Source of the DNA: Verrucomicrobiota bacterium | GTDB taxonomy: Bacteria; Verrucomicrobiota; Verrucomicrobiia; Verrucomicrobiales; DEV007 | DNA length: 64,000 nt | Direction: 5' to 3' | Assembly: GCA_018970725.1 (NCBI GenBank) | Contig: JAGWVU010000001.1 | Location: forward strand, 62,001 to 126,000 | Shown here: positions 1 to 64,000 of the stretch, piece after piece | How the letters are laid out: each line of letters begins with the position of its first letter | How positions within the stretch are numbered: the stretch's first letter is position 1 | Made by a program: the position numbers and the translations under genes | The notes under the pieces: model-generated | The model's database searches: none | The model's input: the letters and a program-made list of their open reading frames with translations, nothing else | What the model was told of the DNA's origin: nothing

Positions 1-1
1 C

Positions 2-1000
2 GACATGTGGCCCTTCCATCCCGGCGTCCGGCACCTAACCCCGGAAGAGAGGGCGAAGCGGTGGCCGCCCTTGCCGCTCCTCGATGGCAACCAGGTGGTC
101 GATCCCGAGGTGAGTCCGGAGGATCAGAAGACCTTGACGGGGCGTTACACCCGGCGGGCGGTCGATTTCATCCGGTCACAGCGTGAAACGCCCTTTTTTC
201 TCTATGTGGCCTACTCGATGCCTCACGTGCCGCTGTTTGTCTCTCCGGAAGGCGAAGGGCGCTCCGGCGCTGGTCTCTACGGCGATGTCATCCGGGAGAT
301 CGATGATTCCGTGGGGAGCATCCTTGGCGCTTTGACCGAGGAGGGGATTGATGGCAACACGATGGTTGTTTTCAGTTCCGACAACGGTCCCTGGCTCAGT
401 TACGGCAAACACGCTGGGTCGTCCGGCGGGCTTCGGGAGGGGAAGGGAACCTGTTGGGAAGGCGGCATCCGGGTGCCCTTTCTCGCCCGGTGGCCCGGCA
501 AAATCCCGTCCGGGAGAGTGGTGCGTGAACCAGCGATGACGATTGACCTTTTTCCGACCGTCGCGGGTTTACTGGGGGCGAACCTGCCATCCCGGCGGAT
601 CGACGGAGTGGACATCTGGCCGTTATTGGCTGATCGGGCAGGGGCGGAATCACCGCACGATGCCTTGTTTTTCTATTTTCTGTCCAATGAACTGCAAGCA
701 ATGCGGTCGGGTCCGTGGAAACTTATTCTCCCGCACCGATACCGGTCTTTCGCGGGACTGACGGGCCGCGATGACGGTCTCCCGGTCGAGTATGCCATGA
801 GGGAGGCGGGGCTTGAGTTGTATCACTTGGAGGATGATCCCGCCGAGACCAAGGATGTGGCGGCGCAACATCCCGCCGTTGTCGAGGATCTTCTCCGCAA
901 GGTCGAGGTCATGCGAGGTGATCTCGGGGACCGCCTCACCTCACGGAAGGGAAGCGGGAACCGCCCCGCCGCGGACTCCGTGCAACCGCCCAAGTCATGA
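2..1000 (+). CDS. Sulfatase (arylsulfatase family), C-terminal part, cut by window start
   Basis: Hydrolyses sulfate esters, probably of polysaccharides, outside the cytoplasm. The reading frame is open from base 2, so the N-terminus, with the signal peptide and the formylglycine Cys/Ser motif, lies outside the window. What remains is typical of the alkaline-phosphatase fold: a PHVPL motif near fragment residue 73, the metal-site motif FSSDNGP at about 123-129, then GLREGKG and WEGGIRVPF, then the small C-terminal subdomain ending with a LYHLEDDPAE motif common in this family. The next gene starts inside the stop codon (ATGA at 997-1000). Substrate specificity cannot be told from this part. 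Confidence 0.9.
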   Translation, partial: DMWPFHPGVRHLTPEERAKRWPPLPLLDGNQVVDPEVSPEDQKTLTGRYTRRAVDFIRSQRETPFFLYVAYSMPHVPLFVSPEGEGRSGAGLYGDVIREIDDSVGSILGALTEEGIDGNTMVVFSSDNGPWLSYGKHAGSSGGLREGKGTCWEGGIRVPFLARWPGKIPSGRVVREPAMTIDLFPTVAGLLGANLPSRRIDGVDIWPLLADRAGAESPHDALFFYFLSNELQAMRSGPWKLILPHRYRSFAGLTGRDDGLPVEYAMREAGLELYHLEDDPAETKDVAAQHPAVVEDLLRKVEVMRGDLGDRLTSRKGSGNRPAADSVQPPKS

Positions 1001-1845
1001 GCGCCGGATTTCAGACGGCCCGGGGCGACGCTGCTGCCATCACCAAGGCGAGCCGGTCCAATCTCGCCTTCGCGTTCGCGTGCCTGCCCAAGCAGCAACG
1101 GCTGGATATGACCACCTTCTATGCCTTCTGTCGCGTGGTTGACGACATCGCCGATGACCCGGTTCTCGAGCGCCCGGCGAAACAGGAGCGGCTCGATCGA
1201 TGGAGCGCCGTGATTGAAACCGCAGCCGAGCCGTCCGAACCACTGGAGAAGGGCGTGACCGACCTGTTGCAGCGCCATCCGACGATCGATCCCCGGCTGC
1301 TCCGGGAGATCGTTCGTGGAATGGAAATGGATCTGGGTCGCGTTCGCTATCAGACTTACAAGGAGCTTCAGGAATATTGCTACCGGGTTGCCTGTGCGGT
1401 CGGGCTGGTCAGTATTGAAATTTTCGGGGCGAGAACCTTCGAGGCCCCGCAATATGCCATCGAACTAGGCCATGCTTTGCAACTGACCAACATTATTCGC
1501 GACGTCGGTGAGGATCTCTCCCAATCGGACCGGATTTACCTTCCGCAAGAGGAGTTGGACCGTTTTGGTGTGACCGAACAAGGTATGCGGGAGGGCCGTC
1601 CCGGGGAGGGGTTCAGGCCCTTGATGCAATTTCAGGCGGACAGGGCCAAGGCAAGGTTTGCGGCGGCCTGCCGCCATTTTCCGCACCGCGACAGGAATGC
1701 GCTCCGGGCAAGCGAACTGATGAGGCGATTCTACCGGACCCTGCTCCACCAGATGGAGCGGGACGGGTTCCGCGTCCTCAACAGGCGCTACCGTCTCGGC
1801 ACGCTCCAGAAAACTTTTTTGCTTCTGGGTAGTCTGCTCCCGTGA
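997..1845 (+). CDS. Squalene/phytoene synthase family protein
   Basis: Head-to-head prenyl transferase that joins two prenyl diphosphates (farnesyl or geranylgeranyl) into a C30 or C40 product for hopanoids or carotenoids. The 282-residue length fits the family. Both aspartate-rich motifs are visible: VVDDIADD near residue 47 and RDVGEDLSQSDRIYLP near 170, which bind diphosphate through magnesium. The start overlaps the sulfatase stop by four bases, so the two are probably cotranscribed, though no functional link is known. No hpn or crt genes follow, so phytoene synthase and HpnC/HpnD-type roles cannot be separated. Confidence 0.88.
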   Translation: MSAGFQTARGDAAAITKASRSNLAFAFACLPKQQRLDMTTFYAFCRVVDDIADDPVLERPAKQERLDRWSAVIETAAEPSEPLEKGVTDLLQRHPTIDPRLLREIVRGMEMDLGRVRYQTYKELQEYCYRVACAVGLVSIEIFGARTFEAPQYAIELGHALQLTNIIRDVGEDLSQSDRIYLPQEELDRFGVTEQGMREGRPGEGFRPLMQFQADRAKARFAAACRHFPHRDRNALRASELMRRFYRTLLHQMERDGFRVLNRRYRLGTLQKTFLLLGSLLP

Positions 1846-1933
1846 GGCTGCCACTCCATGGATGGTCCGCATTCCTCAAGGACCGCGAGGCAGGGTGCAG
1901 CGGGAGATTGAGCAATGCGGGCGGGGTTTCGGG

Positions 1934-3136
1934 TCAGTCCAGATGGAGACAGATGGCCTTCAGATAGTGGGCCTCGGGGAAGGTGGCAGGATGATCCGGA
2001 GCATGACCGCTGGTCCAGAGTTCCCTGACACGCCGTCCCGACCGGTGGGCCGTTCGCCTCACGGTGTCGAAAAATTCTTCCTGATGAACATGGGAGGAAC
2101 AGGAGGCGGAGACGAGGATTCCGTCCCTTCGAAGGACACGGATTCCTCCGGAGGCGAGAGCGGCGTAGCCCTCCAAGGCCGCGGAACGGTTGGCTTCCCG
2201 GGGGGCCAGGGAGGGCGGATCGAGCACCACGACCCCATAGGTTGACGCGGGGGAACTTCGCAACCACTCGAAAGCGTCCGCCTGCAGGCAGTGATGCTCC
2301 ACAGGCGGGAGCCGGGACGCGGAGGCGTTCAACCGGAGATTCCTCCGTGCGCTTTCCAAAGCGTGCGCACTGATGTCGAGGTCGGTCACGGATCGCGCGC
2401 CGGCCCGGGCCGCGTAGACGGAGAAACCTCCGGAATAACTGAAAACATTCAGGACGTCGCGGTCACGCGACATTTCACCGACGCGTTGCCGGTTCTCCCG
2501 CTGATCAAGGAAGAAGCCGGTCTTCTGCCCCTGCCGCACCTGGGCTTCGAAGAGCAAACCATTCTCCTCGAAAACCACCGGATCGAGACCGGAATCTCCC
2601 CGGAAGCCCTCAGATACGCCCCAACGATCCAAGGCCAACCCGGCGAGATTCCGGCTCAGCCGGAGCATGAGGAAAGCGGGGTGCAACTCCTCGCGAAGCG
2701 CTGCTTCCAATGAATCCAGAAGCTCCAACCAGGCCGGGATGTAGATCTTCACGACCAACGTCGTGTCGTAACGATCCACGACCAAGCCGGGCAGGGCATC
2801 GCTCTCCCCGTTGATCCAACGACCGCCGGTCGTGCCGGAACCAAACACCGAGGAAGCTTCACGCAGTGCCCGGGCGCAACGGATTCTCTCGCGCCAAAAC
2901 GCCTCGCCGACCAGGACCGGCTTCCGGACTTGGAAGACGCGGAGCCGGATGGGGGAGAGCGGATCAAAAAAGCCGAGGGCGAGGAAACGATCGGACCGGT
3001 CATAGACCACCGCGACTTCACCGGGTTCACCGGGCCGGTTCTGCTCTTTGACGCCGTCGGAAAACACCCAAGGGTGACCGCGCAAAACCGCCGACTCCGC
3101 GCGGGGGAAAAGTCTTAGGCGCAGCTTTGCGGGCAT
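1934..3136 (-). CDS. rlmI: Class I SAM-dependent rRNA methyltransferase, RlmI-like
   Basis: Predicted 23S rRNA 5-methylcytosine methyltransferase. The 400-residue protein has an N-terminal PUA-like domain (GHPWVFSDGVK near residue 20) and a C-terminal Rossmann methyltransferase. Its SAM motif is NVFSYSGGFSVYAARAGA, followed by the acidic TDLD and the VVLDPPSLA motif. A cysteine in SASCSSHV matches the catalytic cysteine of the RlmI/RlmK family. The ATG start at 3136 directly precedes the PUA domain. It is convergent with the squalene synthase gene, with an 88-bp gap in which no clear terminator is seen. Assignment to C1962 rests on family resemblance only. Confidence 0.85.
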   Translation of the reverse strand: MPAKLRLRLFPRAESAVLRGHPWVFSDGVKEQNRPGEPGEVAVVYDRSDRFLALGFFDPLSPIRLRVFQVRKPVLVGEAFWRERIRCARALREASSVFGSGTTGGRWINGESDALPGLVVDRYDTTLVVKIYIPAWLELLDSLEAALREELHPAFLMLRLSRNLAGLALDRWGVSEGFRGDSGLDPVVFEENGLLFEAQVRQGQKTGFFLDQRENRQRVGEMSRDRDVLNVFSYSGGFSVYAARAGARSVTDLDISAHALESARRNLRLNASASRLPPVEHHCLQADAFEWLRSSPASTYGVVVLDPPSLAPREANRSAALEGYAALASGGIRVLRRDGILVSASCSSHVHQEEFFDTVRRTAHRSGRRVRELWTSGHAPDHPATFPEAHYLKAICLHLD

Positions 3137-3172
3137 TTGGCGAACCCCAGGCCCGATGGACCGTAGGGAGGA

Positions 3173-4315
3173 TCAAGCGACTCCGGAGATGGCGCGCTCC
3201 CCATACTGCATCCAGCGGAAGGCGAGCAACAGCATCAGCCAGATCATGGGAAGGGCAACAAACAAGCCGACCCCGAGGGCAAGAGCGCCTGCAAGGAACA
3301 CCCCTAAAACCGCCAGATACAGGAGGACGATCCGCCACTTGTTGTTGGTCGTGAGAGCCGAACTGTATTTGAAGGACTCGATGACACCAAGATCCCGATC
3401 GAGGATCCCCATGTAGAACTGACCGAAGCGCAGGACCAGGTAGATACCCGGAATGACTAGAGCGAGAAAGCCCAAGAAGACCATCAAGCCGAAGAGACAA
3501 GAGGCGACAATCATTTTAAGGATCTTGCCACCCTCCCCAAAGAGCTGTGAGAGCGCAACTGGATTGCCGGAAACGAGGTTGAGTCCGATCCGGGTGAGTC
3601 CCAACCCGAGCCAGATCGACACGAGATTGAGTACCACCGCGGTGATCGGCCCGGTAGTGGAATCCGTTGGGTCGCCCCCGACCGGTGACCCGGGAGCTGG
3701 CACCAAGCCTAAGGCGCTGTCCGCGAAAGCGGTGGCGAAGGACACCGTCAGGATGATCACGGTGTAAACCATGAAGGACAAAAAAATGAACCCGAAATGG
3801 CCCAAAACGAGTTTCCAACTCCGCCCGATGATCGGTCCGATGGAAATGGGATCGCTCCCCGGCGGGATCTCACCGCCCGAGGCGGCAACAGGAGCGGCGG
3901 CGACAGGAGCCGGGGAGATCCGCTTCCTTTCGCTTTGAGGGGTGGCGTAGGGATTGAGAAATCGGTCGGTCACTGGGGCCGGGATGACCGCAGGCTGGGT
4001 GGCGACGGGTTGCGCTGCGACCGGGGCTGATGGCGCGGAGGCCGGGGCGAGCGGTGCGACGAAAACCGGGGCGGGTGCAACTTCCACAGGCGGAAGAGGT
4101 GCGACCGGAAGTGGCTCCGGCTCCGGGACGGGGAAAGAAACCGGCGCGACGGGATAGAGACCGGGGACATCACCGGCCGGGAGCCAGCCTGGCATCGGGG
4201 CGCTCCATACGAGGTCGGAGCGTTGCAGCTCGCCTTGCCTGATCATCGCATCCATCGCAACCCGGTCCACTGGACCGAGTTGTTTTCCGTCACGCGCGTA
4301 ATACCACTCTGCCAT
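3173..4315 (-). CDS. GYF_2-domain integral membrane protein
   Basis: Function unknown. The N-terminus (MAEWYYARDGKQLGPV) is a GYF_2 (DUF4339) domain of about 50 residues, a probable protein-protein interaction module. A proline/alanine/valine-rich linker follows (about 55-150), then a membrane domain with about five or six hydrophobic segments resembling the DUF975-type membrane domain. The frame stays open 39 codons further upstream, but that stretch runs back toward the tRNA-Phe gene and lacks domain sense, so the ATG at 4315 is preferred. The gene lies 87 bp downstream of tRNA-Phe on the same strand. The GYF_2-plus-membrane layout recurs in Planctomycetes and Verrucomicrobia. Confidence 0.75.
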   Translation of the reverse strand: MAEWYYARDGKQLGPVDRVAMDAMIRQGELQRSDLVWSAPMPGWLPAGDVPGLYPVAPVSFPVPEPEPLPVAPLPPVEVAPAPVFVAPLAPASAPSAPVAAQPVATQPAVIPAPVTDRFLNPYATPQSERKRISPAPVAAAPVAASGGEIPPGSDPISIGPIIGRSWKLVLGHFGFIFLSFMVYTVIILTVSFATAFADSALGLVPAPGSPVGGDPTDSTTGPITAVVLNLVSIWLGLGLTRIGLNLVSGNPVALSQLFGEGGKILKMIVASCLFGLMVFLGFLALVIPGIYLVLRFGQFYMGILDRDLGVIESFKYSSALTTNNKWRIVLLYLAVLGVFLAGALALGVGLFVALPMIWLMLLLAFRWMQYGERAISGVA

Positions 4316-4402
4316 CTGGGATGAAGCTAGTGCAAGAAAGATGTCTTGCAAGGCGGGAAAGAGAGTTACCAGCCAACGAAAGGCCCCAAGGCGGGGATAG
4401 AG

Positions 4403-4475
<73 letters not shown>

Positions 4476-4494
4476 GTTCCCTGACGGAGGGGTC

Positions 4495-4522
4495 AAACTA
4501 CAAGAAGCGCGACCGTTGACAA
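4495..4522 (-). promoter_or_regulatory. Candidate promoter for tRNA-Phe
   Basis: On the minus strand a TTGTCA -35 box (4517-4522) and a TAGTTT -10 box (4495-4500) are separated by 16 bp, about 20 bp before the tRNA 5' end. Position and quality fit a sigma-70 promoter. It might also drive the GYF_2 gene downstream. Confidence 0.5.
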
Positions 4523-4562
4523 ACGGAAATTGCAAATCCCGCAAAAAGCCGCGGAGGTCGCT

Positions 4563-5489
4563 TCAAAATGGAGGAAAAGTCAGCACATCGTCACCCGGTT
4601 GGGGCTTGAGGGCCTTTGGGTCCGTTTTCCAAGCGCCTTCCAGTTCTGCGACGCTCTGCTGGGGCAGGATTTCGTCGAGGTGGATGAGACCGAGCAACGT
4701 GCCGCCACGACGGATCGCGAGCTTGCGGCCCGCCTCAAGATTGTGCTGGCTCCCGCAGTTGATGACCACGAAGTGCCAGTCGGCGTCGTATTCCAGCACC
4801 TTGCCGAGGGCCGGCGCGTCCCGGATGCGTTGTTCCGCAGCGGAAATCTCTGGTTTGGCCGGGGAGGACGGCCCGGGCAAGGGTTGGGAGGCGGTTGGGC
4901 GAGGCTCAGGCAGACCGGAGGTGACCCCGCTGGGGACCGGCGATGCCTTGGGTTCGGGAGCGACGGAGGACGCAGGCTGTTTCAGGGTGTCGAAACGCTG
5001 CCGCATCAGGTCCCGCTCTTGTTGGAGCAAGGCAAGTTCCTCGCTGAAGTCCGGGTTCGACTTCCCGGAGGGCGCCACTTCCGTGGGCGGCGTAAGCCGT
5101 GCGATCTCTGCGCTCGGAACGGGGGGCACCGCCGCGACCGGGATCTGGGGTTGCGGGGCGGGCGGCGTCGCGGGTGCTGCAGGGGCGGTCTCCGATGGAC
5201 GGGACCCTTGACCGGCTCGGTAGAGAGCGAGTTCCGCCCGCTCCATATGGCGCTCGTGGAAATAATCGCTCACCTTCATGCCGATCACGATGCCAAGCAT
5301 GAGGATGCAAACGAGGAGAAGAACCTGGGTAAAGCCCGGGCCGAAGACGAAATGGGAGCGCAACTGCCCCCGCTCGCGCTCCGGACGGGCCGCCTGTGCC
5401 TCCTCGCCCTGAGTCTTCGGGCTGGGTTTGGGCAGATGGATGACGGGCGGCAGCCCCGGATCCTCGTCTATCAGCAAAGGGTCTTTCAT
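4563..5489 (-). CDS. Single-pass membrane protein with coiled coil and C-terminal beta domain
   Basis: Not recognised as a named family. The 308-residue protein has a charged, proline-rich cytoplasmic N-terminus and one transmembrane helix at about residues 53-70. A proline/alanine-rich segment and a short coiled coil follow (near 150-170), then a second Pro/Ser-rich linker. The C-terminal domain of about 90 residues includes GKVLEYDADWHFVVIN, CGSQHNLEAGRKLAIRRGG and LGLIHLDEILPQQSVAEL. That pattern of an early G, a central GS and RRGG before a short strand resembles the small beta-barrel fold of FlgT-C-like domains, which is an inference. An in-frame TTG three codons upstream exists; the ATG at 5489 is preferred. 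It is divergent from ileS by about 147 bp. Confidence 0.7.
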   Translation of the reverse strand: MKDPLLIDEDPGLPPVIHLPKPSPKTQGEEAQAARPERERGQLRSHFVFGPGFTQVLLLVCILMLGIVIGMKVSDYFHERHMERAELALYRAGQGSRPSETAPAAPATPPAPQPQIPVAAVPPVPSAEIARLTPPTEVAPSGKSNPDFSEELALLQQERDLMRQRFDTLKQPASSVAPEPKASPVPSGVTSGLPEPRPTASQPLPGPSSPAKPEISAAEQRIRDAPALGKVLEYDADWHFVVINCGSQHNLEAGRKLAIRRGGTLLGLIHLDEILPQQSVAELEGAWKTDPKALKPQPGDDVLTFPPF

Positions 5490-5636
5490 TCGAAACAAGC
5501 GGAAGCGGACGATAGGTCAATTTGCCTCCGGTGGAAAGACGAGATTCCGATCGCGTCGATTCAGATCTCCGCCCCGTTTGCCCAACCTCGACTCTGGTGC
5601 TAGGATCGCCAACTTCGCAGTCGCCCCGAGACCCTC

Positions 5637-8387
5637 ATGAGTGAATCTTCGAGTTACAAAACGAGCCTGAACCTCCCACAAACCGAGTTTCCGATGCGGG
5701 GAGACTTGGTGCAGCGTGAACCGGAGCGGCTCAAAAAGTGGGAGAAAAGCGGGCTCTACCGTAAAATCATGGCCAAGCGGAAGGCGGAAAACGCGCCGCA
5801 GTTTGTTTTGCACGACGGGCCTCCATTTGCCAACGGGGACGTGCACATGGGCACGGCGCTGAACAAAGTGCTCAAGGATCTGGTGGTCAAAAGCAAAAGC
5901 ATGGCGGGGTTTCACACCCCGTTCATCCCCGGATGGGATTGCCACGGTCTGCCCATCGAATTCAAGGTGGTCAAGGAGGCCCAGGGACTCGAACCCGCCG
6001 AAGTCCGGCGCCGTGCGGAGGAATTCGCCCGGAAGTTCATCGACATCCAACGGGATTCCTTCCGCCGGCTCGGCGTATTCGGGGACTGGGCCGATCCTTA
6101 CCTGACCTTGTCACCGGCCTACGAGGCGGACATCATCCGGGTCTTTGCCACCCTGGTGGAGAAGGGATTGGTCTACCAATCCCGCAAACCGGTTTCGTGG
6201 TCGTTTGGCGCCCGCACGGCGTTGGCGGAAGCGGAGGTGGAATACAAAGAGGTCACCGACACCGCCGTATACGTGAAGTTTCCCCTCGTGGAGGGGGCTC
6301 TGGCCAACCAGTCTTCCCTCGTCATCTGGACGACGACCCCGTGGACGCTGCCCGCGAACCTCGGGATCGCCCTCCATCCCCGGATGGCCTATGTGCGCAC
6401 GGTTTTCACCCACCCGGACGGCCGCCGGGAGGATCTGGTCGTTCTCAAGGCACTCGTCGGAGCTTTCGAGGCGGCCACCGGGTTCCGGCCTGCCGAGGGA
6501 GCACAGGTCCATGAACATTTGGGACAGGATTTCGCCGGGGCGGCGGCTTGGCATCCCTTTTTGTCCCGCCCTTCCCGGGTCATTCCCGGTGAATTCGTGA
6601 CCGAGGAGCAGGGGACCGGCGCGGTCCACGTCGCTCCCGGGCACGGCGCGGTCGACTACGCGGCCGGGCAGGAAAACGGCTTGGGATTGCTCTCGCCGGT
6701 GGACGACAATGGTTGTTACACCGCGGAAGTCGGTGTCCCCGAACTGGTCGGGCAGCACGTCTTGCAGGCCAACGAGCGCGTCGTCGGAATTCTCAGTGAA
6801 AGCGGTCATTTGCTCGGACGGGAGGCCTACCGTCACAGTTATCCGCATTGCTGGAGGTCGAAGACTCCGATCATCTTCCGTTCGGTAGAGCAATTTTTCA
6901 TCCGGATCGATGCGTTGCGCCAGTCCGCTCTCGGTGAGATCGACCGGGTGGAGTGGCTGCCGCATTGGGGACGCAACCGGATCCATGGCACGGTCGAAGC
7001 AAGGCCGGACTGGTGCATCAGCCGGCAGCGCACCTGGGGCGTTCCATTGCCGGTGTTTTTCGTGGAGGACAAACCGCTCTTCGATGCCGCACTGGCTCGC
7101 AAGGTCGCCGACCTCGTGGAGGCGCATGGCAGCAACGCGTGGTTTGAGTGGGACGATTCGCTATGGGTCGAAAAGCTCGGCCTGCCGAAAGGGGCGCGCC
7201 GGGGGATGGACACCCTCGATGTGTGGATCGATTCGGGGTCGAGTCACGTGGCCGTGTTGGACCGTCACCCGGAACTTGGGGCACCGGCTGATCTTTATCT
7301 CGAAGCCACCGACCAGCATCGCGGCTGGTTCCAAAGTTCGCTCATGCTGAGTGTCGCGGTCCGCGGCGCAGCCCCCTACAAAACGGTGATGACGCACGGG
7401 TTCGTGGTCGACAAAGACAAGAAAAAGCTGTCGAAGTCGGCGGCGGGTGGGGGCAAGCCGGTCGAGGCGAAATATTTCTACGGGAAATACGGGGCCGACA
7501 TCGTGAGGCTTTGGGTTTCCAGCGTGGACTGGCAGAACGAGGTGCCCTTTGGCGAGGAGCTTTTCCAACAGATCGCGGAACCGTATCGGCGGTTGCGGAA
7601 CAGCCTGCGGATTCTGCTGGCAAACCTCTCCGATTTCGACGCCGCCAAGGATGGAGTGGACGCGGAGGGGTTCGGTCTGTTGGACCGTTGGGCGTTGCAG
7701 CGGTTGCACCAAGTGACGGTGGCTTGCCGGAAGGCCTACGAGGAATACGATTTCCGCCGTGTCTTCAACGAATTGAACCAGTTTTGCGCGGTGGATCTGA
7801 GCGCGTTGTATGTGGATATCACCAAGGATCGTCTCTATTGCGAGGCGGCCGGTGCCCCGAAACGGCGGGCCACGCAGACGGCGATGCACCGGATCTTCGA
7901 CTCGTTCGTGCGTCTGGTGGCCCCGATTCTGGCCTTCACCGCAGACGAGGCTTGGGAGTTCGCCGGGCACAAGGAATCGGTCCACCTCGAGAAGTTTCCC
8001 GATGCGGATCCCGGGTTCGCCGGGACGGAGGCGATCGAGGCGGTGAATCACCTCCTACGGCTTCGCGATGCGATTCAGCCGAAGATCGAGGAGGCGATCC
8101 AGTCGGGCCTCCTCAACAAAAACGAGCGGGCGGCCATCTCGGTGGAGTTGGCCAAGGAAGATCCCGTCCTCGGTCTGTTGCGGGACCGGGCCGACGAGGT
8201 GGTTGAGTTTCTCCGGGTTTCGCGGTGCGTCGGCAAGGTCTCGAAAGCGAAGGTTCTGCCGGTCGTCACCGTTGAGGTCACCCCGGACCCGGAATGTCCC
8301 CGTTGCCGGCGTTCCCTACCGATCGGGGCCGACGAACTTTGCCCCCGCTGTTCCGAGGTGGTGCGCACTTTTGAAGCGACCACCTGA
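5637..8387 (+). CDS. ileS: Isoleucyl-tRNA synthetase
   Basis: Charges tRNA-Ile with isoleucine in the cytoplasm. The 916-residue length is normal for bacterial IleS. The class I signature reads PPFANGDVHMGTALNK (HIGH region) and the second signature reads KKLSKS (KMSKS region). The central editing domain includes the WTTTPWTLPANL motif. The C-terminus ends in a zinc ribbon, CPRC...CPRC, as in type-1 IleS enzymes. No strong Shine-Dalgarno is visible before the ATG at 5637. lspA follows after 14 bp and pdxA overlaps lspA, so the three form one operon; the ileS-lspA link is common in bacteria. Confidence 0.97.
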   Translation: MSESSSYKTSLNLPQTEFPMRGDLVQREPERLKKWEKSGLYRKIMAKRKAENAPQFVLHDGPPFANGDVHMGTALNKVLKDLVVKSKSMAGFHTPFIPGWDCHGLPIEFKVVKEAQGLEPAEVRRRAEEFARKFIDIQRDSFRRLGVFGDWADPYLTLSPAYEADIIRVFATLVEKGLVYQSRKPVSWSFGARTALAEAEVEYKEVTDTAVYVKFPLVEGALANQSSLVIWTTTPWTLPANLGIALHPRMAYVRTVFTHPDGRREDLVVLKALVGAFEAATGFRPAEGAQVHEHLGQDFAGAAAWHPFLSRPSRVIPGEFVTEEQGTGAVHVAPGHGAVDYAAGQENGLGLLSPVDDNGCYTAEVGVPELVGQHVLQANERVVGILSESGHLLGREAYRHSYPHCWRSKTPIIFRSVEQFFIRIDALRQSALGEIDRVEWLPHWGRNRIHGTVEARPDWCISRQRTWGVPLPVFFVEDKPLFDAALARKVADLVEAHGSNAWFEWDDSLWVEKLGLPKGARRGMDTLDVWIDSGSSHVAVLDRHPELGAPADLYLEATDQHRGWFQSSLMLSVAVRGAAPYKTVMTHGFVVDKDKKKLSKSAAGGGKPVEAKYFYGKYGADIVRLWVSSVDWQNEVPFGEELFQQIAEPYRRLRNSLRILLANLSDFDAAKDGVDAEGFGLLDRWALQRLHQVTVACRKAYEEYDFRRVFNELNQFCAVDLSALYVDITKDRLYCEAAGAPKRRATQTAMHRIFDSFVRLVAPILAFTADEAWEFAGHKESVHLEKFPDADPGFAGTEAIEAVNHLLRLRDAIQPKIEEAIQSGLLNKNERAAISVELAKEDPVLGLLRDRADEVVEFLRVSRCVGKVSKAKVLPVVTVEVTPDPECPRCRRSLPIGADELCPRCSEVVRTFEATT

Positions 8388-8401
8388 ATCCGGCTCCCAC
8401 G

Positions 8402-8905
8402 ATGAAATACCTGCTCTATCTCACCCTCCCGCTTTACCTGCTGGACCAAGCCACGAAGGCATGGGTCATCGGCCGGTTTCCGGAGCCCGGCGGATTTCCC
8501 CATGAACGGATCCAGGTGGTTCCGGGGTTCTTCGACCTGGTCCGCGTGCACAACACGGGCATGGCCTTCGGTCTCGGCAACGGGGCCTCCTGGTCCAACT
8601 TCGTGTTCCTCGGCATCGCGGCGCTGGCCATCGGGTTCATCGGGTTCCTCTGGCGCAAGGGAATGCTCGAAGGAGTGGCCGGACACGTGTCGGCTGCGCT
8701 GCTCATCAGTGGGATTCTCGGCAATGTGACCGATCGGTTGGCGCGGGGCTATGTCGTCGATTTCCTCGATTTTTCGATCGGGGACCGCCACTGGCCTTCG
8801 TTCAACGTGGCTGACTCCTGCATTTGTGTGGCGGCGGGGCTTCTGATCCTGGGCTCGTTCGCCCCGGCATCGAAAACCAAGGAGGAGGGAGGAAGCCGTG
8901 GCTGA
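8402..8905 (+). CDS. lspA: Lipoprotein signal peptidase (signal peptidase II)
   Basis: Inner-membrane aspartyl protease that cleaves prolipoprotein signal peptides after diacylglyceryl modification. The 167-residue protein has four hydrophobic segments. Conserved motifs are HNTGMAFGL, GNVTDRLARGYVVDF (first catalytic Asp) and WPSFNVADS (second catalytic Asp). It supports the lipoproteins predicted in this window at 15982-16911, 22987-24453 and 31989-33251. Its stop overlaps the pdxA start by eight bases. Confidence 0.96.
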   Translation: MKYLLYLTLPLYLLDQATKAWVIGRFPEPGGFPHERIQVVPGFFDLVRVHNTGMAFGLGNGASWSNFVFLGIAALAIGFIGFLWRKGMLEGVAGHVSAALLISGILGNVTDRLARGYVVDFLDFSIGDRHWPSFNVADSCICVAAGLLILGSFAPASKTKEEGGSRG

Positions 8906-9908
8906 GTTGCCCAAAATCGCCATCACCATGGGGGATCCGGCCGGGGTCGGCCCGGAGATCTGTCTGCTGGCGCTGACCAATCCGGACATTTATCTGAATT
9001 GCCACCCCTTCGTTTTCGGTGACGCCGCCGTGTTGGCGAAGGCGGCCGATCAGATCGGCCTGGAACCGCCCGGGCATGTCATCCCATGGGAGGAATGGTC
9101 GGCCCACCACGAGAATTTCGAGAAGCCGGCGGTGGTGGATCTCGGGGCCATGCCGATCGAGGCCCTCACTCCGGGGACGGTCAGCGCAGAGACGGGGAGG
9201 GCGAGTCACGAGTATATTCTCCGCGCCATCGAGGCGGCCTTGGCCGGCCAAGTGTCCGCCATCACGACCGGTCCGATTCACAAGGAGGCGCTGCGATCCG
9301 CCGGGATCCAGTTTCCCGGACACACGGAGATCTTCGCGGAGCGCATGGGGGCCGCCCGGCATTGCATGATGATGACGAGCGGCCTCATGACCTGCAGTTT
9401 CGCCACCCTGCATGTCGGCTACAGCGAGGTCCCCGGACTTCTCAGCGTGGAACGGATCCGGGATGTGATCGAACTGACGCATGAGGCCATGACCCGGCTC
9501 CGCGAGCGCGAGCCGCGTCTCGCGGTCTGTGGTCTGAATCCCCACGCGGGAGAGCACGGTCTCTTCGGTCAGGGAGAGGAGGAGCGGATTCTCATCCCCG
9601 CGATCGAGGAAGCGAGAGCCAGGGGATGGAAGATCGAGGGGCCCTGGCCTCCCGACACTGCGTTCTTGCCGGAGCGCCGGCGGGAGATCGACGCCTATGT
9701 GTGCCTGTATCACGATCAGGGCCTAATCCCGCTCAAGGCCCTTGCCTTTGATGAGGCGATCAATCTCACGCTGGGGTTGCCGAAGATCCGGACGTCGGTC
9801 GACCATGGGACGGCCCTCGACATTGCCTGGAAGGGCCGGGCCAGCCCGAACAGCCTTTTCGAGGCGATTCTCCTGGCGGCGCGACTTGCCCGCCAGGCGA
9901 TCGGCTGA
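8898..9908 (+). CDS. pdxA: 4-hydroxythreonine-4-phosphate dehydrogenase
   Basis: Oxidises 4-phosphohydroxy-L-threonine in the DXP-dependent pyridoxal-phosphate pathway. The 336-residue protein begins with ITMGDPAGVGPEI. It carries TTGPIHKEAL and GHTEIFAERMG (metal-binding His), and further on YHDQGLIPLKAL and VDHGTALDIAW, all hallmarks of PdxA. The start is GTG at 8898, preceded by a strong purine-rich Shine-Dalgarno (GGAGGAGGGAGG, 8881-8892), which decides the start. No pdxJ is adjacent. Its stop lies 3 bp from the end of the convergent uxaC. Confidence 0.95.
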   Translation: MAELPKIAITMGDPAGVGPEICLLALTNPDIYLNCHPFVFGDAAVLAKAADQIGLEPPGHVIPWEEWSAHHENFEKPAVVDLGAMPIEALTPGTVSAETGRASHEYILRAIEAALAGQVSAITTGPIHKEALRSAGIQFPGHTEIFAERMGAARHCMMMTSGLMTCSFATLHVGYSEVPGLLSVERIRDVIELTHEAMTRLREREPRLAVCGLNPHAGEHGLFGQGEEERILIPAIEEARARGWKIEGPWPPDTAFLPERRREIDAYVCLYHDQGLIPLKALAFDEAINLTLGLPKIRTSVDHGTALDIAWKGRASPNSLFEAILLAARLARQAIG

Positions 9909-9911
9909 GTC

Positions 9912-11327
9912 TCAAGCCGGCGGCGTGTCCAAGCCGAGAAAGTCGCGGGCGTTGGCGTAACAGATCTTGCGGACCATCGCGCCGACCATCGCCAGGTCGT
10001 CCGGAATCAGTCCGTCGGTCATGTCCCGCCCGAGCAGGTTGCAGAGGGTGCGCCGAAAATATTCGTGCCGGGGAAAGCTCATGAATGATCGGGAATCCGT
10101 CAGCATCCCGATGAACCGGGAGAGGAGCCCGACATTGGAGAGCGCGTTGATCTGCCACTCCATCGCCTCCTTTTGATCGAGGAACCACCAACCGCTCCCA
10201 AACTGCACCTTGCCGGGGGTCTCCCCGTCCATGAAGTTGCCCGCCATGGCGGCGAAAAGGTAGTTGTCCGCGGGATTCAGGTTGTAGAGGACCGTCTTGG
10301 GCAGGGCCTGCATTTCCGTGAGGCGTCCGAGGTAACGCGACAGCGCGACCCCTTGATTCCAATCGCCGATCGAATCGCAGCCGATATCCGGGCCAAGGTT
10401 GCGGAAAAGATGGGTGTTGTTGTTGCGGAGGGCTCCGAGATGGAGCTGCTTCGTCCAGCCCTTTTCGGCGTCGAGCTGCCCAAAAAAGAGCATCAGGGAG
10501 GTGGCGAATTTTCCTTGCTCCTCCGGAGTGGCCCCGATGCCGCTGCGGACCTTGTCAAAGATTGCCGCGGCGGTTGCGTCGGAGCAGAAATCGGCATGAC
10601 AGTGGATCAAGCCGTGGTCGGAGAGCCTTCCACCCAGTGCATGGAAGTCGTCATGGCGTTTGCGCAGGGCTTCTTGCAGAGCCGCGTAGGAAGCAATCTC
10701 GACGTCCGCGATTCCCGCCAACCGGTCGGTCCACGCGTTGAACGCTGCCGCGTCCTGAACGTTGAGCGCCTTGTCCGGCCGGAACGTGGGGAAGACCCGG
10801 AGAGGGATGGACGCGTCCGCCGCCAGCTCCCGGTGCCAGCAAAGGTCATCGGCGGGATCATCGGTGGTGCACAAGGCGCGCACCTTCCATCTGGTGAGGA
10901 TGGCTCGGGCGGAGAAACCGGGTTCGGCGAGCCGGGCCTTGGTTTCCTCCCAGATGGCCGGGGCGGTGGACTCGTCGAGCAGGGTGTCGATGCCGAAATA
11001 GCGCTTCAGTTCGAGGTGCGTCCAGTGGTAGATCGGATTGCGCAACGTGTGAGGAACCGTGCGCGCGAAGGCGAGAAATTTCTCGCGGGGCTCTGCCGCT
11101 CCGGTGCAAAACGCTTCGGCAATCCCGTTGGAGCGCATCGCCCGCCACTTGTAGTGATCTCCCTCGAGCCAGATTTCGAAGAGATTCGCGAAGGACCGGT
11201 TCGTGGCGATGTCCCTCGGGGGCAGGTGATTGTGGTAGTCGAGAATCGGCTCATCTTTGGCAAATTCATGGTAAAGGCGGCGGGCCGGCTCCGAGAGAAG
11301 GAGGAAATCGTCGTGAATGAAGGGCAT
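9912..11327 (-). CDS. uxaC: Glucuronate isomerase (uronate isomerase)
   Basis: Interconverts glucuronate/fructuronate and galacturonate/tagaturonate in hexuronate breakdown. The 471-residue length matches UxaC. The N-terminus includes LDYHNHLPPRDIA (the metal-binding HxH of the amidohydrolase-like barrel), followed by EIWLEGDHYKWRAMRSNG and the family-typical CTTDDPADDL and VFPTFRPDKA motifs. It stands alone: no uxaB, uxuA or kdg genes flank it here. Confidence 0.95.
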   Translation of the reverse strand: MPFIHDDFLLLSEPARRLYHEFAKDEPILDYHNHLPPRDIATNRSFANLFEIWLEGDHYKWRAMRSNGIAEAFCTGAAEPREKFLAFARTVPHTLRNPIYHWTHLELKRYFGIDTLLDESTAPAIWEETKARLAEPGFSARAILTRWKVRALCTTDDPADDLCWHRELAADASIPLRVFPTFRPDKALNVQDAAAFNAWTDRLAGIADVEIASYAALQEALRKRHDDFHALGGRLSDHGLIHCHADFCSDATAAAIFDKVRSGIGATPEEQGKFATSLMLFFGQLDAEKGWTKQLHLGALRNNNTHLFRNLGPDIGCDSIGDWNQGVALSRYLGRLTEMQALPKTVLYNLNPADNYLFAAMAGNFMDGETPGKVQFGSGWWFLDQKEAMEWQINALSNVGLLSRFIGMLTDSRSFMSFPRHEYFRRTLCNLLGRDMTDGLIPDDLAMVGAMVRKICYANARDFLGLDTPPA

Positions 11328-11396
11328 GGTCGGGAGAGTAACGCCGTGTCGATCGGGTGAGTCAAGCAGGTCGGCGCAGGGGAAGGCCGCGGCCGG

Positions 11397-12602
11397 TCAA
11401 CCGGATTTGCAGTTGAACGACCAATCTAGGACGTCGGCAATGCGAACCGCCACGAGGCTGCCATAACGGAGCGAGGGCAACTTGCGCGGATGGTTGGCCA
11501 GCCGCCCTTCGAGAGTTTCCTGATGAAGGGCATCGACCCAGATCCAGACACTCTCGGTCTGGCCTCCTTCGGTCACCGCCGCTTTCACGGTGAACTGATC
11601 CCCCGCTTTTCGCCGGGAGAAGGCGGCCTTGAACTCGGGAAAGGCGGCAACGGCAGGGCAGGGGCCGGCCGGGGGCGGGGCGGGAGCGGGCACGCCGCGG
11701 AAAGGGGGAGGGAGCCGCTCGCTGCTGAAGCGACCGCTGGAGTCGTTGCAAAGCCGGATGCAAACCGGCTCGGACCACACGTTGATCTGGCCGGATGGGG
11801 GGTGGAAAATGGCGAGGTCATCCGCTTCGGCGAGCTTGGCGATCAAGTTCAGGGGGGCGGTCCGTGGATTGCCAATCCCCGCCGGACTGATGGTTGGCTG
11901 GCGCCAGGACACCATGAGACAGGCCCGGTGGGTGCGAACGGCGGACCGGATCGCCGGATCGGCAATGAGCAGGGTGACTTCGCGAGGATCGGGCCAGAAG
12001 GGGGCGGACCGGGTCTCGACGCGCAGAAGGCCGAAGCTGCCAACCATCTCGAGCGAGCCGTCTGCCAGAGCCTTGACCGAGTGCACGTTTTCCGGTGCGA
12101 ATGCCTCGTTGGCGATCTCCTGCCATTCCGTGGCGTGGAGACTCCGGGGCTCTGCAAGGAGCAAAACGAAGGTCGGTTGGAGGTCGCGTCCGTTGATCCG
12201 CCCAGACGCCGGGGGGTGCGGCTTGCGGACGGGATCCGTCCGGGGATTGAACCGGCCCGTTCTTCGCCAACGGGTAAAATGTTTCTCTGAGAGCATGAGA
12301 ACAAGGCCGGCATTGGCGGCGGCCAGGGCACCGACCCATGAGGTGGGTTGGGCGATGAAATGAGCGAGATGGACGATGCCGCTCAAGAGCAGGGCGGCGA
12401 GAAGGGTCGCCCGCGCCTTGCGACTCCCACCCGACAGCAACGCAAACAGGGCGGAGGCGGAGATCAGCGGGGCCAGAAAAAAATGGGAGGCCTGGGATGG
12501 GCCGACCTGAAGGGCCCAGAGCAAAGTCAGGGCTCCGAGCCCGGTGGCCGCCAGCAGGGGAGGCTTTGAGGGAGGGAAGGGAATGGGCTGGCCCGTTTTC
12601 AT
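11397..12602 (-). CDS. Membrane protein with C-terminal DUF2314-like domain
   Basis: Function unknown. The 401-residue protein has four hydrophobic segments in its first 110 residues, then a soluble region of about 200 residues that is unrecognised, then a C-terminal stretch (FTVKAAV, VWIWVDAL, LEGRLANHP, ADVLDW) matching the pattern of DUF2314 (YegJ-like) domains. That domain is usually found free or in short proteins, so this is an unusual fusion. The frame stays open to a TTG at 12623, but the ATG at 12602 is the more normal start. The segment between the membrane part and DUF2314 is proline-rich near its end. It is divergent from the exported protein at 12708. Confidence 0.65.
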   Translation of the reverse strand: MKTGQPIPFPPSKPPLLAATGLGALTLLWALQVGPSQASHFFLAPLISASALFALLSGGSRKARATLLAALLLSGIVHLAHFIAQPTSWVGALAAANAGLVLMLSEKHFTRWRRTGRFNPRTDPVRKPHPPASGRINGRDLQPTFVLLLAEPRSLHATEWQEIANEAFAPENVHSVKALADGSLEMVGSFGLLRVETRSAPFWPDPREVTLLIADPAIRSAVRTHRACLMVSWRQPTISPAGIGNPRTAPLNLIAKLAEADDLAIFHPPSGQINVWSEPVCIRLCNDSSGRFSSERLPPPFRGVPAPAPPPAGPCPAVAAFPEFKAAFSRRKAGDQFTVKAAVTEGGQTESVWIWVDALHQETLEGRLANHPRKLPSLRYGSLVAVRIADVLDWSFNCKSG

Positions 12603-12707
12603 CAGCTTGCGCGAGACCGTCAACCCGCAAATTACCGTTCACGGAGCGAAACGCAAACGTCATCGTATTGACGGGAAAGCAACTTCGAGAGAGAAATATG
12701 AGCCCCT

Positions 12708-13637
12708 ATGGAAAAATCCACGATCCCACGCCTTCGCCGTTCCACTGCGGCTTTCGCCGTCATGCTCCTCGGTTTTGCTGCCGAGCTGCCGGGTGAAGTT
12801 CTCTCTCCCGATCAGGTCCAGAAGATTCTCGCGGAGCTGCAGCGGGTCGATGAGATCGTGAGTGGCAAGCAATCGGAGGGGCGTCGGAGTGCGTTCGATG
12901 CGTTCCGGCGTGGAGCGGCCAACGAGAAAGACGCCTATGAACTGTTTCTGGCTTGTTCGAAGCAGGTGGATTTCGATGAGCAAGGCAAGACCTCGACGGA
13001 ATTTCGCGAGTGGAGGGAGCGGCAGGAAGCGAATTTGAAACGGCCGTCGCGGATGGCCGCCATGCAGATGCAGCTGCAGTATCTGGTGTTGACCCTGCGA
13101 CTGGCGCAGGGAGAGGCGCCTCTGAAGGTTTTACCGGAGGTGGAGACCTTTCTGGCGGCCTTGGTGAGCAACGCGGAGTCCTTTGAGGGCGACCTCGCGG
13201 TCTTGCAGCGGGAGAATGTGTTGTCCACGCCCTTCGCGAAGGCCTACAAGCTCGAGCAGACCGTGAATCTGCCGAATTGGAACCTAGTCCCCGGCAATAT
13301 CGGGCAGGTCTACGAGCGCTTTGTGCTACCCACCATGCGGGACACTCACCCTGAACTGGTCGGGGCGACATGGGACCGGAGGATCCAGTTGGAGACCCAA
13401 CTCCTCAAGACGGTGCGCAAGGACGACGAAGTGGCCCAACAGAAGTTTGCCGCGGAAACCCTGCCCCGGTTGCATTGGCGCCGATCGGCCGACGTATTCC
13501 GCACGGGCCAACAAACGGAAGGGGCGCTGGCCATGCTGAAACTGCTCCAGCAACACGCTGACCACGCGGATGCCGGCGAATGGATTCAGGATTTCCGGCA
13601 GTTGCTGGAGCCGCCCGCCCCGAAAAAGACACCGTGA
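12708..13637 (+). CDS. Exported protein of unknown function
   Basis: Not recognised. The 309-residue protein starts with a classical signal peptide: basic KSTIPRLRR, hydrophobic AFAVMLLGFAAELPG, and probable cleavage near residue 29. The mature part is largely helical and charged with no cysteine-rich or catalytic motif visible; the C-terminus is ALAMLKLLQQHADHADAG followed by EWIQDFRQLL and a proline/lysine tail. rpsN lies 98 bp downstream and has its own promoter, so there is no obvious operon. Confidence 0.65.
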   Translation: MEKSTIPRLRRSTAAFAVMLLGFAAELPGEVLSPDQVQKILAELQRVDEIVSGKQSEGRRSAFDAFRRGAANEKDAYELFLACSKQVDFDEQGKTSTEFREWRERQEANLKRPSRMAAMQMQLQYLVLTLRLAQGEAPLKVLPEVETFLAALVSNAESFEGDLAVLQRENVLSTPFAKAYKLEQTVNLPNWNLVPGNIGQVYERFVLPTMRDTHPELVGATWDRRIQLETQLLKTVRKDDEVAQQKFAAETLPRLHWRRSADVFRTGQQTEGALAMLKLLQQHADHADAGEWIQDFRQLLEPPAPKKTP

Positions 13638-13695
13638 GATTCCGGTCACCGAAAAGGGGAGGATTTCCCCGTTTTGCAGTTTGCACGTTTTTCCC

Positions 13696-13723
13696 TTGAA
13701 ATCACCCGGGGAGCGGCTATGTA
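13696..13723 (+). promoter_or_regulatory. Promoter for rpsN with very short leader
   Basis: TTGAAA (-35, 13696-13701) and TATGTA (-10, 13718-13723) are separated by 16 bp. The rpsN ATG begins at 13736, so the transcript leader would be only about five to seven bases, and no Shine-Dalgarno is present. Confidence 0.6.
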
Positions 13724-13735
13724 AACATCCCTCTT

Positions 13736-14005
13736 ATGGCGAAACAAGGCTGGATCGAACGCAACAAGCGCAAGCGCAGGACCGTTGAGAAGTATGCGAA
13801 GTTGCGTGCGAAACTCAAGGCGGAGAAGGATTACGTGGGGCTGTCCATGCTTCCCCGCGATGCCAGCCCGACCCGGGTGGTCAACCGCTGTCAGTTGACG
13901 GGCCGTCGCCGGTCCTTCATCCGTCGCTTTAAGCTCTCGCGGATTGCCTTCCGGGAACTGGCTTCGGCTGGTATGGTTCCGGGGGTGACGAAGAGCAGCT
14001 GGTGA
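13736..14005 (+). CDS. rpsN: 30S ribosomal protein S14
   Basis: Small-subunit head protein needed for late 30S assembly. The 89-residue sequence ends with [20 protein letters not shown] and [18 protein letters not shown], the universal S14 C-terminus. It has a single cysteine, so it belongs to the zinc-free (C-) class. It is slightly shorter than the roughly 101-residue E. coli form. It lies outside the spc operon, next to an FmdB-type zinc ribbon gene, which suggests a standalone locus. Confidence 0.96.
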
Positions 14006-14055
14006 TCGTTGCGGGGCGCTCTCCCCGTTCCTACGGGTTCTTCCCCCCATTTTCA

Positions 14056-14084
14056 TTGGAATTCTTCCTTCGCCTTGTTATCGT
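14056..14084 (+). promoter_or_regulatory. Candidate promoter for FmdB-family gene
   Basis: TTGGAA (14056-14061) and TATCGT (14079-14084) are 17 bp apart. A strong Shine-Dalgarno AGGAAGG (14087-14093) sits four bases before the ATG at 14098. Confidence 0.45.
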
Positions 14085-14097
14085 TTAGGAAGGTCCA

Positions 14098-14352
14098 ATG
14101 CCTCTTTACGAGTATATCGCTGAGTCTCAGGAGGATTGTTGTCGGGTTTGCGCTCGCGGCTTCGAAATTCGTCGGCCCCTTTCGCGTCCGCCATTGGAGC
14201 GTTGCCCGCTTTGTTCCAGGCCGGTACGGAAGTTGCTTTCCCGAAACATCTCCCAACCCAAATTGACCGCTCCTCTTTCAGTGTCCGATGCCAAAAAGTC
14301 CGGGTTCACCGTTTTGGAGCGTCGCGATGAGGGTGTTTACGAGAAGTTGTGA
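14098..14352 (+). CDS. FmdB-family zinc ribbon protein
   Basis: Small putative regulatory protein of the FmdB/CxxC_CXXC_SSSS family. The 84-residue protein starts with the diagnostic MPLYEY and has two cysteine pairs (CRVC and CPLC), spaced to bind one zinc ion, followed by RPVRKLLSRNI. The C-terminal tail (about 50-84) is low in conserved features and ends GVYEKL. The start is fixed by the AGGAAGG ribosome-binding site. Its role is unknown in most bacteria. Confidence 0.85.
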   Translation: MPLYEYIAESQEDCCRVCARGFEIRRPLSRPPLERCPLCSRPVRKLLSRNISQPKLTAPLSVSDAKKSGFTVLERRDEGVYEKL

Positions 14353-14431
14353 AGGCTGCTGACAGACCATTCCGGGCTACCGGTGATTTTTCTCCTGAAC
14401 CGGGAGGTTTTGGCGTCCTCGGGCGCAAGCC

Positions 14432-15868
14432 ATGACCACCGCGCTTCTGCTCCTCCCGATTCTCGCCGAAGTCGCTCCCGGTGTGCCTTCCGTAGCCTTT
14501 TGGCCCGGTTTCTGGCGGGGATGTTTTCTGCTTCTTCTCGTCGTCCTGAACGGTTTTTTCGTCGCGGCTGAGTTTTCGATTGTCCGGGCGCGGGGAGGGC
14601 GACTCGAGGTCCTCCTGGAGCGCGGCGACGCTTCCGCGGCTCTTTTGCAGAAGATCGGAGGGCAGCTTGATTCGTATCTTTCGGTTACCCAGCTCGGCAT
14701 CACAGTTTCGAGCATTGCCTTGGGCGTGATCGCTGAGCCCTTTTTTTCCTACGGATTGGATCCGCTGTTGCGCGGGGCCGGGCACACCGATCCAACGCTG
14801 CTTGATCTGATTTCCTTCGGGGTTTCGTTTCTTGCGGTGACGTCGCTCCACGTGGTCATCGGGGAGTTGTTGCCAAAGAATCTGGCGATATTGCGGCCGC
14901 TGCAGACCGCTCTCTTCATCGTCCGTCCGCTCCAATGGGTCCACGCCGTGGCAAGCCCCGTGGTCTGGCTTATGGGAGGAACGGCGCGGGCCTTGCTGAA
15001 GTGGATCTTCCGGGTCGATCCGGTCAGCGAAAAGGAGATCGGGCATACGGCGGAGGAACTTGCGGTGCTGGTGAGTGCTTCCGAAAAGTCCGAGGTCACC
15101 GAGGTCGAGAAGGAAATTCTGATCAATGCGCTCGAGCTTAGCGAATTGGAAGCCCGAGAGATCATGCTGCCGCGCAACAAGGTCGTGGTTCTGGATATCA
15201 ACGACACCTTTGAGGAGAACTTTGCCAAGGCAATGGAATCGCGGCACACGCGTTTTCCTTTGGTCAACGGACACCTGGACCGCACTCTGGGGCTGATCCA
15301 CGTGAAGGACCTGATGCAAATTAACCGGGCCGCTGCTCCCGACTTGAAATCAATCATTCGTCCCTTGGAATTGGTTCCGGAGCGGATGGCCGCCGATCTC
15401 TTGCTCAAGAAGTTCCTCAGTTCCCGGGCCCACATGGCCTTGGTTGTGGATGAGTATGGCGGGTCGTTGGGGATCGTCACGCTGGACAATGTGGTCGAGG
15501 AGTTGGTTGGGGACATCAACGACGAGTTCGATGAGGCGGAGGTTGAGGGGAGCCGGTTCGAACGTCTGAGCGAGACCTCCTTCGAGGTGGACGGAACGCT
15601 GCCGATGTATGAGCTGGCCGATTACAGTGGGCTGGAGCTGGAAGACCCGGAAGTCTCCACGGTGGGTGGTTACGTGACCCATCGTTTGGGGCACCTGCCC
15701 AAGACCGGGGAGCGTTTGCGAGTGCAGGAGTACTGGGTCACCGTCACGGAGGCGGACGACCGGGTTATCGGAAAGCTGCACTTTGAGCGGATTTCGGGGG
15801 ACGGCCATCCCGACGACGCCGCACAGGGCGTGCCTCACGACGCCACGGAGGGAGCCTTGGCTTCTTGA
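14432..15868 (+). CDS. CNNM/CBS-pair transporter, hemolysin C/CorC family
   Basis: Predicted inner-membrane divalent-cation (magnesium/cobalt) exporter of the CNNM family, often annotated hemolysin. The 478-residue protein has an N-terminal DUF21/CNNM membrane domain (about 25-215, with LNGFFVAAEFSIVRARGGRL), a CBS pair (about 225-350, including MLPRNKVVVLD and HMALVVDEYGGSLGIVTL) and a C-terminal CorC/HlyC transporter-associated domain (about 365-450, with FEVDGTLPMYEL and TVGGYVTHRLGHLP). Domain order and length are standard. No Shine-Dalgarno is evident before the ATG at 14432. Confidence 0.93.
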   Translation: MTTALLLLPILAEVAPGVPSVAFWPGFWRGCFLLLLVVLNGFFVAAEFSIVRARGGRLEVLLERGDASAALLQKIGGQLDSYLSVTQLGITVSSIALGVIAEPFFSYGLDPLLRGAGHTDPTLLDLISFGVSFLAVTSLHVVIGELLPKNLAILRPLQTALFIVRPLQWVHAVASPVVWLMGGTARALLKWIFRVDPVSEKEIGHTAEELAVLVSASEKSEVTEVEKEILINALELSELEAREIMLPRNKVVVLDINDTFEENFAKAMESRHTRFPLVNGHLDRTLGLIHVKDLMQINRAAAPDLKSIIRPLELVPERMAADLLLKKFLSSRAHMALVVDEYGGSLGIVTLDNVVEELVGDINDEFDEAEVEGSRFERLSETSFEVDGTLPMYELADYSGLELEDPEVSTVGGYVTHRLGHLPKTGERLRVQEYWVTVTEADDRVIGKLHFERISGDGHPDDAAQGVPHDATEGALAS

Positions 15869-15981
15869 GTCTTTTGGAACTTGTGCCCGGAGGGGTGGTC
15901 GCCGAGGTCGACAGCCTTGCGGCCAAGGGTTCAATCCACCGGATTGGCGGCGGTCCGCTCCGCGTCGATACCGGCCGTCGG

Positions 15982-16911
15982 TCAGTCGACCTTTTCTGGG
16001 GATGCCTTGAGGAATAGGGCCTCGAGACCCGCCTTCCCGGCCATTTCCCGGCCTTCTTCCGCCCCCAAGACCAGCAAAGCCGTTGCCCAGGCATCGGCCT
16101 GAATCGCGCTCGGTGCAATCACGGACACCGAGACGGTATCGTGGGCAACCGGGCGCCGGGTCCGGGGATCGATGATGTGGGTGACAGTCCCTTCTTTCCG
16201 CTGTTCCCGCTGGCGGTAGGTGCCGGAAGTGGCCAGAGCCTCGTTCCGGAGAGAGAGCGAGGTGGCCGCCGACTTTCCAACAATCCCGGGATCTTGGATT
16301 CCCACGCGCCACCCGCCGCCGGTGGGACCGTCTCCCCGGGCCAGCAACTCGCCGCCCAGCTCGAGGAGAAAATTGTGGTGACCGGCGGCGAGGAGTCGGG
16401 AAGCGATGCGTTCCAAGGCGAAGCCTTCGGCCAAAGCGGAGAGATCGAGGGTCGGCGCCGACGTCTTTTTGCGGAGGGCAGGTCGGCAGGGGTCATAATC
16501 GATCAGCTCGAGGCAGGGTTGCGCCCCGGGATTGGCGAGAGAGGGCGGACCGAAGCCGAAGGCCGCGGTCAGGGGACCAACGGTGGGATCGAAGGCGCCC
16601 GAGGACCGATCATGCACCTCCCTCGCGAGGAGAAACGCTTCGGAGAGTTCGGCAGAGACAGGAAACCATTGATGGGGCGGGGTTTGGTTGAACCGCGAAA
16701 TTTCGGAATCCGCCCGCCAGGTGGAAAAGACGGACTCGAGGGCGTCGAGCTCTCGCTGAACTTGAGCTTGATCTGGGGCGGAGCCGAGGGTGCGGAGCGA
16801 CCAAGTGGTTCCCATGGAAGGGCCGCCGCAGAGGAACTCATTGCCGACCGGGCGACAGGACACCGAAAGAAACAGGGGGACGAGGATGAATGCTTGGGGC
16901 GAAAGATTCAC
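15982..16911 (-). CDS. apbE: FAD:protein FMN transferase (ApbE), lipoprotein
   Basis: Transfers FMN from FAD onto threonine residues of exported or periplasmic domains. The open frame extends far upstream, but that part is antisense to the preceding gene; the GTG at 16911 gives a signal peptide with lipobox SVSC and lies 11 bp after the upstream stop. The 309-residue protein shows the ApbE motifs PSMGTTWSL, SALAEGFALERI, LLELGGELLARGDG, HIIDPRTRRPV and ADAWATALLVLG. The immediate upstream gene encodes two FMN_bind domains with flavinylation sites, so the substrate is almost certainly that protein. It is third in the operon 20854 to 15982. Confidence 0.93.
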   Translation of the reverse strand: MNLSPQAFILVPLFLSVSCRPVGNEFLCGGPSMGTTWSLRTLGSAPDQAQVQRELDALESVFSTWRADSEISRFNQTPPHQWFPVSAELSEAFLLAREVHDRSSGAFDPTVGPLTAAFGFGPPSLANPGAQPCLELIDYDPCRPALRKKTSAPTLDLSALAEGFALERIASRLLAAGHHNFLLELGGELLARGDGPTGGGWRVGIQDPGIVGKSAATSLSLRNEALATSGTYRQREQRKEGTVTHIIDPRTRRPVAHDTVSVSVIAPSAIQADAWATALLVLGAEEGREMAGKAGLEALFLKASPEKVD

Positions 16912-16922
16912 GGCAGTCGGGT

Positions 16923-18566
16923 TCAGCCCCAGACGGTGAGAACGGTTCCGGTGGCCAGCAACCCGAGGGCCATCCAGTCGCGCCCGGAAAACCGATCGGA
17001 AGAAGCGCCGGTGCGCAGGAACCGGAGCAGGGCCCCGGTGGGGCAACCGAACTTGCAGTAGGCCAGTGGATGGAACACCGAGGCGAGCAGACCGATGATC
17101 GCGATAACGATGCTGGCAAGGCCCGAAGCTCGGAAGACCCAGGCGTCGAACGGCTCGAACGCGGCAAGATTCGGTTTCAGTCCGGCGACCACCGCGAGGA
17201 AAAGCGTGAGGAGCAGGAAGAAAGGAAGGCGTGCCATCCAGCGCTGCCACGATTCGGGGAGTGTGACCTTCTTGCGGGTGAGCTTGCCGAGCCATTGCTG
17301 GGCGGCTCCGTGAGGACAAAGGTGGTGGCAGTAAAGTTGACGGCCCGTGAACAGAGGCACCAACAGGGAGGCGGCCGCCAAAAAGGCCATTCCCGGCAAG
17401 CTGCGCCAAGCGAGATCGTTGGCAGCCCATCCCGCCAGCAAAGATTGGGAAAGAAGATCGCCCGAAAGCAGACCGAGGTAGAGGATCAGGATGGCATTCC
17501 AGACAAGGCGCACGGAGCGGTGACCGCGCCAGGGGCTGAAGCTGAGAAAAATCGCGAAGCCGACCAGCGCGATCAGGATCCCGTCGTGGAGCCGGAAAGG
17601 AAATCGGGGCACCGGGGAAGGTCCCTCGTCCGCCCGGAGCCTCCGCCGGACCCCTTCGAGCACGGCCAAGCTGGTCCGGGTGGCACCCGAAACGCCGGAA
17701 ACGCCTGCGGACTGGAAGTCGAAATCACGCATCTCCCGCACGGAGCGTCCGGAAAACCCCGGAAGAAAGCGCGAGTCCTTGGTGACGATGGCGAGATACT
17801 CTTCCGTCTCGTAAGAGTCGCGAACCTGAATGCCGCGAATCATTTCACCTTTGGGATCGAGGATCACCAGGCTATCGGTCGGGCCTTTGTAACCCGTGAC
17901 CGCATCGCTGGCCGGCGAAGTGCGCAAAATCCGGGCGAGCGTTGTTCCGTTGGCATCGGTCAGGATGACTCCGCCCAATGGCGAGGGATCCGGTTCGATG
18001 GATTGGGCGGTGGGAAAAAGGGACTGCAATTCCCGGAGTTCGATGGGGTAGGGGAAGAGAAGGGAGGCTCGCTCCGTCCGGCCGAGTGCCTTGAGGATGC
18101 CGCGGGTGATCGCGGAGCTGGTCAACGTCGCGCCGCTGACCTGACGGATGGTCTGGTCCTCCTCAAAAGGCCGCATCTGTTGCCAGAAACCATCGTCCCG
18201 AACTACGCGCCGCACATGGTCGGCAGTGTCCGCGCTCCAGCGCAGCTTGGCCCCGAGCACCTTGCCGCCCCGGTCGAGCGCCACCAAGGTGTTGCTGGGG
18301 CCGGAGTAGCCGACGATATCCCGGGCCCGCGGCATGGTCTGAAGAAGCATGCCGAGGAGATCACCGAAGTCGTCGGTGACATATTGCACGCCGGTCTCCC
18401 CGTCGGGCCGGCTGAGATGGGCCGCGCCGGGAAACCAGATTCGCGCCGTATCAAGCCCCAGAGGCTCGGAAGTGTCGTGGCCGGGACCTTGGCACCGGAT
18501 CAGGGTGAGGGCACCGGCGAGAACGGACAACCGCCAGAAGCGGAGGAGCCAGACCCGAAGATTCAC
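16923..18566 (-). CDS. NosR-like membrane flavoprotein with two FMN_bind domains and 4Fe-4S motifs
   Basis: Predicted transmembrane electron conduit. The 547-residue protein has an N-terminal signal or anchor, two tandem FMN_bind domains, and then a membrane domain of about six helices. The flavinylation motifs are QVSGATLTSS and GVSGATRTSL, each fitting SGATxT, the ApbE target site. Two cysteine motifs in the membrane part, YCHHLCPHG and YCKFGCPTG (CxxxCP), resemble NosR/NapH iron-sulfur sites. It starts at GTG 18566, overlapping the upstream FAD-oxidoreductase stop (GTGA), and the ApbE gene follows after 11 bp. Canonical NosR has one FMN_bind domain, so the tandem pair is unusual. The electron donor and final acceptor are not evident. 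Confidence 0.88.
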   Translation of the reverse strand: MNLRVWLLRFWRLSVLAGALTLIRCQGPGHDTSEPLGLDTARIWFPGAAHLSRPDGETGVQYVTDDFGDLLGMLLQTMPRARDIVGYSGPSNTLVALDRGGKVLGAKLRWSADTADHVRRVVRDDGFWQQMRPFEEDQTIRQVSGATLTSSAITRGILKALGRTERASLLFPYPIELRELQSLFPTAQSIEPDPSPLGGVILTDANGTTLARILRTSPASDAVTGYKGPTDSLVILDPKGEMIRGIQVRDSYETEEYLAIVTKDSRFLPGFSGRSVREMRDFDFQSAGVSGVSGATRTSLAVLEGVRRRLRADEGPSPVPRFPFRLHDGILIALVGFAIFLSFSPWRGHRSVRLVWNAILILYLGLLSGDLLSQSLLAGWAANDLAWRSLPGMAFLAAASLLVPLFTGRQLYCHHLCPHGAAQQWLGKLTRKKVTLPESWQRWMARLPFFLLLTLFLAVVAGLKPNLAAFEPFDAWVFRASGLASIVIAIIGLLASVFHPLAYCKFGCPTGALLRFLRTGASSDRFSGRDWMALGLLATGTVLTVWG

Positions 18567-20854
18567 GGGATCGGCACGACTTGCACGGCGTCGGCATGGA
18601 TCGCGCCGTCCACCTCTTGATTGGTGAGAGTTACCGAGGAGGCTTGTCCGGGTTCGAATTTCCAGGTGCCGAGAACCCGGTAACCGGCGGGACCTGCGGG
18701 CTGGCGTTGATCGACCTTGAGGGTGGTTTCCCCCTCCGCGGAGCGAATCGTGACCGGTGCGTTGGAGGCGCGGTTTTCATGGGGTTGCCAGTAAAGCCTG
18801 ACCTCATGCATCCCAGCTTGGGCGACGAAAAACTCGAATCTGGCGGCCCCTTTTCCAGCTTGGGAGTGGTAGAGATAGTGATCCCCGATGTAGTCGGAGA
18901 GTCCTTCTCCGGACTTCCAGCTGCCGACGAGCTTGGCCGCGGCATCGTCGATCACGATTCCCTCGAGTTCCGCCGGGTCGATGAACTCGATCCCGGAGGG
19001 AAGGAATTTGGGTCCTCCCGGTGGGAGGTGCAGATCGGAGGTCAAGGAGTCCCGTCGTGACCAGCCGGGTTGGCGGCAAAGCTCCTTGAGGAGATCGAGA
19101 TGTTTTTCGTAAACGCCACGCGGCGAGGTTTCGTGCCGGACGGCGATCCACGAGGCCTTGCCGACGACTTCCCCCATCATCCCGCAGGTCCGCATGACGC
19201 GGGTGGTTCCCAAGGCGAGACGGTCGAGACTGATGTTGCGCCCGGCCATGAACAGGTTCTCGACTTCCTTGGAGTAGAGGGTGCGGTAGGGGACCAAATA
19301 GCCTTCCTTGCGTTCGCCTTCGAAGTGACCGAACTCGGCGCGGGAGATGAAGGGGTTGTCCTTGTAGGTTTTCAGATACTCCTCCTTGGGGTAATGGAGG
19401 TCCAAGCCCCAGGTGGTGGCCACCAGACCGTCCTCGAACTTGCGACCCGATTGAATGTCCGCGCCGGTCAGGATGACATCACCGGTGAGCAGGCGGGACT
19501 CCCGGTTGCCCCCGATGCAGGCTACCCACGCCATGGCTTGGGTGGAATATTTTTCGGGGAGATTCCGTTTCAGCGAGGAAAAAGCGCCGAAAACCGCCCG
19601 GAGATTCCAGTCCCGGATCAACTCGAGATCGTTGATCGGGTGCTTGTCGAAACCGCTCTCCCAGAACCACTCTCCCTTGAGGTAGTTCCGGCCCGCCCAG
19701 GTGGAGGCTCGAGGCTCGGGAAACTCGTCGAGCTGGAGGGTCAGGGCCCACGGAGTTTCCGGCCAGGGAGCCGGTGCGCCGGTGTCCTCGCAATACCACA
19801 TGTTGCTCATTCCGAGGTGTCCTTTCCCGGCCATCGTGAAGGGGGCTCCGGCAAGGGCGCCGATCGTCCCATGACCGGTGCAATCCGCGAAGAGCCTGCC
19901 GGGAAACCGCTTTTCCTGTCCGGTGCGGGTATCGAGAGCGTGAACGGCCATGATGCGCTTACCCTGCATCTCGACTTTGGTGCCATGATGGTTGAGAAAC
20001 AGCGCAAGGTTTTTCTCGGCCCGAACCACGGTCTCCTTCAGATTGTCCCCGTATTCCTCAGCAGATCCCGGGCTGCTCTTGGCGTGATCAGCGAATTCCT
20101 CGACGATCTCGCCGAGCCTAGGGAATTCATTCACCCGGGTCTTGCCCTGGGCCCAGACGCGGACTTCGCTGCTGCCGTTTCCCCCGAGGACCGGGCGGTT
20201 CTGGATCAGGGCCACCCGCAGTCCCTGGCGCGCGGCGGAAATCGCGGCCGCGGTTCCGGCGTATCCGCCGCCGGTCACCACCAAATCAAAGTTCCCCGCG
20301 TCCGGAGGTGCCGCCGGCAAGCCGAGAGCCGAGCGCCGGAAGGAAAGCAACGCCTCGCCGGCGGCCGGCGGCGGCGGGCTTCCGGGGGAGGTGAACAGAA
20401 TGGCGTCGCAACGGCCCGCGAAGCCGGTCAGATCATGGAGCCGGATCTCGGTCGAAGCGGAAGAAATTTCGATGGTCCCGCCATCCTGCCAATGCCAGTC
20501 CGCTCCCTTGGTCCCGAACCCGGCGCCCAATGGTTTCCCTCCGACGACCAATTGGAAGCGTCCCGGAGCGCCAGGAGCGGACCAAGGACCGACCCAATCC
20601 TTGGTCCGGACATGAACCTGCCAGGTCCCGGTGGACGGGAACACGACCGTGGTGACGGCGTCGGCAACAGGGCGGCCCATGCCGTGGGCGAGAAGATACG
20701 GGGACCCCATGATCTCGATGAACTGGGTATCGATGGTCCATCCACCCGGGGTGTCGAACGATTCGGCTTCGACGAAAACCTGCGACGCGCGCAGGCTCGA
20801 ACCCGGGCCGGTGCAGAGCGCGACCAAAAGAAGAGCGGGGAAAAACGAACGCAT
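18563..20854 (-). CDS. Secreted FAD-dependent oxidoreductase with golvesin-like C-terminal domain
   Basis: Predicted exported flavoenzyme of unknown substrate. The 763-residue protein has a signal peptide (ALLLVALC), an N-terminal beta-sandwich region (about 30-160, carbohydrate-binding-like), and an FAD_oxidored (PF12831-type) domain with VVTGGGYAGTAAA and the LFADCTGHGTIGALAGAPF region. A C-terminal stretch, TLKVDQRQPAG...LGTWKFEPGQ...GAIHADAVQVVP, matches the golvesin/xanthan-lyase-associated beta domain. A TTG two codons upstream is possible, but ATG 20854 is preferred. It is first in an operon with the NosR-like protein and ApbE. Similar FAD_oxidored proteins are abundant in Planctomycetes and Verrucomicrobia and are assumed to act on sugars. 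Confidence 0.85.
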   Translation of the reverse strand: MRSFFPALLLVALCTGPGSSLRASQVFVEAESFDTPGGWTIDTQFIEIMGSPYLLAHGMGRPVADAVTTVVFPSTGTWQVHVRTKDWVGPWSAPGAPGRFQLVVGGKPLGAGFGTKGADWHWQDGGTIEISSASTEIRLHDLTGFAGRCDAILFTSPGSPPPPAAGEALLSFRRSALGLPAAPPDAGNFDLVVTGGGYAGTAAAISAARQGLRVALIQNRPVLGGNGSSEVRVWAQGKTRVNEFPRLGEIVEEFADHAKSSPGSAEEYGDNLKETVVRAEKNLALFLNHHGTKVEMQGKRIMAVHALDTRTGQEKRFPGRLFADCTGHGTIGALAGAPFTMAGKGHLGMSNMWYCEDTGAPAPWPETPWALTLQLDEFPEPRASTWAGRNYLKGEWFWESGFDKHPINDLELIRDWNLRAVFGAFSSLKRNLPEKYSTQAMAWVACIGGNRESRLLTGDVILTGADIQSGRKFEDGLVATTWGLDLHYPKEEYLKTYKDNPFISRAEFGHFEGERKEGYLVPYRTLYSKEVENLFMAGRNISLDRLALGTTRVMRTCGMMGEVVGKASWIAVRHETSPRGVYEKHLDLLKELCRQPGWSRRDSLTSDLHLPPGGPKFLPSGIEFIDPAELEGIVIDDAAAKLVGSWKSGEGLSDYIGDHYLYHSQAGKGAARFEFFVAQAGMHEVRLYWQPHENRASNAPVTIRSAEGETTLKVDQRQPAGPAGYRVLGTWKFEPGQASSVTLTNQEVDGAIHADAVQVVPIP

Positions 20855-20972
20855 CGGCAACTTTCTGCGCTTGGGAAGGGGATGGGCAAGTCAATTCTTG
20901 CCGGGAGCCTGGAGAATCGTCGACCCGCGCGTGGACGGAACGAGGATCATGTGGTTGTTTGTAGGGGTCATC

Positions 20973-22304
20973 ATGTTCACGCAGCTCAGCAACCAGCTCG
21001 AAAGCGCCTTCAAAAAACTGCGCGGCCACGGCAGGATCACGGAGTCGAACGTCACCGACGCGATGCGGGAGGTCCGTCTGGCCTTGCTCGAGGCGGACGT
21101 GGACTTCAAGGTCGCCAAGGACTTCATCGCTTCGGTCAAGGAGAAAGCCTTGGGGGCCGAGGTCCTCACCAGCGTGACACCGGGCCAGCAGATCGTGAAG
21201 ATTTTCCACGATGAATTGACCCGTGTCCTGGGAGGGGAAGCGGCGTCCCTCGACCTTCAGCCTCCCGCCCGGGTGGTGATGGCGGGGTTGAACGGTGCAG
21301 GCAAGACCACCACCTCCGCAAAGCTGGCGCAACTCTTGAAGAAGGAGGGCCGTCGGCCGGTTCTGGTGGCCTGCGATCTGGTCCGCCCCGCCGCGATTGA
21401 TCAGTTGGTGACCTTGGCGAAACAGATCGACGTCCCGGTTTATGCTCCTTCGAAGGAGGAGAAGGACGTCCTCAAGGTGGCAAACGCCGGTCTGCGGTTT
21501 GCGGCGGAGCATCAGGCCACGGTTACGATTTTTGATACCGCGGGACGTCAGGACCTCGACCGGGGGATGATCGGGGAATTGGGGAAACTCTGCGAGATGT
21601 TGCAGCCCAAAGAGGTGCTCCTGGTGGCGGACTCGGCGACGGGTCAACAGGCGGTCAACGTCGCGAAGACATTCCAGGAAGCCGTGAAACTGACCGGAAT
21701 CGTGCTGACCCGGGTCGACGGGGACGCCCGGGGCGGGGCTGCGTTGTCGATGCGCACTGTGACGGGTCTGCCAGTCAAATACATCGGTGAAGGGGAGAAG
21801 CTCAACCAGTTGAGCGTCTTTCACCCGCAGCGGATGGCGGGGCGCATTCTCGGCATGGGCGATGTCGTCAGTTTGGTGGAAGCGGCGGCGGAGAACATCG
21901 ACGCGGACGAGGCCAAGCGGATGGAGGATCGGCTGAAGCGGGCCGAGTTCGATTTCAACGACCTGCTGGCCCAGATGAAGATGCTGCGGAAACTCGGGCC
22001 GTTGGAAAATTTGCTTGGCATGCTTCCGGGAATGAGTAAACTTGGCCCCCTTTCGGTCGATGAGAAGCAGATGCGCCGTTCCGAGGCCATCATGCTTTCG
22101 ATGACGCCGAAGGAGCGTTGCCGGCCGGAGATCATCAATGGAAGCCGCCGGAAGCGCATCGCCAAGGGGAGCGGAACTTCCGTCACTGCGGTGAACCAGT
22201 TGTTGCGCCAGGTTTCCGAGATGCGGAAGCTGATGCGGAGCAAGGGGAAAATGAGGCAGTTGATGAAGCAGATGGGTGGGGGCGGAAACAAATTCGGCTT
22301 TTGA
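20973..22304 (+). CDS. ffh: Signal recognition particle protein Ffh
   Basis: GTPase that binds signal sequences of nascent membrane proteins together with 4.5S RNA. The open frame runs to 20631, but MFTQLSNQLESAF at 20973 is the family-typical start, with GTAGGGG about six bases before it. The 443-residue protein has the N domain, the P-loop GLNGAGKTTTSAKLA, DTAGRQDLDRGM (G3), a TRVDGDARGG motif (G4, TK usual, here TR), and a methionine-rich M domain with a basic tail ending GGGGNKFGF. rpsP follows after 40 bp. Confidence 0.96.
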   Translation: MFTQLSNQLESAFKKLRGHGRITESNVTDAMREVRLALLEADVDFKVAKDFIASVKEKALGAEVLTSVTPGQQIVKIFHDELTRVLGGEAASLDLQPPARVVMAGLNGAGKTTTSAKLAQLLKKEGRRPVLVACDLVRPAAIDQLVTLAKQIDVPVYAPSKEEKDVLKVANAGLRFAAEHQATVTIFDTAGRQDLDRGMIGELGKLCEMLQPKEVLLVADSATGQQAVNVAKTFQEAVKLTGIVLTRVDGDARGGAALSMRTVTGLPVKYIGEGEKLNQLSVFHPQRMAGRILGMGDVVSLVEAAAENIDADEAKRMEDRLKRAEFDFNDLLAQMKMLRKLGPLENLLGMLPGMSKLGPLSVDEKQMRRSEAIMLSMTPKERCRPEIINGSRRKRIAKGSGTSVTAVNQLLRQVSEMRKLMRSKGKMRQLMKQMGGGGNKFGF

Positions 22305-22344
22305 ACCCGGGACATTTTATAAGAGACTGAGAAAAGGATAAGTT

Positions 22345-22617
22345 ATGGCAGTAGCAATTCGACTTCGGCGCGAGGGCACCAAGAACCGTCCCTTCTATCG
22401 GATCGTGGTCGCTGATCAGCGTCACCGTCGCGATGGACGTTTCATCGAAATGATCGGCACCTATGACCCGCTCCGGCCGGACGGGGACACGAAGCTGGAT
22501 CTGGCGAAAGCGGAGGCGTGGATCGCCAAGGGGGCGCGCCCTTCGGAAACGGTTGCCAGCATCATCAAGAAGGAGCGGAAGAAGCCCCAGCCGGCTGCCG
22601 CCTCCGAAGAAGCCTGA
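22345..22617 (+). CDS. rpsP: 30S ribosomal protein S16
   Basis: Small-subunit assembly protein. The 90-residue sequence begins [20 protein letters not shown], carries [12 protein letters not shown], and ends with a lysine/alanine-rich tail. A Shine-Dalgarno-like AAAGGA lies seven bases before the ATG. It lies between ffh and khpA, the classic order of the ffh-rpsP-khpA-rimM-trmD-rplS cluster, but rimM, trmD and rplS are not in this window. Confidence 0.97.
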
Positions 22618-22630
22618 ACCCCTGTTTGCC

Positions 22631-22891
22631 GTGGACGCCGGGATCGCGCTCAAGGAGTTTCTTGAGTTCGTCATTGGCAGCTTGGTGCGGAATCGGGAGT
22701 TCGCCGCAGTGGTCCATGAGGTCCACGGCGGGCGTCATGTCTATCGGTTAAGGCTGGCCCCGGAGGACATGGGCCGGATTATCGGGCGCAATGGCTTTAC
22801 GGTTAGCGCCATCCGCAGCCTTTTGGATGCGGCCGCTCGGAGGCATCACATCAAGGTGTCTTTGCGCATTGATGAGGACGCGAAGCCTTGA
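22631..22891 (+). CDS. khpA: KH-domain RNA-binding protein KhpA (YlqC)
   Basis: Small RNA-binding protein that pairs with KhpB in many bacteria. The true start is GTG at 22631 (VDAGIALKEFLEFVIGSL), 14 bp after rpsP; the open frame further upstream merely overlaps rpsP. The 86-residue protein has the KH signature GRIIGRNGFTVSAIRSLL with the GxxG loop GRNG, and a LVRNREFAAVVHEV strand-helix before it. Position after rpsP is the standard conserved context. Confidence 0.9.
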   Translation: MDAGIALKEFLEFVIGSLVRNREFAAVVHEVHGGRHVYRLRLAPEDMGRIIGRNGFTVSAIRSLLDAAARRHHIKVSLRIDEDAKP

Positions 22892-22986
22892 ATCATTCAA
22901 TTCAGTCGTCTCCCGTCTCGCTTCGGTTTTTCCTGAATTCACAAATTAGTTGATTGTTAGGGATTGCAAACTAGTCTGCGGATGTG

Positions 22987-24453
22987 ATGCCTGCAGACAC
23001 TCTCAAACCCTTGGTTGCGATCGGCCCGATCTCCCTCTTTGCTTTCGCCCTTGCTTCGTGCTCGGTGCTGGAAGGGCCTTCAGGCGGGCTGACGCCGACA
23101 TCCGGAAGGTCGGTGGGAGCAGCGGACGACGCTGATGGCGGGCGCGGAGCGGAAGATGGCGGCTTGGCGCTCCGGCCTCTGGACCGTGCGGAGTTGGGAG
23201 GGGATTTGGGGATTGGGGATCCTTTCCCTGACTACAACCGGGGAGGGGTTACGAAGGAGGCCCGGCTGTTCCTGGTGGCCGGCGGGGCCTCGGATGCGAG
23301 CTACCTCCAAGAGATTGTCGTGTTGCGGGATTATTGGATGAAGCAGGGATACAGCGCATCGGAGATCGCCTGCTATTACGTGAAGCCGGAGAAGGCGAGT
23401 TATGAGGCGGATCGGCAGCGGTTCGACTCCATGGCCACCCGGGTCGAATCATTCTATCTGGCGGCGCCGCACGTCCTCTTCCGGCATCTCAAGGAGGTCG
23501 CGGCTTCGGGACCGGGGGCGGTGCATCTCTACGTGAACGGCCAAGGGAAGCTGCCGCTTGACGGGACGAGCGAGGAGCGTTCGCTCACCGCCAAGTATCC
23601 GGACTTCGGGGGAAGTCATCGGATCGTGCTGCGCGGTGGGCCGAGCGGCCATATGAACGAGCGGATGCGCTTGGAAGCGCTGCGGGACGGGATCGACGCT
23701 CATTATCTGGTGTTCAACGCGCAGTTTTTGGCGGAGGCCCTGAACGAGTTGCCGCCTTCGTGCGAGAAGTTCGTGGTCCTGAATGCGGACTACTCCGGAG
23801 GTTTTCTGACCACCCGGTCGGGCGATGATGGACTTCTTCGGGGCTTGGACAAGATCACGGTTCTCGCTTCAGCGGCGCATGACCGGCAGAACATGACCCA
23901 AGGAGGCGAGTTGAGCCAGTTCGGCGGCTTCTTCCTTACGGCCTTGTCGAGTGGCAGCGGGCGGGTGGAAAAACGGTCTTGGCGCGAAATTGCGAATGAG
24001 GTCATCGTTGGGGTGGACCGCAGTGAGGGTGGCACCGGTGTGCGACTGAAGCTGCGCAGCCGGCCGGTCTTCTTCTCGAGCCTTCCCCGGGAATCGGGGC
24101 CTGCGGTGGTGTTGACGAGCGAGTCCGCAGAGCCGGAGGAACCGGCGGCCGACCGGGTGGCGCTGCCGATGCGTCCGGTGAGTGGGCTCCCGGCCCCGAA
24201 ATCACCCCGGACAGAAGTTCGGCCGGTCGCCCCAGAAGCGAAACCTGTGGGCGAGATGGCTCCGGAGAAGCGGACGGTTCCCGAGCCCTCGGGGTCCACG
24301 GCTTCTGCTTTCCCGTTCTCTTGGTTCAAGCCCGCCGAGCCGGCCCAGCCAACCGTCAAGGTGGAGAGCCGCAAAGGTGGAGTCGTACGCGCCGTGGTTC
24401 CGCCCCGTGGCGTGGCCGGCCTGGGGTTGGGCCGTGGCGGTTTCGGGCGGTGA
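22987..24453 (+). CDS. Lipoprotein with C13 (legumain-like) peptidase fold lacking catalytic residues
   Basis: No function can be assigned. The 488-residue protein has a lipobox LASC (Cys at about residue 25). Residues about 90-330 follow the bacterial C13 peptidase pattern: LFLVAGGASDASYLQEIV (opening strand and helix), AVHLYVNGQGKL (position of the catalytic-His strand) and KFVVLNADYSGGFLTTRSG (position of the catalytic Cys), then ITVLASAAHDRQNM and SQFGGFFLTAL. Where active family members have SHG the sequence has GQG (Gln at 23542-23544), and where they have ACYSGG it has ADYSGG (Asp at 23788-23790). So both catalytic residues appear replaced. A proline/alanine-rich tail follows. A GTG one codon upstream is also possible. 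Confidence 0.7.
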   Translation: MPADTLKPLVAIGPISLFAFALASCSVLEGPSGGLTPTSGRSVGAADDADGGRGAEDGGLALRPLDRAELGGDLGIGDPFPDYNRGGVTKEARLFLVAGGASDASYLQEIVVLRDYWMKQGYSASEIACYYVKPEKASYEADRQRFDSMATRVESFYLAAPHVLFRHLKEVAASGPGAVHLYVNGQGKLPLDGTSEERSLTAKYPDFGGSHRIVLRGGPSGHMNERMRLEALRDGIDAHYLVFNAQFLAEALNELPPSCEKFVVLNADYSGGFLTTRSGDDGLLRGLDKITVLASAAHDRQNMTQGGELSQFGGFFLTALSSGSGRVEKRSWREIANEVIVGVDRSEGGTGVRLKLRSRPVFFSSLPRESGPAVVLTSESAEPEEPAADRVALPMRPVSGLPAPKSPRTEVRPVAPEAKPVGEMAPEKRTVPEPSGSTASAFPFSWFKPAEPAQPTVKVESRKGGVVRAVVPPRGVAGLGLGRGGFGR

Positions 24454-24504
24454 AACCGTTTGCATTGCCCCCGGGGCCGGGCAAGCTGGGCGACTTCCTT
24501 CGAA

Positions 24505-24954
24505 ATGCGAGTGGTTTACGAAATTAGCGGGAAATACGACAAGCCGGCGCGGTGCGGCGGTTTGGTCAATTCATCGATTGATCCCGGAGTGACCTATCAG
24601 CACAGCCGGATCTACGAGTTCACGTTCGAGGGGGACAGTGCCGCCCTGGAGTCGTTCGTGAGGCATTGTCTTTTCGATGAAATCGGGCAAGTCCTCACCC
24701 GGGATCCCGGCACTCCGCCTGGGTTGAGCCTCCTCTTGGAAGTGGGCATGAAGCCGGGCTCACTCGATTTGGAGAAGGAGGCGATTCTGTCCGTCCACCG
24801 CGCGAGGCCGGAGTCCGGATTCACGTTGTCGGCCCTCCGGCTGCGGCAGCGCTATTGTTTTTTCGGCCAGGTGACGGAGTCGACCGAGCGCCGTTTGGTG
24901 CGTGACTTGGTGAACCCGGCCATCCAGACCCATACCCTCGAGCGATCGGCATGA
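24505..24954 (+). CDS. purS: PurS-like subunit of FGAR amidotransferase
   Basis: Predicted small subunit of phosphoribosylformylglycinamidine synthase, bridging PurL and PurQ. The 149-residue protein is about twice the length of a normal PurS (about 80). The last third, RLRQRYCFFGQVTESTERRLVR followed by DLVNPAIQTHTL, matches the end of a PurS domain and of the N-terminal domain of long PurL proteins. The first part (about 25-70) looks like a divergent second copy. Context is the strongest support: it overlaps purL by ATGA, and purQ follows. The start at 24505 is chosen as the first ATG inside the conserved region. Confidence 0.7.
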   Translation: MRVVYEISGKYDKPARCGGLVNSSIDPGVTYQHSRIYEFTFEGDSAALESFVRHCLFDEIGQVLTRDPGTPPGLSLLLEVGMKPGSLDLEKEAILSVHRARPESGFTLSALRLRQRYCFFGQVTESTERRLVRDLVNPAIQTHTLERSA

Positions 24955-27314
24955 GCGAAAGCGCCAGTTATCAGCATCTCCCGATTCGCAGCCTCAGCGG
25001 AGAGGAGCTTCTCCTGTTGAGCAAGCGGATGAAGCTTTCCCTCACGGAGGAGGACATGTTGGCGGTCCAGGGCATTTACCGGGAATGGGACCGGGAGCCG
25101 ACCGATGTCGAGCTTGAGGTGATCGCCCAGACGTGGTCCGAGCACTGCAAACATCGGATTTTCGGAGCGAGGATCGAGCACGTGAAGGACGGGGTGACGG
25201 AGACCGTGGACGGGCTGTTCCGGACGTTCGTGCGTCAGGTCTCGGAAGAGATCATGGCGGGCAAGCCCGGGTTCGTTCTTTCGGCCTTTCATGACAATGC
25301 GGGCTTCATCACCTTGGATGAGAATCTGGCGGTCTGTTTGAAGGCGGAGACGCACAACCATCCCTCAGCCATCGAGCCTTACGCCGGAGCGAACACGGGG
25401 TTGGGCGGCGTGATCCGCGACATCCTCGGGGCCGGTTTGGGCGCCAAGCCGATCGGTTCGCTGGATGTCTTTTGTTTCGGATCTCCGGATACGGATCCCG
25501 GGGAGATCAAAGGGGAAGACGTGATTCATCCCCGGGGAATCCTCCGGGGGGTGGTGCGCGGGGTGCGCGATTACGGGAACCGGATGGGAATCCCGACCGT
25601 GGCCGGGGCGATCCAGTTTGATCCGGCCTACCTCTACAATCCGCTGGTCTATTGCGGCACGGCCGGAGTGATTCCCCGCTGGGCGATCGGGAAGAAAGTG
25701 GAACCTGGGCACCTCGTTATCGCGGTGGGGGGGCGGACCGGGCGGGATGGGTTGAAGGGCGCGACCTTCTCCAGCGCGGCCTTGGACGACACCAGCCACG
25801 TGGAGGATCAGCAGGCGGTGCAGATCGGCAACCCGATCGAGGAGAAAAAGGTGGCCGACTTCATTCTGGCCGCCCGCGATGCCCGGCTCATCGAATTCGT
25901 GACGGATTGTGGAGCCGGAGGTTTTTCCTCGGCGGCCGGCGAGATGTTGAGCGAATGTGGCGGGATCATCCGGCTCGAGCGCGCTCCGTTGAAGGAACAA
26001 GGATTGGTCAGTTGGGAAATCTTCATCTCCGAGAGTCAGGAGCGGATGGTGCTCGCGGTGAAGGCGGAGTCTTTGCCCGGGTTGGAGCGTCTCGCTGCGA
26101 TGTATGAGACGGAACTTTGCGTCCTTGGGGAGGCGGACGGCAGCGGGGTGCTCAAGGTGAGTCATCACGGAACGGAAGTATGTCGTCTCGACAACCGCGC
26201 CCTTCACGAGGCGCCCCGCCAGCACCGTCGGTCCACTTGGACGACTCCGTCCCCCGATCCGCAGCCCGATCTTTCGGCGCTGGATGTTGCGGGCACTCTC
26301 AAGGCCCTGTTGTCCGACTTCGCGGTGTGCAGCCGGGAGGCGGTGATCCGGGAATACGATCACGAGGTCCAAGGCAATACCGTTTTGAAGCCGCTGGCGG
26401 GAGGCTGCGGGGACGCTCCGCAGGATGGAGCGGTTTTGCGAATCGACGGGAGTGAACAGTTGCTGGCCATCGGTTTGTCGATTTTGCCGGAGTGGGGCAA
26501 GACGGATCCGGAGGGCATGGGGCTGGCGGTGGTGGATGAGTGTTTCCGTCAACTTGTCTGCACGGGGGCCAATCCGGACCGTATCGCGTTGCTCGACAAC
26601 TTTTGCATGGGGAACCCCAACGATGCGCGCGAGCTTGGCTCTTTGGTGGAGACCTGTCGCGGCATGGCGGAAGCGGCCAAGGCCTATGGGGCACCCTTCG
26701 TTTCCGGCAAAGACTCGTTTTACAACTATTTCGAAGTCGATGGGCAGTCCATCTCGATTCCGGTGACGTTGCTCTTGAGCGGGATGGGGATCGTAGAGCG
26801 GGTGGAGCACGTGACCGGATCGACCGTGCGTCGTCCCGACTCGGCATTGGTGTGGATTGGTCCGTCGAGCCGCGATCTCGGCGGCAGTGTTCTGGCCCGT
26901 CGGCTCGGTTTGGGGAACCTGCGAGTGCCCCGGCCCGACTTGGCGCGCAATCTCGCGTCGTATCGGATCCTCCATAAGGCGATCCGGGATGGGCTGGTTC
27001 TGGCGGCCCACGACGTTTCCGAGGGCGGGTTGGCGGTAGCTCTGGCCGAAATGTCCTTTGGAGAAAAGGCGGATCTGCTGGTGGACGGGGACCTTGACGC
27101 GTTCGATCTCTTCAACGAGGCCCCTGGTCAGGTGGTGCTCGAGGTGCCTTTGGCGGCTCGGGAAGAGGTCTGCGCCCGGTTCGCCGGCCTGCCGGCTCGA
27201 GTCATTGGAGTGACCCGTCCCGGCGCGGGGCGCCTCTTGATCTCCGGCCGGATCGATGAATCGATTTCCGTTTTGAAAGCCATTTGGAAAGCGCCCTTGG
27301 CTGCCCACTATTGA
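24951..27314 (+). CDS. purL: Phosphoribosylformylglycinamidine synthase subunit PurL
   Basis: Synthetase subunit that converts FGAR to FGAM with ATP and ammonia from PurQ in purine biosynthesis. The 787-residue length fits the small, glutaminase-free PurL class. Conserved motifs are QTWSEHCKHRIFG, KAETHNHPSAIEPYAGANTG and GGVIRDILGAGLGAKPIGSL, and in the second half CNR-like PVSGKDSFYN (as APFVSGKDSF) and AHDVSEGGLAVALAEM. It overlaps the PurS-like gene by four bases, and purQ begins 6 bp after it. Confidence 0.96.
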   Translation: MSESASYQHLPIRSLSGEELLLLSKRMKLSLTEEDMLAVQGIYREWDREPTDVELEVIAQTWSEHCKHRIFGARIEHVKDGVTETVDGLFRTFVRQVSEEIMAGKPGFVLSAFHDNAGFITLDENLAVCLKAETHNHPSAIEPYAGANTGLGGVIRDILGAGLGAKPIGSLDVFCFGSPDTDPGEIKGEDVIHPRGILRGVVRGVRDYGNRMGIPTVAGAIQFDPAYLYNPLVYCGTAGVIPRWAIGKKVEPGHLVIAVGGRTGRDGLKGATFSSAALDDTSHVEDQQAVQIGNPIEEKKVADFILAARDARLIEFVTDCGAGGFSSAAGEMLSECGGIIRLERAPLKEQGLVSWEIFISESQERMVLAVKAESLPGLERLAAMYETELCVLGEADGSGVLKVSHHGTEVCRLDNRALHEAPRQHRRSTWTTPSPDPQPDLSALDVAGTLKALLSDFAVCSREAVIREYDHEVQGNTVLKPLAGGCGDAPQDGAVLRIDGSEQLLAIGLSILPEWGKTDPEGMGLAVVDECFRQLVCTGANPDRIALLDNFCMGNPNDARELGSLVETCRGMAEAAKAYGAPFVSGKDSFYNYFEVDGQSISIPVTLLLSGMGIVERVEHVTGSTVRRPDSALVWIGPSSRDLGGSVLARRLGLGNLRVPRPDLARNLASYRILHKAIRDGLVLAAHDVSEGGLAVALAEMSFGEKADLLVDGDLDAFDLFNEAPGQVVLEVPLAAREEVCARFAGLPARVIGVTRPGAGRLLISGRIDESISVLKAIWKAPLAAHY

Positions 27315-27319
27315 ACATC

Positions 27320-28042
27320 ATGGCCCGGCCCAAAGCCCTACTCTTTAAATTTCCCGGCACCAACGCGGATGGCGAGACGGATCGTGCGCTTCGCATGGCG
27401 GGGTTTCTCACCGAGGTAAAGCCGATCGCGGTGGTCGATCCGTCGACTCTGGGTGACTACCGCCTGCTGGTTTTCTCCGGTGGCTTCAGCTATGGTGATT
27501 ATGTGATGGCGGGCCGGCTCGCGCAGCTGGAAATCGAGCGCCGGTTGGGCAGCGCGATCCGGGATTTCCACGGGGCCGGAGGCCATCTGCTCGGGATCTG
27601 CAACGGCTTTCAGATCCTCTCCAAGATCGGCATTCTTCCTCCGGCCAGCCTGATCTCCAATGTTTCGGGGAGATTCGTCTGCCGTTGGGTGCCCTTGCAC
27701 CGGGTGGCGCGCAACAACCCATTCCTCGCCACCCTGCCGGATGACTTTGAACTCCCGGTCGCCCACGCCGAGGGACGTTTGGTCACTCCAGAACCGGAGG
27801 ATGCCGCGGAGTATGTGCGGACCGGTTTGGCTGCCCTGACCTATGGCGACAATTTCAACGGCAGCACCGCCTCCATTGCCGGGCTGCAGGACGCCTCCGG
27901 CAGGGCATTGGGCCTGATGCCGCACCCGGAACGATTCATCGATCGTCACCAGCATTACGATCGGGATTGGGCGGCCGCCGGCCACGGTTGGGGGCATTAT
28001 CTCTTCCAATCCATCCACGACCGCCTCGCGGCATCAGCATGA
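27320..28042 (+). CDS. purQ: Phosphoribosylformylglycinamidine synthase subunit PurQ
   Basis: Glutaminase subunit of the FGAR amidotransferase. The open frame starts earlier inside purL, but ATG 27320 gives MARPKALLFKFPGTNADGET, the normal PurQ start. The class I amidotransferase nucleophile is in LLGICNGFQIL (Cys) and the His/Glu pair in GLMPHPERFID. Other family motifs are SGGFSYGDYVMAGRLA and PVAHAEGR. Its stop overlaps the purM start (ATGA). Confidence 0.96.
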   Translation: MARPKALLFKFPGTNADGETDRALRMAGFLTEVKPIAVVDPSTLGDYRLLVFSGGFSYGDYVMAGRLAQLEIERRLGSAIRDFHGAGGHLLGICNGFQILSKIGILPPASLISNVSGRFVCRWVPLHRVARNNPFLATLPDDFELPVAHAEGRLVTPEPEDAAEYVRTGLAALTYGDNFNGSTASIAGLQDASGRALGLMPHPERFIDRHQHYDRDWAAAGHGWGHYLFQSIHDRLAASA

Positions 28043-29037
28043 GCGAAAGCAAGTTCACCTACAAACAGGCCGGTGTCGATATCGGCGAGGCTGCCACCTT
28101 GGTTGGCGATATCGGGAAACTCCGGGCACGCACCGAGAAGAACCGGCGCCTCCACCAGGCATTCGGCCTCTTTGCCGCAAGCTACGATCTTTCATCCTAC
28201 CGGAGCCCGGTGATTGTGACCGGTTGCGACGGCGTGGGGACCAAGCTGGAGTTGCTGCTCCGGCATGATCTGCTTGAGATTGCCGGCATGGATCTGGTGG
28301 CGATGAATGTGAACGATATCCTGACGACGGGCGGCGATCCGCTGCTCTTCCTGGATTATGTGGCCATGTCCCGGTTGGACCGGGGAAGGATCAGCCGGAT
28401 CATCGCGGGCATGGTCGATTATCTTGAGGCCTGCGATTGCATCCTGGCCGGGGGAGAGACCGCCGAGATGCCTGGTCTCGTTCCCGAAGGTGCGATTGAA
28501 TTATCCGGTTTCTGTATCGGTGCGGCGGAAAAAGAGGATTTGCTCGACCCTTCCAACGTGCGCGACGGCGACGTGTTCATCGGCTACGGATCGGACGGAT
28601 TTCACGCCAACGGCTGGAGTTTGGTGCGCCGGGTTCTCGCGGAGCATGCCGCGGATTTCACAAGCGACGAGATCAGGGCGCTGCTGGCTCCCACCCGCCT
28701 CTATCATGACGTGGTCCGGGGTTTTCGCAGCGCAGGGGTGCGGCCGAAAGCCATGGCGCACATCACCGGCGGCGGTCTTCCGGAGAACCTTGAGCGCTTG
28801 CTCGGCGGGAAGGGAGCGGTCCTCACCATTCCCGCTTGGAATGCAGGTGCCGTCCCGAAGGTTCTCGCGCATTGTGACCCGGCGGATTGCTTCAACACGT
28901 TCAACATGGGGATCGGCTGGGTTTCCATTGTGGATCCGGCAGATGTTGAAAGGTCTCTCGCGATCGGCCCCGGCGGTCGTGTTCTCGGCACCGTCGATGC
29001 CACCACGCAACACGTGAGCGTCGCGGTGGGCAACTGA
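28039..29037 (+). CDS. purM: Phosphoribosylformylglycinamidine cyclo-ligase
   Basis: Closes FGAM to AIR, the step after PurLQS. ATG 28039 (MSESKFTYKQAGVDIGEAA) overlaps the purQ stop. The 332-residue protein has TGCDGVGTKLELL, AMNVNDILTTGGDPLLFLD, ILAGGETAEMPG and HITGGGLPENLERL, all typical PurM. The motif GYGSDGFHANGWSLVR departs mildly from the usual SSGxHSNGxSLVR. Convergent with the phosphorylase gene, with 30 bp between stops. Confidence 0.95.
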   Translation: MSESKFTYKQAGVDIGEAATLVGDIGKLRARTEKNRRLHQAFGLFAASYDLSSYRSPVIVTGCDGVGTKLELLLRHDLLEIAGMDLVAMNVNDILTTGGDPLLFLDYVAMSRLDRGRISRIIAGMVDYLEACDCILAGGETAEMPGLVPEGAIELSGFCIGAAEKEDLLDPSNVRDGDVFIGYGSDGFHANGWSLVRRVLAEHAADFTSDEIRALLAPTRLYHDVVRGFRSAGVRPKAMAHITGGGLPENLERLLGGKGAVLTIPAWNAGAVPKVLAHCDPADCFNTFNMGIGWVSIVDPADVERSLAIGPGGRVLGTVDATTQHVSVAVGN

Positions 29038-29067
29038 GTTGACGCAGCTCCGGGTTTCGTCGCGGGG

Positions 29068-29868
29068 CTACTTGGGGAGATGCCCGACGAGGGCAACCAG
29101 CAGCCGTTCCAACTGGCTGACGGCAGCCTTGCCCCGTGCCATCACGTCCTCGTGATCAAGGATGTCGTCCGAAAGACCGGCCGCCCAATTGGTGAGGAGG
29201 GACAGACCGATCACCCTCATCCACAGCGCCCGCGCCTGAATGGTTTCGAGAACCGTCGACATCCCCACCGCATCCGCACCAAGAAGGGCGAGCATCCGGA
29301 CCTCCGCCGGAGTCTCGTATTGAGGGCCGGACATGCCCGCGTAAACTCCCTCTGACACCACGATCTCCTGCTCCCGGGCCACTCGAAGGAGGAGGGCGCG
29401 CAAGGTCGGATCATAGGCTTCGCCCATGTCGCAGAAGCGCGAGGACCCGGTCAGAGGGGAAGCCCCGGTCAGGTTCAGATGATCGGTGATCGCCATCCAA
29501 CTAAGGGAGAAGTCGCGGTTGATCGCGCCGGCGGCATTGGTGAGAAGGACCGTTTCGACCCCCAAGCTGGCCATCGCGCGGATATGGGCGGTGGCTCGAC
29601 GACCGGAATGTCCTTCATAGAGATGAACCCGGCCCTGGGCGACGATGGTCTCCACCGAACCGATCTTGACCCGGACAAAGCGCCCCGCGTGTCCGGGTAC
29701 GGTGCTGGCGGCCATGCCGCCCACGTTGGAGTAGGGAACCTCGTCGAGCACCTCGAAACGATCCACCAAGGGGCCGAGGCCAGAACCGAGCACGAGTCCG
29801 AAGCGGGGTCTCCACCCCTCGCAATGGGCGGCGAAGCTGGCGAATTCGCGGTCGAGGGTCGGGCGCAT
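29068..29868 (-). CDS. punA: Purine-nucleoside phosphorylase (PNP, family 2/trimeric type)
   Basis: Phosphorolyses purine nucleosides in salvage. The 266-residue protein has GLVLGSGLGPLVDRF (phosphate loop), GHAGRFVRV, GRVHLYEGHS, TNAAGAINRDF and YAGMSGPQYETPAEVRML, all characteristic of trimeric PNP. The later GMSTVLETIQAR corresponds to the MSTVPE purine-site motif with Leu replacing Pro. The tail ends with a run typical of NHxEV loss: LSLLTNWAAGL, the position of the specificity-determining Asn. It follows the topoisomerase gene with a 19-bp gap on the same strand. Confidence 0.93.
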   Translation of the reverse strand: MRPTLDREFASFAAHCEGWRPRFGLVLGSGLGPLVDRFEVLDEVPYSNVGGMAASTVPGHAGRFVRVKIGSVETIVAQGRVHLYEGHSGRRATAHIRAMASLGVETVLLTNAAGAINRDFSLSWMAITDHLNLTGASPLTGSSRFCDMGEAYDPTLRALLLRVAREQEIVVSEGVYAGMSGPQYETPAEVRMLALLGADAVGMSTVLETIQARALWMRVIGLSLLTNWAAGLSDDILDHEDVMARGKAAVSQLERLLVALVGHLPK

Positions 29869-29886
29869 GCGATGGGTGGACAGGAT

Positions 29887-31845
29887 TCAGCGGGGAGCGC
29901 GGACGACGCGGTCCACCTCATGTTTGGTGACGATGTTCCCGTTGCTGTCGCGTCCCTTGATGGCGATTTCGCGAAAGTCGAAGTCGAACTCAAGGTTGCG
30001 CAGGCGGGGGGCGGGTTTGAGGTAAATGCGGAGTTTGGCGGCGGAAGACGAAGCCTCGTCCTCATGCACGGAGAAGTGGTGGACCCGGCTTCCTTTGGTT
30101 CCCTTGGTGAGATCATAGATCCGGTTCCGGGTGAACCCCGTGACCTGAAAGCGCTTCGCGTAAAGGGCGCCATCCTTTCCGTCGCGGTAGATCATGTTGT
30201 AGACCACGGTGGAATCCTTCTGGAAAACCGCGCAATGGACGTTGCTCTCCCCGATGAAGACCTTTTCCGCATTGGGCACGACCCGCATGGTGCCGTCTTT
30301 GGAGAAGGCGATGATGTCGTCGAGCCGCGAACAGGGGCCGATTTCCTCGTCCTTTTTGAGACCCCAGCCGACGAATCCATCCTTGCGGTTCACAAAAAGG
30401 GTCTCGTTGGCCACGGCCACTTCGCGGGCGTTGACCCGGTCGAAACTTGTGAGCACGGTGCGCCGCTCGCGACCGGGACCATATTTGGCCTCCAAGCCCT
30501 CAAACCAGGAAATGGTGTAGGCGGTGAGGTTGCGCAAATTGCGCCGGACTTCCTTCATCTGGTCTTCCAATCCCTTGATGATTTCATCCGCCTTGAAGGA
30601 ATCGTATTTGGAAATCCGCTTGATCCGGATTTCGGTCAGCCTTTCCACGTCTTCATCGCTCACCTCGCGTTGCAGCTTGTGCAGATGCGGCTTGAGGCCC
30701 GTCCAAATCTCCTTCATCACCGCTTCCCAGGTCGTGCACTCCTCGATGCGACGGTAAATCCGGTTCTCGATGAAGATCCGTTCCAAAGAGGAGAAGTGCC
30801 ACTTGTCCTCGAGTTCCCCCAGCTCGATTTCCAGCTCGAGCTTGAGGAGGTCCCGGGTCTGGAATGTGCTCTTCCGGAGGATCTCGGTGACCCCGAGGAA
30901 CTTCGGCTTGTTTTCCTCAATCACGCAGGCGTTGGGGGCGATCGAGACCTCGCAGTCCGTGAACGCATAGAGCGCCTGCAAGGTCTGCTCGGGATCCGTG
31001 CCCGGAGGAAGCGTGATCCGGATGTCCACCTCGTCCGCCGTCAAGTCATCGATCTTTGCGATCTTGATCCTTCCCTTGGTATGGGCGTCGGTGATGGAGG
31101 CCTCGATCGACTCGGTGGTGGTCCCGAACGGAATTTCTCGGATGGACAGGGACTTGTTTTTGAGGATGTCGATCCGGGCCCGGACGCGGATCCGGCCGCC
31201 GCGCAGGCCGTCGTTGTAATCGGTTGCATCGAGCAACGCCCCCTGGGCAAAGTCCGGATAAAGGGTGAATGATTCCCCCTTGAGAACCGCGATCGAAGCC
31301 CGGATCAATTCGATGAAATTGTGCGGCAGGATTTTGCAGGCGAGGCCGACCGCGATCCCCTCGACTCCCATGGCAAGAACCAACGGGAACTTTACCGGGA
31401 GGGTGACCGGCTCCTTGTTGCGACCGTCGTAGGAAGCTGCCCAGGCGGTCGTCTTCTTGTTGAACGCCGCCTCCAAAGCGAACTTCGAGATTTTGCACTC
31501 GATATACCGGGGGGCCGCGGCATTGTCCCCGGTGTGGATGTTTCCCCAGTTGCCCTGGGTATCGATGAGAAGATTCTTCTGGCCCAGCTGAGTCATCGCC
31601 TCGCCGATCGAGGCATCCCCGTGCGGGTGATATTGCATGGTATGCCCGACGATGTTGGCCACTTTGTGAAAACGACCGTCGTCCTTTTCAAACAGGGAGT
31701 GGAGAATCCGGCGCTGCACCGGCTTGAGACCGTCCGCGATGTGGGGAACCGCCCGCTCAAGAATCACGTAGGAAGCGTAGTCGAGGAACCATTCGCCATA
31801 CATGGCGTTCATGGGGGAACCTTGGTCCGGTGCGGTCGTTGCCAT
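29887..31845 (-). CDS. parC: DNA topoisomerase IV/gyrase subunit A (ParC-type)
   Basis: Cleaves and rejoins duplex DNA in the type IIA topoisomerase tetramer. The 652-residue protein is shorter than E. coli GyrA or ParC. ERAVPHIADGLKPVQRRILHS, YHPHGDASIGEAM and NIHTGDNAAAPRYIEC (the Tyr is the catalytic one) are conserved. A coiled stretch follows and then a reduced C-terminal domain. A TTG at 31890 is in frame, but ATG 31845, with GGAGG upstream, is favoured. No parE/gyrB is adjacent, so its partner must be elsewhere. The length and sequence style resemble the short ParC of Bacteroidetes and Verrucomicrobia. Confidence 0.9.
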   Translation of the reverse strand: MATTAPDQGSPMNAMYGEWFLDYASYVILERAVPHIADGLKPVQRRILHSLFEKDDGRFHKVANIVGHTMQYHPHGDASIGEAMTQLGQKNLLIDTQGNWGNIHTGDNAAAPRYIECKISKFALEAAFNKKTTAWAASYDGRNKEPVTLPVKFPLVLAMGVEGIAVGLACKILPHNFIELIRASIAVLKGESFTLYPDFAQGALLDATDYNDGLRGGRIRVRARIDILKNKSLSIREIPFGTTTESIEASITDAHTKGRIKIAKIDDLTADEVDIRITLPPGTDPEQTLQALYAFTDCEVSIAPNACVIEENKPKFLGVTEILRKSTFQTRDLLKLELEIELGELEDKWHFSSLERIFIENRIYRRIEECTTWEAVMKEIWTGLKPHLHKLQREVSDEDVERLTEIRIKRISKYDSFKADEIIKGLEDQMKEVRRNLRNLTAYTISWFEGLEAKYGPGRERRTVLTSFDRVNAREVAVANETLFVNRKDGFVGWGLKKDEEIGPCSRLDDIIAFSKDGTMRVVPNAEKVFIGESNVHCAVFQKDSTVVYNMIYRDGKDGALYAKRFQVTGFTRNRIYDLTKGTKGSRVHHFSVHEDEASSSAAKLRIYLKPAPRLRNLEFDFDFREIAIKGRDSNGNIVTKHEVDRVVRAPR

Positions 31846-31988
31846 AGATGAACTTGCCTCCAAAATGTCCTTAGGAAATGTTTCATGCAAAGAAAATTTG
31901 AATTTCTGTCAGGATGACGGCCCGCATGACGATCGATTGTTATGGCGAACCGATTGCGTCCGGCGTCCAATGGGTCCAGCCTTTTGCC

Positions 31989-33251
31989 ATGGATCGGTCC
32001 TGCCGTTTTCCCCTGCTGCTCCCGTGGTGTGCCCTCGCGGTTTGTTTCACCGCATGTGACAAAGTTTGGGAAGCCGGTCGGTCTCACGAGGCTCCCGAGG
32101 TTCCTGTCGTCGCGCCGCCTCCGCCGCCGGAGATTCCGCCCCCCCCCGCCAAGGTGGAGTCGGGTCCCGTTTTCAATCCCCAGGCCCAGATTTCCATCCT
32201 GGGCTATCACGATTTCTCGGCGACCCGGCCTTCATCAGACATGGTCATCCATCCGGACCGGCTCCGGGCCCAGATGGAATTGATCCGCCGCAGCCGGATT
32301 CCGGTGGTTCGGATGAGCGACTATCTCCTGTGGAAAACGGGACGGAAGAACCTGCCCGAGGAGGCCATTGTGATCACTTGCGATGACGGTTGGGAAGGGG
32401 TTTACACGGAAGCGTTTCCCATCTTCAAGGAGTATGGCTTCCCGTTTTCGATTTACCTTTACCAGAGTTATCTCGGGGGATCCGGGCGCTCGTTGAGCGT
32501 GGACGAGATTCGGGAAATGATGGCCCACGGCTGCGAAGTTGGGTGCCACTCGGCAAGCCATGACGACTTGACGAGGACCCGACCCGACCTTGACACCTGG
32601 TTGCAGCAGGAGTTGACCGGCTCGCTCGAATTCCTCCGGTCCACCTTCGGCGTGGAGAACGTGTTGCCGGTGTTTGCCTATCCTTACGGCAAATACAACT
32701 CGAGAATCCTCGAAGGCTGTGCGGGAGCGGGCTACGAACTTGGCCTCACCGTGGCCCCGAAGAAAGCCGCCCACGGCGAACCCAATCTCGAACTGGGGCG
32801 GTTCATCATTCACGGAGATGACGATACCAATTTCAACCAGGCCCTGACCTTCAAGGGCACGGTGATCAATCCCTCCGCGGCCTTGTCAGGCCTGACCGAC
32901 GTGGCCCTTCGTCCCGGGAACCAGAGCATGGTAACGACCCGGTTTCCCCGGATCGAAGCGGACCTATCCAAGGTGCAAGGGATCGATCCGAACGGGGTTA
33001 CGATGCGGGTGAGCGGATTCGGCGAGGTGCCCTGCATCTACGATCCGGAGAGCGGCCGGCTGCACTTCCAAACGGTAGAACCCCTCCGGGCCCGGAACGT
33101 TCAAGTGCTGGTGCGGTTCCAACGCAAAGGTCAGGAAAAGGCGGACACCATCAAGTGGAGCTTCTCGGTGGACTTGGAAAAACTCTACTTCGAGGGAAGC
33201 GATCCGGCAATGCAGCCGGTTCCGGTCAAATCACCGGAACCGGGATCCTGA
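31989..33251 (+). CDS. Polysaccharide deacetylase lipoprotein (NodB homology domain)
   Basis: Predicted outer-surface or periplasmic carbohydrate esterase family 4 enzyme that removes N-acetyl groups from a polysaccharide or peptidoglycan. The ATG at 31989 gives a signal peptide with lipobox FTAC (Cys about 23) and a proline-rich linker (about 40-55). NodB motifs are VITCDDGW (131, with the catalytic Asp pair), HSASHDDL (187-191, metal His) and AYPYGKYN (about 223). The C-terminal region (about 310-420) is an unassigned beta-rich domain. In-frame ATGs at 31914 and 31926 exist but would bury the signal peptide. It is divergent from parC and its stop lies 3 bp from the next convergent stop. Confidence 0.87.
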   Translation: MDRSCRFPLLLPWCALAVCFTACDKVWEAGRSHEAPEVPVVAPPPPPEIPPPPAKVESGPVFNPQAQISILGYHDFSATRPSSDMVIHPDRLRAQMELIRRSRIPVVRMSDYLLWKTGRKNLPEEAIVITCDDGWEGVYTEAFPIFKEYGFPFSIYLYQSYLGGSGRSLSVDEIREMMAHGCEVGCHSASHDDLTRTRPDLDTWLQQELTGSLEFLRSTFGVENVLPVFAYPYGKYNSRILEGCAGAGYELGLTVAPKKAAHGEPNLELGRFIIHGDDDTNFNQALTFKGTVINPSAALSGLTDVALRPGNQSMVTTRFPRIEADLSKVQGIDPNGVTMRVSGFGEVPCIYDPESGRLHFQTVEPLRARNVQVLVRFQRKGQEKADTIKWSFSVDLEKLYFEGSDPAMQPVPVKSPEPGS

Positions 33252-33254
33252 GGG

Positions 33255-34418
33255 TCAAACGACCGGGAAGGGGACCCATTTGTCGCTGGACTGGGAACTC
33301 CGGACGGCGGTCTCAATGAAGGCCATGCCGGCGATCCCGTCGCGGATGTCGGGAAAATCGTAACCCTCCGCCGGGGCGGGCCGACCTTCGATCCGATCCG
33401 CGATGGCCCCCGCCGCAGCCACGTAGATGTTGGCAAACGCTTCAATGAAGCCCTCCGGATGGGCGAACGGGGTGCGTGAATTCGCCTTGGCCTCGGGGCC
33501 GAGGTAATCGTTGCCCCTCCGATAAACCCGGCGGGGGGCATTGGCATACTTCACGAGAAGATCGTTGGGGTCCTCCTGATGCCATTCGATGGACGCCTTG
33601 GTGCCGTAGGCCCGGATGGAGAGGGCGTTTTCGTCCCCGTTCGAAATTTGCGAGGCGTAGATCAGGCCCTTGGCTCCTCCGCGGAAACGGACGAGGATGT
33701 TGCCGTCGTCATCGAGCTGGCGTCCGGGAATGAAGGCGGTGAGCTCCGCGCACAAGGACTCGATTTCCACCCCGCAGATGTAGCGGATGAGGTTGTGGGC
33801 ATGGGTGCCGATATCGCCAATGCAATTGGAGACCCCGGAAACGCTGGGATCGGAACGCCAGTTGGCGATCTGTCCCTGCCCGTCGCCTTCGACATCGCCG
33901 ACAGCGTAGCCCTGGGGATATTCGGCCACGATCTTGAGCAATCTTCCCAGTTCACCGGCCCGCACCATCCGCCGCGCTTCCTTCACCATGGGATACCCGG
34001 TGTAGTTGTGCGTCAGGGCAAAAACCAGTCCGGTGCGGGTTACGATGGAGCGCAGCTGGAGCGCTTGTTCCAAATTGAAGGTCACCGGTTTGTCGCAGAT
34101 GACGTGGATCCCGGCCTCGAGGAAGGTTTTGGCGACCTCGAAGTGCAGATTGTTGCGGACAACGATGCTGACGAAGTCGATCCGCTTTTCCGGAGGCAGC
34201 GCAGCTTCGGCGCGGGCCATTTCCTGATAACTGGAATAGACCCGGGAGGGATCGAGGAAGAAATCCTCACCGGACAACCGGGATTTTTCCGGGTCGGCAG
34301 AGAAGGCGCCGGCCACCAGCTCGATCTTGCCGTCGAGATTGGCCGCCATGCGGTGGACCTGACCGATGAAGGCGCCGCGACCGCCGCCCACCATGCCCAT
34401 GCGAAGTTTTCGTTTCAT
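33255..34418 (-). CDS. Gfo/Idh/MocA family oxidoreductase
   Basis: NAD(P)-dependent dehydrogenase of unknown sugar or inositol-like substrate. The 387-residue protein has the Rossmann glycine motif GMVGGGRGAFIGQVHRMAA at the start and the CDKPVTFNLEQAL motif (EKP-type Lys near residue 115). The substrate side shows GDIGTHAHNLIRYI, with conserved Asp and His of the family. It forms a two-gene cluster with the next upstream Gfo/Idh/MocA gene (39-bp gap), so both probably act in one catabolic route. Confidence 0.9.
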   Translation of the reverse strand: MKRKLRMGMVGGGRGAFIGQVHRMAANLDGKIELVAGAFSADPEKSRLSGEDFFLDPSRVYSSYQEMARAEAALPPEKRIDFVSIVVRNNLHFEVAKTFLEAGIHVICDKPVTFNLEQALQLRSIVTRTGLVFALTHNYTGYPMVKEARRMVRAGELGRLLKIVAEYPQGYAVGDVEGDGQGQIANWRSDPSVSGVSNCIGDIGTHAHNLIRYICGVEIESLCAELTAFIPGRQLDDDGNILVRFRGGAKGLIYASQISNGDENALSIRAYGTKASIEWHQEDPNDLLVKYANAPRRVYRRGNDYLGPEAKANSRTPFAHPEGFIEAFANIYVAAAGAIADRIEGRPAPAEGYDFPDIRDGIAGMAFIETAVRSSQSSDKWVPFPVV

Positions 34419-34457
34419 ACCGGGGAATGTTTGGATCGATTTGAATGGAGAGTTGGT

Positions 34458-35537
34458 TCAGCAAGCGACCGGCGCACCGGTCCGGGCCGAAAGATAGACG
34501 GCATCGATGATCTTCATCAGGGCAAGCGCCTGGGCCGGGGTATTGAGGGGAGCCTCGGTGCCGTTGATGGCATGGATGAAGTTGGCTGCCGACCGGATCC
34601 GGCCCATATCCTCACAGGCGGGCACCACGATGGAGCGGTTCACCGAGTGACCGTTTTCCTGAACGTAGAGTTCACAGCTGTCCAGCGCCGTGGCGTCGAG
34701 GCCATCCCGGCCAAAGAGTCGCTCCACCTTGCCCCCGGCGCGGGTTCCTTGGAAGACAACGCTGACCTCCTCACGCTTCACCATCTCCGCCCACGATACC
34801 TGTAGGCTGAGAACCTGACCGGTGCGGAAGGTGACGAATCCATGGGCTGCCGCCTCCACGTCCGTGGTCCCACCGACCACATCCGGAAGCCCCCACGGGC
34901 CCTTGAACGATTTGTCGTTGATGAAATCGCCGAAGGTTTGGCCCAAAACATGAGCAGGCTCGGGATACCCCATGAAAAAGAGCGCCAGATCGATCATGTG
35001 AAGCAAATCGATCAGCGGTCCCCCACCGGCCAACGCCTTGGTGGTGAACCAACCGCCGAATCCGGGGATGCCCGTGCGCCGGATCCACTTGGCTTGGGCG
35101 GAATTGATGGTGCCGACCTGACCGCCCCGGATGTAATCCATCATGGCGAAGGATTCCGGACGGGCCCGGTTGTTGAAGTTGAACATCAGCGTCTTCGAGG
35201 CCGCCTGGGCCGCCGCGATCATCTGTTCGACTTCCCCGGCGCTGATGGCGGGCGGCTTCTCACAGAACACATGCTTGCCCGCTTGCAGCGATTGGATAGC
35301 GAGGGGCGCATGGAATTTGTTCGGGACGATGATCGACACCGCATCAATCCCGGGGTCGGCGAGCAGGCTGGCGACATCGCCAAACGCGCGGGGGATCCCC
35401 TGGCTGGCCGCGGTGCGTTGCGCCGCCGCCTCGTTCACGTCGGCGATCGCGACGATTTCCGCTCCGGCGGATTGAAAGCCGTCGATGTGATAGCGGACCA
35501 TGCCGCCCGCTCCGATAATTCCTACCTTGGTTGCCAT
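34458..35537 (-). CDS. Gfo/Idh/MocA family oxidoreductase (second copy)
   Basis: NAD(P)-dependent sugar-type dehydrogenase. ATG 35537 (MATKVGIIGAGGMVRYHIDG) is chosen because the Rossmann motif begins at once; the frame is open 34 codons further up. The 359-residue protein has FCEKPPAISAGEVEQM (EKP lysine) and GGPLIDLLHMIDLALFFMG, with the conserved D-L-x-x-H of the substrate site. It is clearly different in sequence from its neighbour at 33255. Specific substrate is unknown. Confidence 0.9.
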   Translation of the reverse strand: MATKVGIIGAGGMVRYHIDGFQSAGAEIVAIADVNEAAAQRTAASQGIPRAFGDVASLLADPGIDAVSIIVPNKFHAPLAIQSLQAGKHVFCEKPPAISAGEVEQMIAAAQAASKTLMFNFNNRARPESFAMMDYIRGGQVGTINSAQAKWIRRTGIPGFGGWFTTKALAGGGPLIDLLHMIDLALFFMGYPEPAHVLGQTFGDFINDKSFKGPWGLPDVVGGTTDVEAAAHGFVTFRTGQVLSLQVSWAEMVKREEVSVVFQGTRAGGKVERLFGRDGLDATALDSCELYVQENGHSVNRSIVVPACEDMGRIRSAANFIHAINGTEAPLNTPAQALALMKIIDAVYLSARTGAPVAC

Positions 35538-35620
35538 GCTGTGGGAGTGGCCGGGGGCCACGATTTGGATGCGATGTCTTCTAAATTGTGTCCCCCCCGG
35601 TGGCAACTGGGAAATTCGAG

Positions 35621-36547
35621 CTAGGGGCCGGAGGGCCACGCACGGTGCACGACCCGGGCGGCGCCCGCGCCCGCCGCCGAAGCCTCCTCGAAGCGGAATT
35701 TGAGGCCGTCCGGCACCGTGGAACGCTCGGGGCCCGAAACGCTCAGGGCGGTGGCCCAGGCATCCGCGAGGGTTCCAGAGGGAGCGATGACATTGACCAT
35801 CCGCCGGACGGTGAGTCCGATTCCGGTGGCGGGATCAAGGATATGGGAATAGCCGACCCCTCCGATCTCAGCCGCCTGCATCGTGTCGCCGGAAGTCGAA
35901 AGGGCCTGATGCCGAAGGCGCACGGAGTCCTCAAGACCGTCCGGGTCATCAAGACTCGCCACGCCCACCTTCCAGCCGGTTTCCCCTGGGGGGGCGTCCC
36001 CGGCCACAATGTCCCCACTCGCCGCCACAATGGCCCGGGGAAAACCCCGCTCCCTGAGGATCCCAAGGGCCGCGTCGGCCGCATGGCCCTTGGCGATTCC
36101 GCCGAGATCAAGGCGCATCCCGTCCACCTGCAAGATAGCAGCCCCGTCGGGCAACAAACGAACTTTGCTCCAGCCTGTCAAGGCTCTGGCCTGCGCGATG
36201 CGTTCCGGAGCCGGAAGCAATGCATCCCGCCGGCTCTGCCTCCAGAGTCGCTTGAGAGGGCCGATCGTGACATCAAACGCGCCCCCGGAGAGCCGGTTCA
36301 CTTCATCCGCCCGGCGCAAAATCCCCGCGAGGTCCGGCGAGAGGTGGACCACCGTTCCGGCCGGTTGGCGGCAGAACCGCATCAGTTCGCTCTCCGGCGC
36401 GTAGTCGGAGAACGCGTCGTTGAGCTGGTGGACGCGGGCCCAGGCGGCGCGAACGGCTTCCCCGGCGGCGACGGGGTCCTCCGCATAAAGCTCGACCCGG
36501 AACAGGGTTCCCATAGCCGGTTCCTGGAACCGACAGCGAACCTGCAC
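35621..36547 (-). CDS. apbE: Second ApbE-like FAD:protein FMN transferase
   Basis: Predicted flavin transferase. The 308-residue protein has PAMGTLFRVELY, DLGGIAKGHAADAAL, VAASGDIVAGD, YSHILDPATG and ADAWATALSVSG, all ApbE signatures. GTG 36547 is the first conventional start codon, but it follows directly on an in-frame hydrophobic stretch (IRALFFAGLSVL) that would make a signal peptide; that stretch contains no ATG, GTG or TTG. It follows the cytochrome-SUMF1 gene by 65 bp on the same strand, but that protein has no visible FMN attachment motif, so the substrate is unknown. Confidence 0.88.
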   Translation of the reverse strand: MQVRCRFQEPAMGTLFRVELYAEDPVAAGEAVRAAWARVHQLNDAFSDYAPESELMRFCRQPAGTVVHLSPDLAGILRRADEVNRLSGGAFDVTIGPLKRLWRQSRRDALLPAPERIAQARALTGWSKVRLLPDGAAILQVDGMRLDLGGIAKGHAADAALGILRERGFPRAIVAASGDIVAGDAPPGETGWKVGVASLDDPDGLEDSVRLRHQALSTSGDTMQAAEIGGVGYSHILDPATGIGLTVRRMVNVIAPSGTLADAWATALSVSGPERSTVPDGLKFRFEEASAAGAGAARVVHRAWPSGP

Positions 36548-36612
36548 CGGCTCGGTGCCCGTGAGGACGGAAAGGCCGGCGAAAAACAGCGCCCGGATTG
36601 TGCCCGAAACGG

Positions 36613-38163
36613 TCAGTTCTTTTTGGGGTCCTTGAGTTCGTTCTCCTCACCCCGGCCGGAGTTCCAGATGGCATGCATCGTCTCCGCAGGCGGAACCTGC
36701 AAAGGGCGCACCAGACGGAACCCGAGCCATTCCCCATCCGTGTGATACCAAATGGACTTGGGAAGCTGGGGATCCTGGATCTTCCATTTTGGATTCGACC
36801 TGAATCGGGTGGAAGACCGGAGCAAATCCATGTCATCATACCAGCTCCCGCCGCGGGCCACCCTCGGGTAGAGCAGTTTTCCGGGCTTTACATAGGGGTT
36901 CTCCACCAAGCCGGTGGCCGCCGGATAAGGTTCATACCAGTCGAGAACCCACTCGATCACATTGCCGTGCATGTCGTGCAAGCCCCACGGATTGGGCTTC
37001 TTGAGGCCCACTTTCTGGTATTTCTCGCCGGCATTGTCCCAAAACCAGGCGTAGTCGCCACCCTGGGCCGGGTCGTCCCCCCAGCTGAAGGCGGTCGTCG
37101 TTCCGGCACGGCAGGCATACTCCCACTCGGCTTCAGTGGGCAACCGGTAAAAGTGCCCGGTTTGGGCGCTGAGCCACTGGCAATACTTCAAGGCCGCGTG
37201 CTCCGTCATACTGATGGCCGGGAATCCCTTCGTTCCCATCCCGAAGCTCATCTCCGTGTAGGGCGTGGTCGGCTTCGAAGTGATGAACGCGGCATCGGCG
37301 TCGGCCGGAATGGTTTCCGGGGAGCCGTTTTTCCGCCGGGCCACGTCGGTGATCATGAACGGTTCATACTCATCCCAGGTGACCTCGAACTTCCCCATCC
37401 AAAAGGGATCCACCTTGACCTTGCGCTGCGGTCCTTCGTCTTCCTTGCGCCCGGCCTCCGAGGCAGGACTGCCCATGAGGAACTCCCCCCCGGGGATCGG
37501 CACCATGGTATAGGCGGCCCCGGTGAGCGGCACCTTGGATTCGTAAGCCTTCATATCCGAAGGCGACTTCTCGGTATGGGCCGCCATGACCTTCTCCCGG
37601 ATCGTTTTCACGAGGTCGAGATTGTCCGCCGGCCCTTCCGGTTCCGGTCCACCCAACTTGAGACCCTGGGGCCACACCGCCCCCTGCTCGCTCCAAAGCC
37701 GGATCATCCTCACTTCGTCCGCCGTGAAGGGGCCGCCGCGGGCGAAGAGCGGCTGGATGTTGTTCGCGAAATCCATCCGCGGGCTTTCCTTCAGAACCAT
37801 CCCGTCCGGCCACGGCGCCCCGCCGAGGATCCACTCCTTGAGAATGTCCGTCTGCGATGGGACGAGAGGCTTCTTCGGCGGCATAATGAGGTCGTCCGTC
37901 GGCTTGAGCGTGGTCGTCCACCACACCGATGACTTCTCTGGATCGCCGGGCGTGATGCCGGGATTGTCCTCTCCACCGGCAAAGGCCGCCTCCTTGGTGT
38001 CGAGCCGCACGTCTCCTTCCTGCTTCTCCGGACCGTGACAATGGATGCAGGCCCCCTCGAGAATCGGGCGCACGTCCCGGTTGAAGTCGACCTTCGATTC
38101 CGCAGCCGTCGCCGTGGCGACAGAAAGACCGGAAATCAGAGCAATGTGGCGGAAAGAAAGCAT
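36613..38163 (-). CDS. Planctomycete-type cytochrome c / SUMF1-domain protein
   Basis: Exported protein of unknown role. ATG 38163 gives a signal peptide (HIALISGLSVATATAAES); the frame is open a further 100 codons but lacks sense. Residues about 20-130 form a PSD1-type cytochrome domain with the haem-binding CIHCH (38035-38049). A region of about 70 residues follows (FANNIQPLFARGG), then a formylglycine-generating-enzyme-type (SUMF1) domain from about 230 to the end, with TEAEWEYACRAG, GLHDMHGNVIEW, RVARGGSWYDD and GFRLVRPL. The Cys pair that makes true FGE catalytic is absent (RGGSWYDDMDLLRSSTRFRS-type region), so it is not a sulfatase activator. The fusion is common in the PVC group. Confidence 0.85.
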   Translation of the reverse strand: MLSFRHIALISGLSVATATAAESKVDFNRDVRPILEGACIHCHGPEKQEGDVRLDTKEAAFAGGEDNPGITPGDPEKSSVWWTTTLKPTDDLIMPPKKPLVPSQTDILKEWILGGAPWPDGMVLKESPRMDFANNIQPLFARGGPFTADEVRMIRLWSEQGAVWPQGLKLGGPEPEGPADNLDLVKTIREKVMAAHTEKSPSDMKAYESKVPLTGAAYTMVPIPGGEFLMGSPASEAGRKEDEGPQRKVKVDPFWMGKFEVTWDEYEPFMITDVARRKNGSPETIPADADAAFITSKPTTPYTEMSFGMGTKGFPAISMTEHAALKYCQWLSAQTGHFYRLPTEAEWEYACRAGTTTAFSWGDDPAQGGDYAWFWDNAGEKYQKVGLKKPNPWGLHDMHGNVIEWVLDWYEPYPAATGLVENPYVKPGKLLYPRVARGGSWYDDMDLLRSSTRFRSNPKWKIQDPQLPKSIWYHTDGEWLGFRLVRPLQVPPAETMHAIWNSGRGEENELKDPKKN

Positions 38164-38447
38164 GGCAAAAACGGAACGTTCAGTCTCCCGGACAGAAGTG
38201 CGGGGCTGATACTTCAATGCAAAACACCCCGGTTTGCAAATGGTTTGCGGGGCCCACCGCGCATTGCGCCCATTGCACCGGAAAGACAATACACCTTGGT
38301 TTTTAAAATAGATGAAAAAGAAATAGAAATTAGCCAAAACTTTTGTAGCTTTTCGCATTGCCATTGGTGTCGGTCGCGACCAAAAAATACGGTCGTATCC
38401 GCGCCGCATTGTGGCTTGTTGTTTTCCTGAGAAGCCGGAAGTCCGCC
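38164..38447. other. Divergent intergenic region
   Basis: Between the cytochrome-SUMF1 gene (leftward) and the ankyrin-transpeptidase gene (rightward) lies 284 bp with no RNA gene or protein seen. The middle (38298-38345) is unusually AT-rich for this genome and is the likely promoter zone. A loose rightward pair TTGGTG (38364) and TACGGT (18 bp later) is the best promoter seen, but it is weak. Confidence 0.4.
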
Positions 38448-40502
38448 GTGAGTCCAGATCCACGCCAGCACAGTGTCCTTGGTTCTTTCCGGCCCGGCCG
38501 GTTCATCCTGCGTCTCGTCCTTGTGGGCGCCCTGACGCTTCTGGTGGTCGGTTCCGGGATTGCTCTGGTCGACCGATTTTTTGAAATCGATTGGTTCACG
38601 AAACGGCGGCTCGCGCGGGAGGGCTACGGAACGGACGTCGCCGCCGTGCACCGGGCCATCGGGCGTGCCGATTTTTTGGCGTTGACCCGTTTGAAGGCGG
38701 TCGGCGTGCCTTTGGACCAGGCGGATGCATCGGGCCAGACGCCATTCCAGAAGGCGGTGCTGGCCGGCCGTCTGGATTTGGTGCACCACCTCACGGGTCT
38801 CGGAGTCGAAGTTGATCTCTCACCGGTCCGGGGAAGGCCTCTCGAGGTCCTCGCCATGGTCGGGGAATCCCGGGAAATGTTGCCCTATCTGCTCGCGCAC
38901 GGGGGGAACCCGGACGTCGAGGTGGAGACGGGCCAACCCGCCCTGGTCTGGGCCATCCGGGGGAACCGGGATGAGACCTTTGATCTGCTGCTCAAGAAGG
39001 GAGCTTCGATCCGCAACGGCGGTGCCGGTGGCAGTCCGCTGGCCATCGCGCTCCGTCAGGGCAATCTCCGGGCGGTGGGAAAACTGCTGTCCCTCGGGGC
39101 GGAGGCGGATGGTTTCACGGTGGAGGGCAAGCCGCTCACGGTGGACTGTCTGGAGCGGGGGCGCCCGGATCTTGTGAAACGTCTCGTCATGGCCGGAGCG
39201 TCACCGGAGACGGAAGGGACCGGAGGGGAAAGCCTCATGGAGGCCTCGTTCCGGCTGCGCTCGAAGGAGATCTTCCAACTCTGCCTAATGCGCGGGGCGG
39301 ACATGGAGAAAGCGCGGATCGGTCGTTTCGGCCTGCTCGAATCCGCGTGTCAGGCGAACGCACTCGACTGGGTGGAACTCCTCTTGCAACACCGCGCGGA
39401 CGCGTCGCGGCGCAGCGAAGCCAATGGCGAAGCACTCTGGTGGAATGAGTTGCGTCAGGGACGCCCGGCCGTCGCCGAAATTTTGTTGGGAGCCGGCGCG
39501 GACGTCGACGGTCGCAACAAGGACGGTTTGACACCGATCGAGCGCGCCATTGAGGATTGCGATTTCCGTTTGACCCGTTATCTCTTCGGCAAAGGGGCCA
39601 AGGCACCGGGCAGCAGTCTTTGGGGGCCGATGCAGGCGAAGCGCCATGACGTGATGCGTCTTTTGGCGGCTCACGGAGACGATCTGAACAATCCGACTTC
39701 CACCGGGTTCACCCTGCTCGGCTTTGCCGTGACCCAAGGGGACGTGACCGCAGCCTCCGTGCTCTTCGAATATGGGGCGCGTTATGATCCCAACGACCGG
39801 CCCGGCGGGCATCGTCTCTTGGAATGGGCGATCGCGAACCGCCAGGCTGCGATGGCGGAGTTGCTCCTGGAGAACGGCGCGGATCCGAACGCCCGCCTCA
39901 TGCAACCGGCCACCCCGGAATTTCTTGCCAGATTTTCGGAGAACGGGAGCCTGAGCTATCGCCTGAAAAACGAGCGAAACCTCAGCCCGATCATGCTGGC
40001 GGCCGGATCCAAGCAGTTGGACTTGGCCAAGGCTCTGGTGAAAAAGGGGGCGCAACGCAACCGACCGACCAGCGATCATACCTACCCGGTGACCTTCGCG
40101 ATCAATGCGGGGGACATTCCGATGGCGCAACTCATGCTCGGGCGGGAACCGGAGACGGACGGCAAACATGCGCGGAAGATCGTGGTCTCGATCGATGAGC
40201 AAAAGGCCCGGTTTTACAAGGACGGAGAATTGCTCTATGCGACGGGTTGTTCCACGGGGCGGTCCGGGTTTCGCACGCCGCGCGGCACCTTCGTGATCAC
40301 AGACAAGGCTCGGCTCCGTCACTCGACGCTTTATGGCTCTGCCATGCCGTTTTTCATGCGCTTGAGCGGCAGCGCGGTGGGGATGCATCAGGGGAACTGC
40401 CCGGGGTATCCCGCGTCTCATGGCTGTATCCGGTTGCCCTACACCTACGCCAAGAATTTCTTCAGTGTGGCCGAGGTCGGCGACGTGATCGTGGTGGAAT
40501 GA
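38448..40502 (+). CDS. Ankyrin-repeat protein with C-terminal L,D-transpeptidase (YkuD) domain
   Basis: Predicted envelope enzyme, probably making or modifying peptidoglycan cross-links. The 684-residue protein starts with one transmembrane helix (FILRLVLVGALTLLVVGSG). About 480 residues of ankyrin-like repeats follow (about 65-560, with LLSLGAEAD, ILLGAGADV, LLLENGADPNARLM and similar units of about 33 residues). The YkuD domain covers about 565-684. Its catalytic motif HQGNCPGYPASHGCIRLP is intact, with the nucleophile Cys near residue 660. The start is uncertain: GTG 38448 is preferred over a TTG at 38358. Joining ankyrin repeats to YkuD is rare. Confidence 0.85.
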   Translation: MSPDPRQHSVLGSFRPGRFILRLVLVGALTLLVVGSGIALVDRFFEIDWFTKRRLAREGYGTDVAAVHRAIGRADFLALTRLKAVGVPLDQADASGQTPFQKAVLAGRLDLVHHLTGLGVEVDLSPVRGRPLEVLAMVGESREMLPYLLAHGGNPDVEVETGQPALVWAIRGNRDETFDLLLKKGASIRNGGAGGSPLAIALRQGNLRAVGKLLSLGAEADGFTVEGKPLTVDCLERGRPDLVKRLVMAGASPETEGTGGESLMEASFRLRSKEIFQLCLMRGADMEKARIGRFGLLESACQANALDWVELLLQHRADASRRSEANGEALWWNELRQGRPAVAEILLGAGADVDGRNKDGLTPIERAIEDCDFRLTRYLFGKGAKAPGSSLWGPMQAKRHDVMRLLAAHGDDLNNPTSTGFTLLGFAVTQGDVTAASVLFEYGARYDPNDRPGGHRLLEWAIANRQAAMAELLLENGADPNARLMQPATPEFLARFSENGSLSYRLKNERNLSPIMLAAGSKQLDLAKALVKKGAQRNRPTSDHTYPVTFAINAGDIPMAQLMLGREPETDGKHARKIVVSIDEQKARFYKDGELLYATGCSTGRSGFRTPRGTFVITDKARLRHSTLYGSAMPFFMRLSGSAVGMHQGNCPGYPASHGCIRLPYTYAKNFFSVAEVGDVIVVE

Positions 40503-40563
40503 TCGGAATGGGTTCGAGCGGGGGCGGCGCACCTCGCTGACCCGGGCCGGGGCACCGGGAATT

Positions 40564-40592
40564 TTGACAAACGAAATCCCCACATGTAGGAG
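40564..40592 (+). promoter_or_regulatory. Possible promoter upstream of coiled-coil protein
   Basis: A perfect TTGACA (40564-40569) is followed after 17 bp by a weak TAGGAG (40587-40592). If used, transcription would begin near 40599, after the in-frame ATG at 40595, which supports the ATG at 40649 as the real start of the next gene. Confidence 0.35.
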
Positions 40593-40648
40593 GAATGAGG
40601 TCGGGTTCGGATTCGTCAAACGCCTCAACCGGTCCGACCGGAATTTTC

Positions 40649-41560
40649 ATGAACACCTTCGGCGATTCTCCCCAAGAACCGCGTCGTTTCGATCCCCTGA
40701 TGATTGGATTGACGACGGCTCTCTTCCTCCTGCTCGGCAGCACGGTTTATCTCGGATTCGGGTTACGCGAGAGCGGCAGCCGTCTGACAGCCACCCGCGG
40801 CGAACTGACGGCCCTGCAGAAGCGGCTGGATGAGGCTTTGAAGGAAGCGGAGCGGGAAAAGAGCGCCCATGCCGCGGAACTACAACGCCTCAATGCGGAC
40901 TGGCAGGCTCAAGTGAGCGCGGCGCAGCAGGCAACCGAGCAGCGCCTCAATCAAGGAATGGCCTCAGTGGCCAAGGTGGTCGATGACGTGGTGAACAACA
41001 GCGAGGCCACGGTGGGCTACCTCCAGCAGCTCGAGGCCAAGGTGCGCGGCGGCCAGCAACTGCAGCGGGCCGAGATCGACAAGCTCAGGGCTCTGGCCGG
41101 TGGCTTGGCCTACCTCAACAAACAGTATGAGAAGCCGATCGATGAGTTCAAGGAACTCGATGCCTACGTCACCAAGCAGCTGCAGCTTCCGCCCACGACG
41201 AGTCCCGAGGAGAAGGGCAAACTGCTCAAGCGGCTCTTCAGTCCCGCTTATCGCGAGCAACAGAAAGCGCAGCTGGCTGAATTCCACGCCGACCAAGGCC
41301 GCAGGGAGGCGCTGACCGGTATGCAAACCAAGGTGGTTCAATCTTATGGCGAAGCGCAGCGCCAGATGGCCGCGATCAAGGTGGATCAGGAAAAATACCT
41401 CTCCAGCCTCGATGCCCTTGTCAACAGCAAGACCGCCGATGTCGCGGCGATGGAATCCTTCTTCCAGGTTTCGGCCAAGATCCTCGACATCCACCGGAAA
41501 ATGATGGCCATTGAGCCGCCCACGTCGGAAGCCCCCCAACCGGAGGCTCCAAAGCCGTAA
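40649..41560 (+). CDS. Single-pass membrane protein with long coiled coil
   Basis: Function unknown. The 303-residue protein has one transmembrane segment at about residues 18-35 (LMIGLTTALFLLLGSTVYLG) followed by a long, charge-alternating coiled coil (about 40-120, with LTALQKRLDEALKEAEREK), a further helical section, and a proline-rich C-terminus. This is compatible with a structural or scaffold protein of the envelope. ATG 40649 is preferred; ATG 40595, 18 codons upstream, has an AGGAGG only one base away, too close to work. It lies 147 bp after the ankyrin-transpeptidase gene, so it is separately or jointly expressed. Confidence 0.65.
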   Translation: MNTFGDSPQEPRRFDPLMIGLTTALFLLLGSTVYLGFGLRESGSRLTATRGELTALQKRLDEALKEAEREKSAHAAELQRLNADWQAQVSAAQQATEQRLNQGMASVAKVVDDVVNNSEATVGYLQQLEAKVRGGQQLQRAEIDKLRALAGGLAYLNKQYEKPIDEFKELDAYVTKQLQLPPTTSPEEKGKLLKRLFSPAYREQQKAQLAEFHADQGRREALTGMQTKVVQSYGEAQRQMAAIKVDQEKYLSSLDALVNSKTADVAAMESFFQVSAKILDIHRKMMAIEPPTSEAPQPEAPKP

Positions 41561-41647
41561 TCGTTCGATCCCGCACGGAGGCGTTGGGCTTGCGGAGGCT
41601 CCGCAGGTCCTGGCTGCTTCCCGCCGAAAACAGGCCAGCGTCCGAAG

Positions 41648-42535
41648 ATGTCGATGGAACCACTGCCCGAACCCCGCGATCTGAAATCCGTCTGGCGCAT
41701 GGACAAGTGGCTGCCCGAGCTCCTGAGGAACCGGGGCGGACATGCGGAGCGATGGCAGGGGTTTCATCCCGCCCTTCTCGCGGAGGCCATCGAGCGGCGG
41801 AACGTCAACTGGCCCCGCATGGTGAGCCGGTATCTGCGGGGGCGGGACGTGCTCGATGTCGGCTGCGGACGGAGCCTTTACTCCGTGGGTTTTTGGTTTG
41901 CCGGAGTCAAAAGCTATACCGGGGTCGATCCGGTGTTGGATCTGGACTCGAGTCTTCTCAAGGATTCCCGGCCATTGCACGGGCGGTTCACCGAGTCTCC
42001 TTGGAGCCCCCGGACCTTGGAGCGGCTCCTTCCGCAAACCCGGTTCGTGCGCGGGCTGACTTCGGATCTGCCAGCGGGATCGACCTTCGATGTGCTGGCC
42101 ATGCACAATGTCACCGAGCACCTTATGGCGATCGGTGAAAGTTTCGCGGAGTTTGCCACCCTGATCAAGCCGGGGGGGCGGATCGTTTTCCGTCATCCCA
42201 ATTATTATTCCTGGGGCGGTCATCACATGAAACCGCGCACCCTCGGCGAAATCATCCCGGGAGACTCCGGGCAGGCGAACTACATCGACTGGGGACACCT
42301 CATCCCACGGCCGGACTGGCCAGACAAAATCACCAAAAAGCAGAACCGGATCCGCCTTGGCGAACTCCGGGAGCTGGTGGAGAAACACTTTGTGGTCGAG
42401 CTCTGGCAGGAGGAGCGCTCGAAGAAATCCGAAGGAGCGGAGCGGCTCACCCCGGAGATTGTGCAGCGGCATCCCGGCTTCAGCGCCGCGGAACTGCTGA
42501 CCCAGAGTGTGATCTGCGTGGCCCGGCGTCCGTGA
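41648..42535 (+). CDS. Class I SAM-dependent methyltransferase
   Basis: Methyltransferase of unknown substrate. The 295-residue protein has the SAM-binding glycine motif VLDVGCGRSLYSVGF and the acidic loop TGVDPVLDLD. The later motif FDVLAMHNVTEHLMAIGESF fits motif II (NVTEHL) of UbiE/small-molecule-type enzymes, and LIKPGGRIVFRHPNYYSWGG matches the motif III strand. The start MSMEPLPEPRD is the first ATG in frame. It lies 87 bp after the coiled-coil gene, same strand. Confidence 0.85.
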   Translation: MSMEPLPEPRDLKSVWRMDKWLPELLRNRGGHAERWQGFHPALLAEAIERRNVNWPRMVSRYLRGRDVLDVGCGRSLYSVGFWFAGVKSYTGVDPVLDLDSSLLKDSRPLHGRFTESPWSPRTLERLLPQTRFVRGLTSDLPAGSTFDVLAMHNVTEHLMAIGESFAEFATLIKPGGRIVFRHPNYYSWGGHHMKPRTLGEIIPGDSGQANYIDWGHLIPRPDWPDKITKKQNRIRLGELRELVEKHFVVELWQEERSKKSEGAERLTPEIVQRHPGFSAAELLTQSVICVARRP

Positions 42536-42671
42536 TTTCCCAGTCCCTAGTTGGGATTCAAGCCGGAGGGATGGCCTTGTTGGATCTGCGATCAGGGGGG
42601 GCGGAGCTGGCCTCCCGCGCCGACCGGTGACTCGTGGGTGACCTCACTCTGGAACTACTTCTCCGGCGGTT

Positions 42672-43865
42672 TTAGAAGTCGAAGGGCAAACTTTCCCCGA
42701 GTCCGGCGAGGGCGCTCGGTTCACCGGCCGCGGCCGGGTATTCGAAAAGTTTGCCTTCGTAGTTGCGAACCACGATGCGCTCCTCGTTGCGCTGGATCAC
42801 CGTCTCCGGATGGATGGGGATCTTGCCGCCACCGCCCGGGGCGTCGATCACGTAGGTGGGAATGGCGTAGCCCGTGGTATGGCCGCGCAATCCCTGGATG
42901 ATCTCAAGCCCCCGGGAAACAGGAACGCGGAGGTGGGAGGAGCCCAGAATGAGGTCCATCTGGTAAAGATAATAGGGGCGGACCCGGCAGCGCAGGAGCT
43001 TTTGGACGAGAACCTTCATGACGTCCAAGTCGTCATTCACGCCACGCAACAGAACGCTCTGGTTGCCCAGAGGGATCCCGGCGTCGGCCAATCGTTCCAA
43101 GGCCTCCTTGACCTCCAGGGTCAGCTCCCTGGGGTGATTGCTGTGGATGCTGACAAAGAGCGGGTGGAAGCGGCGCAGCATCGCGCAGAGTTCGGGGGTG
43201 ATGCGTTGGGGCAGGAAAATCGGAACCCGGGTCCCGATCCGCACAAACTCGATGTGTTCGATGGAGCGAAGGCGGCGGAGGATGCGTTCAAGCTTGGCAT
43301 CGGAGAACAGCAAGGGATCGCCCCCGGAGAGCAGCACGTCCCGAACCTCCTTGTGGGTCTCGAGGTATTGGAAAGCGGCTTCGAACTCGGTTTCGAGATG
43401 CTGGCTGCCGGCTCCGCTGACGACCCGGCTGCGGGTGCAGTAACGGCAATAGGAGGCGCAGCGATCCGTCACCAGGAAGTTGACGCGGTCCGGATATCGA
43501 TGCACGAGGCCAGGAACCGGCATATCGCCGTCCTCACCGCACGGATCCGCCATCTCAAAGTCCTCGACCACCGTCTCCTCGATGCGCGGAATGACCTGGC
43601 GCCGGATCGGGCAATCGGGATCATCCCGGTCGATGAGGTTGAGGAAGTGCGGGGTGATGGCCATGGCCAGTTTGTTCCCCGAGAGAAGGATCCCGCTGCG
43701 TTCCTCGCGGCTGAGCCGCAGATGGCGTTCGAGGGCATCGAGACTGTTGACCCGGTTCTGGAGCTGCCATTGCCATGAGTCCCACGGCAAACCAATTTGA
43801 TCGCTCCAGTATCCTGGTGCGTAGGACGAAAAACCCCGCTCGGCAGCGGCTCGGTCAAAGTGCAT
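42672..43865 (-). CDS. kamA: Radical SAM lysine 2,3-aminomutase family protein (KamA)
   Basis: Radical SAM/PLP enzyme that moves an amino group on lysine. The 397-residue length matches KamA rather than the shorter EpmB (about 340). The CxxxCxxC cluster motif is DRCASYCRYCTRSRVV, the GGDP-type motif is DVLLSGGDPLLF, and PLP-site glycines are in TYVIDAPGGGGKIP. No efp or other lysine-fermentation genes lie near, so the biological role (beta-lysine, osmolyte, or EF-P modification) is open. It faces the methyltransferase, with 136 bp between stops in which I see no clear feature. Confidence 0.87.
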   Translation of the reverse strand: MHFDRAAAERGFSSYAPGYWSDQIGLPWDSWQWQLQNRVNSLDALERHLRLSREERSGILLSGNKLAMAITPHFLNLIDRDDPDCPIRRQVIPRIEETVVEDFEMADPCGEDGDMPVPGLVHRYPDRVNFLVTDRCASYCRYCTRSRVVSGAGSQHLETEFEAAFQYLETHKEVRDVLLSGGDPLLFSDAKLERILRRLRSIEHIEFVRIGTRVPIFLPQRITPELCAMLRRFHPLFVSIHSNHPRELTLEVKEALERLADAGIPLGNQSVLLRGVNDDLDVMKVLVQKLLRCRVRPYYLYQMDLILGSSHLRVPVSRGLEIIQGLRGHTTGYAIPTYVIDAPGGGGKIPIHPETVIQRNEERIVVRNYEGKLFEYPAAAGEPSALAGLGESLPFDF

Positions 43866-43995
43866 GGTAAGGACCCTCTGATACGGGATGCACCACCATC
43901 GCCAACCGGACCATAGTCAATGGAACCGAAGTGTCAACCCACGGTGGTGGAGTCAGGCTGACCCAATGTTCCCAAGGGATCGCAGCCGCTTTCCG

Positions 43996-44655
43996 TCACT
44001 GCGGAAGCTTTTGCTCTTCTGGGGAAATGGGGGCCAGGACCTGATCCATGCTTTCCACAATGAGGCGGGACCAAGACTCCAAAAATCCGTCGCGAGCCCG
44101 TTCGAGGAGTTCTTCCAGGGTGCGGAAGGATAACTCGGTGATCGCCTCCTCGTTGGCGGCGACGTCCGGCGACTCGAGCGTGAAGAGGTGGACGACCCCC
44201 AAATGAACCCGGCCGACCTCGGTGGTATCGTCGTTGATGAGGCCGATGATCGACTGCCGGTAAGGAGACCCGATGCGGAGTTCCTCGGCGATTTCCCTCT
44301 CCACGCCGGTGAGGTAAAGATCCCAGCCGAGACTGCCACTGGCATGAAAGTCCTCCTCGTTCACATGCCCGCCGATGCCGATCGAGCCCTTGGAAGCGAG
44401 GCGCTTCTCCCCGGCGTTGCCGCCCCGGACATAGTGGAGGAAGCGGTCGCCGTGCTGGAACAAGGCGTAGGGGATGATCTGCTTGTGGGTGGGGTCGTTC
44501 TCGGCGTCCGCCCGGCAGAGGAAGGAATTGTTCGCCGGATCGAGAATGGCGGCGAGGTAAGGATCGGGCGCGGCCTGAAAACCGTGAAAAGGACCCAGCT
44601 GGTCAAACAAGGACCGCGGGATGACGAGGACATGTTCCGAGGAATGATCTCCCAT
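43996..44655 (-). CDS. Nudix hydrolase with enlarged Nudix box
   Basis: Predicted nucleotide or nucleoside-diphosphate hydrolase. The 219-residue protein contains GGHVNEE, then 18 residues, then REIAEELRI; the canonical Nudix box has only seven residues at that gap, so there is an 11-residue insertion. Such an expanded box occurs in one Nudix subgroup. ATG 44655 (MGDHSSEHVLVIPRSLF) is preceded by GGAGGGGGC, a good ribosome-binding site. It follows the sigma-factor gene by 34 bp, so the two are probably cotranscribed. Substrate unknown. Confidence 0.8.
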   Translation of the reverse strand: MGDHSSEHVLVIPRSLFDQLGPFHGFQAAPDPYLAAILDPANNSFLCRADAENDPTHKQIIPYALFQHGDRFLHYVRGGNAGEKRLASKGSIGIGGHVNEEDFHASGSLGWDLYLTGVEREIAEELRIGSPYRQSIIGLINDDTTEVGRVHLGVVHLFTLESPDVAANEEAITELSFRTLEELLERARDGFLESWSRLIVESMDQVLAPISPEEQKLPQ

Positions 44656-44689
44656 GCCCCCTCCTAACATCGCCACCGCCGAAGGCAAC

Positions 44690-45298
44690 TCAACCGTCCA
44701 GATATTTCTCCAGATCTTCCCTCAGCTGGGCCCTGGCCCGGAAGAGAAGGCTTTTCACCGCCGGCAGGGACAGTCCGAGAACCTCACCTATGTCCTCATA
44801 CGCCATTTCTTGGTAGCGACGGAGGATCACCGCCATCCGTTGTTTCTCCGGCAGCCTTCGGATCGCGGAGTCGACCGCCTGTTCCAACTCCGCGAGCAAG
44901 GCGGAGTCGTCCGGCTTCGGGTCGCCATCGACCGGGATGGAGCCGGGTTGCTCCTCCTCCCGCTCGTCGAGGGAAACGGCCGGTTTGCGCTGCCGCCGGC
45001 GCATCTCATTGAACACCAGATTGCGGGTGATCGTGAAAAGCCAGGTGGTGAACTTCGCGGATGGCTGATACCGGGCCGCGGATCGCCAGACCCGGACGAA
45101 GACCTGCTGGGCCACATCCTCTGCCTCGGAGGCCTGGCCAAGCATCTTGGTGACGGTGCCCATGACCGCGTGCTGGTAGGTTTCGACAAGTTCCGCGAAC
45201 GCCACGTCGTCGCCTTCCGCGATCCGGCGCATCAAGGCCAGATCACGGTCATCGTCGCTCCCGGGGGCTGGTGCGGACGGGGGGCTGGAATCCATCAT
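44690..45298 (-). CDS. RNA polymerase ECF-type sigma factor
   Basis: Alternative sigma factor for envelope or stress genes. The 202-residue protein has a sigma region 2 (RIAEGDDVAFAELVETYQ to EDVAQQVFVRVWRSA, TTWLFTITRNLV) and a region 4 helix-turn-helix (LPEKQRMAVILRRYQEMAYE to DIGEVLGLSLPAVKSLLFRARA). It lacks region 1 and most of region 3, as ECF factors do. No anti-sigma gene follows; the partner is a Nudix hydrolase. A ten-base palindrome GAACCGGTTC (45299-45308) abuts the start codon. Two ATGs at 45298 and 45295 are equally possible. Confidence 0.92.
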   Translation of the reverse strand: MMDSSPPSAPAPGSDDDRDLALMRRIAEGDDVAFAELVETYQHAVMGTVTKMLGQASEAEDVAQQVFVRVWRSAARYQPSAKFTTWLFTITRNLVFNEMRRRQRKPAVSLDEREEEQPGSIPVDGDPKPDDSALLAELEQAVDSAIRRLPEKQRMAVILRRYQEMAYEDIGEVLGLSLPAVKSLLFRARAQLREDLEKYLDG

Positions 45299-45347
45299 GA
45301 ACCGGTTCCCTCTAAACCATGGCGGAAGATTCTTCGACTTCCGGATC

Positions 45348-45376
45348 TTGAGAATTCCATCATCCGTAACTAGGTT
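45348..45376 (+). promoter_or_regulatory. Candidate promoter of the menaquinone operon
   Basis: TTGAGA (45348-45353) and TAGGTT (45371-45376), spaced 17 bp, lie 14 bp before the GTG start of menF, giving a short leader. Confidence 0.45.
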
Positions 45377-45390
45377 AAGAGACCAATCGA

Positions 45391-46398
45391 GTGAAGGACT
45401 ACGCCTTTTTGAAAACTGACTCTGGTCAGATGGTTTACGGCTTTGGTCCGTTCACAAGCTTGCCGGAACCGCCGGAGAGCGGGGTGGCATTTTATCGCAA
45501 CGACTTCGATTTGGCCGATCCGGCGCCATGGAAAGTCCCGAAAGAGTGGGGGATGGCCCCGAATCTGGAGGCGGTGCGCGCCAGTGTCAACGGGGCGAAG
45601 CCTCCGGCCATCCGATGGCAGACACCGGACCGCGGACCTTTCGCAGAGGTCTACGGTGAAATCATGAGAGAGATCGATTCCGGGGCTATGACGAAGTCGG
45701 TCCCGGTTTACACGGAGCGGGGGGACTTGGAGTCCGGGGCCATTGACACGTTGCTTCCGCAGCTTGACCATCTGCCCGCCTCCCTTTTCAGTTACGGATT
45801 CCGGGAGGGGGAAAGCGGGTTGATCGGCGCGACTCCAGAACTGCTGCTCTCCGTCCACGGGCGACATCTCGAAACCATGGCGTTGGCGGGAACCACTTCG
45901 GTGGAGCAGGCGGCTGCCTTCGAGGCCGATCCGAAAGAAATCGCCGAGCATGAGTTCGTCGCCGAATACCTCGTGAACAAACTCCAACCCCTCGGCCAGG
46001 TTCGGCGCGAGCCGCGGCAGTTGCTCAGTCTCGGAACCATCGCGCATTTCCTCTCCTCGATTCATGTCGACCTGATCGATGAGGCGGATTTGAATTCCTT
46101 GATCCGGATGATGCACCCGACCCCGGCGCTCGGGGCCTTGCCTCGGACCCGTTGCGTTCTCGACAAGCTCCGGGGCTACCGCACGCGTTTGGGGGCGCCG
46201 CGGCAGTTTGGGGCGCCGTTCGGGGCGTGGGTTCACGGCCACTTTCATGCGGTGGTCGCCATCCGCCACGTCAGTTGGGCCGAGTCCAAGGTCTCCCTTC
46301 CGGTCGGTTGTGGGGTCATCGCCGCCAGCGTTTTGGAGAAAGAATGGCGCGAATTGGCCTTGAAGCGGAGTGCGGTGAAGGGCTTGCTCGGGCTGTGA
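45391..46398 (+). CDS. menF: Isochorismate synthase
   Basis: Converts chorismate to isochorismate, the first step of menaquinone synthesis. The 335-residue protein is shorter than usual MenF (about 390-450) and seems to lack part of the N-terminal subdomain. The chorismate-binding core is intact: LIGATPELLLS, MALAGTTSVEQA, EHEFVAEYLVNKL, MMHPTPALGALPRT and CGVIAASVLEKEWRELALK. The start is GTG 45391. The menD gene begins inside its stop (GTGA). Confidence 0.88.
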   Translation: MKDYAFLKTDSGQMVYGFGPFTSLPEPPESGVAFYRNDFDLADPAPWKVPKEWGMAPNLEAVRASVNGAKPPAIRWQTPDRGPFAEVYGEIMREIDSGAMTKSVPVYTERGDLESGAIDTLLPQLDHLPASLFSYGFREGESGLIGATPELLLSVHGRHLETMALAGTTSVEQAAAFEADPKEIAEHEFVAEYLVNKLQPLGQVRREPRQLLSLGTIAHFLSSIHVDLIDEADLNSLIRMMHPTPALGALPRTRCVLDKLRGYRTRLGAPRQFGAPFGAWVHGHFHAVVAIRHVSWAESKVSLPVGCGVIAASVLEKEWRELALKRSAVKGLLGL

Positions 46399-47927
46399 CT
46401 TGCAGCGAACAGCTCGCCCGTTCCGTAATCTCCGCTTGTTGGCGGCGAGGGGTCCGGGAGTTCGTGGTCTGCCCCGGCTCACGGGACAGCCCGCTGATTC
46501 TTGAGATCCTGCGTTCCGGACTGAAGGCGCATCCGTTCGTCGACGAGCGGGCGGCGGCTTTTTTCGCCTTGGGCCGGACGATGGACGCCCGTTGTCCCGT
46601 GGCCGTGGTGACCACATCCGGAACCGCGGTGGCGGAGTTGCTGCCGGCCGTGGTGGAGGCGCTCTACCAGAGGTTGCCGCTGCTTTGTTTGACGGCGGAT
46701 CGCCCCGCCTCGTTCCGGGGGAGCGGAGCCCCGCAGACGATTGAGCAACGCGGCATCTTCTGTCTTTATGCCGTGGAAAGCTGGGATGTGAGTGCAGGGG
46801 CGGTGGACTTGAGCCGGTGGGAGGGCAACGGTCCGGCCCATCTCAACGTCTGTCTGAGCGATCCTTTGCTCAGTGATCCGCCGCCGGAGCCCGCCCCGAT
46901 GCCGGAAGGGGAATCCGTTCCGGCGCGCGGCAGAAAGCGCAAACATTTCCCGGTGCAGATGCCCCACCCGGATCTGGTGATTCTCGGCGGGCTTCCTCGT
47001 GAGGATCGGGAACGCGTGCTGGCGAGATTGACGGAAGTCCGGTGCCCGATTCTGGCCGACGCCATGAGCGGGCTGCGCGAAGCTCCGGAGCTGCAGGGTT
47101 GGATGATCCGGGGCGGGGAACGTTCCCTCCGCGGTCATCCGTTGCGCACGGTGCTCCGGATCGGGGCGGTGCCGACCTTCCGCTTTTGGCGGGATCTGGA
47201 GGATCGTCCGGAGGTCTCGATCTGGTCGGTCGAATGCCACGGGTTTCGCGGTCTCGGCCGGGACGCTTTTTGTGTGGAGCAACTCGACTCCATCCACTTC
47301 CAGCCCGCCGCCGTCCCGCCGGTCATGCCCCCAAACGAATCCGCGGTGAGGGCGCGCCTGGAGGAGGCGTTGCTCCGGTATCCGCACTCGGAGCCGGCGC
47401 TGATGGGGGGGCTCGCCTCCCTCATTCCCAGCGGCGCGAGGGTCTTTTTGGGAAATAGTTTGCCGGTCCGGGAATGGAATTTGGCAGCCCCGTATGCGGA
47501 CCGGGGACACCTGACCGGGGCCAACCGGGGGGCCAACGGGATCGACGGCAATCTCTCCACCTTTTTCGGATGGTCGGCGGAGGCCGGGGAGAGTTGGGGG
47601 ATTTTCGGGGATCTGACGACGATCTACGACCTGAATGCGCCCTGGATTGTCCCGCATCTTCCGGCAGCAAAGCGCCGGATAGTGGTCTTCAACAACGGCG
47701 GAGGCAAGATTTTCGCCCGGTTGCCGTCCCTGCACCGGGTTCCCGAAGATTACAAGACCTTCACGGAGAGCCGCCACACGCTCCGTTTCCAGCGCTGGGC
47801 CGGTTTTTGGGGCCTGGCCCATGTCGAGTGGCGCGGGGGGGCGTTGCCTGATTTGCCTGATCCGGTGGTCCTTGAGGTGATTCCGGACGACGCGCAGACC
47901 GAGGGGTTCTGGGAGGCCATGGGATGA
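46395..47927 (+). CDS. menD: 2-succinyl-5-enolpyruvyl-6-hydroxy-3-cyclohexene-1-carboxylate synthase
   Basis: Thiamine-diphosphate enzyme that adds a succinyl unit to isochorismate. GTG 46395 (VTCSEQLARSVISACWRRGV) overlaps the menF stop by four bases. The 510-residue protein has FVVCPGSRDSPL, FVDERAAAFFALGRT (the Glu activates thiamine), TTSGTAVAELLPAV, GNSLPVREWNLAAPY and GDLTTIYDLNAPWIV, then NNGGGKIFARLP. It is a little shorter than typical (about 550). It overlaps menH (ATGA). Confidence 0.94.
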   Translation: MTCSEQLARSVISACWRRGVREFVVCPGSRDSPLILEILRSGLKAHPFVDERAAAFFALGRTMDARCPVAVVTTSGTAVAELLPAVVEALYQRLPLLCLTADRPASFRGSGAPQTIEQRGIFCLYAVESWDVSAGAVDLSRWEGNGPAHLNVCLSDPLLSDPPPEPAPMPEGESVPARGRKRKHFPVQMPHPDLVILGGLPREDRERVLARLTEVRCPILADAMSGLREAPELQGWMIRGGERSLRGHPLRTVLRIGAVPTFRFWRDLEDRPEVSIWSVECHGFRGLGRDAFCVEQLDSIHFQPAAVPPVMPPNESAVRARLEEALLRYPHSEPALMGGLASLIPSGARVFLGNSLPVREWNLAAPYADRGHLTGANRGANGIDGNLSTFFGWSAEAGESWGIFGDLTTIYDLNAPWIVPHLPAAKRRIVVFNNGGGKIFARLPSLHRVPEDYKTFTESRHTLRFQRWAGFWGLAHVEWRGGALPDLPDPVVLEVIPDDAQTEGFWEAMG

Positions 47928-48625
47928 TCTGGGCACTTCATGGGAACTTGGGCCATCCCGGGGATTGGGCAGGGACGCAACGGGACCTCCCCGGTTCCCC
48001 GTGGGTCACGCCGAGTCTCTGGAACCCCCGTCCGGAGCCGTTCCACGTTTGGGCGGATGCCTTCAACCGCCGGGTGCGCTGCGAGGATGCGGATCCGGTC
48101 CTCATTGGGTATTCGCTCGGCGGGCGTCTCGCGATGCATGCCGCGACCGCCGCGGAATCTCCCTGGAAAGCCGTGGTCCTCGTTTCCGCCCACCCGGGGT
48201 TGTCCGCCATGTCATCCCGGGAACAACGCCTGAGCGAAGACCGCCAATGGGCGGCCCTGTTGCGGACCGGACCCGTCCGCAGTTTTCTGGACCAGTGGAA
48301 CGCCCGGACCACGTTGCAGGCGGACCCGCCGGCATCGGATCAATGGCAGACGGTGAGCGAGGCCAGGGAAGCCATCTCGGAGGGCTTCACGGTCTGGTCG
48401 CTTGGCGTTCAGGAGGATCTGCGGTCGGCGTTGGGGCGCTGCGGGATTCCCCAGCTCTGGGTGGCCGGGGCCTTGGACCGGAAATTTGCGCGACTCATGG
48501 AAGACACAGCGACCCGAATCCCTTCCGCCTCGTATAGGGAGATCGAGGGATGCGGTCATCGAGTTCCCTTGCGCAATCCCTCGCGGTTGGCAGAATGCAT
48601 CCGCGCCTTTCTCGATTCACTCTGA
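47924..48625 (+). CDS. menH: 2-succinyl-6-hydroxy-2,4-cyclohexadiene-1-carboxylate synthase-like alpha/beta hydrolase
   Basis: Eliminates pyruvate from the MenD product. The 233-residue protein has the alpha/beta-hydrolase elbow [15 protein letters not shown] (nucleophile Ser), the oxyanion-region [11 protein letters not shown], and a late [11 protein letters not shown] containing the catalytic His. It is shorter than most hydrolases. Its place between menD and menB makes MenH the best call. Confidence 0.85.
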
Positions 48626-48638
48626 CTCTCCGACGCCC

Positions 48639-49451
48639 ATGTGGACCACTGCCGCGACCTTCACGGATCTCCTGTTTGAAAAATCCCCGGATGGGATTGC
48701 CAAGATCACCATCAATCGGCCGGAGGTGCGTAACGCGTTCCGGCCCCTCACGGTGAAGGAGTTGCTTCTGGCCTTGGAACTGGCCCATGAGGATCCGGCG
48801 GTTGGCGTCATCATCCTCACCGGGGCCGGGGACCAGGCGTTCTGCTCCGGCGGGGATCAAAAAGTCCGCGGGGAGGCCGGCTACGTCGGTGAGGATGGGG
48901 TGCCCCGGCTGAATATTCTCGACGTGCAGAAAAAGATTCGCAGTCTGCCCAAGCCGGTGATTGCGATGGTGGCCGGGTATGCGATTGGCGGGGGGCACGT
49001 CCTCCATGTGGTTTGTGATTTGACCATCGCGGCGGACAACGCCCGATTCGGGCAGACCGGACCGAAGGTCGGGTCGTTCGATGGTGGCTTGGGTTCCAGT
49101 TACCTGGCCCGCATCGTCGGGCAGAAAAAGGCGCGTGAGATCTGGTATCTGTGCCGCCAGTATGATGCCGCACAGGCCTTGGAAATGGGGCTCGTCAACA
49201 CGGTGGTGCCCTTGGAGCGGTTGGAGGAGGAAACCGTGGCCTGGGCCCGCGAAATCCTCCGGCATTCGCCCCTCGCCCTGCGCTGCCTCAAGGCGGCGCT
49301 CAACGCGGATTGCGATGGCCAGATCGGTCTGTTGGATCTGGCGGGGAACGCCACTTTGTTGTATTACATGAGCGAGGAAGCGCAGGAGGGGAAACAGGCG
49401 TTTCTTGAAAAGCGCGCTCCCGACTTCAGCAAATTCCCGCGCGTGCCGTGA
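48639..49451 (+). CDS. menB: 1,4-dihydroxy-2-naphthoyl-CoA synthase
   Basis: Crotonase-fold enzyme that cyclises o-succinylbenzoyl-CoA. The frame is open earlier, but ATG 48639 ([16 protein letters not shown]) lies 13 bp after menH and starts at the conserved region. The 270-residue protein has [54 protein letters not shown] and a [12 protein letters not shown] motif, all MenB signatures. The substrate-making genes menC and menE are not in the window. The menA start overlaps its stop (GTGA). Confidence 0.96.
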
Positions 49452-50392
49452 GAGCCTGGATTCTGGCGGCCCGGCCGAAGACGTTGCCGGCGGCGGTGGT
49501 GCCGGTCTGGCTCGGAACCCTGCTGGCGTGGCGGGAGCGGGGCGAGGTCTCCTTCCATCTGGCCGCGGCCACCCTGCTCAGCACTCTTTGCATCCAGATT
49601 GCCACCAATCTGTTCAACGACGCCCTCGACGCCCGCAAGGGTGCCGATACCGACCGCAGGCTCGGCCCGGTTAGGGTCACCGCCTCAGGTCAGTTGCCGA
49701 TCCGCGCCGTGTTGCTCGGCGGGGTCCTGTTCTGCCTCGTGGCGGCCCTTTTCGGGCTTCCGTTGATCGCGGCACGCGGCCCGGTGATTTTGTTGATCGG
49801 GACGGTTTCGCTGCTGTTGGCCTATGCCTACACCGGTGGACCCTATCCGTTGGCCTATCACGGTCTGGGGGAGGTCTTTGTGATTTTTTTCTTCGGATTT
49901 GTCGCCACCCAGGGAACCTACTTCGTTCAGACAGGCATCACCTCGGGTCCCGAGGGATGGATCGTCGCCCTGCAGACCGGACTGCTCAGTGCGGTGCTGA
50001 TCGGCATCAACAACCTGCGGGATGCGGCCGAGGACGCGACCACCGGGAAGCGAACCCTTGCGGTCCGATGGGGCCCCGCCTTCGCCCGGGTGGAGATCAT
50101 CCTGTTCTGCGGTCTGCCCTTTGCACTCGGTCCCACCGCTTGGGGGCCATGGTCCCCGGCGGGTTGGATGCCGTGCCTCGCGCTTCCGCTCGCCATGGTC
50201 ATCTGTCGCGGCCTTTGCGCGCAACCGCCGGGCCGGGTCTACAACCGGTTCCTTGCCCTGGCAGGTCTGCAACTGCTGGGATTCGCCGTGCTTTTGACCG
50301 TCGGGATCCTGCGGCAAGGGCCGGTCACAAGACCCGACGGTAACGCTCAATCGCGTGTTGCCACCATGGTGCCAGATCCGCGAACGGCGTAA
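49448..50392 (+). CDS. menA: 1,4-dihydroxy-2-naphthoate polyprenyltransferase
   Basis: Inner-membrane prenyltransferase that attaches the polyprenyl tail, giving demethylmenaquinone. The start is GTG 49448, overlapping menB. The 314-residue protein has about eight hydrophobic segments and the UbiA motif [16 protein letters not shown] (the NDxxDxxxD aspartate cluster); [20 protein letters not shown] is the second aspartate motif. Its last 68 bases overlap the end of the convergent opgH. The extra C-terminal tail after [11 protein letters not shown] is atypical for UbiA proteins and coincides with the overlap. Confidence 0.93.
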
Positions 50393-52490
50393 TCCAGATC
50401 TTGCGGTGGAGTTCCACCATCATTTCGGGATCCGAAGCGATCGCCCGCAGGGAAGGATCGTCCACCGACTGTGGCCCCTCCGCCAAAAGGCGCTCCAAGG
50501 TTTCTTTGAGCCGGGGGCAGATTTCAGCCGCCGCGGTGTCATCCCGTTCCATGAGGGAGACATGAACGGCATTAACGTAGGGATCGACGATCGCCCGGGT
50601 AATGCCCTCCTTGCCCGTGTCCCGATCGAACCGCCTGGCCAGAACGGTGTTCTCCTTTTCGAGCCGACGGTTGATTTCGACGCTCTCGCAGGGGGGATTG
50701 ACTTCTTCTGGAGTCAACATGATCCGTAACCGGCGCAGAGTGAGACCGGGTCCGGGGCGGCTGGACCACACGGACAGGGGAATGGCAATGAGGGCGGGGC
50801 CCATCACCGGCAGGAGCCAAAGGGCAAGGATCGGCTTGACCAAGTACGCCACCACCAGCCAGACCAAAGCAAGGCAACTTTGGCTTCCATGGGCAGACAC
50901 CGCCTCCCGCCATCCCGATCCAACGGCTCCCCGCTGTTGGGTGACCCATTCAACTTTGCGCCCCAGCAAGAGCCAGAAGAAGAACTTGCTGTGGAAGAGC
51001 ATGACCACCGGAGCGGTCAAGGCCGAGTAGATCGTCTCCACCAACATACCGGACAGGATGCTGAACGGCCCGCCGAAGGAACGCATCCGATCGGGGCGGA
51101 GGACGCATTGCAGCAAGGCGAGGACCTTCGGCAGAAACAGCAATACGAGGGTGGCGAGAAACAGGATCTGCCCGTGCTCGGCCACCGACAGGTGCATCAA
51201 GGGGCCGAGCGTGCTGTCCGCGGGAATCAGGGAAAGCCCGGTGACTTGCAAATTCACCGCCACCATGGTGCTCATCAAGAGAAAGAGAAACCAAAGAGTG
51301 GAGGCCAGATAGCCCATGATGCCGAGAAAAAGATGCAACCGGCTCATCGAGCGGAGACCGGACGCGAACAAGAGCCAGGTGTGCTGCAGATTGCCCTGCA
51401 ACCAACGCCGGTCCCGTTTCGCGTTGTCGATCAAGGATTGCGGCCCCTCCTCGTAAGTGCCGTTGACGTCCCAGAGGAGCCAGACCTCCCAATCGACCCG
51501 GCGCATCAGGGCCGCCTCGACGAAATCGTGGCTCAGGATCTTGCCTCCGAACGGTTCGCGTCCCGGAAGGTCCGGCAACGCACAGTAATCCATGAAGGGC
51601 GCCAGCCGGAGCAGTGCGTTGTGCCCCCAATAGTTCCCGTCCGGGCCCTGCCAGAAATTCAATCCCGCCGTGAAAAGATCCCCGTAAAACCGGAAGGCGA
51701 ACTGCTGAACGCGGCCGTAGACCGATTCCCCGTTGATCAACCTCGGAGCGGTCTGGAGAAGGCCCACCCGGGGCTGCTTTTCCATCAGGGCGACCATGCG
51801 CACGATGTCCGATCCCACCATGAGGCTGTCCGCATCCATTACCAGCATGTAGGCATACCGGGCGCCCCAGGTCTGGCAAAAGTCCGCGATGTTCCCCGCC
51901 TTGCGGTTCACATTGTCCTTGCGGCGACGATAGAAGATTCTGCCAAAGGCATGGAACTCGGCGCAAAGCCGGGCCCAGGCGAACTCCTCCTTGGCCCAGT
52001 TGTCGGGATTGGTGCTATCGCTCAGCACGAAGAAATCGAAGTCATCCATCCGCCCCGTTTTCCGGACCGAGAGATAGACGGCCCGGACCCGCTCGTAGAT
52101 CTCCTCGGGGTTTTCGTTGTAAACCGGGTAGACGATGGCGGTCTTGGAAAACGGGCGCTGCAGATCCTCAGGCGTCAGGCCTGCCGAAAGCGTGACCTTC
52201 GCTCCACCGAGCCGACCGAGGAGGAAACCGGCGAGGGCGGTCATCGCGCCAAAGGCAAGGAGACCGAAAAGGACGACGAAAAGAGCCAGAAGCAGGGCGA
52301 GGGAGCCGTTGAAGAATCCGTAGATGCGCCAAAGCAGATCGCCCATCAAGATCCCGGCCAGCGCCGTCACGACCAGCACCGGGAAAAACACAAGAAAGCG
52401 GCGGAACCAAAGAAATCCGTAGGGCCTGCCCTTGCCGCGGGGAGGGGGCAGGCCGGGGGATGTTTCCGGTGGGGATGCGGTCTGGTGCAT
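50325..52490 (-). CDS. opgH: Glucans biosynthesis glucosyltransferase H
   Basis: Inner-membrane glycosyltransferase that builds the beta-1,2 backbone of osmoregulated periplasmic glucans. ATG 52490 (MHQTASPPETSPG) is chosen; an open frame extends above it. The 721-residue protein has FVLSDSTNPDN, MLVMDADSLMVG (DxD), ILSHDFVEAALMRR and AKRDRRWLQGNLQHTW (the R/QxxRW motif), with several flanking transmembrane segments. Compared with E. coli OpgH (about 850) it lacks most of the N-terminal cytoplasmic region. The gene immediately upstream may supply it. Confidence 0.94.
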   Translation of the reverse strand: MHQTASPPETSPGLPPPRGKGRPYGFLWFRRFLVFFPVLVVTALAGILMGDLLWRIYGFFNGSLALLLALFVVLFGLLAFGAMTALAGFLLGRLGGAKVTLSAGLTPEDLQRPFSKTAIVYPVYNENPEEIYERVRAVYLSVRKTGRMDDFDFFVLSDSTNPDNWAKEEFAWARLCAEFHAFGRIFYRRRKDNVNRKAGNIADFCQTWGARYAYMLVMDADSLMVGSDIVRMVALMEKQPRVGLLQTAPRLINGESVYGRVQQFAFRFYGDLFTAGLNFWQGPDGNYWGHNALLRLAPFMDYCALPDLPGREPFGGKILSHDFVEAALMRRVDWEVWLLWDVNGTYEEGPQSLIDNAKRDRRWLQGNLQHTWLLFASGLRSMSRLHLFLGIMGYLASTLWFLFLLMSTMVAVNLQVTGLSLIPADSTLGPLMHLSVAEHGQILFLATLVLLFLPKVLALLQCVLRPDRMRSFGGPFSILSGMLVETIYSALTAPVVMLFHSKFFFWLLLGRKVEWVTQQRGAVGSGWREAVSAHGSQSCLALVWLVVAYLVKPILALWLLPVMGPALIAIPLSVWSSRPGPGLTLRRLRIMLTPEEVNPPCESVEINRRLEKENTVLARRFDRDTGKEGITRAIVDPYVNAVHVSLMERDDTAAAEICPRLKETLERLLAEGPQSVDDPSLRAIASDPEMMVELHRKIWITPFADLAPWWQHAIERYRRVL

Positions 52491-52501
52491 GCGCGGGGAC
52501 G

Positions 52502-53059
52502 TCAACGCCAAAAGAACAAGAGGAACACCATACCCATCAGCGAAAGCACGGTCAGGATCACGAGGGCCTTGACGATCGGCGCCCGGTTCAATCCCTCCCA
52601 CCACGCGGAGGCTTGGCGCATGATCGGGTTTAGCGTGATCGGGCGCGGCACCATGGAGCGACGCTGCAACAGGGGTTCAGCCCGGATGTAGCTTTCCTTC
52701 AGGGCGTTTGACACGTCTTCAGGCAGGGGCGGCTCCGCCAGGATGTAGCGCTGGTAGCGCCCCGGGATATCCGCCAACAGCAGGGCCAAACGACCTCGTG
52801 CCGCCAACCGGTTCTCCGGCAACTCGATGCCGGAAGCCCGGGAAAACCAGTCCGCCACTGTGCCGATGGTTTCCTCCATGGCCACGGAAGGGGCCTTCAA
52901 CGACGGATCCTCCACCAAACGCTGCTCCGCACGCTCCAAGATCCGCAGGACCAGCCGGCTGAGGAGCAACCGGTTTCGCAGACCGAGCGCCAGAAGATAG
53001 CTCTCGACCGTCACGTAGGACTCGTTCCACTCCTCGGTCGTGGCCGTCGAATCGTTCAC
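52502..53059 (-). CDS. Small membrane protein between opgG and opgH (possible split OpgH N-terminus)
   Basis: Not assigned to a family. The 185-residue protein is mostly helical and soluble and ends with one hydrophobic segment (VKALVILTVLSLMGMVFLLFFW), so it is tail-anchored. The stretch just before that, RRSMVPRPITLNPI and WWEGLNR, resembles the corresponding part of the N-terminal cytoplasmic domain of OpgH, missing from the protein made by the next gene. It starts at GTG 53059, overlapping the opgG stop (GTGA), and ends 11 bp before opgH. Operon position and the missing OpgH N-terminus suggest a split subunit. Confidence 0.75.
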   Translation of the reverse strand: MNDSTATTEEWNESYVTVESYLLALGLRNRLLLSRLVLRILERAEQRLVEDPSLKAPSVAMEETIGTVADWFSRASGIELPENRLAARGRLALLLADIPGRYQRYILAEPPLPEDVSNALKESYIRAEPLLQRRSMVPRPITLNPIMRQASAWWEGLNRAPIVKALVILTVLSLMGMVFLLFFWR

Positions 53060-54597
53060 AGCGGGAGCCAGCCGGTCCAGGTTTCCGAAACGTAATCAGC
53101 CCCACGCCGCAGCGAGCACCGGACCTCGGCTCCCCCGGAAGGATCACCCTCTCCCTCCTTTTGGATCTCGAAGGCGACCCTCCAGGTGTTGGAGTCCGGG
53201 TAGCGCTGCACCCGGGCCGGGCCGCTCAAGGACATCCCTTTTCCACCGACCGTGACCTCGGCCGACAGCTTTTCCTCCGGACCGAGTGCGGCGAGGGCCG
53301 GGCCGGCGAATTCCAAGACCACGAAGCGGGCCCCCTTGGCCCAGTCATGGGTTCCGCTCCGGGTGGCCACGACCCAACTGGAAGCCCCGGCCGGGTTGGG
53401 ATCATTGGTCCACCGTTGCTTGTAGGCGATGCGGAAAGGCTTTCCGACCTCAGGAAGTTTGGCCGGTTCCCAAGCGGCGACAATGTTATCGGCCAGTTCA
53501 TTGGACGTGGCCAGTTCCACGAGCCGGATGGTGCCGGACCCCCAATCGCCCTCGGGCTCGATCCACAAACCGGGGCGTTGATGGTAACCTGCCTCGAGAT
53601 CCTCGTAGCTCCGGAGGTTGCGGTCACGTTGCAGCAGACCGAACCCGCGGATCGACTCGAACGAGAGCGAGTAGGTGCGGTTCTTGGACGGATCGTTGCG
53701 CAGCGGGCGCCAGACGCACTCGCCCTTCCCGGTTTTGATGGCGAGCCCGTCGGAATCGTGGACCTCCTGCCGGTGATCGTCGAAGGGCCGGGTGGTGTTC
53801 TCCCCGAACCAAAACATGCTGGTCAGGGGCGCGAAGCCGGTATGCTCCACCTGGCGCCGGAAAAACAGGGTGGCCTGCACGGCGGCGACGGTCTGGTCTC
53901 CCGGTTGGATGACGAACTGGTAGGCGCCGGCGACGCTCGGGCTGTTGAGCAGAGCGAAGACGGTGACCGAGGTGGCGCCTGGTTGCGGCTTCCCCACCCA
54001 AAAATGGGTGAACATGGGAAATTCCTCGGCCACGCCGTCGATGCCCGCGTCCAGGGCCAACCCGCGGGCGGAGAGGCCATAGACCTGGCCCTTGCCAAGC
54101 ATGCGGAAATAGCTCGACCCCAAAAAGACCCCGACCTCATCGTAGTAATCCGCACGGTTCACCGGGGAAGTCAGTCTGAGCCCGGCATAACCCAGCTTGG
54201 CCGGCAACGGGCCGTCCAACCCGGATCCCGAATAGTCGAAGAGATCCCGGGAGAAGCGGATGTCCTGAGTGTAGTCGCCGGAAAATTCGTAGATCTCGAC
54301 CGGCTGCTTGTAGAGATAGCCGACATGGAAAAGCGCCATGCCGAACGGAAGTTTCTGGTCCCGCCACAGTTCCCGGTCCGGGCGGAAGCGGATGTTGCGG
54401 TATTGGTCGTAGGTCAAACCGCGGAGCGCTTCCGGTAAAAGGTGATCGTCCTTGACCACCTCGAAGGGCTTTTTGGCGGCCTCCGCCGCCAAGGCTTCGA
54501 CCACTTCGAGATTGATCCGCTTTCTCTCAACCTCGGCCCTGACAGGCCCCGCAGAGACCGCAACCACCGCCAGCAACACCCCGAAAATTGGCTTCAT
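53056..54597 (-). CDS. opgG: Periplasmic glucan biosynthesis protein OpgG
   Basis: Exported protein required for osmoregulated periplasmic glucan backbone synthesis and branching. ATG 54597 (MKPIFGVLLAVVAVSAGPVRA) gives a clean signal peptide; the frame is open 20 codons further up. The 513-residue length matches OpgG. Conserved stretches are LTYDQYRNIRFRPDRELW, FVIQPGDQTVAAVQATLFFR, TSMFWFGENTTRPFDDHR and GFGLLQRDRNLRSYEDLEA. It is the first gene of the opgG-X-opgH operon. Confidence 0.95.
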   Translation of the reverse strand: MKPIFGVLLAVVAVSAGPVRAEVERKRINLEVVEALAAEAAKKPFEVVKDDHLLPEALRGLTYDQYRNIRFRPDRELWRDQKLPFGMALFHVGYLYKQPVEIYEFSGDYTQDIRFSRDLFDYSGSGLDGPLPAKLGYAGLRLTSPVNRADYYDEVGVFLGSSYFRMLGKGQVYGLSARGLALDAGIDGVAEEFPMFTHFWVGKPQPGATSVTVFALLNSPSVAGAYQFVIQPGDQTVAAVQATLFFRRQVEHTGFAPLTSMFWFGENTTRPFDDHRQEVHDSDGLAIKTGKGECVWRPLRNDPSKNRTYSLSFESIRGFGLLQRDRNLRSYEDLEAGYHQRPGLWIEPEGDWGSGTIRLVELATSNELADNIVAAWEPAKLPEVGKPFRIAYKQRWTNDPNPAGASSWVVATRSGTHDWAKGARFVVLEFAGPALAALGPEEKLSAEVTVGGKGMSLSGPARVQRYPDSNTWRVAFEIQKEGEGDPSGGAEVRCSLRRGADYVSETWTGWLPL

Positions 54598-54723
54598 TAT
54601 GGCACGGGGCGGACGCCGAACATCAAAGGCACTCAGGATGCGCGGTGACCGACCCACTACTGCTTGATATTCCCTCTGGAATTGATGGCTGCAACTGAAA
54701 TCCTTGGAGAGCTTCAGGGAAAA

Positions 54724-56100
54724 TCAAAAGTCGGCATTGCGCGGCGTCCGGGGGAAGGGGATGACGTCCCGGATGTTCTCGACGCCGGTCACCAGCATGA
54801 CGAGCCGTTCAAAGCCTAAACCGAACCCGGCGTGGGCCACGGTGCCGTAGCGACGGAGGTCCAGATACCACCAGTAATCGTTCTCCGAGAGGCCGTGGGC
54901 CTGCATCGCGGCGGTCAACCGGTCGAGCCGCTCCTCCCGCTGGCTCCCGCCGATGATCTCGCCGATGCCGGGCACGAGGAGATCCATGGCCGCCACGGTG
55001 CGGCCATCTTCATTCTGCCGCATGTAGAACGGCTTGATCGCGGCCGGATAGTCGAAAATGGTGACCGGACCCTTCGCGTGCTCCTCGCTGAGGTAGCGCT
55101 CGTGCTCGGTCTGCAAATGGTGGCCCCAAACCACCGGATACTCGAAAGTCTTTCCGGAACCGAGCAGAATCCCGACCGCGTCCGTGTAACTGATCCGCGC
55201 GAAGGGCTGCTCCGCGATGAGGCGCAATCGGTCGAGCAATCCGGGGTCGACGAACTCGCCACAAAACGCGAGATCCTCGGCACAATGCTCGAGCGCGTCC
55301 CGGATCAATTCCTGGATCAGGGTTTCGGCGATTTCCATGTCCCCGGTGAGGTCACAAAAGGCCATCTCCGGCTCGATCATCCAGAACTCGGCGGCATGGC
55401 GCGCCGTGTTCGAGTTTTCGGCGCGGAAGGTGGGGCCGAACGTGTAAATATCCGAAAATGCGCAAGCAAAGGTTTCTCCCTCCAGCTGGCCGCTCACGGT
55501 GAGGAAAGCCCGCTTGCCGAAAAAGTCACGGGATTCCGCCCCGGGGGCTGCAAACCCCGCGCCCTCCAAAGTAGTGACCCGGAACATTTCCCCGGCGCCT
55601 TCACAGTCTGACGCGGTGATGATGGGCGTGTGCACGTGGACAAATCCACGTTCCTGGAAGAAGCGGTGGATGGCGTAGGAAAGGCGGCTCCGGATTCTGA
55701 AGACCGCGCCGAAAAGATTGGTCCGGGGCCGCAGATGGGCGATCTCCCGGAGGAACTCGCGGGTATGGCGCTTCTTTTGTAAGGGATAGGTTTCCGGAGC
55801 CGCTCCGATGACCTGCAAGCCGCGCACCTGCATTTCCCGGGTTTGGCCCTTGCCTTGGGAACGAACGATTTCCCCGGTGACCTCAACCGATGTCCCGGTG
55901 AGCAGGAGGGAAAGGTTCTCCGCGTATCCGGGAAGGGTCGCGTCATAGACCGCCTGGAGACAGCCGAGGCAGGATCCGTCGTTGATCTCCAAAAAGGAGA
56001 ACGTCTTGGAATCGCGCCGGGTTCGGATCCAGCCTTGGATCCGGACTTCGCCAAGAGGCGTTTCCGACGCGAGCACCTCTTTGATCCGCATGCGTTGCAT
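54724..56100 (-). CDS. asnS: Asparaginyl-tRNA synthetase
   Basis: Class II synthetase that charges tRNA-Asn. The 458-residue protein starts with an OB-fold anticodon-binding domain ([20 protein letters not shown]). The core holds [20 protein letters not shown], motif 2 [15 protein letters not shown] followed by WMIEPEMAF, and motif 3 [17 protein letters not shown]. It is AsnS rather than AspS because it lacks the AspS insertion and has the short linker. The exact start is open: ATG 56100 and ATG 56091 are both in frame, and no Shine-Dalgarno stands out. Confidence 0.95.
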
Positions 56101-56209
56101 GGCGGGAGGTAGCACGGAACCGGCGGGACTCAAGCGCCCGATGACTTCAACCGAGGAATGCGGGTTGCAACCCCGCCCTGACCGAACTACCCTCTGACGC
56201 CCGTTTCCT

Positions 56210-58708
56210 ATGCCCCACTTGGTTTTTCGCTATGACGACGGCGGAGAGGAGCGCTTCGCCCTCGACGCGGCGGTGATCAGCGTGGGGCGGTCCGGGGGCA
56301 ATTCGATTGTCATCGATAACGACTACATCTCCGGGGAGCACGCCCGGCTGGTGCGTGAGCCGGGCGGGGACTACCGGATCTTCGATCTCAACTCGAACAA
56401 TGGCACCTACCTGAACGACCGTCTGGTGAACGAGGCTCCGCTTCATCATGGCGACACGATTCGTTTCGGCGTTTTGGAGGTAGAGTATTGGCATGTGCCA
56501 GGGCCGCCGCAGGACGGGGCGCCGGGATCGGTTGGAAGGGCTGGACTGGTTGCTGCCGAGTCCGATCCCGAAGTCCTCAATCTCGAGGCGAGGCGGGCGG
56601 AACTTCAGGTCATCCTGCTTCAGGAGCGGCGCCGCTACGAGGAACTTCGGGACCACGCCGTTCCGGAACTCGAGAGCCAGGCGAACGCCTTGCGCGCGGA
56701 GGTTGGTCAGTTGCGGCGGCAGCATCTCGAGGCCTCCGCCGAATGGGGAGAACTCGAAGCCCGCCTGAGGAAGCAACGCGAGGCCCTCGAGGCCGCGAAC
56801 CTCGAGACCGCAGCCGGAAGGGCGGCCCTCGCCGATGTATCGAGGCAACTGCTCGCGGCCGGGGCTTCCCGGGATGAAGCGGTCCGGGAGGGCGCGGAGC
56901 TGCGCATGCTGCAAGAGCGGACCGCGGAGGCCATCGAGGAAGCGCGCCGCGAGCACGCGACTCTCGTGGGCAAAAACAAGGCCATCGTGATCGCCATGGC
57001 CGAGGCCGAAACGACCCTGCGGGACCTCACGGAACGCATCGCAACGCAAACGGCCGCCCGCCTCGATCTGGAGCGGGAAAAGGACGAACTGAGGCAGCAA
57101 ATCGCCCAAGCCCGTGACCGATTGCAGATGGTCGAGGCAAGAGTCCTCGGGAAGATCCGGGATTGGAACGAGTTCGAGACGAACCAACTCGCGGAAATCG
57201 CGGAGCGCAAGGCGAAGCTTGAGGAACAATGCGGTCTGGCGGAATCCCGGCTAAGCCGGGCGCGCGATGAGCTGGCGGAGGTTCGGGATCGGGTGCGTCT
57301 GGAGACGGATGATTCGAGTGCCGTGCTTCGTGACTTGCGGGTCAATCACTACGAACCAACTCGTGAACTGCACGAGGAGTTGACCTTGCGCAACGAGGAG
57401 CTGGCCCACGAGATCGCGCGCAAGGAACAGCGATTGCAGCTCCTTGAGATGCAGATCGATGAAGGCCGTGAGACCGAACGGATTGTCAGCTCGAACCTCG
57501 AGCGACAGGGGCAGGTGCTCGAGAATTTGGAGCAGAGGATCGGCGAGGAAGTCTCCCGCATCGCCGCCTCCGTGGTCAGCCTGCAGCGTCCCGTCTCTGC
57601 AGGCAAGCCGCCGCGGCTGGCCGATCTCGGGGAAATTTTCGGCCCTTCAAACCGAACGGGACCGCCCGGGGCCGGTCGTCCGGCGGCGGGACGCACCAGT
57701 TTGGTCGTGTTCGATCCCCAGTCCTCCGCACCATCCGTGGATTCCAGCGGGTTGGTCGATTTGGAGGTCGACTCCGTGCCCCTCCCGACTGGGTTCCCGG
57801 GGATGGCGGTGGCGACGCGTGGGGCCTTTTTCACTTCCCTGGCCCGAACCGTGGAAGCCAACCGACCGGTCCTACTCATTACCGCGGAAGACCTTCAGGA
57901 GACCCACGCCCAGTTGAAGAAGCTCAGGGCGGCCTTGCCGTCGCAGCTGATTCTTCTCGGGTGGCGGTCCGCCACGTTCGAGAAGGTGACCGAATCCCTC
58001 CACGCCGGCACGAACTTCCAGGATCTCCTGGCGATGCTCGCCATTTCCGACGGCAGCCTGACCAGTGATCCCTACATGAACACCTTTTTCGAGTCGCTGA
58101 ACCAGGCGAAGCGTTTCCTTTATCTTCCCCCGGCGCTCCCGTGGAATCCGAAACGCCCGCCCGGGCATGCCGCGCGATCCGGGATCTATGTCGACCTCAC
58201 TGGGTTTCATCCGGAGGACCCAGATGCCATCGCGCTGGTTACCGACTTGAAGGGCATCGTCGAATCCACCCGGCAACTGCTCACCATCCCGGAGGTCTCG
58301 AGAACGCGGGCGAGACTCCTTCAGGAGCGCCTCGATCTCGGCCCGGATTGGACGCGGGTGATTCCGGTTCCCGACTACAAGGAAGAGCTTGAGATGCTGG
58401 GGAAACATCTCGCCGTCGCAACCTTCGACGAGGTCGGCTATGAGCATCCCGCCCTGCGCGACTCCTTGCTCACCGGAACTCTTCTGTTGGCGCCGGGCGG
58501 TGCCGCTTATCAGACTTTTTACCCGGGCTTGGCCGCTTCCCGGGGGGTCCGGCCTCACGCGGATCCGATCCTCGTCGCCCGGCTCTTCAACTCCGCTTCC
58601 GCATACGGGGAAACGACGCAATCGGCGGAAAAGGTGCTCATCGAGGAACACTCCTACCAGGCGGCCTGCCGCCAGCTCGATGCGTTCATGGCATCGCTTC
58701 GCCGCTGA
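56210..58708 (+). CDS. FHA domain/coiled-coil protein with unassigned C-terminal domain
   Basis: Function unknown. The 832-residue protein begins with a forkhead-associated domain (about 1-95: [20 protein letters not shown] and [13 protein letters not shown] hold the phosphothreonine-binding Arg, Ser, His and Asn). A coiled coil of roughly 300 residues follows (about 115-430), then a short flexible linker. The last 290 residues form a compact domain ([52 protein letters not shown]), weakly like a GT-B glycosyltransferase fold, which is a guess. There is no transmembrane segment. Its stop overlaps the convergent murI by 23 bp. Confidence 0.8.
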
Positions 58709-59513
58709 GGAGATCCACGTGCCGGACGCTCACGGGACGACCCGGCTCAGGCAGCAGAACGGGAAGAAGCCTCGTGACATGCGGAAGATCACCGGTGGTT
58801 TCGATCACCAAAGACGCTCCTCTCCCGCCCGTGAGCGGCCCGGTCCCGGCGGACTCGAGGAGACGCCCCACCCGGCGGCTCACCGCGCCACCGGTGTCGA
58901 GGATGGTCACCGACGGCGGAACCAAGGCCTCCATCACCGGCCGGAGGAACGGGTAATGGGTGCAGCCGAGAACCAAAACGTCGGCGCCTTCGTCAAGCAG
59001 GGGTTGGACCTCGAAGCGCACGACCGCCTCCGCCTCGGGGCCGTCCAAGGTTCCTTCTTCGACGAGTTCGACGAAACGTGGACAGGGGCGGGTGATGACC
59101 CGGACTCCGCGGGCATGGGCCGTCACGAGACGGTGAAACTTCTCCCCGGCGATCGATGCCTCCGTGGCGAGAACCCCCACAATGCCGGAGCGGGTGATTT
59201 CCGCGGCGGGCTTGACGGCAGGTTCCATGCCCACGAAAGGAAGCGGATAGGTGGCCCGGAGCATCTCCACCCCGTGAATGGTGGCCGAGTTGCAGGCAAC
59301 CACGATCAAGCCACAGCCCTGATCGATGAGATGGTCCGCGATTCGAAGCACCCGGGCCCGGATATCGCGGGGCGGTTTGTTGCCGTAGGGGCACCAGGCG
59401 TTGTCCGCCACGTAGTGCACCGGGTGGCCGGGCAAGGCAGTCGCCACCTCGCGCAACACGGAGAATCCGCCCACACCGGAGTCGAGCATGCCAATCTTGA
59501 TCGGAGACTCCAT
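58686..59513 (-). CDS. murI: Glutamate racemase
   Basis: Makes D-glutamate for peptidoglycan in the cytoplasm. ATG 59513 (MESPIKIGMLDSGVGGFSVL) is the family-typical start; the frame is open 60 codons upstream, but those include the noncoding region. The 275-residue protein has both catalytic cysteines, in VVACNSATIHG and LVLGCTHYPFL, plus VHYVADNAWCPYGNK. It converges with the FHA gene and overlaps it by 23 bp. Confidence 0.95.
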   Translation of the reverse strand: MESPIKIGMLDSGVGGFSVLREVATALPGHPVHYVADNAWCPYGNKPPRDIRARVLRIADHLIDQGCGLIVVACNSATIHGVEMLRATYPLPFVGMEPAVKPAAEITRSGIVGVLATEASIAGEKFHRLVTAHARGVRVITRPCPRFVELVEEGTLDGPEAEAVVRFEVQPLLDEGADVLVLGCTHYPFLRPVMEALVPPSVTILDTGGAVSRRVGRLLESAGTGPLTGGRGASLVIETTGDLPHVTRLLPVLLPEPGRPVSVRHVDLLSGEAMP

Positions 59514-59579
59514 TCTTGAGGCCAGACGCATCCTGAGACACGGGTTGCAGGATGTCAACCCGGTCGGGAGGCGGTTGCG

Positions 59580-59738
59580 ATGATGCGTGGACTGCGGAGA
59601 CGGATGCGGAGGCCGCCGCCGCTCCACCAGGATCCGTTTGATCGGATGCTCGTCGCCCAAAGTTTGGTGGAGGATTTGGTCTTGGTGACCCATGATCGCT
59701 GCGTTCTCCGCTACGATTGCGCCCTGTTACGAGCCTAG
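59580..59738 (+). pseudogene. C-terminal remnant of a PIN-domain (VapC-type) toxin
   Basis: A 52-codon reading frame, too short to be a whole gene, encodes from about 59619 the sequence PPLHQDPFDRMLVAQSLVED followed by LVLVTHDRCVLRYDCALLRA and a stop at 59736-59738. This is the characteristic C-terminal third of VapC-family PIN ribonucleases (H-x-DPFDR-LVAQA--EGL-LVT-D). Nothing upstream resembles the rest of a PIN domain, and no antitoxin is seen, so it is a decayed fragment. The first part (MMRGLRRRMRR) is probably not real coding. Confidence 0.7.
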
Positions 59739-59765
59739 CCCACCCAAGAGTGACGCCATCGCAGC

Positions 59766-62700
59766 TCACTTCCGGAGCAACAGGATCGCGTCCACCCCGG
59801 CCATGAAGCGGGGCAAGGCTTGGGGGTTCTTGTCGAGGAGATCGATTTGAAACTTGTGAACTCCAGCGGGCAGGGTGTGCGAGCCCAGTTCCACCACGCC
59901 GGTGGTGCGGACCCCGGGAGCGTAAAGATCCAAGCTGCGGATCAGTTCGTGAGTCTGATCCAGCCAGATCCGGACCTGTCCATAATCGGGGGCCCTGGTG
60001 AAAACGGCGGAGATGGCGTAGTTCCCGGCCTCGGAGATCTCGAGAGGCAAGGTCAGGCGATCCCCCGGCTTGCCTCCGGTCCACCAAAGCTGGGCATCTC
60101 CGCTCCAACGATCCGCCTTAAAACCGCTCATCGCCTGGCGCGAGATCCGGCCACCGCTGACTTCCATGGGTTGCAAGCTCTCTCCTTCAAGCACGCGCTC
60201 GCCGGGTCGGGCCACCGGCACCTGCCTGTCGGAGCGTAGATAGGCAATCAGATCGATCGCCTCAGCCTGTGAAAACGCTTCGAGGAGCCCCTCGGGCATG
60301 AGCGATTGAGAGAGGCTCTCGCGCCGCACCACCGCATCTTTGGGCACGGTCTGCACGACGCCTCCAGGAAGTTGCAGGGTGAGAGCGGATGCATTCTCGG
60401 TGCCCACCAAACCCGAGACGATGCTCTGATCCTTGAGGTGGAGCACTTGCAGTTGGTATTCCTTGCCGATCACGGCATTTGGATTCAAAAGATTCTCCAG
60501 AAGATAATCAAGGTCCGCACGATTCCCTCCCGTCAGGTCCGGACCCAACAGGTTGCCCTGGCCATAAAGAACATGGCAGGCTTGGCAACTCTGCGTAAAA
60601 AGGAGCCGGCCGTTCGCGGGATTCGCCTTGGCAAGGCGCTCGGGCGTAAGGATGCCCTTCCACTTGGCCAGCCGCGCCGCGAAGGCGCCCCCGATTGTCT
60701 GCAGGGTGCCCCAGTGGTCCGCAAGGAGGCGGTTCACCTCGGGATCGTCAAGGCGTTGCAGTTGTCGGGCCGCCACCACGCTGACCACGTTGCGGGCGAG
60801 ACGACCCGCCGCCACCGCGTTGAGGACTTGTTTCGCGGGACCGGGGCTGGCGCAAAGCAGCGACAGGGCGGCGCTCTGTTCGCCGGGGGAAAGCTTGGGC
60901 AGCACGCCCACGAGGGCGTCGATGGACTCCGGATCTTTCTGTTTGGCGAGGGCCGCGACGGCGCCCTGCCGCAAGGGAACGCTCTCGCTGCCGACCAAGG
61001 CCCGGATGGCCGGCAGGGATTCCGGGTCGGAGGCAAGGAACTCGAGGGCGACGAGCCGGAGACCGTCCGATTGGGTGGAGTCGGCCAGTATAGAGCGCAT
61101 TTCCGGCCGGACGCGGGCATCCCGAAATTTTCCGGCGAGAAAAAGCAGTTGGCGGCGGGCCTCGCCATTTTTCTCCACGGCGGGGCGGGCCCTGTCGTAA
61201 AACGCGGTCCAAGCCGGGGGCGCATCCTGCGGCGCCTCGGCCTTGAGTTGTTCGGAAAGGGCGGTGAGAACCGGGAGAACCCGGGAGGCCGGCTCGGCAA
61301 AAAGAAGGGCGCGGTGATCGGGCAAGGCGGCGATCCGGCGGTAGATTCGTTCCCGGGTGCCCGCATGTCGGGTGGTTCCGGCCAAGCCGAGCGCCCAAGC
61401 CGGATCCTGGGCCACCAGTGGTTCAAGCCCATACCAAGCGATCCGCTCCACCAGCGGATCTTCTTCCGCCGGGAGACTGGCGACCAACGAACTGGCCACC
61501 GCGCGGCCTCGATCGCCCGGAAGCAGACGGAGGGCGGAGGCGACTTCCCGGCGCACTAGAGCGCTCTCCGAATCCAGTGGCTCCAGTGTTCCCGCCTCCG
61601 ATTGATAGCGAACCGATCGGGCGATCAAGCGGTCCCCGGTCACAGGGGACGACGGATCCAAGCCGCAGGCGTGAAGGGTGCCCAAGGCGTCGAGACGGAG
61701 TGGATCCGGATGCTCCGGCCCGAGAAATCCCTGGAGCGTGCGCAGCGCCGACGGGTCGAGCGGCCGCGAGGCAGCCCGTTCCTGCAAAAGCCTTCTGGCG
61801 GTGCGGACAAACCATTGGTTCCGGTGGGTGTGCAGGGCGGCGAGTTCGGAGTCGCCACAGGCACCGAGGGACACGCGGGCGGGTTTGAGTTCGCCATGAT
61901 GGACGCGGAAAATCCGGCCGTTGCTCCGGTCCCACTCCGCGTCATCCCGCCGATGGCAGGTGGTGTCGTCGTGCCAGTCGGCAAAATAGAGCGCACCATC
62001 GGGGCCATAACCGATCTGGGTGCCGACATACCAATGATCATTCGCAAAGAGGAAATCCGGACGGCGATCGCCAGTGTAGGAGGCTCCGGCAGGCGACACA
62101 TGATCCCAGTTCATGCGATGGCCGTGCAGGTTGTGCATCAGGAGAGCGTCGCGATAATCCGGCGGGAAATTATCCCCTTGATAAATGCTCAGGCCACAAT
62201 GGGCATGGCCTCCTCCGGCTTGGAACGTGCTGGCGCCTACAACATCTGATTTGGCATCACGACGCGGCCCCCAGTGAGCGCTGTCGGCCACCGAGCCGGC
62301 GTAGTGCCGATGCTTGGCGATGGTGCCAATGAGGTCATAGAGCGCCGGATTCTGGTGTTGCCCCGCCTGCCGTTCGTAGTAGGCTCCCGGGACGATGTGC
62401 CAGAGGTGGGGTATCACACAGGCCGTTGCGAACCATTCGCCGAAACGATCGTAATCGAGGCCCCAAGGGTTCGACGTGCCGCGCGCGAAGACCTCGAAGC
62501 GATGCCGCACCGGGTGATAACGCCAGACCCCGGCATCGAGAAAGACGCGATCCTGATCCGGGGTTCCCGGCTTCCCGACGTGCGACTTGGTAAAGACGCC
62601 ATGGCATCCATAAAGCCATCCATCCTGGCCCCACCGGAAGGCATTCAAAGTTTCATGGGTATCTTGGGTGCCCCAACCATCGAGAAGAATCTCGGGCTCA

Positions 62701-64000
62701 CCGTCGGGAACGTCGTCCGCATTGCGGTCCGGGAGGAACAACAGGTAGGGGGCCGCGCCCACCCAGACGCCCCCAAAGCCGACCTCGAGGCCGCTGACGA
62801 GATTCAGGTTCTCCGCGAAAATCTTGTGGGACTCGAAACTTCCATTGTGATCCGCGTCTTCGAAGATGTGGATCCGGTCCTTTCCTCCGCCCGGAGCCGC
62901 CGGGATGGGATAGTTCAGGGCTTCGGCCACCCACAACCGGCCCCGTTCATCGAAACAGAACGTGACAGGCTGGGTAATGTCCGGTTCCGAGGCAATCAGC
63001 TGCACCTGAAAACCCGGGGGCACGGTCATGGCCGAAGCCGCCCCGGGGGCTGGACGACCACTCGCGTAGGTCTCCATCGGCCTGATCCCCTCGAGAAACG
63101 CCCGACGCGGTTGGGACGCCAACCAAGTCGCCTCATCGACTTTGGCGCGCTTTTGCAGGTGAAGAAACACCCCGTGCTTGTTTGCGACAACGACGTCGGG
63201 CAGTCCATCCGAATTGGCGTCCGCCACCTTCACCTCCACGCCGACGCCCGATTGATCATCGATCAGGTGGGGAACAAAAGTCACGCTGCCGCCCGGTTTC
63301 CGGACCGTTTGGAACCAGTAAATCACCGCCGGGTCGCGCTCTCCCGGGTCATGGCCATTGTGGGCCCAGTAACGTTTCCCGGTGATGATATCCTTGAGAC
63401 CGTCCCCGTCGATGTCCTCCAGCGCAATGCCATGGATCTGACTGAAAGCCACCCCGTAGGGATTCTGCAGCGGTTCCTCCGTGGTGATCAATTGACGGGA
63501 GAATTTTCCCTGTTCCTGCCGGAACCAAGCGAGTCCGTAGCTGTGGGCCGCCAAACTGCTGAGAACGTCCTGAGCCCCGTCGCCATCGAAGTCCCAGGCA
63601 AACATCTGGGCGCCGCCCGGTCCCGTGAAATCAGCCCGATGCGCCGGCCACTCCGGATCCCCTTCCAGCGAGGCCGGCTGCTCCCACCAACGGCTCTTTT
63701 CCAGCAGGTCCAATCGGCCGTCGCCATTGACGTCGCCGATTCCGAGACCATGGGTGAACTTCCCACCGGTGGCGTTCTCCGGCGAGATTCGGTGCCAGGT
63801 CCAAGGTGCCTCCGGGGCTTCCTTCCGGGGGCTGGCGAAGCCAAAAACGCCGTTGACCGATCCAAAAAGCTCCGGCTCACCATCGCCCGTAAGATCTCCG
63901 TAGCCGGCGGATTCGTTGTCCAGTTGGGCCAGGGCGAGGTGCATCGGCCAAGGAGCGGATCCCGCGCCCGGATTCCGATACCACCGGACCTCTTTCCCGG
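59766..64000 (-). CDS. Giant PVC-type protein: VCBS/FG-GAP, membrane-bound-dehydrogenase-like, HEAT and haem-binding domains (N-terminus cut)
   Basis: Function unknown; belongs to the large Pirellula/Verrucomicrobium-type proteins. The frame is open to the window edge (coding continues beyond the first ATG at 63944), so the N-terminus is missing. In order: FG-GAP/VCBS repeats (about the first 280 residues: GDLTGDGEPELFG, GDVNGDGRLDLLEKSRWW), a beta-propeller dehydrogenase-like domain (PGFQVQLIASEPDITQPV to RVHHGELKPARVS), a HEAT-type helical stretch, and a cytochrome-type domain with the haem motif SCQACH (60573-60587) in the TIGR02603-like pattern (LLENLLNPNAVIGKEYQ). A C-terminal carbohydrate-binding-like beta domain follows. 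Likely extracytoplasmic; substrate and partner unknown. Confidence 0.88.
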   Translation of the reverse strand, partial: GKEVRWYRNPGAGSAPWPMHLALAQLDNESAGYGDLTGDGEPELFGSVNGVFGFASPRKEAPEAPWTWHRISPENATGGKFTHGLGIGDVNGDGRLDLLEKSRWWEQPASLEGDPEWPAHRADFTGPGGAQMFAWDFDGDGAQDVLSSLAAHSYGLAWFRQEQGKFSRQLITTEEPLQNPYGVAFSQIHGIALEDIDGDGLKDIITGKRYWAHNGHDPGERDPAVIYWFQTVRKPGGSVTFVPHLIDDQSGVGVEVKVADANSDGLPDVVVANKHGVFLHLQKRAKVDEATWLASQPRRAFLEGIRPMETYASGRPAPGAASAMTVPPGFQVQLIASEPDITQPVTFCFDERGRLWVAEALNYPIPAAPGGGKDRIHIFEDADHNGSFESHKIFAENLNLVSGLEVGFGGVWVGAAPYLLFLPDRNADDVPDGEPEILLDGWGTQDTHETLNAFRWGQDGWLYGCHGVFTKSHVGKPGTPDQDRVFLDAGVWRYHPVRHRFEVFARGTSNPWGLDYDRFGEWFATACVIPHLWHIVPGAYYERQAGQHQNPALYDLIGTIAKHRHYAGSVADSAHWGPRRDAKSDVVGASTFQAGGGHAHCGLSIYQGDNFPPDYRDALLMHNLHGHRMNWDHVSPAGASYTGDRRPDFLFANDHWYVGTQIGYGPDGALYFADWHDDTTCHRRDDAEWDRSNGRIFRVHHGELKPARVSLGACGDSELAALHTHRNQWFVRTARRLLQERAASRPLDPSALRTLQGFLGPEHPDPLRLDALGTLHACGLDPSSPVTGDRLIARSVRYQSEAGTLEPLDSESALVRREVASALRLLPGDRGRAVASSLVASLPAEEDPLVERIAWYGLEPLVAQDPAWALGLAGTTRHAGTRERIYRRIAALPDHRALLFAEPASRVLPVLTALSEQLKAEAPQDAPPAWTAFYDRARPAVEKNGEARRQLLFLAGKFRDARVRPEMRSILADSTQSDGLRLVALEFLASDPESLPAIRALVGSESVPLRQGAVAALAKQKDPESIDALVGVLPKLSPGEQSAALSLLCASPGPAKQVLNAVAAGRLARNVVSVVAARQLQRLDDPEVNRLLADHWGTLQTIGGAFAARLAKWKGILTPERLAKANPANGRLLFTQSCQACHVLYGQGNLLGPDLTGGNRADLDYLLENLLNPNAVIGKEYQLQVLHLKDQSIVSGLVGTENASALTLQLPGGVVQTVPKDAVVRRESLSQSLMPEGLLEAFSQAEAIDLIAYLRSDRQVPVARPGERVLEGESLQPMEVSGGRISRQAMSGFKADRWSGDAQLWWTGGKPGDRLTLPLEISEAGNYAISAVFTRAPDYGQVRIWLDQTHELIRSLDLYAPGVRTTGVVELGSHTLPAGVHKFQIDLLDKNPQALPRFMAGVDAILLLRK

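Follow-up and report, generated by a model that had tools for sequence, protein, structure and literature searches.

The closest described systems belong to the NapH-like flavinylation class published by Meheust et al. 2021 in eLife (PMC8238504). In the parts of that survey on which we draw, these systems share a PF12801 membrane protein, an extracytosolic N-terminal FMN_bind domain, an ApbE in the gene cluster and a modular partner oxidoreductase; the partners listed for the class are those of alcohol oxidase, nitrite reductase, nitrous oxide and organohalide systems, the modules are described as serving reductases and oxidases alike, and the reactions of most of the systems are given as unknown. 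Among the characterized relatives, RdhC/PceC (Buttet et al. 2018, PMC5928378), encoded beside a reductive dehalogenase, carries its FMN domain outside, between helices 1 and 2, together with two CX3CP motifs and no C-terminal ferredoxin domain, whereas NosR combines FMN_bind and two CX3CP motifs with a C-terminal Fer4 domain and has ApbE as its maturase. Two further groups are relevant: the multi-flavinylated proteins (PMC8238504, PMC10339131), which the same portions of these sources describe particularly from Gram-positives and which have more than one FMN_bind domain per extracytosolic chain, and the flavinylated fumarate-reductase-like enzymes (PF00890), in which a secreted FAD enzyme is tied to FMN_bind chemistry.

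The window, that is, the whole stretch of 64,000 nucleotides that was analysed, contains a minus-strand operon of three genes, here called A, B and C. A sequence-only reading had described them as tightly joined, and the ORF list together with the sequence bears this out at the following coordinates, with GTGA common to the stop of A and the GTG start of B (overlap) and a spacing of 11 bp from B to C:

18563..20854, minus strand: gene A, 763 aa; FAD_oxidored protein, predicted secreted, with an N-terminal EAESF/GGW module and a Golvesin_C tail (ORF, Pfam, orthologue alignment)
16923..18566, minus strand: gene B, 547 aa; membrane protein with two FMN_bind domains, two CX3CP motifs and seven predicted helices (Pfam, AlphaFold, hydropathy)
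15982..16911, minus strand: gene C, 309 aa; ApbE (FAD:protein FMN transferase) with a lipoprotein-type N-terminus (Pfam, motifs)
20855..20972, no strand assigned: A/ffh divergent intergenic region, 118 bp; putative operon promoter site

Since ffh is divergent from A, starting 118 bp upstream of it, and a plus-strand gene (14432-15868) converges on C from the downstream side, the operon is isolated from its surroundings. Its promoter is probably situated in the 118-bp A/ffh gap. A promoter scan of this intergenic region found no sigma-70-like site, and the terminator-like sites found by the promoter/terminator scan were generic only. A defence role for the operon was rejected, as PADLOC gave no match.

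By its domain content, B is a member of the NapH-like flavinylation class. Against Pfam it matches FMN_bind in two stretches (61.4 bits) and Fer4_5 in two stretches (49.0 bits, cut-off 22), with the following motifs:

18120..18137, minus strand: flavinylation-type motif 1, SGATLT, aa 144-149 of B
17673..17690, minus strand: flavinylation-type motif 2, SGATRT, aa 293-298 of B
17313..17330, minus strand: CX3CP motif 1, CHHLCP, aa 413-418 of B; predicted cytoplasmic side
17040..17057, minus strand: CX3CP motif 2, CKFGCP, aa 504-509 of B; predicted cytoplasmic side

Both SGATxT motifs, already pointed out in the sequence-only reading, are [ST]GA[ST]-like in nearly all of 35 aligned relatives (site 1 deviates to SGST in 5 of the 35), and in the same alignment the Cys motifs are retained in 34/35 (first) and 35/35 (second); conservation of this extent indicates that the motifs are not due to chance. 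The two FMN domains, which match NqrC and RnfG in fold and profile, share 31% identity with each other (E 7e-16) and, to judge from this likeness, are a tandem duplication; certain relatives have a B with a single FMN domain. In the AlphaFold model (pLDDT 84.7, seven helices) and the hydropathy profile, the order is helix 1, the two FMN domains outside, then helices 2-7, and positive loops flank the CX3CP side, so that the CX3CP motifs are predicted to face inside. Covalent attachment of FMN to B by ApbE may be inferred from the conserved sites.

This build is closest to that of RdhC/PceC, with which B shares the position of the FMN region, the two CX3CP motifs and the lack of a C-terminal ferredoxin domain; PceC, however, has one FMN domain and six helices, whereas B has two FMN domains and seven predicted helices, the extra one being C-terminal, and its gene neighbours are A and C instead of a dehalogenase. 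The likeness to NosR extends to FMN_bind, the two CX3CP motifs and a predicted maturation by ApbE, but no Fer4 match was found in B by Pfam, the chain in the model stops after the last helix, and the operon contains no nos genes. Thus, the description of B as NosR-like does not hold in the strict sense: the curated NosR model gives 49.8 bits against a cut-off of 1000, and B was rejected as NosR. It was likewise rejected as NapH or RnfG, whose curated cut-offs are not reached. The two CX3CP motifs had also been labelled as iron-sulfur motifs; their presence and conservation stand, whereas the label does not, since for both RdhC and NosR it is unsettled whether CX3CP has an Fe-S role (PMC5928378). 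The same paper attributes the iron of NosR to its two 4Fe-4S centres; B is without the C-terminal motifs of these centres. With the multi-flavinylated proteins, as described in the parts of the sources covered, B has in common the presence of more than one FMN_bind domain per extracytosolic chain; in B, the pair is instead fused to a CX3CP membrane module.

The product of C was recognized as an ApbE lipoprotein in the initial reading, in agreement with its match to ApbE (PF02424, 236.9 bits), its intact active-site motifs (FSTWRADSEI, HIIDP, ADAWATAL) and an N-terminus of lipoprotein type (LSVSC, read from the sequence), with a similar lipobox in many unfused C orthologues. In 13 loci (L039, L043, L061, L135, L162, L191, L192, L196, L198, L212, L217, L224 and L225), B and ApbE form a single open frame, with the ApbE domain fused after B's final helix. 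Since the fused ApbE follows the C-terminus of B, this terminus should lie outside, which supports the predicted topology, and the recurrence of such fusions argues that B is the natural substrate of its ApbE. Moreover, B is the sole FMN_bind protein of the window's genome and holds its only two FMN_bind domains. Together with the adjacency of C, these results support the proposal of a dedicated maturase, and B is likely to be the substrate of C. Compared with the NapH-like systems in the portions of the survey considered, the features particular to A, B and C are the tandem FMN_bind pair, the FAD_oxidored/Golvesin partner and the repeated ApbE fusion to the C-terminus of B.

Protein A has the domain content first proposed for it, i.e., a FAD oxidoreductase with a golvesin-like tail: it matches FAD_oxidored (PF12831) with 211 bits (cut-off 27), covering profile positions 1-408 of 416, and Golvesin_C (PF25275) with 84.7 bits. 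Its parts are:

20780..20854, minus strand: predicted Sec signal peptide, aa 1-25, MRSFFPALLLVALCTGPGSSLRASQ (read from the sequence)
20375..20779, minus strand: N-terminal beta module, aa 26-160; present in all aligned A orthologues
19109..20287, minus strand: FAD_oxidored domain, aa 190-582; GGGYxG Rossmann motif and LGGNGSSE
18575..18949, minus strand: Golvesin_C domain, aa 636-760; resembles the module at the C-terminus of the xanthan lyase from Paenibacillus (6f2p)

In the alignment of A orthologues, the hydrophobic N-terminus is seen again, E29, A30, E31, G37, G38 and W39 of the N-terminal module are invariant and the GGGYxG motif is conserved. The E or D that ends the second strand is the usual FAD-ribose-binding residue; in A, this position is Q or H. 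From its conserved Rossmann motif, A is predicted to bind FAD and to be redox-active, whereas the Q or H speaks against this. Foldseek matched A to the GH26-CBM35 protein 3zm8, in an output that does not give which region of A was aligned, and the N-terminal module might, at a weak level, be CBM35-like in fold. The last ~130 residues of A match the xanthan lyase module in both sequence and fold, and the catalytic domains of the two proteins are unrelated. This tail is missing from the ~610-aa A of most members of family f2 and from one locus of family f6 (L044). The fold model of A is of middling quality (pLDDT 73) and weak near the active site, and the closest full-length folds are generic flavoproteins only, alpha-glycerophosphate oxidase among them. 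An assignment of A as a fumarate-reductase-like enzyme was rejected, as the full catalytic domain of PF00890 is not matched (33.9 bits, profile 1-122 of 414 only, which is the Rossmann part); unlike the flavinylated PF00890 enzymes, A belongs to PF12831 and the FMN domains are on a separate membrane protein, B.

Conservation of the gene order had been set beforehand as the test that could refute a tie between A and B, and it held. The sample comprised 80 named genome loci with B, 70 of which were usable, meaning that they had enough upstream DNA or were linked; an A orthologue is located upstream of B on the same strand in 25 of these 70. In 20 of the linked loci the two genes are no more than 341 bp apart, and in four a Na/Pi-cotransporter-type gene lies between A and B. 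According to the record titles, the linked loci span Verrucomicrobiota and Planctomycetota. Within the order of the host, linkage is found in families f1, f2 and f6, and in one genome of the same class (G231) A is linked to a B-ApbE fusion. In family f4, which comprises Prosthecobacter and Verrucomicrobium relatives, A and B are both present at separate loci.

The two proteins also occur together at the level of genomes. Among 142 genomes of the host's order, 89 have both A and B, 49 have neither, three have only A and one has only B, a count that omits three genomes with A-like matches at 41-45% identity and that becomes 89 with both, six with only A, one with only B and 46 with neither if these are included. 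Thus, A is present in 89 of the 90 genomes with B, unlinked cases included. Shared ancestry was controlled for by an ffh tree of 91 genomes, which yielded 13 independent pairs differing in B; A changed in the same direction in ten of them, in the opposite direction in none, and three were undecided (p=0.002), by which shared ancestry alone was rejected as the source of the co-occurrence. For a control FAD_oxidored paralogue of the same genome, the corresponding comparison with B gave 2.5 against 1.5 (p=1). Given that A and B are unlinked in family f4, the profile signal is not produced by linkage. In addition, every B-associated sequence in the A tree is placed inside one clade of 50, and relatives from genomes without B are outside it, except for L133/L134 and two exceptions from within the order. 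The gene order in two phyla, the phylogeny-controlled co-occurrence and the single A clade thus agree with the coupling of oxidoreductase and membrane protein first suggested from the sequence, and we are confident that A is functionally coupled to B. This pattern marks A and B as one, probably respiratory, module that is gained and lost together across Verrucomicrobiota even when the genes are unlinked.

The account of these results that we favour is a self-contained extracytoplasmic electron-transfer module, to which, with the direction of oxidation included, we assign an even chance. In such a module, C, at the outer surface of the inner membrane, would attach FMN to the SGAT threonines T147 and T296 of B. 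B itself is a membrane protein of the NapH/RdhC kind, and its FMN domains would both point toward the periplasm. A would be exported by Sec, bind FAD and oxidise an extracytoplasmic substrate, probably a carbohydrate or another hydroxyl-bearing compound. Electrons would then pass from the FAD of A to the two FMNs of B, reach the quinone pool through B's membrane module and end at heme-copper oxidases, two of which are encoded in the window's genome; direct contact of A and B, and quinone as the partner of B, are putative steps of this path. Substrate oxidation is favoured by the carbohydrate-binding-like modules, the carbohydrate-type neighbours and the two oxidases. Flow in the reverse direction, from quinol through the FMNs of B to A, which would reduce a periplasmic substrate in the manner of the fumarate-reductase-like, RdhC/PceC and NosR systems, is a serious rival, since PceC and NosR, the characterized NapH-like proteins, are discussed as donors to reductases; fumarate-reductase flavoproteins are also among the sequence matches of A, though for the Rossmann part only. 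Considering, on the other side, that the genome encodes heme-copper oxidases, that the best family of A is FAD_oxidored rather than FAD_binding_2, that A carries carbohydrate-binding-like modules and that none of the loci examined showed the setting of a dedicated anaerobic reductase, we regard reverse flow as the less likely direction.

Several genomes depart from the one-to-one pattern and bear on how exclusive the pairing is. Three genomes from outside the class (G284, G345 and G351) have A-like enzymes that match residues 1-600 of A at 50-54% identity and no FMN_bind in the genome, showing that the catalytic type does not always depend on B. In G147 and G160, a golvesin-bearing A shares its operon with a BNR_4 protein, and B is absent; both encode a different FMN_bind protein, and the G160 copy has SGATVS and CX3CP-type motifs. 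Such A-like enzymes without B suggest that the enzyme type predates its tie to B or reaches beyond it. Genome incompleteness likely explains one exception, G048 (75% complete), and was rejected as the whole cause, not being the cause for G147 and G160. From the side of B, it could be argued that B and C act as a common flavin conduit for several secreted enzymes, with A as one customer and the adjacency partly historical: B adjoins a different, double FAD_oxidored-type protein at eight loci (L056, L057, L059, L188, L190, L199, L203 and L213), a single-FMN B is found in an ABC/FtsX/CrtC cluster, and G039 has B and no A. Such a conduit is improbable considering that nearly every genome with B has A even when the two are unlinked, and that the profile association is specific to A and absent for the other FAD_oxidored paralogue. 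Slightly less probable again is a role of B and C in the maturation or protection of A, or in the recycling of its flavin, in place of carrying its catalytic electrons. The gene-order and profile coupling would fit such a role equally, and the activation of NosZ by NosR, discussed alongside electron transfer (PMC5928378), offers a precedent, but the retention of both flavinylation sites and both CX3CP motifs in two phyla is more in keeping with a path for electrons than with chaperoning.

The sequence-only reading had further called the double FMN_bind domain and the pairing with a FAD_oxidored protein unusual. Multi-FMN_bind proteins and NapH-like modules are published (PMC8238504), which limits this claim, whereas neither a NapH-like protein with a doubled FMN_bind domain nor the FAD_oxidored pairing appeared in the parts of the literature covered. 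Likewise, no description of a FAD_oxidored or golvesin protein paired with ApbE, or of such a pairing in Verrucomicrobiota, was found in the article text searched. What the analysis adds is that a specific secreted oxidoreductase family is named as the partner of one widespread NapH-like version and that this is backed even at unlinked loci; an electron-transfer module and a flavoenzyme that had both been orphans are thereby joined into one testable system in two phyla.

Verrucomicrobiota and Planctomycetota are known for polysaccharide degradation. Within the preferred direction, i.e., oxidation by A, we tentatively consider A as the possible founder of a family of respiratory, glycan-oxidising enzymes with carbohydrate-binding modules in these two phyla. 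If true, electrons from extracellular or periplasmic polysaccharides would enter the quinone pool directly through a dedicated, double-flavin wire across the membrane. In family f4, in which A and B are unlinked, no shared neighbour family of A was found, so that no substrate is assigned. The carbohydrate reading of A rests on its modules and on scattered neighbours: in relatives, A stands beside a BNR_4 protein, or the order is B, Gfo/Idh/MocA, A, and other carbohydrate-type neighbours are a 3-keto-disaccharide hydrolase and genes that by eye are sulfatase-like.

A is the secreted FAD_oxidored protein with a Golvesin_C tail, and B the membrane protein with two FMN_bind domains and two CX3CP motifs. 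At four loci (L168, L183, L193 and L194), a same-strand gene for a Na/Pi cotransporter with a PhoU domain intervenes between A and B; it was typed in L193, and its counterparts in the other three loci belong to the same cluster. At eight others (L056, L057, L059, L188, L190, L199, L203 and L213), a divergent gene adjoining B encodes a protein of 1129-1184 aa of FAD_oxidored type, as typed with Pfam in L056 and L213, where an F5/F8 type C match also appeared. In the genomes with this protein beside B, A either lies at another locus or did not turn up in this one.

B itself also varies. A form with a single FMN_bind domain lies in a conserved cluster (L062, L064, L065 and L072) of an ABC ATPase, a MacB/FtsX permease, a CrtC-like lipocalin and a methyltransferase, as typed in L065. 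In two Planctomycetota loci (L215 and L223), the gene order is ApbE, A, B, and B is longer (~745 aa), with an extra membrane region at the C-terminus whose PGPGW-like match scores below the cut-off; in L215, the second flavinylation-type motif reads FGAT, not SGAT.

A or B is also present in MAGs titled Akkermansia muciniphila (L147, L152, L171 and L198), whereas both proteins are absent from the small g15 genomes within the sampled order; these titles are probably misassigned.

The window's own genome holds no second FMN_bind protein besides B. A second ApbE, with no evident signal peptide, is encoded in the window within the following set of genes:

33255-34418, minus strand, another Gfo/Idh/MocA gene, next after the overlapping one
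34458-35639, minus strand, Gfo/Idh/MocA gene overlapping the second ApbE
35621-36547, minus strand, second ApbE
36613-38463, minus strand, PSCyt1 and FGE-sulfatase domain protein, adjoining the second ApbE

The last of these is a single protein in which an FGE-sulfatase domain is joined to PSCyt1, a cytochrome c domain of planctomycete type.

Follow-up and report, generated by a model that had tools for sequence, protein, structure and literature searches.

The lipoprotein gene and its flanking sequences

The window, a stretch of 64,000 nucleotides from a Verrucomicrobiota bacterium, carries a pseudo-C13 lipoprotein gene (22987-24453, forward strand, as are all features given below with coordinates) that encodes a protein of 488 amino acids, P0001, and is found at the same location in three orthologues, its own genome counted. 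The amino terminus is a lipoprotein signal peptide (22987-23061) with the lipobox LASC, in which Cys25 is followed by Ser26, a pair also present in both other orthologues. As judged by eye, a lipobox ending in Cys follows a hydrophobic stretch in all three proteins (LASC, LSSC and LGSC), and we take that of P0001 to be a site for signal peptidase II. A Gly-rich linker separates the lipobox from a clan-CD (legumain-like) domain at about residues 79-372 (23221-24102), delimited with an AlphaFold2 model and VIA-align. Beyond it lies a weakly conserved tail rich in Pro, Ala and Val (24097-24450), where the prediction confidence is very low and the chain is probably disordered, although the ending AGxGxGRGxFxR (last 12 residues, 24415-24450) is kept in all three genomes. 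On re-reading the sequence, the reading frame, the motifs and both catalytic-site codons of the original prediction proved to be placed exactly.

Just before the start codon, within the 95 bases preceding the gene, a block TTCACAnnTTAGTTGATTGTTAGG...AACTAG (22938-22976) is kept in all three genomes, even though the synonymous sites of the same genomes are saturated. It is a candidate promoter or operator; it showed no consensus match to the sigma-70 pattern of our scan, and its core occurs as one exact copy in the genome, with one more at two mismatches. Downstream, 57 bases separate the gene from a small ORF (24511-24954), with no Pfam or NCBIfam match, which is followed by purL (24951-27314; domain matches to AIRS, AIRS_C and FGAR-AT_linker). 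Because this gap is so short, co-transcription of the pseudo-peptidase gene with purL is possible, and the scan for terminator-like sites found none between the gene and the small ORF. Conservation is also strong in the gap itself (24454-24510; GAAACCGTTTGCA...GGGCAAGCTGG), which could contain a regulatory element or a short ORF. Positions 20000-32000 gave no Rfam match, so that a known riboswitch or another Rfam RNA in the vicinity was rejected. The small ORF occupies what we take to be the usual place of purS, and it is possibly a divergent PurS.

The two replaced catalytic sites

The catalytic motifs of active C13 peptidases are SHG and ACxSGG. At the first of these sites P0001 has the codon CAA (23542-23544), which encodes Gln186, and at the second GAC (23788-23790), encoding Asp268; in a pairwise alignment, the His and the Cys of an intact paralogue fall on these two residues. 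The sites lie 82 residues apart in P0001 versus 55 in the paralogue. Alignment of the orthologues at both codons, the check that the original prediction had proposed, shows Gln, Leu and Gln where the His would stand and Asp in all three in place of the Cys, so that none of the three has either catalytic residue. Since all three orthologues lack the dyad, a sequencing error or a very recent loss is ruled out. With the nucleophilic Cys replaced by Asp and the general-base His by Gln or Leu, the sequence makes cysteine-peptidase activity of P0001 very unlikely.

Sequence link to family C13 through an intact paralogue

The similarity to C13 that a profile search was expected to detect is invisible from P0001 alone and is carried instead by a paralogue and by the predicted fold. 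A Pfam search with P0001 returned no family, PF01650 included, and the only NCBIfam match was to a caspase model, at 15.8 bits and thus below the cut-off of 140. Both the phmmer and the profile search of the PDB gave zero matches, and the domain alignment likewise matched nothing in Pfam or the PDB. However, an intact paralogue sharing 34% identity with P0001 was found on another contig of the same genome, and also in a second genome of the genus, G001 (E 2.7e-27 and 3.3e-27, respectively). It is likewise a lipoprotein, judging from its signal sequence, and retains intact SHG and GCHAGGF motifs at the positions aligned to the dead sites of P0001. Both copies of the paralogue pass PF01650 (Peptidase_C13; cut-off 22.8 bits), scoring 27.2 and 32.6 bits, which makes P0001 a homologue of an intact member of the family at E 2.7e-27; one of the two also passes Peptidase_C14. 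In an alignment with metacaspase-9 C147A, the paralogue's Cys falls on the catalytic residue that is mutated there, although this match by itself lacks significance (E 0.41). PADLOC returned nothing for the locus, and for the paralogue only a chance-level match to JetD (E 0.051).

The AlphaFold2 model of the domain (residues 78-371, built from a five-sequence alignment) reached a pLDDT of 71.1 and a pTM of 0.79, with two of the five models scoring near 52, while the full-length model had a pLDDT of 52.7. The predicted domain has the caspase/legumain fold. Its best match in VIA-align was 6l4w (Z 20.1, rmsd 3.0 over 222 aligned residues); rows 1-37 were legumains, plant asparaginyl endopeptidases (AEP) and the GPI-transamidase subunit, followed by metacaspases from row 38 (Z 18.3) and caspases near 16. 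The legumain lead over the metacaspases is less than 2 Z units, however, and the Foldseek E-value order favours the metacaspases instead, with metacaspase 9 at the top (7.5e-7) and no legumain before rank 33. Thus a clan-CD fold is well supported by the models. Descent from C13 rather than C14 is likely but not proved, because Foldseek puts metacaspases first and one paralogue passes the C14 model too. The original prediction is borne out in part, as regards a lipoprotein with a C13 or clan-CD domain and both catalytic residues replaced, and to this can be added that the replacement is stable across the genus and that an intact paralogue exists.

Distribution and rates of evolution

Of 95 relatives, the window's own genome counted, 3 gave an orthologue, and all three belong to one genus; a profile search of the order gave the same number (3 of 288 genomes). 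The corresponding search of the phylum returned only the window's own genome (1 of 387), in an even sample where neither of the genus's other two genomes produced a match. A search of genome contigs yielded one locus, in record QQNE01000056.1, and there was no match in IMG/VR, searched with the five-row alignment, or among plasmids, searched by tblastn. The three orthologues are thus all those in the data. The reading frame is open in each of them, including the copy in the third genome, G002, which is split between two contigs and is open as far as both pieces reach.

Corrected dN values for the domain in the three pairwise comparisons were 0.186, 0.156 and 0.176, whereas dS was saturated, for which reason we quote no numeric dN/dS ratio. 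Between the window's genome and G001, corrected dN was 0.186 for the pseudo-peptidase domain, 0.067 for its residues 194-247 and 0.091 for the intact paralogue, compared with 0.101 for purL, 0.119 for purC and 0.226 for the small ORF. The domain has therefore evolved about twice as fast as the intact paralogue, but it is clearly under constraint.

A segment that has scarcely changed

Between the two dead sites lies a segment (residues 194-247; 23566-23727) that is longer than its counterpart in the paralogue and has a corrected dN of only 0.067-0.072. It contains a run of 35 residues (211-245; 23617-23721) that is identical in all three orthologues, where 203 of the 294 domain columns are invariant. 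A run as long as this arose in 1 of 20,000 shuffles of those columns, a figure that overstates the strength of the result because the shuffle treats columns as independent. Synonymous sites in residues 194-247 are as diverged as elsewhere (proportions of 0.66-0.83), and the constraint therefore acts on the protein. Asp268, Asn184 and Lys188 are also invariant in the three species, as is nearly all of the run; the paralogue differs at these positions or lacks them. Model confidence is lowest here, with pLDDT below 50 over about residues 216-242, and we infer from the sequence alone that the segment would lie near the old active site.

Gene order and a proposed history of the purine operon

The window and G001 share the gene order ffh, the rpsP region, a KH protein, the pseudo-peptidase gene, the small ORF and purL, the name rpsP and the gene names in G001 having been assigned by eye. 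In G002 this small ORF and purL again come after the end of the pseudo-peptidase gene, which thus precedes the pair in all three genomes. The intact paralogue, for its part, starts at the end of purC in both the window's genome and G001, where its probable GTG start codon overlaps the purC stop codon or lies directly against it; in the former, purC was confirmed as SAICAR synthetase. Neither purC nor the intact paralogue was found in G002 (81% complete), and the absence of the intact copy there is uninformative because purC is missing as well.

Of 58 genomes of the family, 52 have the small ORF, including the three of this genus. Outside the genus, a purC motif lies directly upstream of it in 20 of the 27 loci that were fetched, and in one further locus (L061) purC was recognized by eye. 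Among the six others, two have almost no upstream sequence (L053 and L058) and two are shorter than the rest (L051 and L073), while in L050 and L075 we found no purC upstream of the small ORF. Since the pseudo-peptidase gene precedes the small ORF and purL, the intact copy adjoins purC, and purC stands directly before the small ORF in most other genera of the family, the gene order indicates that the pseudo-peptidase gene and its paralogue are historically linked to the purine operon, but nothing points to a role in purine synthesis. This goes against the earlier view that the gene is probably unrelated to that operon. The simplest history would have a C13 lipoprotein gene inserted at the junction of purC and the small ORF and duplicated in place, after which the operon broke apart between the two copies; the intermediate gene order that preceded the split was seen in none of the genomes examined.

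Proposed function and alternative explanations

We favour, with a probability of roughly 0.6, the reading that P0001 is a genus-restricted pseudo-peptidase lipoprotein, a C13-like duplicate from a split purine operon that was retained for a putative binding function. The protein would be an extracytoplasmic lipoprotein, given its predicted lipidation, with a legumain-type domain, given its predicted fold, and incapable of acting as a cysteine peptidase. Its gene would have arisen when an intact gene for a C13-like lipoprotein was duplicated, with the two copies flanking the old junction of purC and the small ORF. After the operon split, the intact copy would have stayed with purC at one site and the pseudo-peptidase copy with the small ORF and purL at another. 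The latter carries a longer segment between its dead sites, the 35-residue run of which became almost immovable, and the domain, held away from the membrane on the flexible N-terminal linker, would most likely bind a ligand or a protein partner through a remodelled face around the old active site. The order of events, the loss of activity and the binding role are what we infer, and the remodelled face is read from sequence alone. A binding or scaffolding role seems the most likely, because the catalytic residues have been lost while constraint has been maintained. Since one part of P0001 is nearly frozen and an intact sister is present in the same genome, the protein has probably been put to a new use instead of decaying. 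More tentatively, and with less than even odds, the dead legumain-fold site could have been rebuilt through the frozen segment into a new ligand-binding or catalytic site in the envelope, following duplication in a purine operon that split, within a single verrucomicrobial genus.

The main rival to a binding role is regulation of the intact paralogue. By analogy with c-FLIP and caspase-8, the dead copy could be a dedicated regulator that pairs with, shields or titrates the active one. Both proteins are lipoproteins by their signal sequences, each of the two most complete genomes of the genus encodes both, and the structural matches include an entry for the zymogen caspase-8:c-FLIP complex (3h11_B, Z 16.3). 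However, the two genes are now unlinked, passages of PMC4357240 describe legumain as active as a monomer, so that pairing is not the default in C13, and PMC6426788 makes the case that pseudo-orthocaspases of bacteria probably function without involving their active relatives. We regard such a regulator as unlikely, though it is the strongest of the alternatives.

Asp268 could conceivably serve a different chemistry, and P0001 would then be an enzyme whose new site combined this residue with the invariant polar residues of the run 211-245 (His, Asn, Glu, Arg, Asp, His and Tyr). The invariance of these positions together with Asn184 and Lys188, unlike in the paralogue, is what such an enzyme would call for, but binding would produce equal conservation, searches of Pfam, NCBIfam and the PDB revealed no similar motif, and, with pLDDT below 50 over most of the run, the geometry cannot be judged; we consider this explanation improbable. 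A decaying duplicate without function, which the loss of both catalytic residues, the variable His site (Gln, Leu, Gln) and the faster evolution than that of the intact copy might suggest, is rejected on the rates, with dN far below a saturated dS, and on the longest invariant run in the shuffle test, and it fits poorly with the open frames and the conserved block before the start codon.

Comparison with known systems

Among the known systems closest to P0001 is the intact lipoprotein beside purC (G000:C1, in the window's own genome, and G001:C1), with which it has the domain and the lipoprotein nature in common; the latter keeps SHG and GCHAGGF and lacks both the longer segment and the Pro-rich tail of P0001. 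The C13 family as a whole (legumain and the GPI-anchor transamidase PIG-K; PF01650) resembles it in predicted fold over about 220 residues (Z 19-20). The intact paralogue passes the family model whereas P0001 has no match of its own, and P0001 differs from the family in the replacement of both catalytic residues and in a dyad spacing of 82 residues (55 in the paralogue). Background on the clan is given in PMC4357240.

Some other C13-like proteins of the Verrucomicrobiales, which match the Pfam family at or near its cut-off, have also replaced the nucleophile. Unlike P0001, they keep the His (GHG) and have Ser in place of Cys (ASxSGGF), so that they are possibly serine-type enzymes. This combination was observed in 16 of the 24 C13-like loci of the order (L024-L030, L032-L034, L036 and L038-L042), 15 of them in one genus of another family and one in the window's family, and could mark a C13 group that has switched from Cys to Ser. 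The third genome of the genus encodes yet another C13-like protein (L035, G002:C81), in which GTHG and TCGSGGF are intact.

Most of the caspase-clan pseudo-enzymes known in bacteria belong to the orthocaspase side, and word-matching searches of open-licence PMC text turned up no publication on a bacterial pseudo-enzyme of the legumain family. A lipoprotein of legumain type that is dead and has its intact sister in the same genome would form with it a natural pair in which to follow how a peptidase fold is turned to a non-peptidase role, and the gene order suggests a traceable route for it, by way of a duplicate at an operon junction that was split later. According to PMC6426788, whose main text on a word search does not mention Verrucomicrobia, lipoproteins or C13, pseudo-orthocaspases make up 8.6% of bacterial orthocaspases and occur mostly in Alphaproteobacteria and Cyanobacteria. 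As described there, these C14B-like proteins are clan-CD pseudo-enzymes with a replaced His-Cys dyad, as is P0001. The commonest replacement in their p20 domain is Tyr-Ser, whereas P0001 and its orthologues have Gln or Leu with Asp at the two sites, which sets them apart; P0001 also probably falls on the legumain side by its predicted fold and is a lipoprotein. Dead clan-CD proteins are already known in bacteria, and P0001 is probably a variant on the legumain side.
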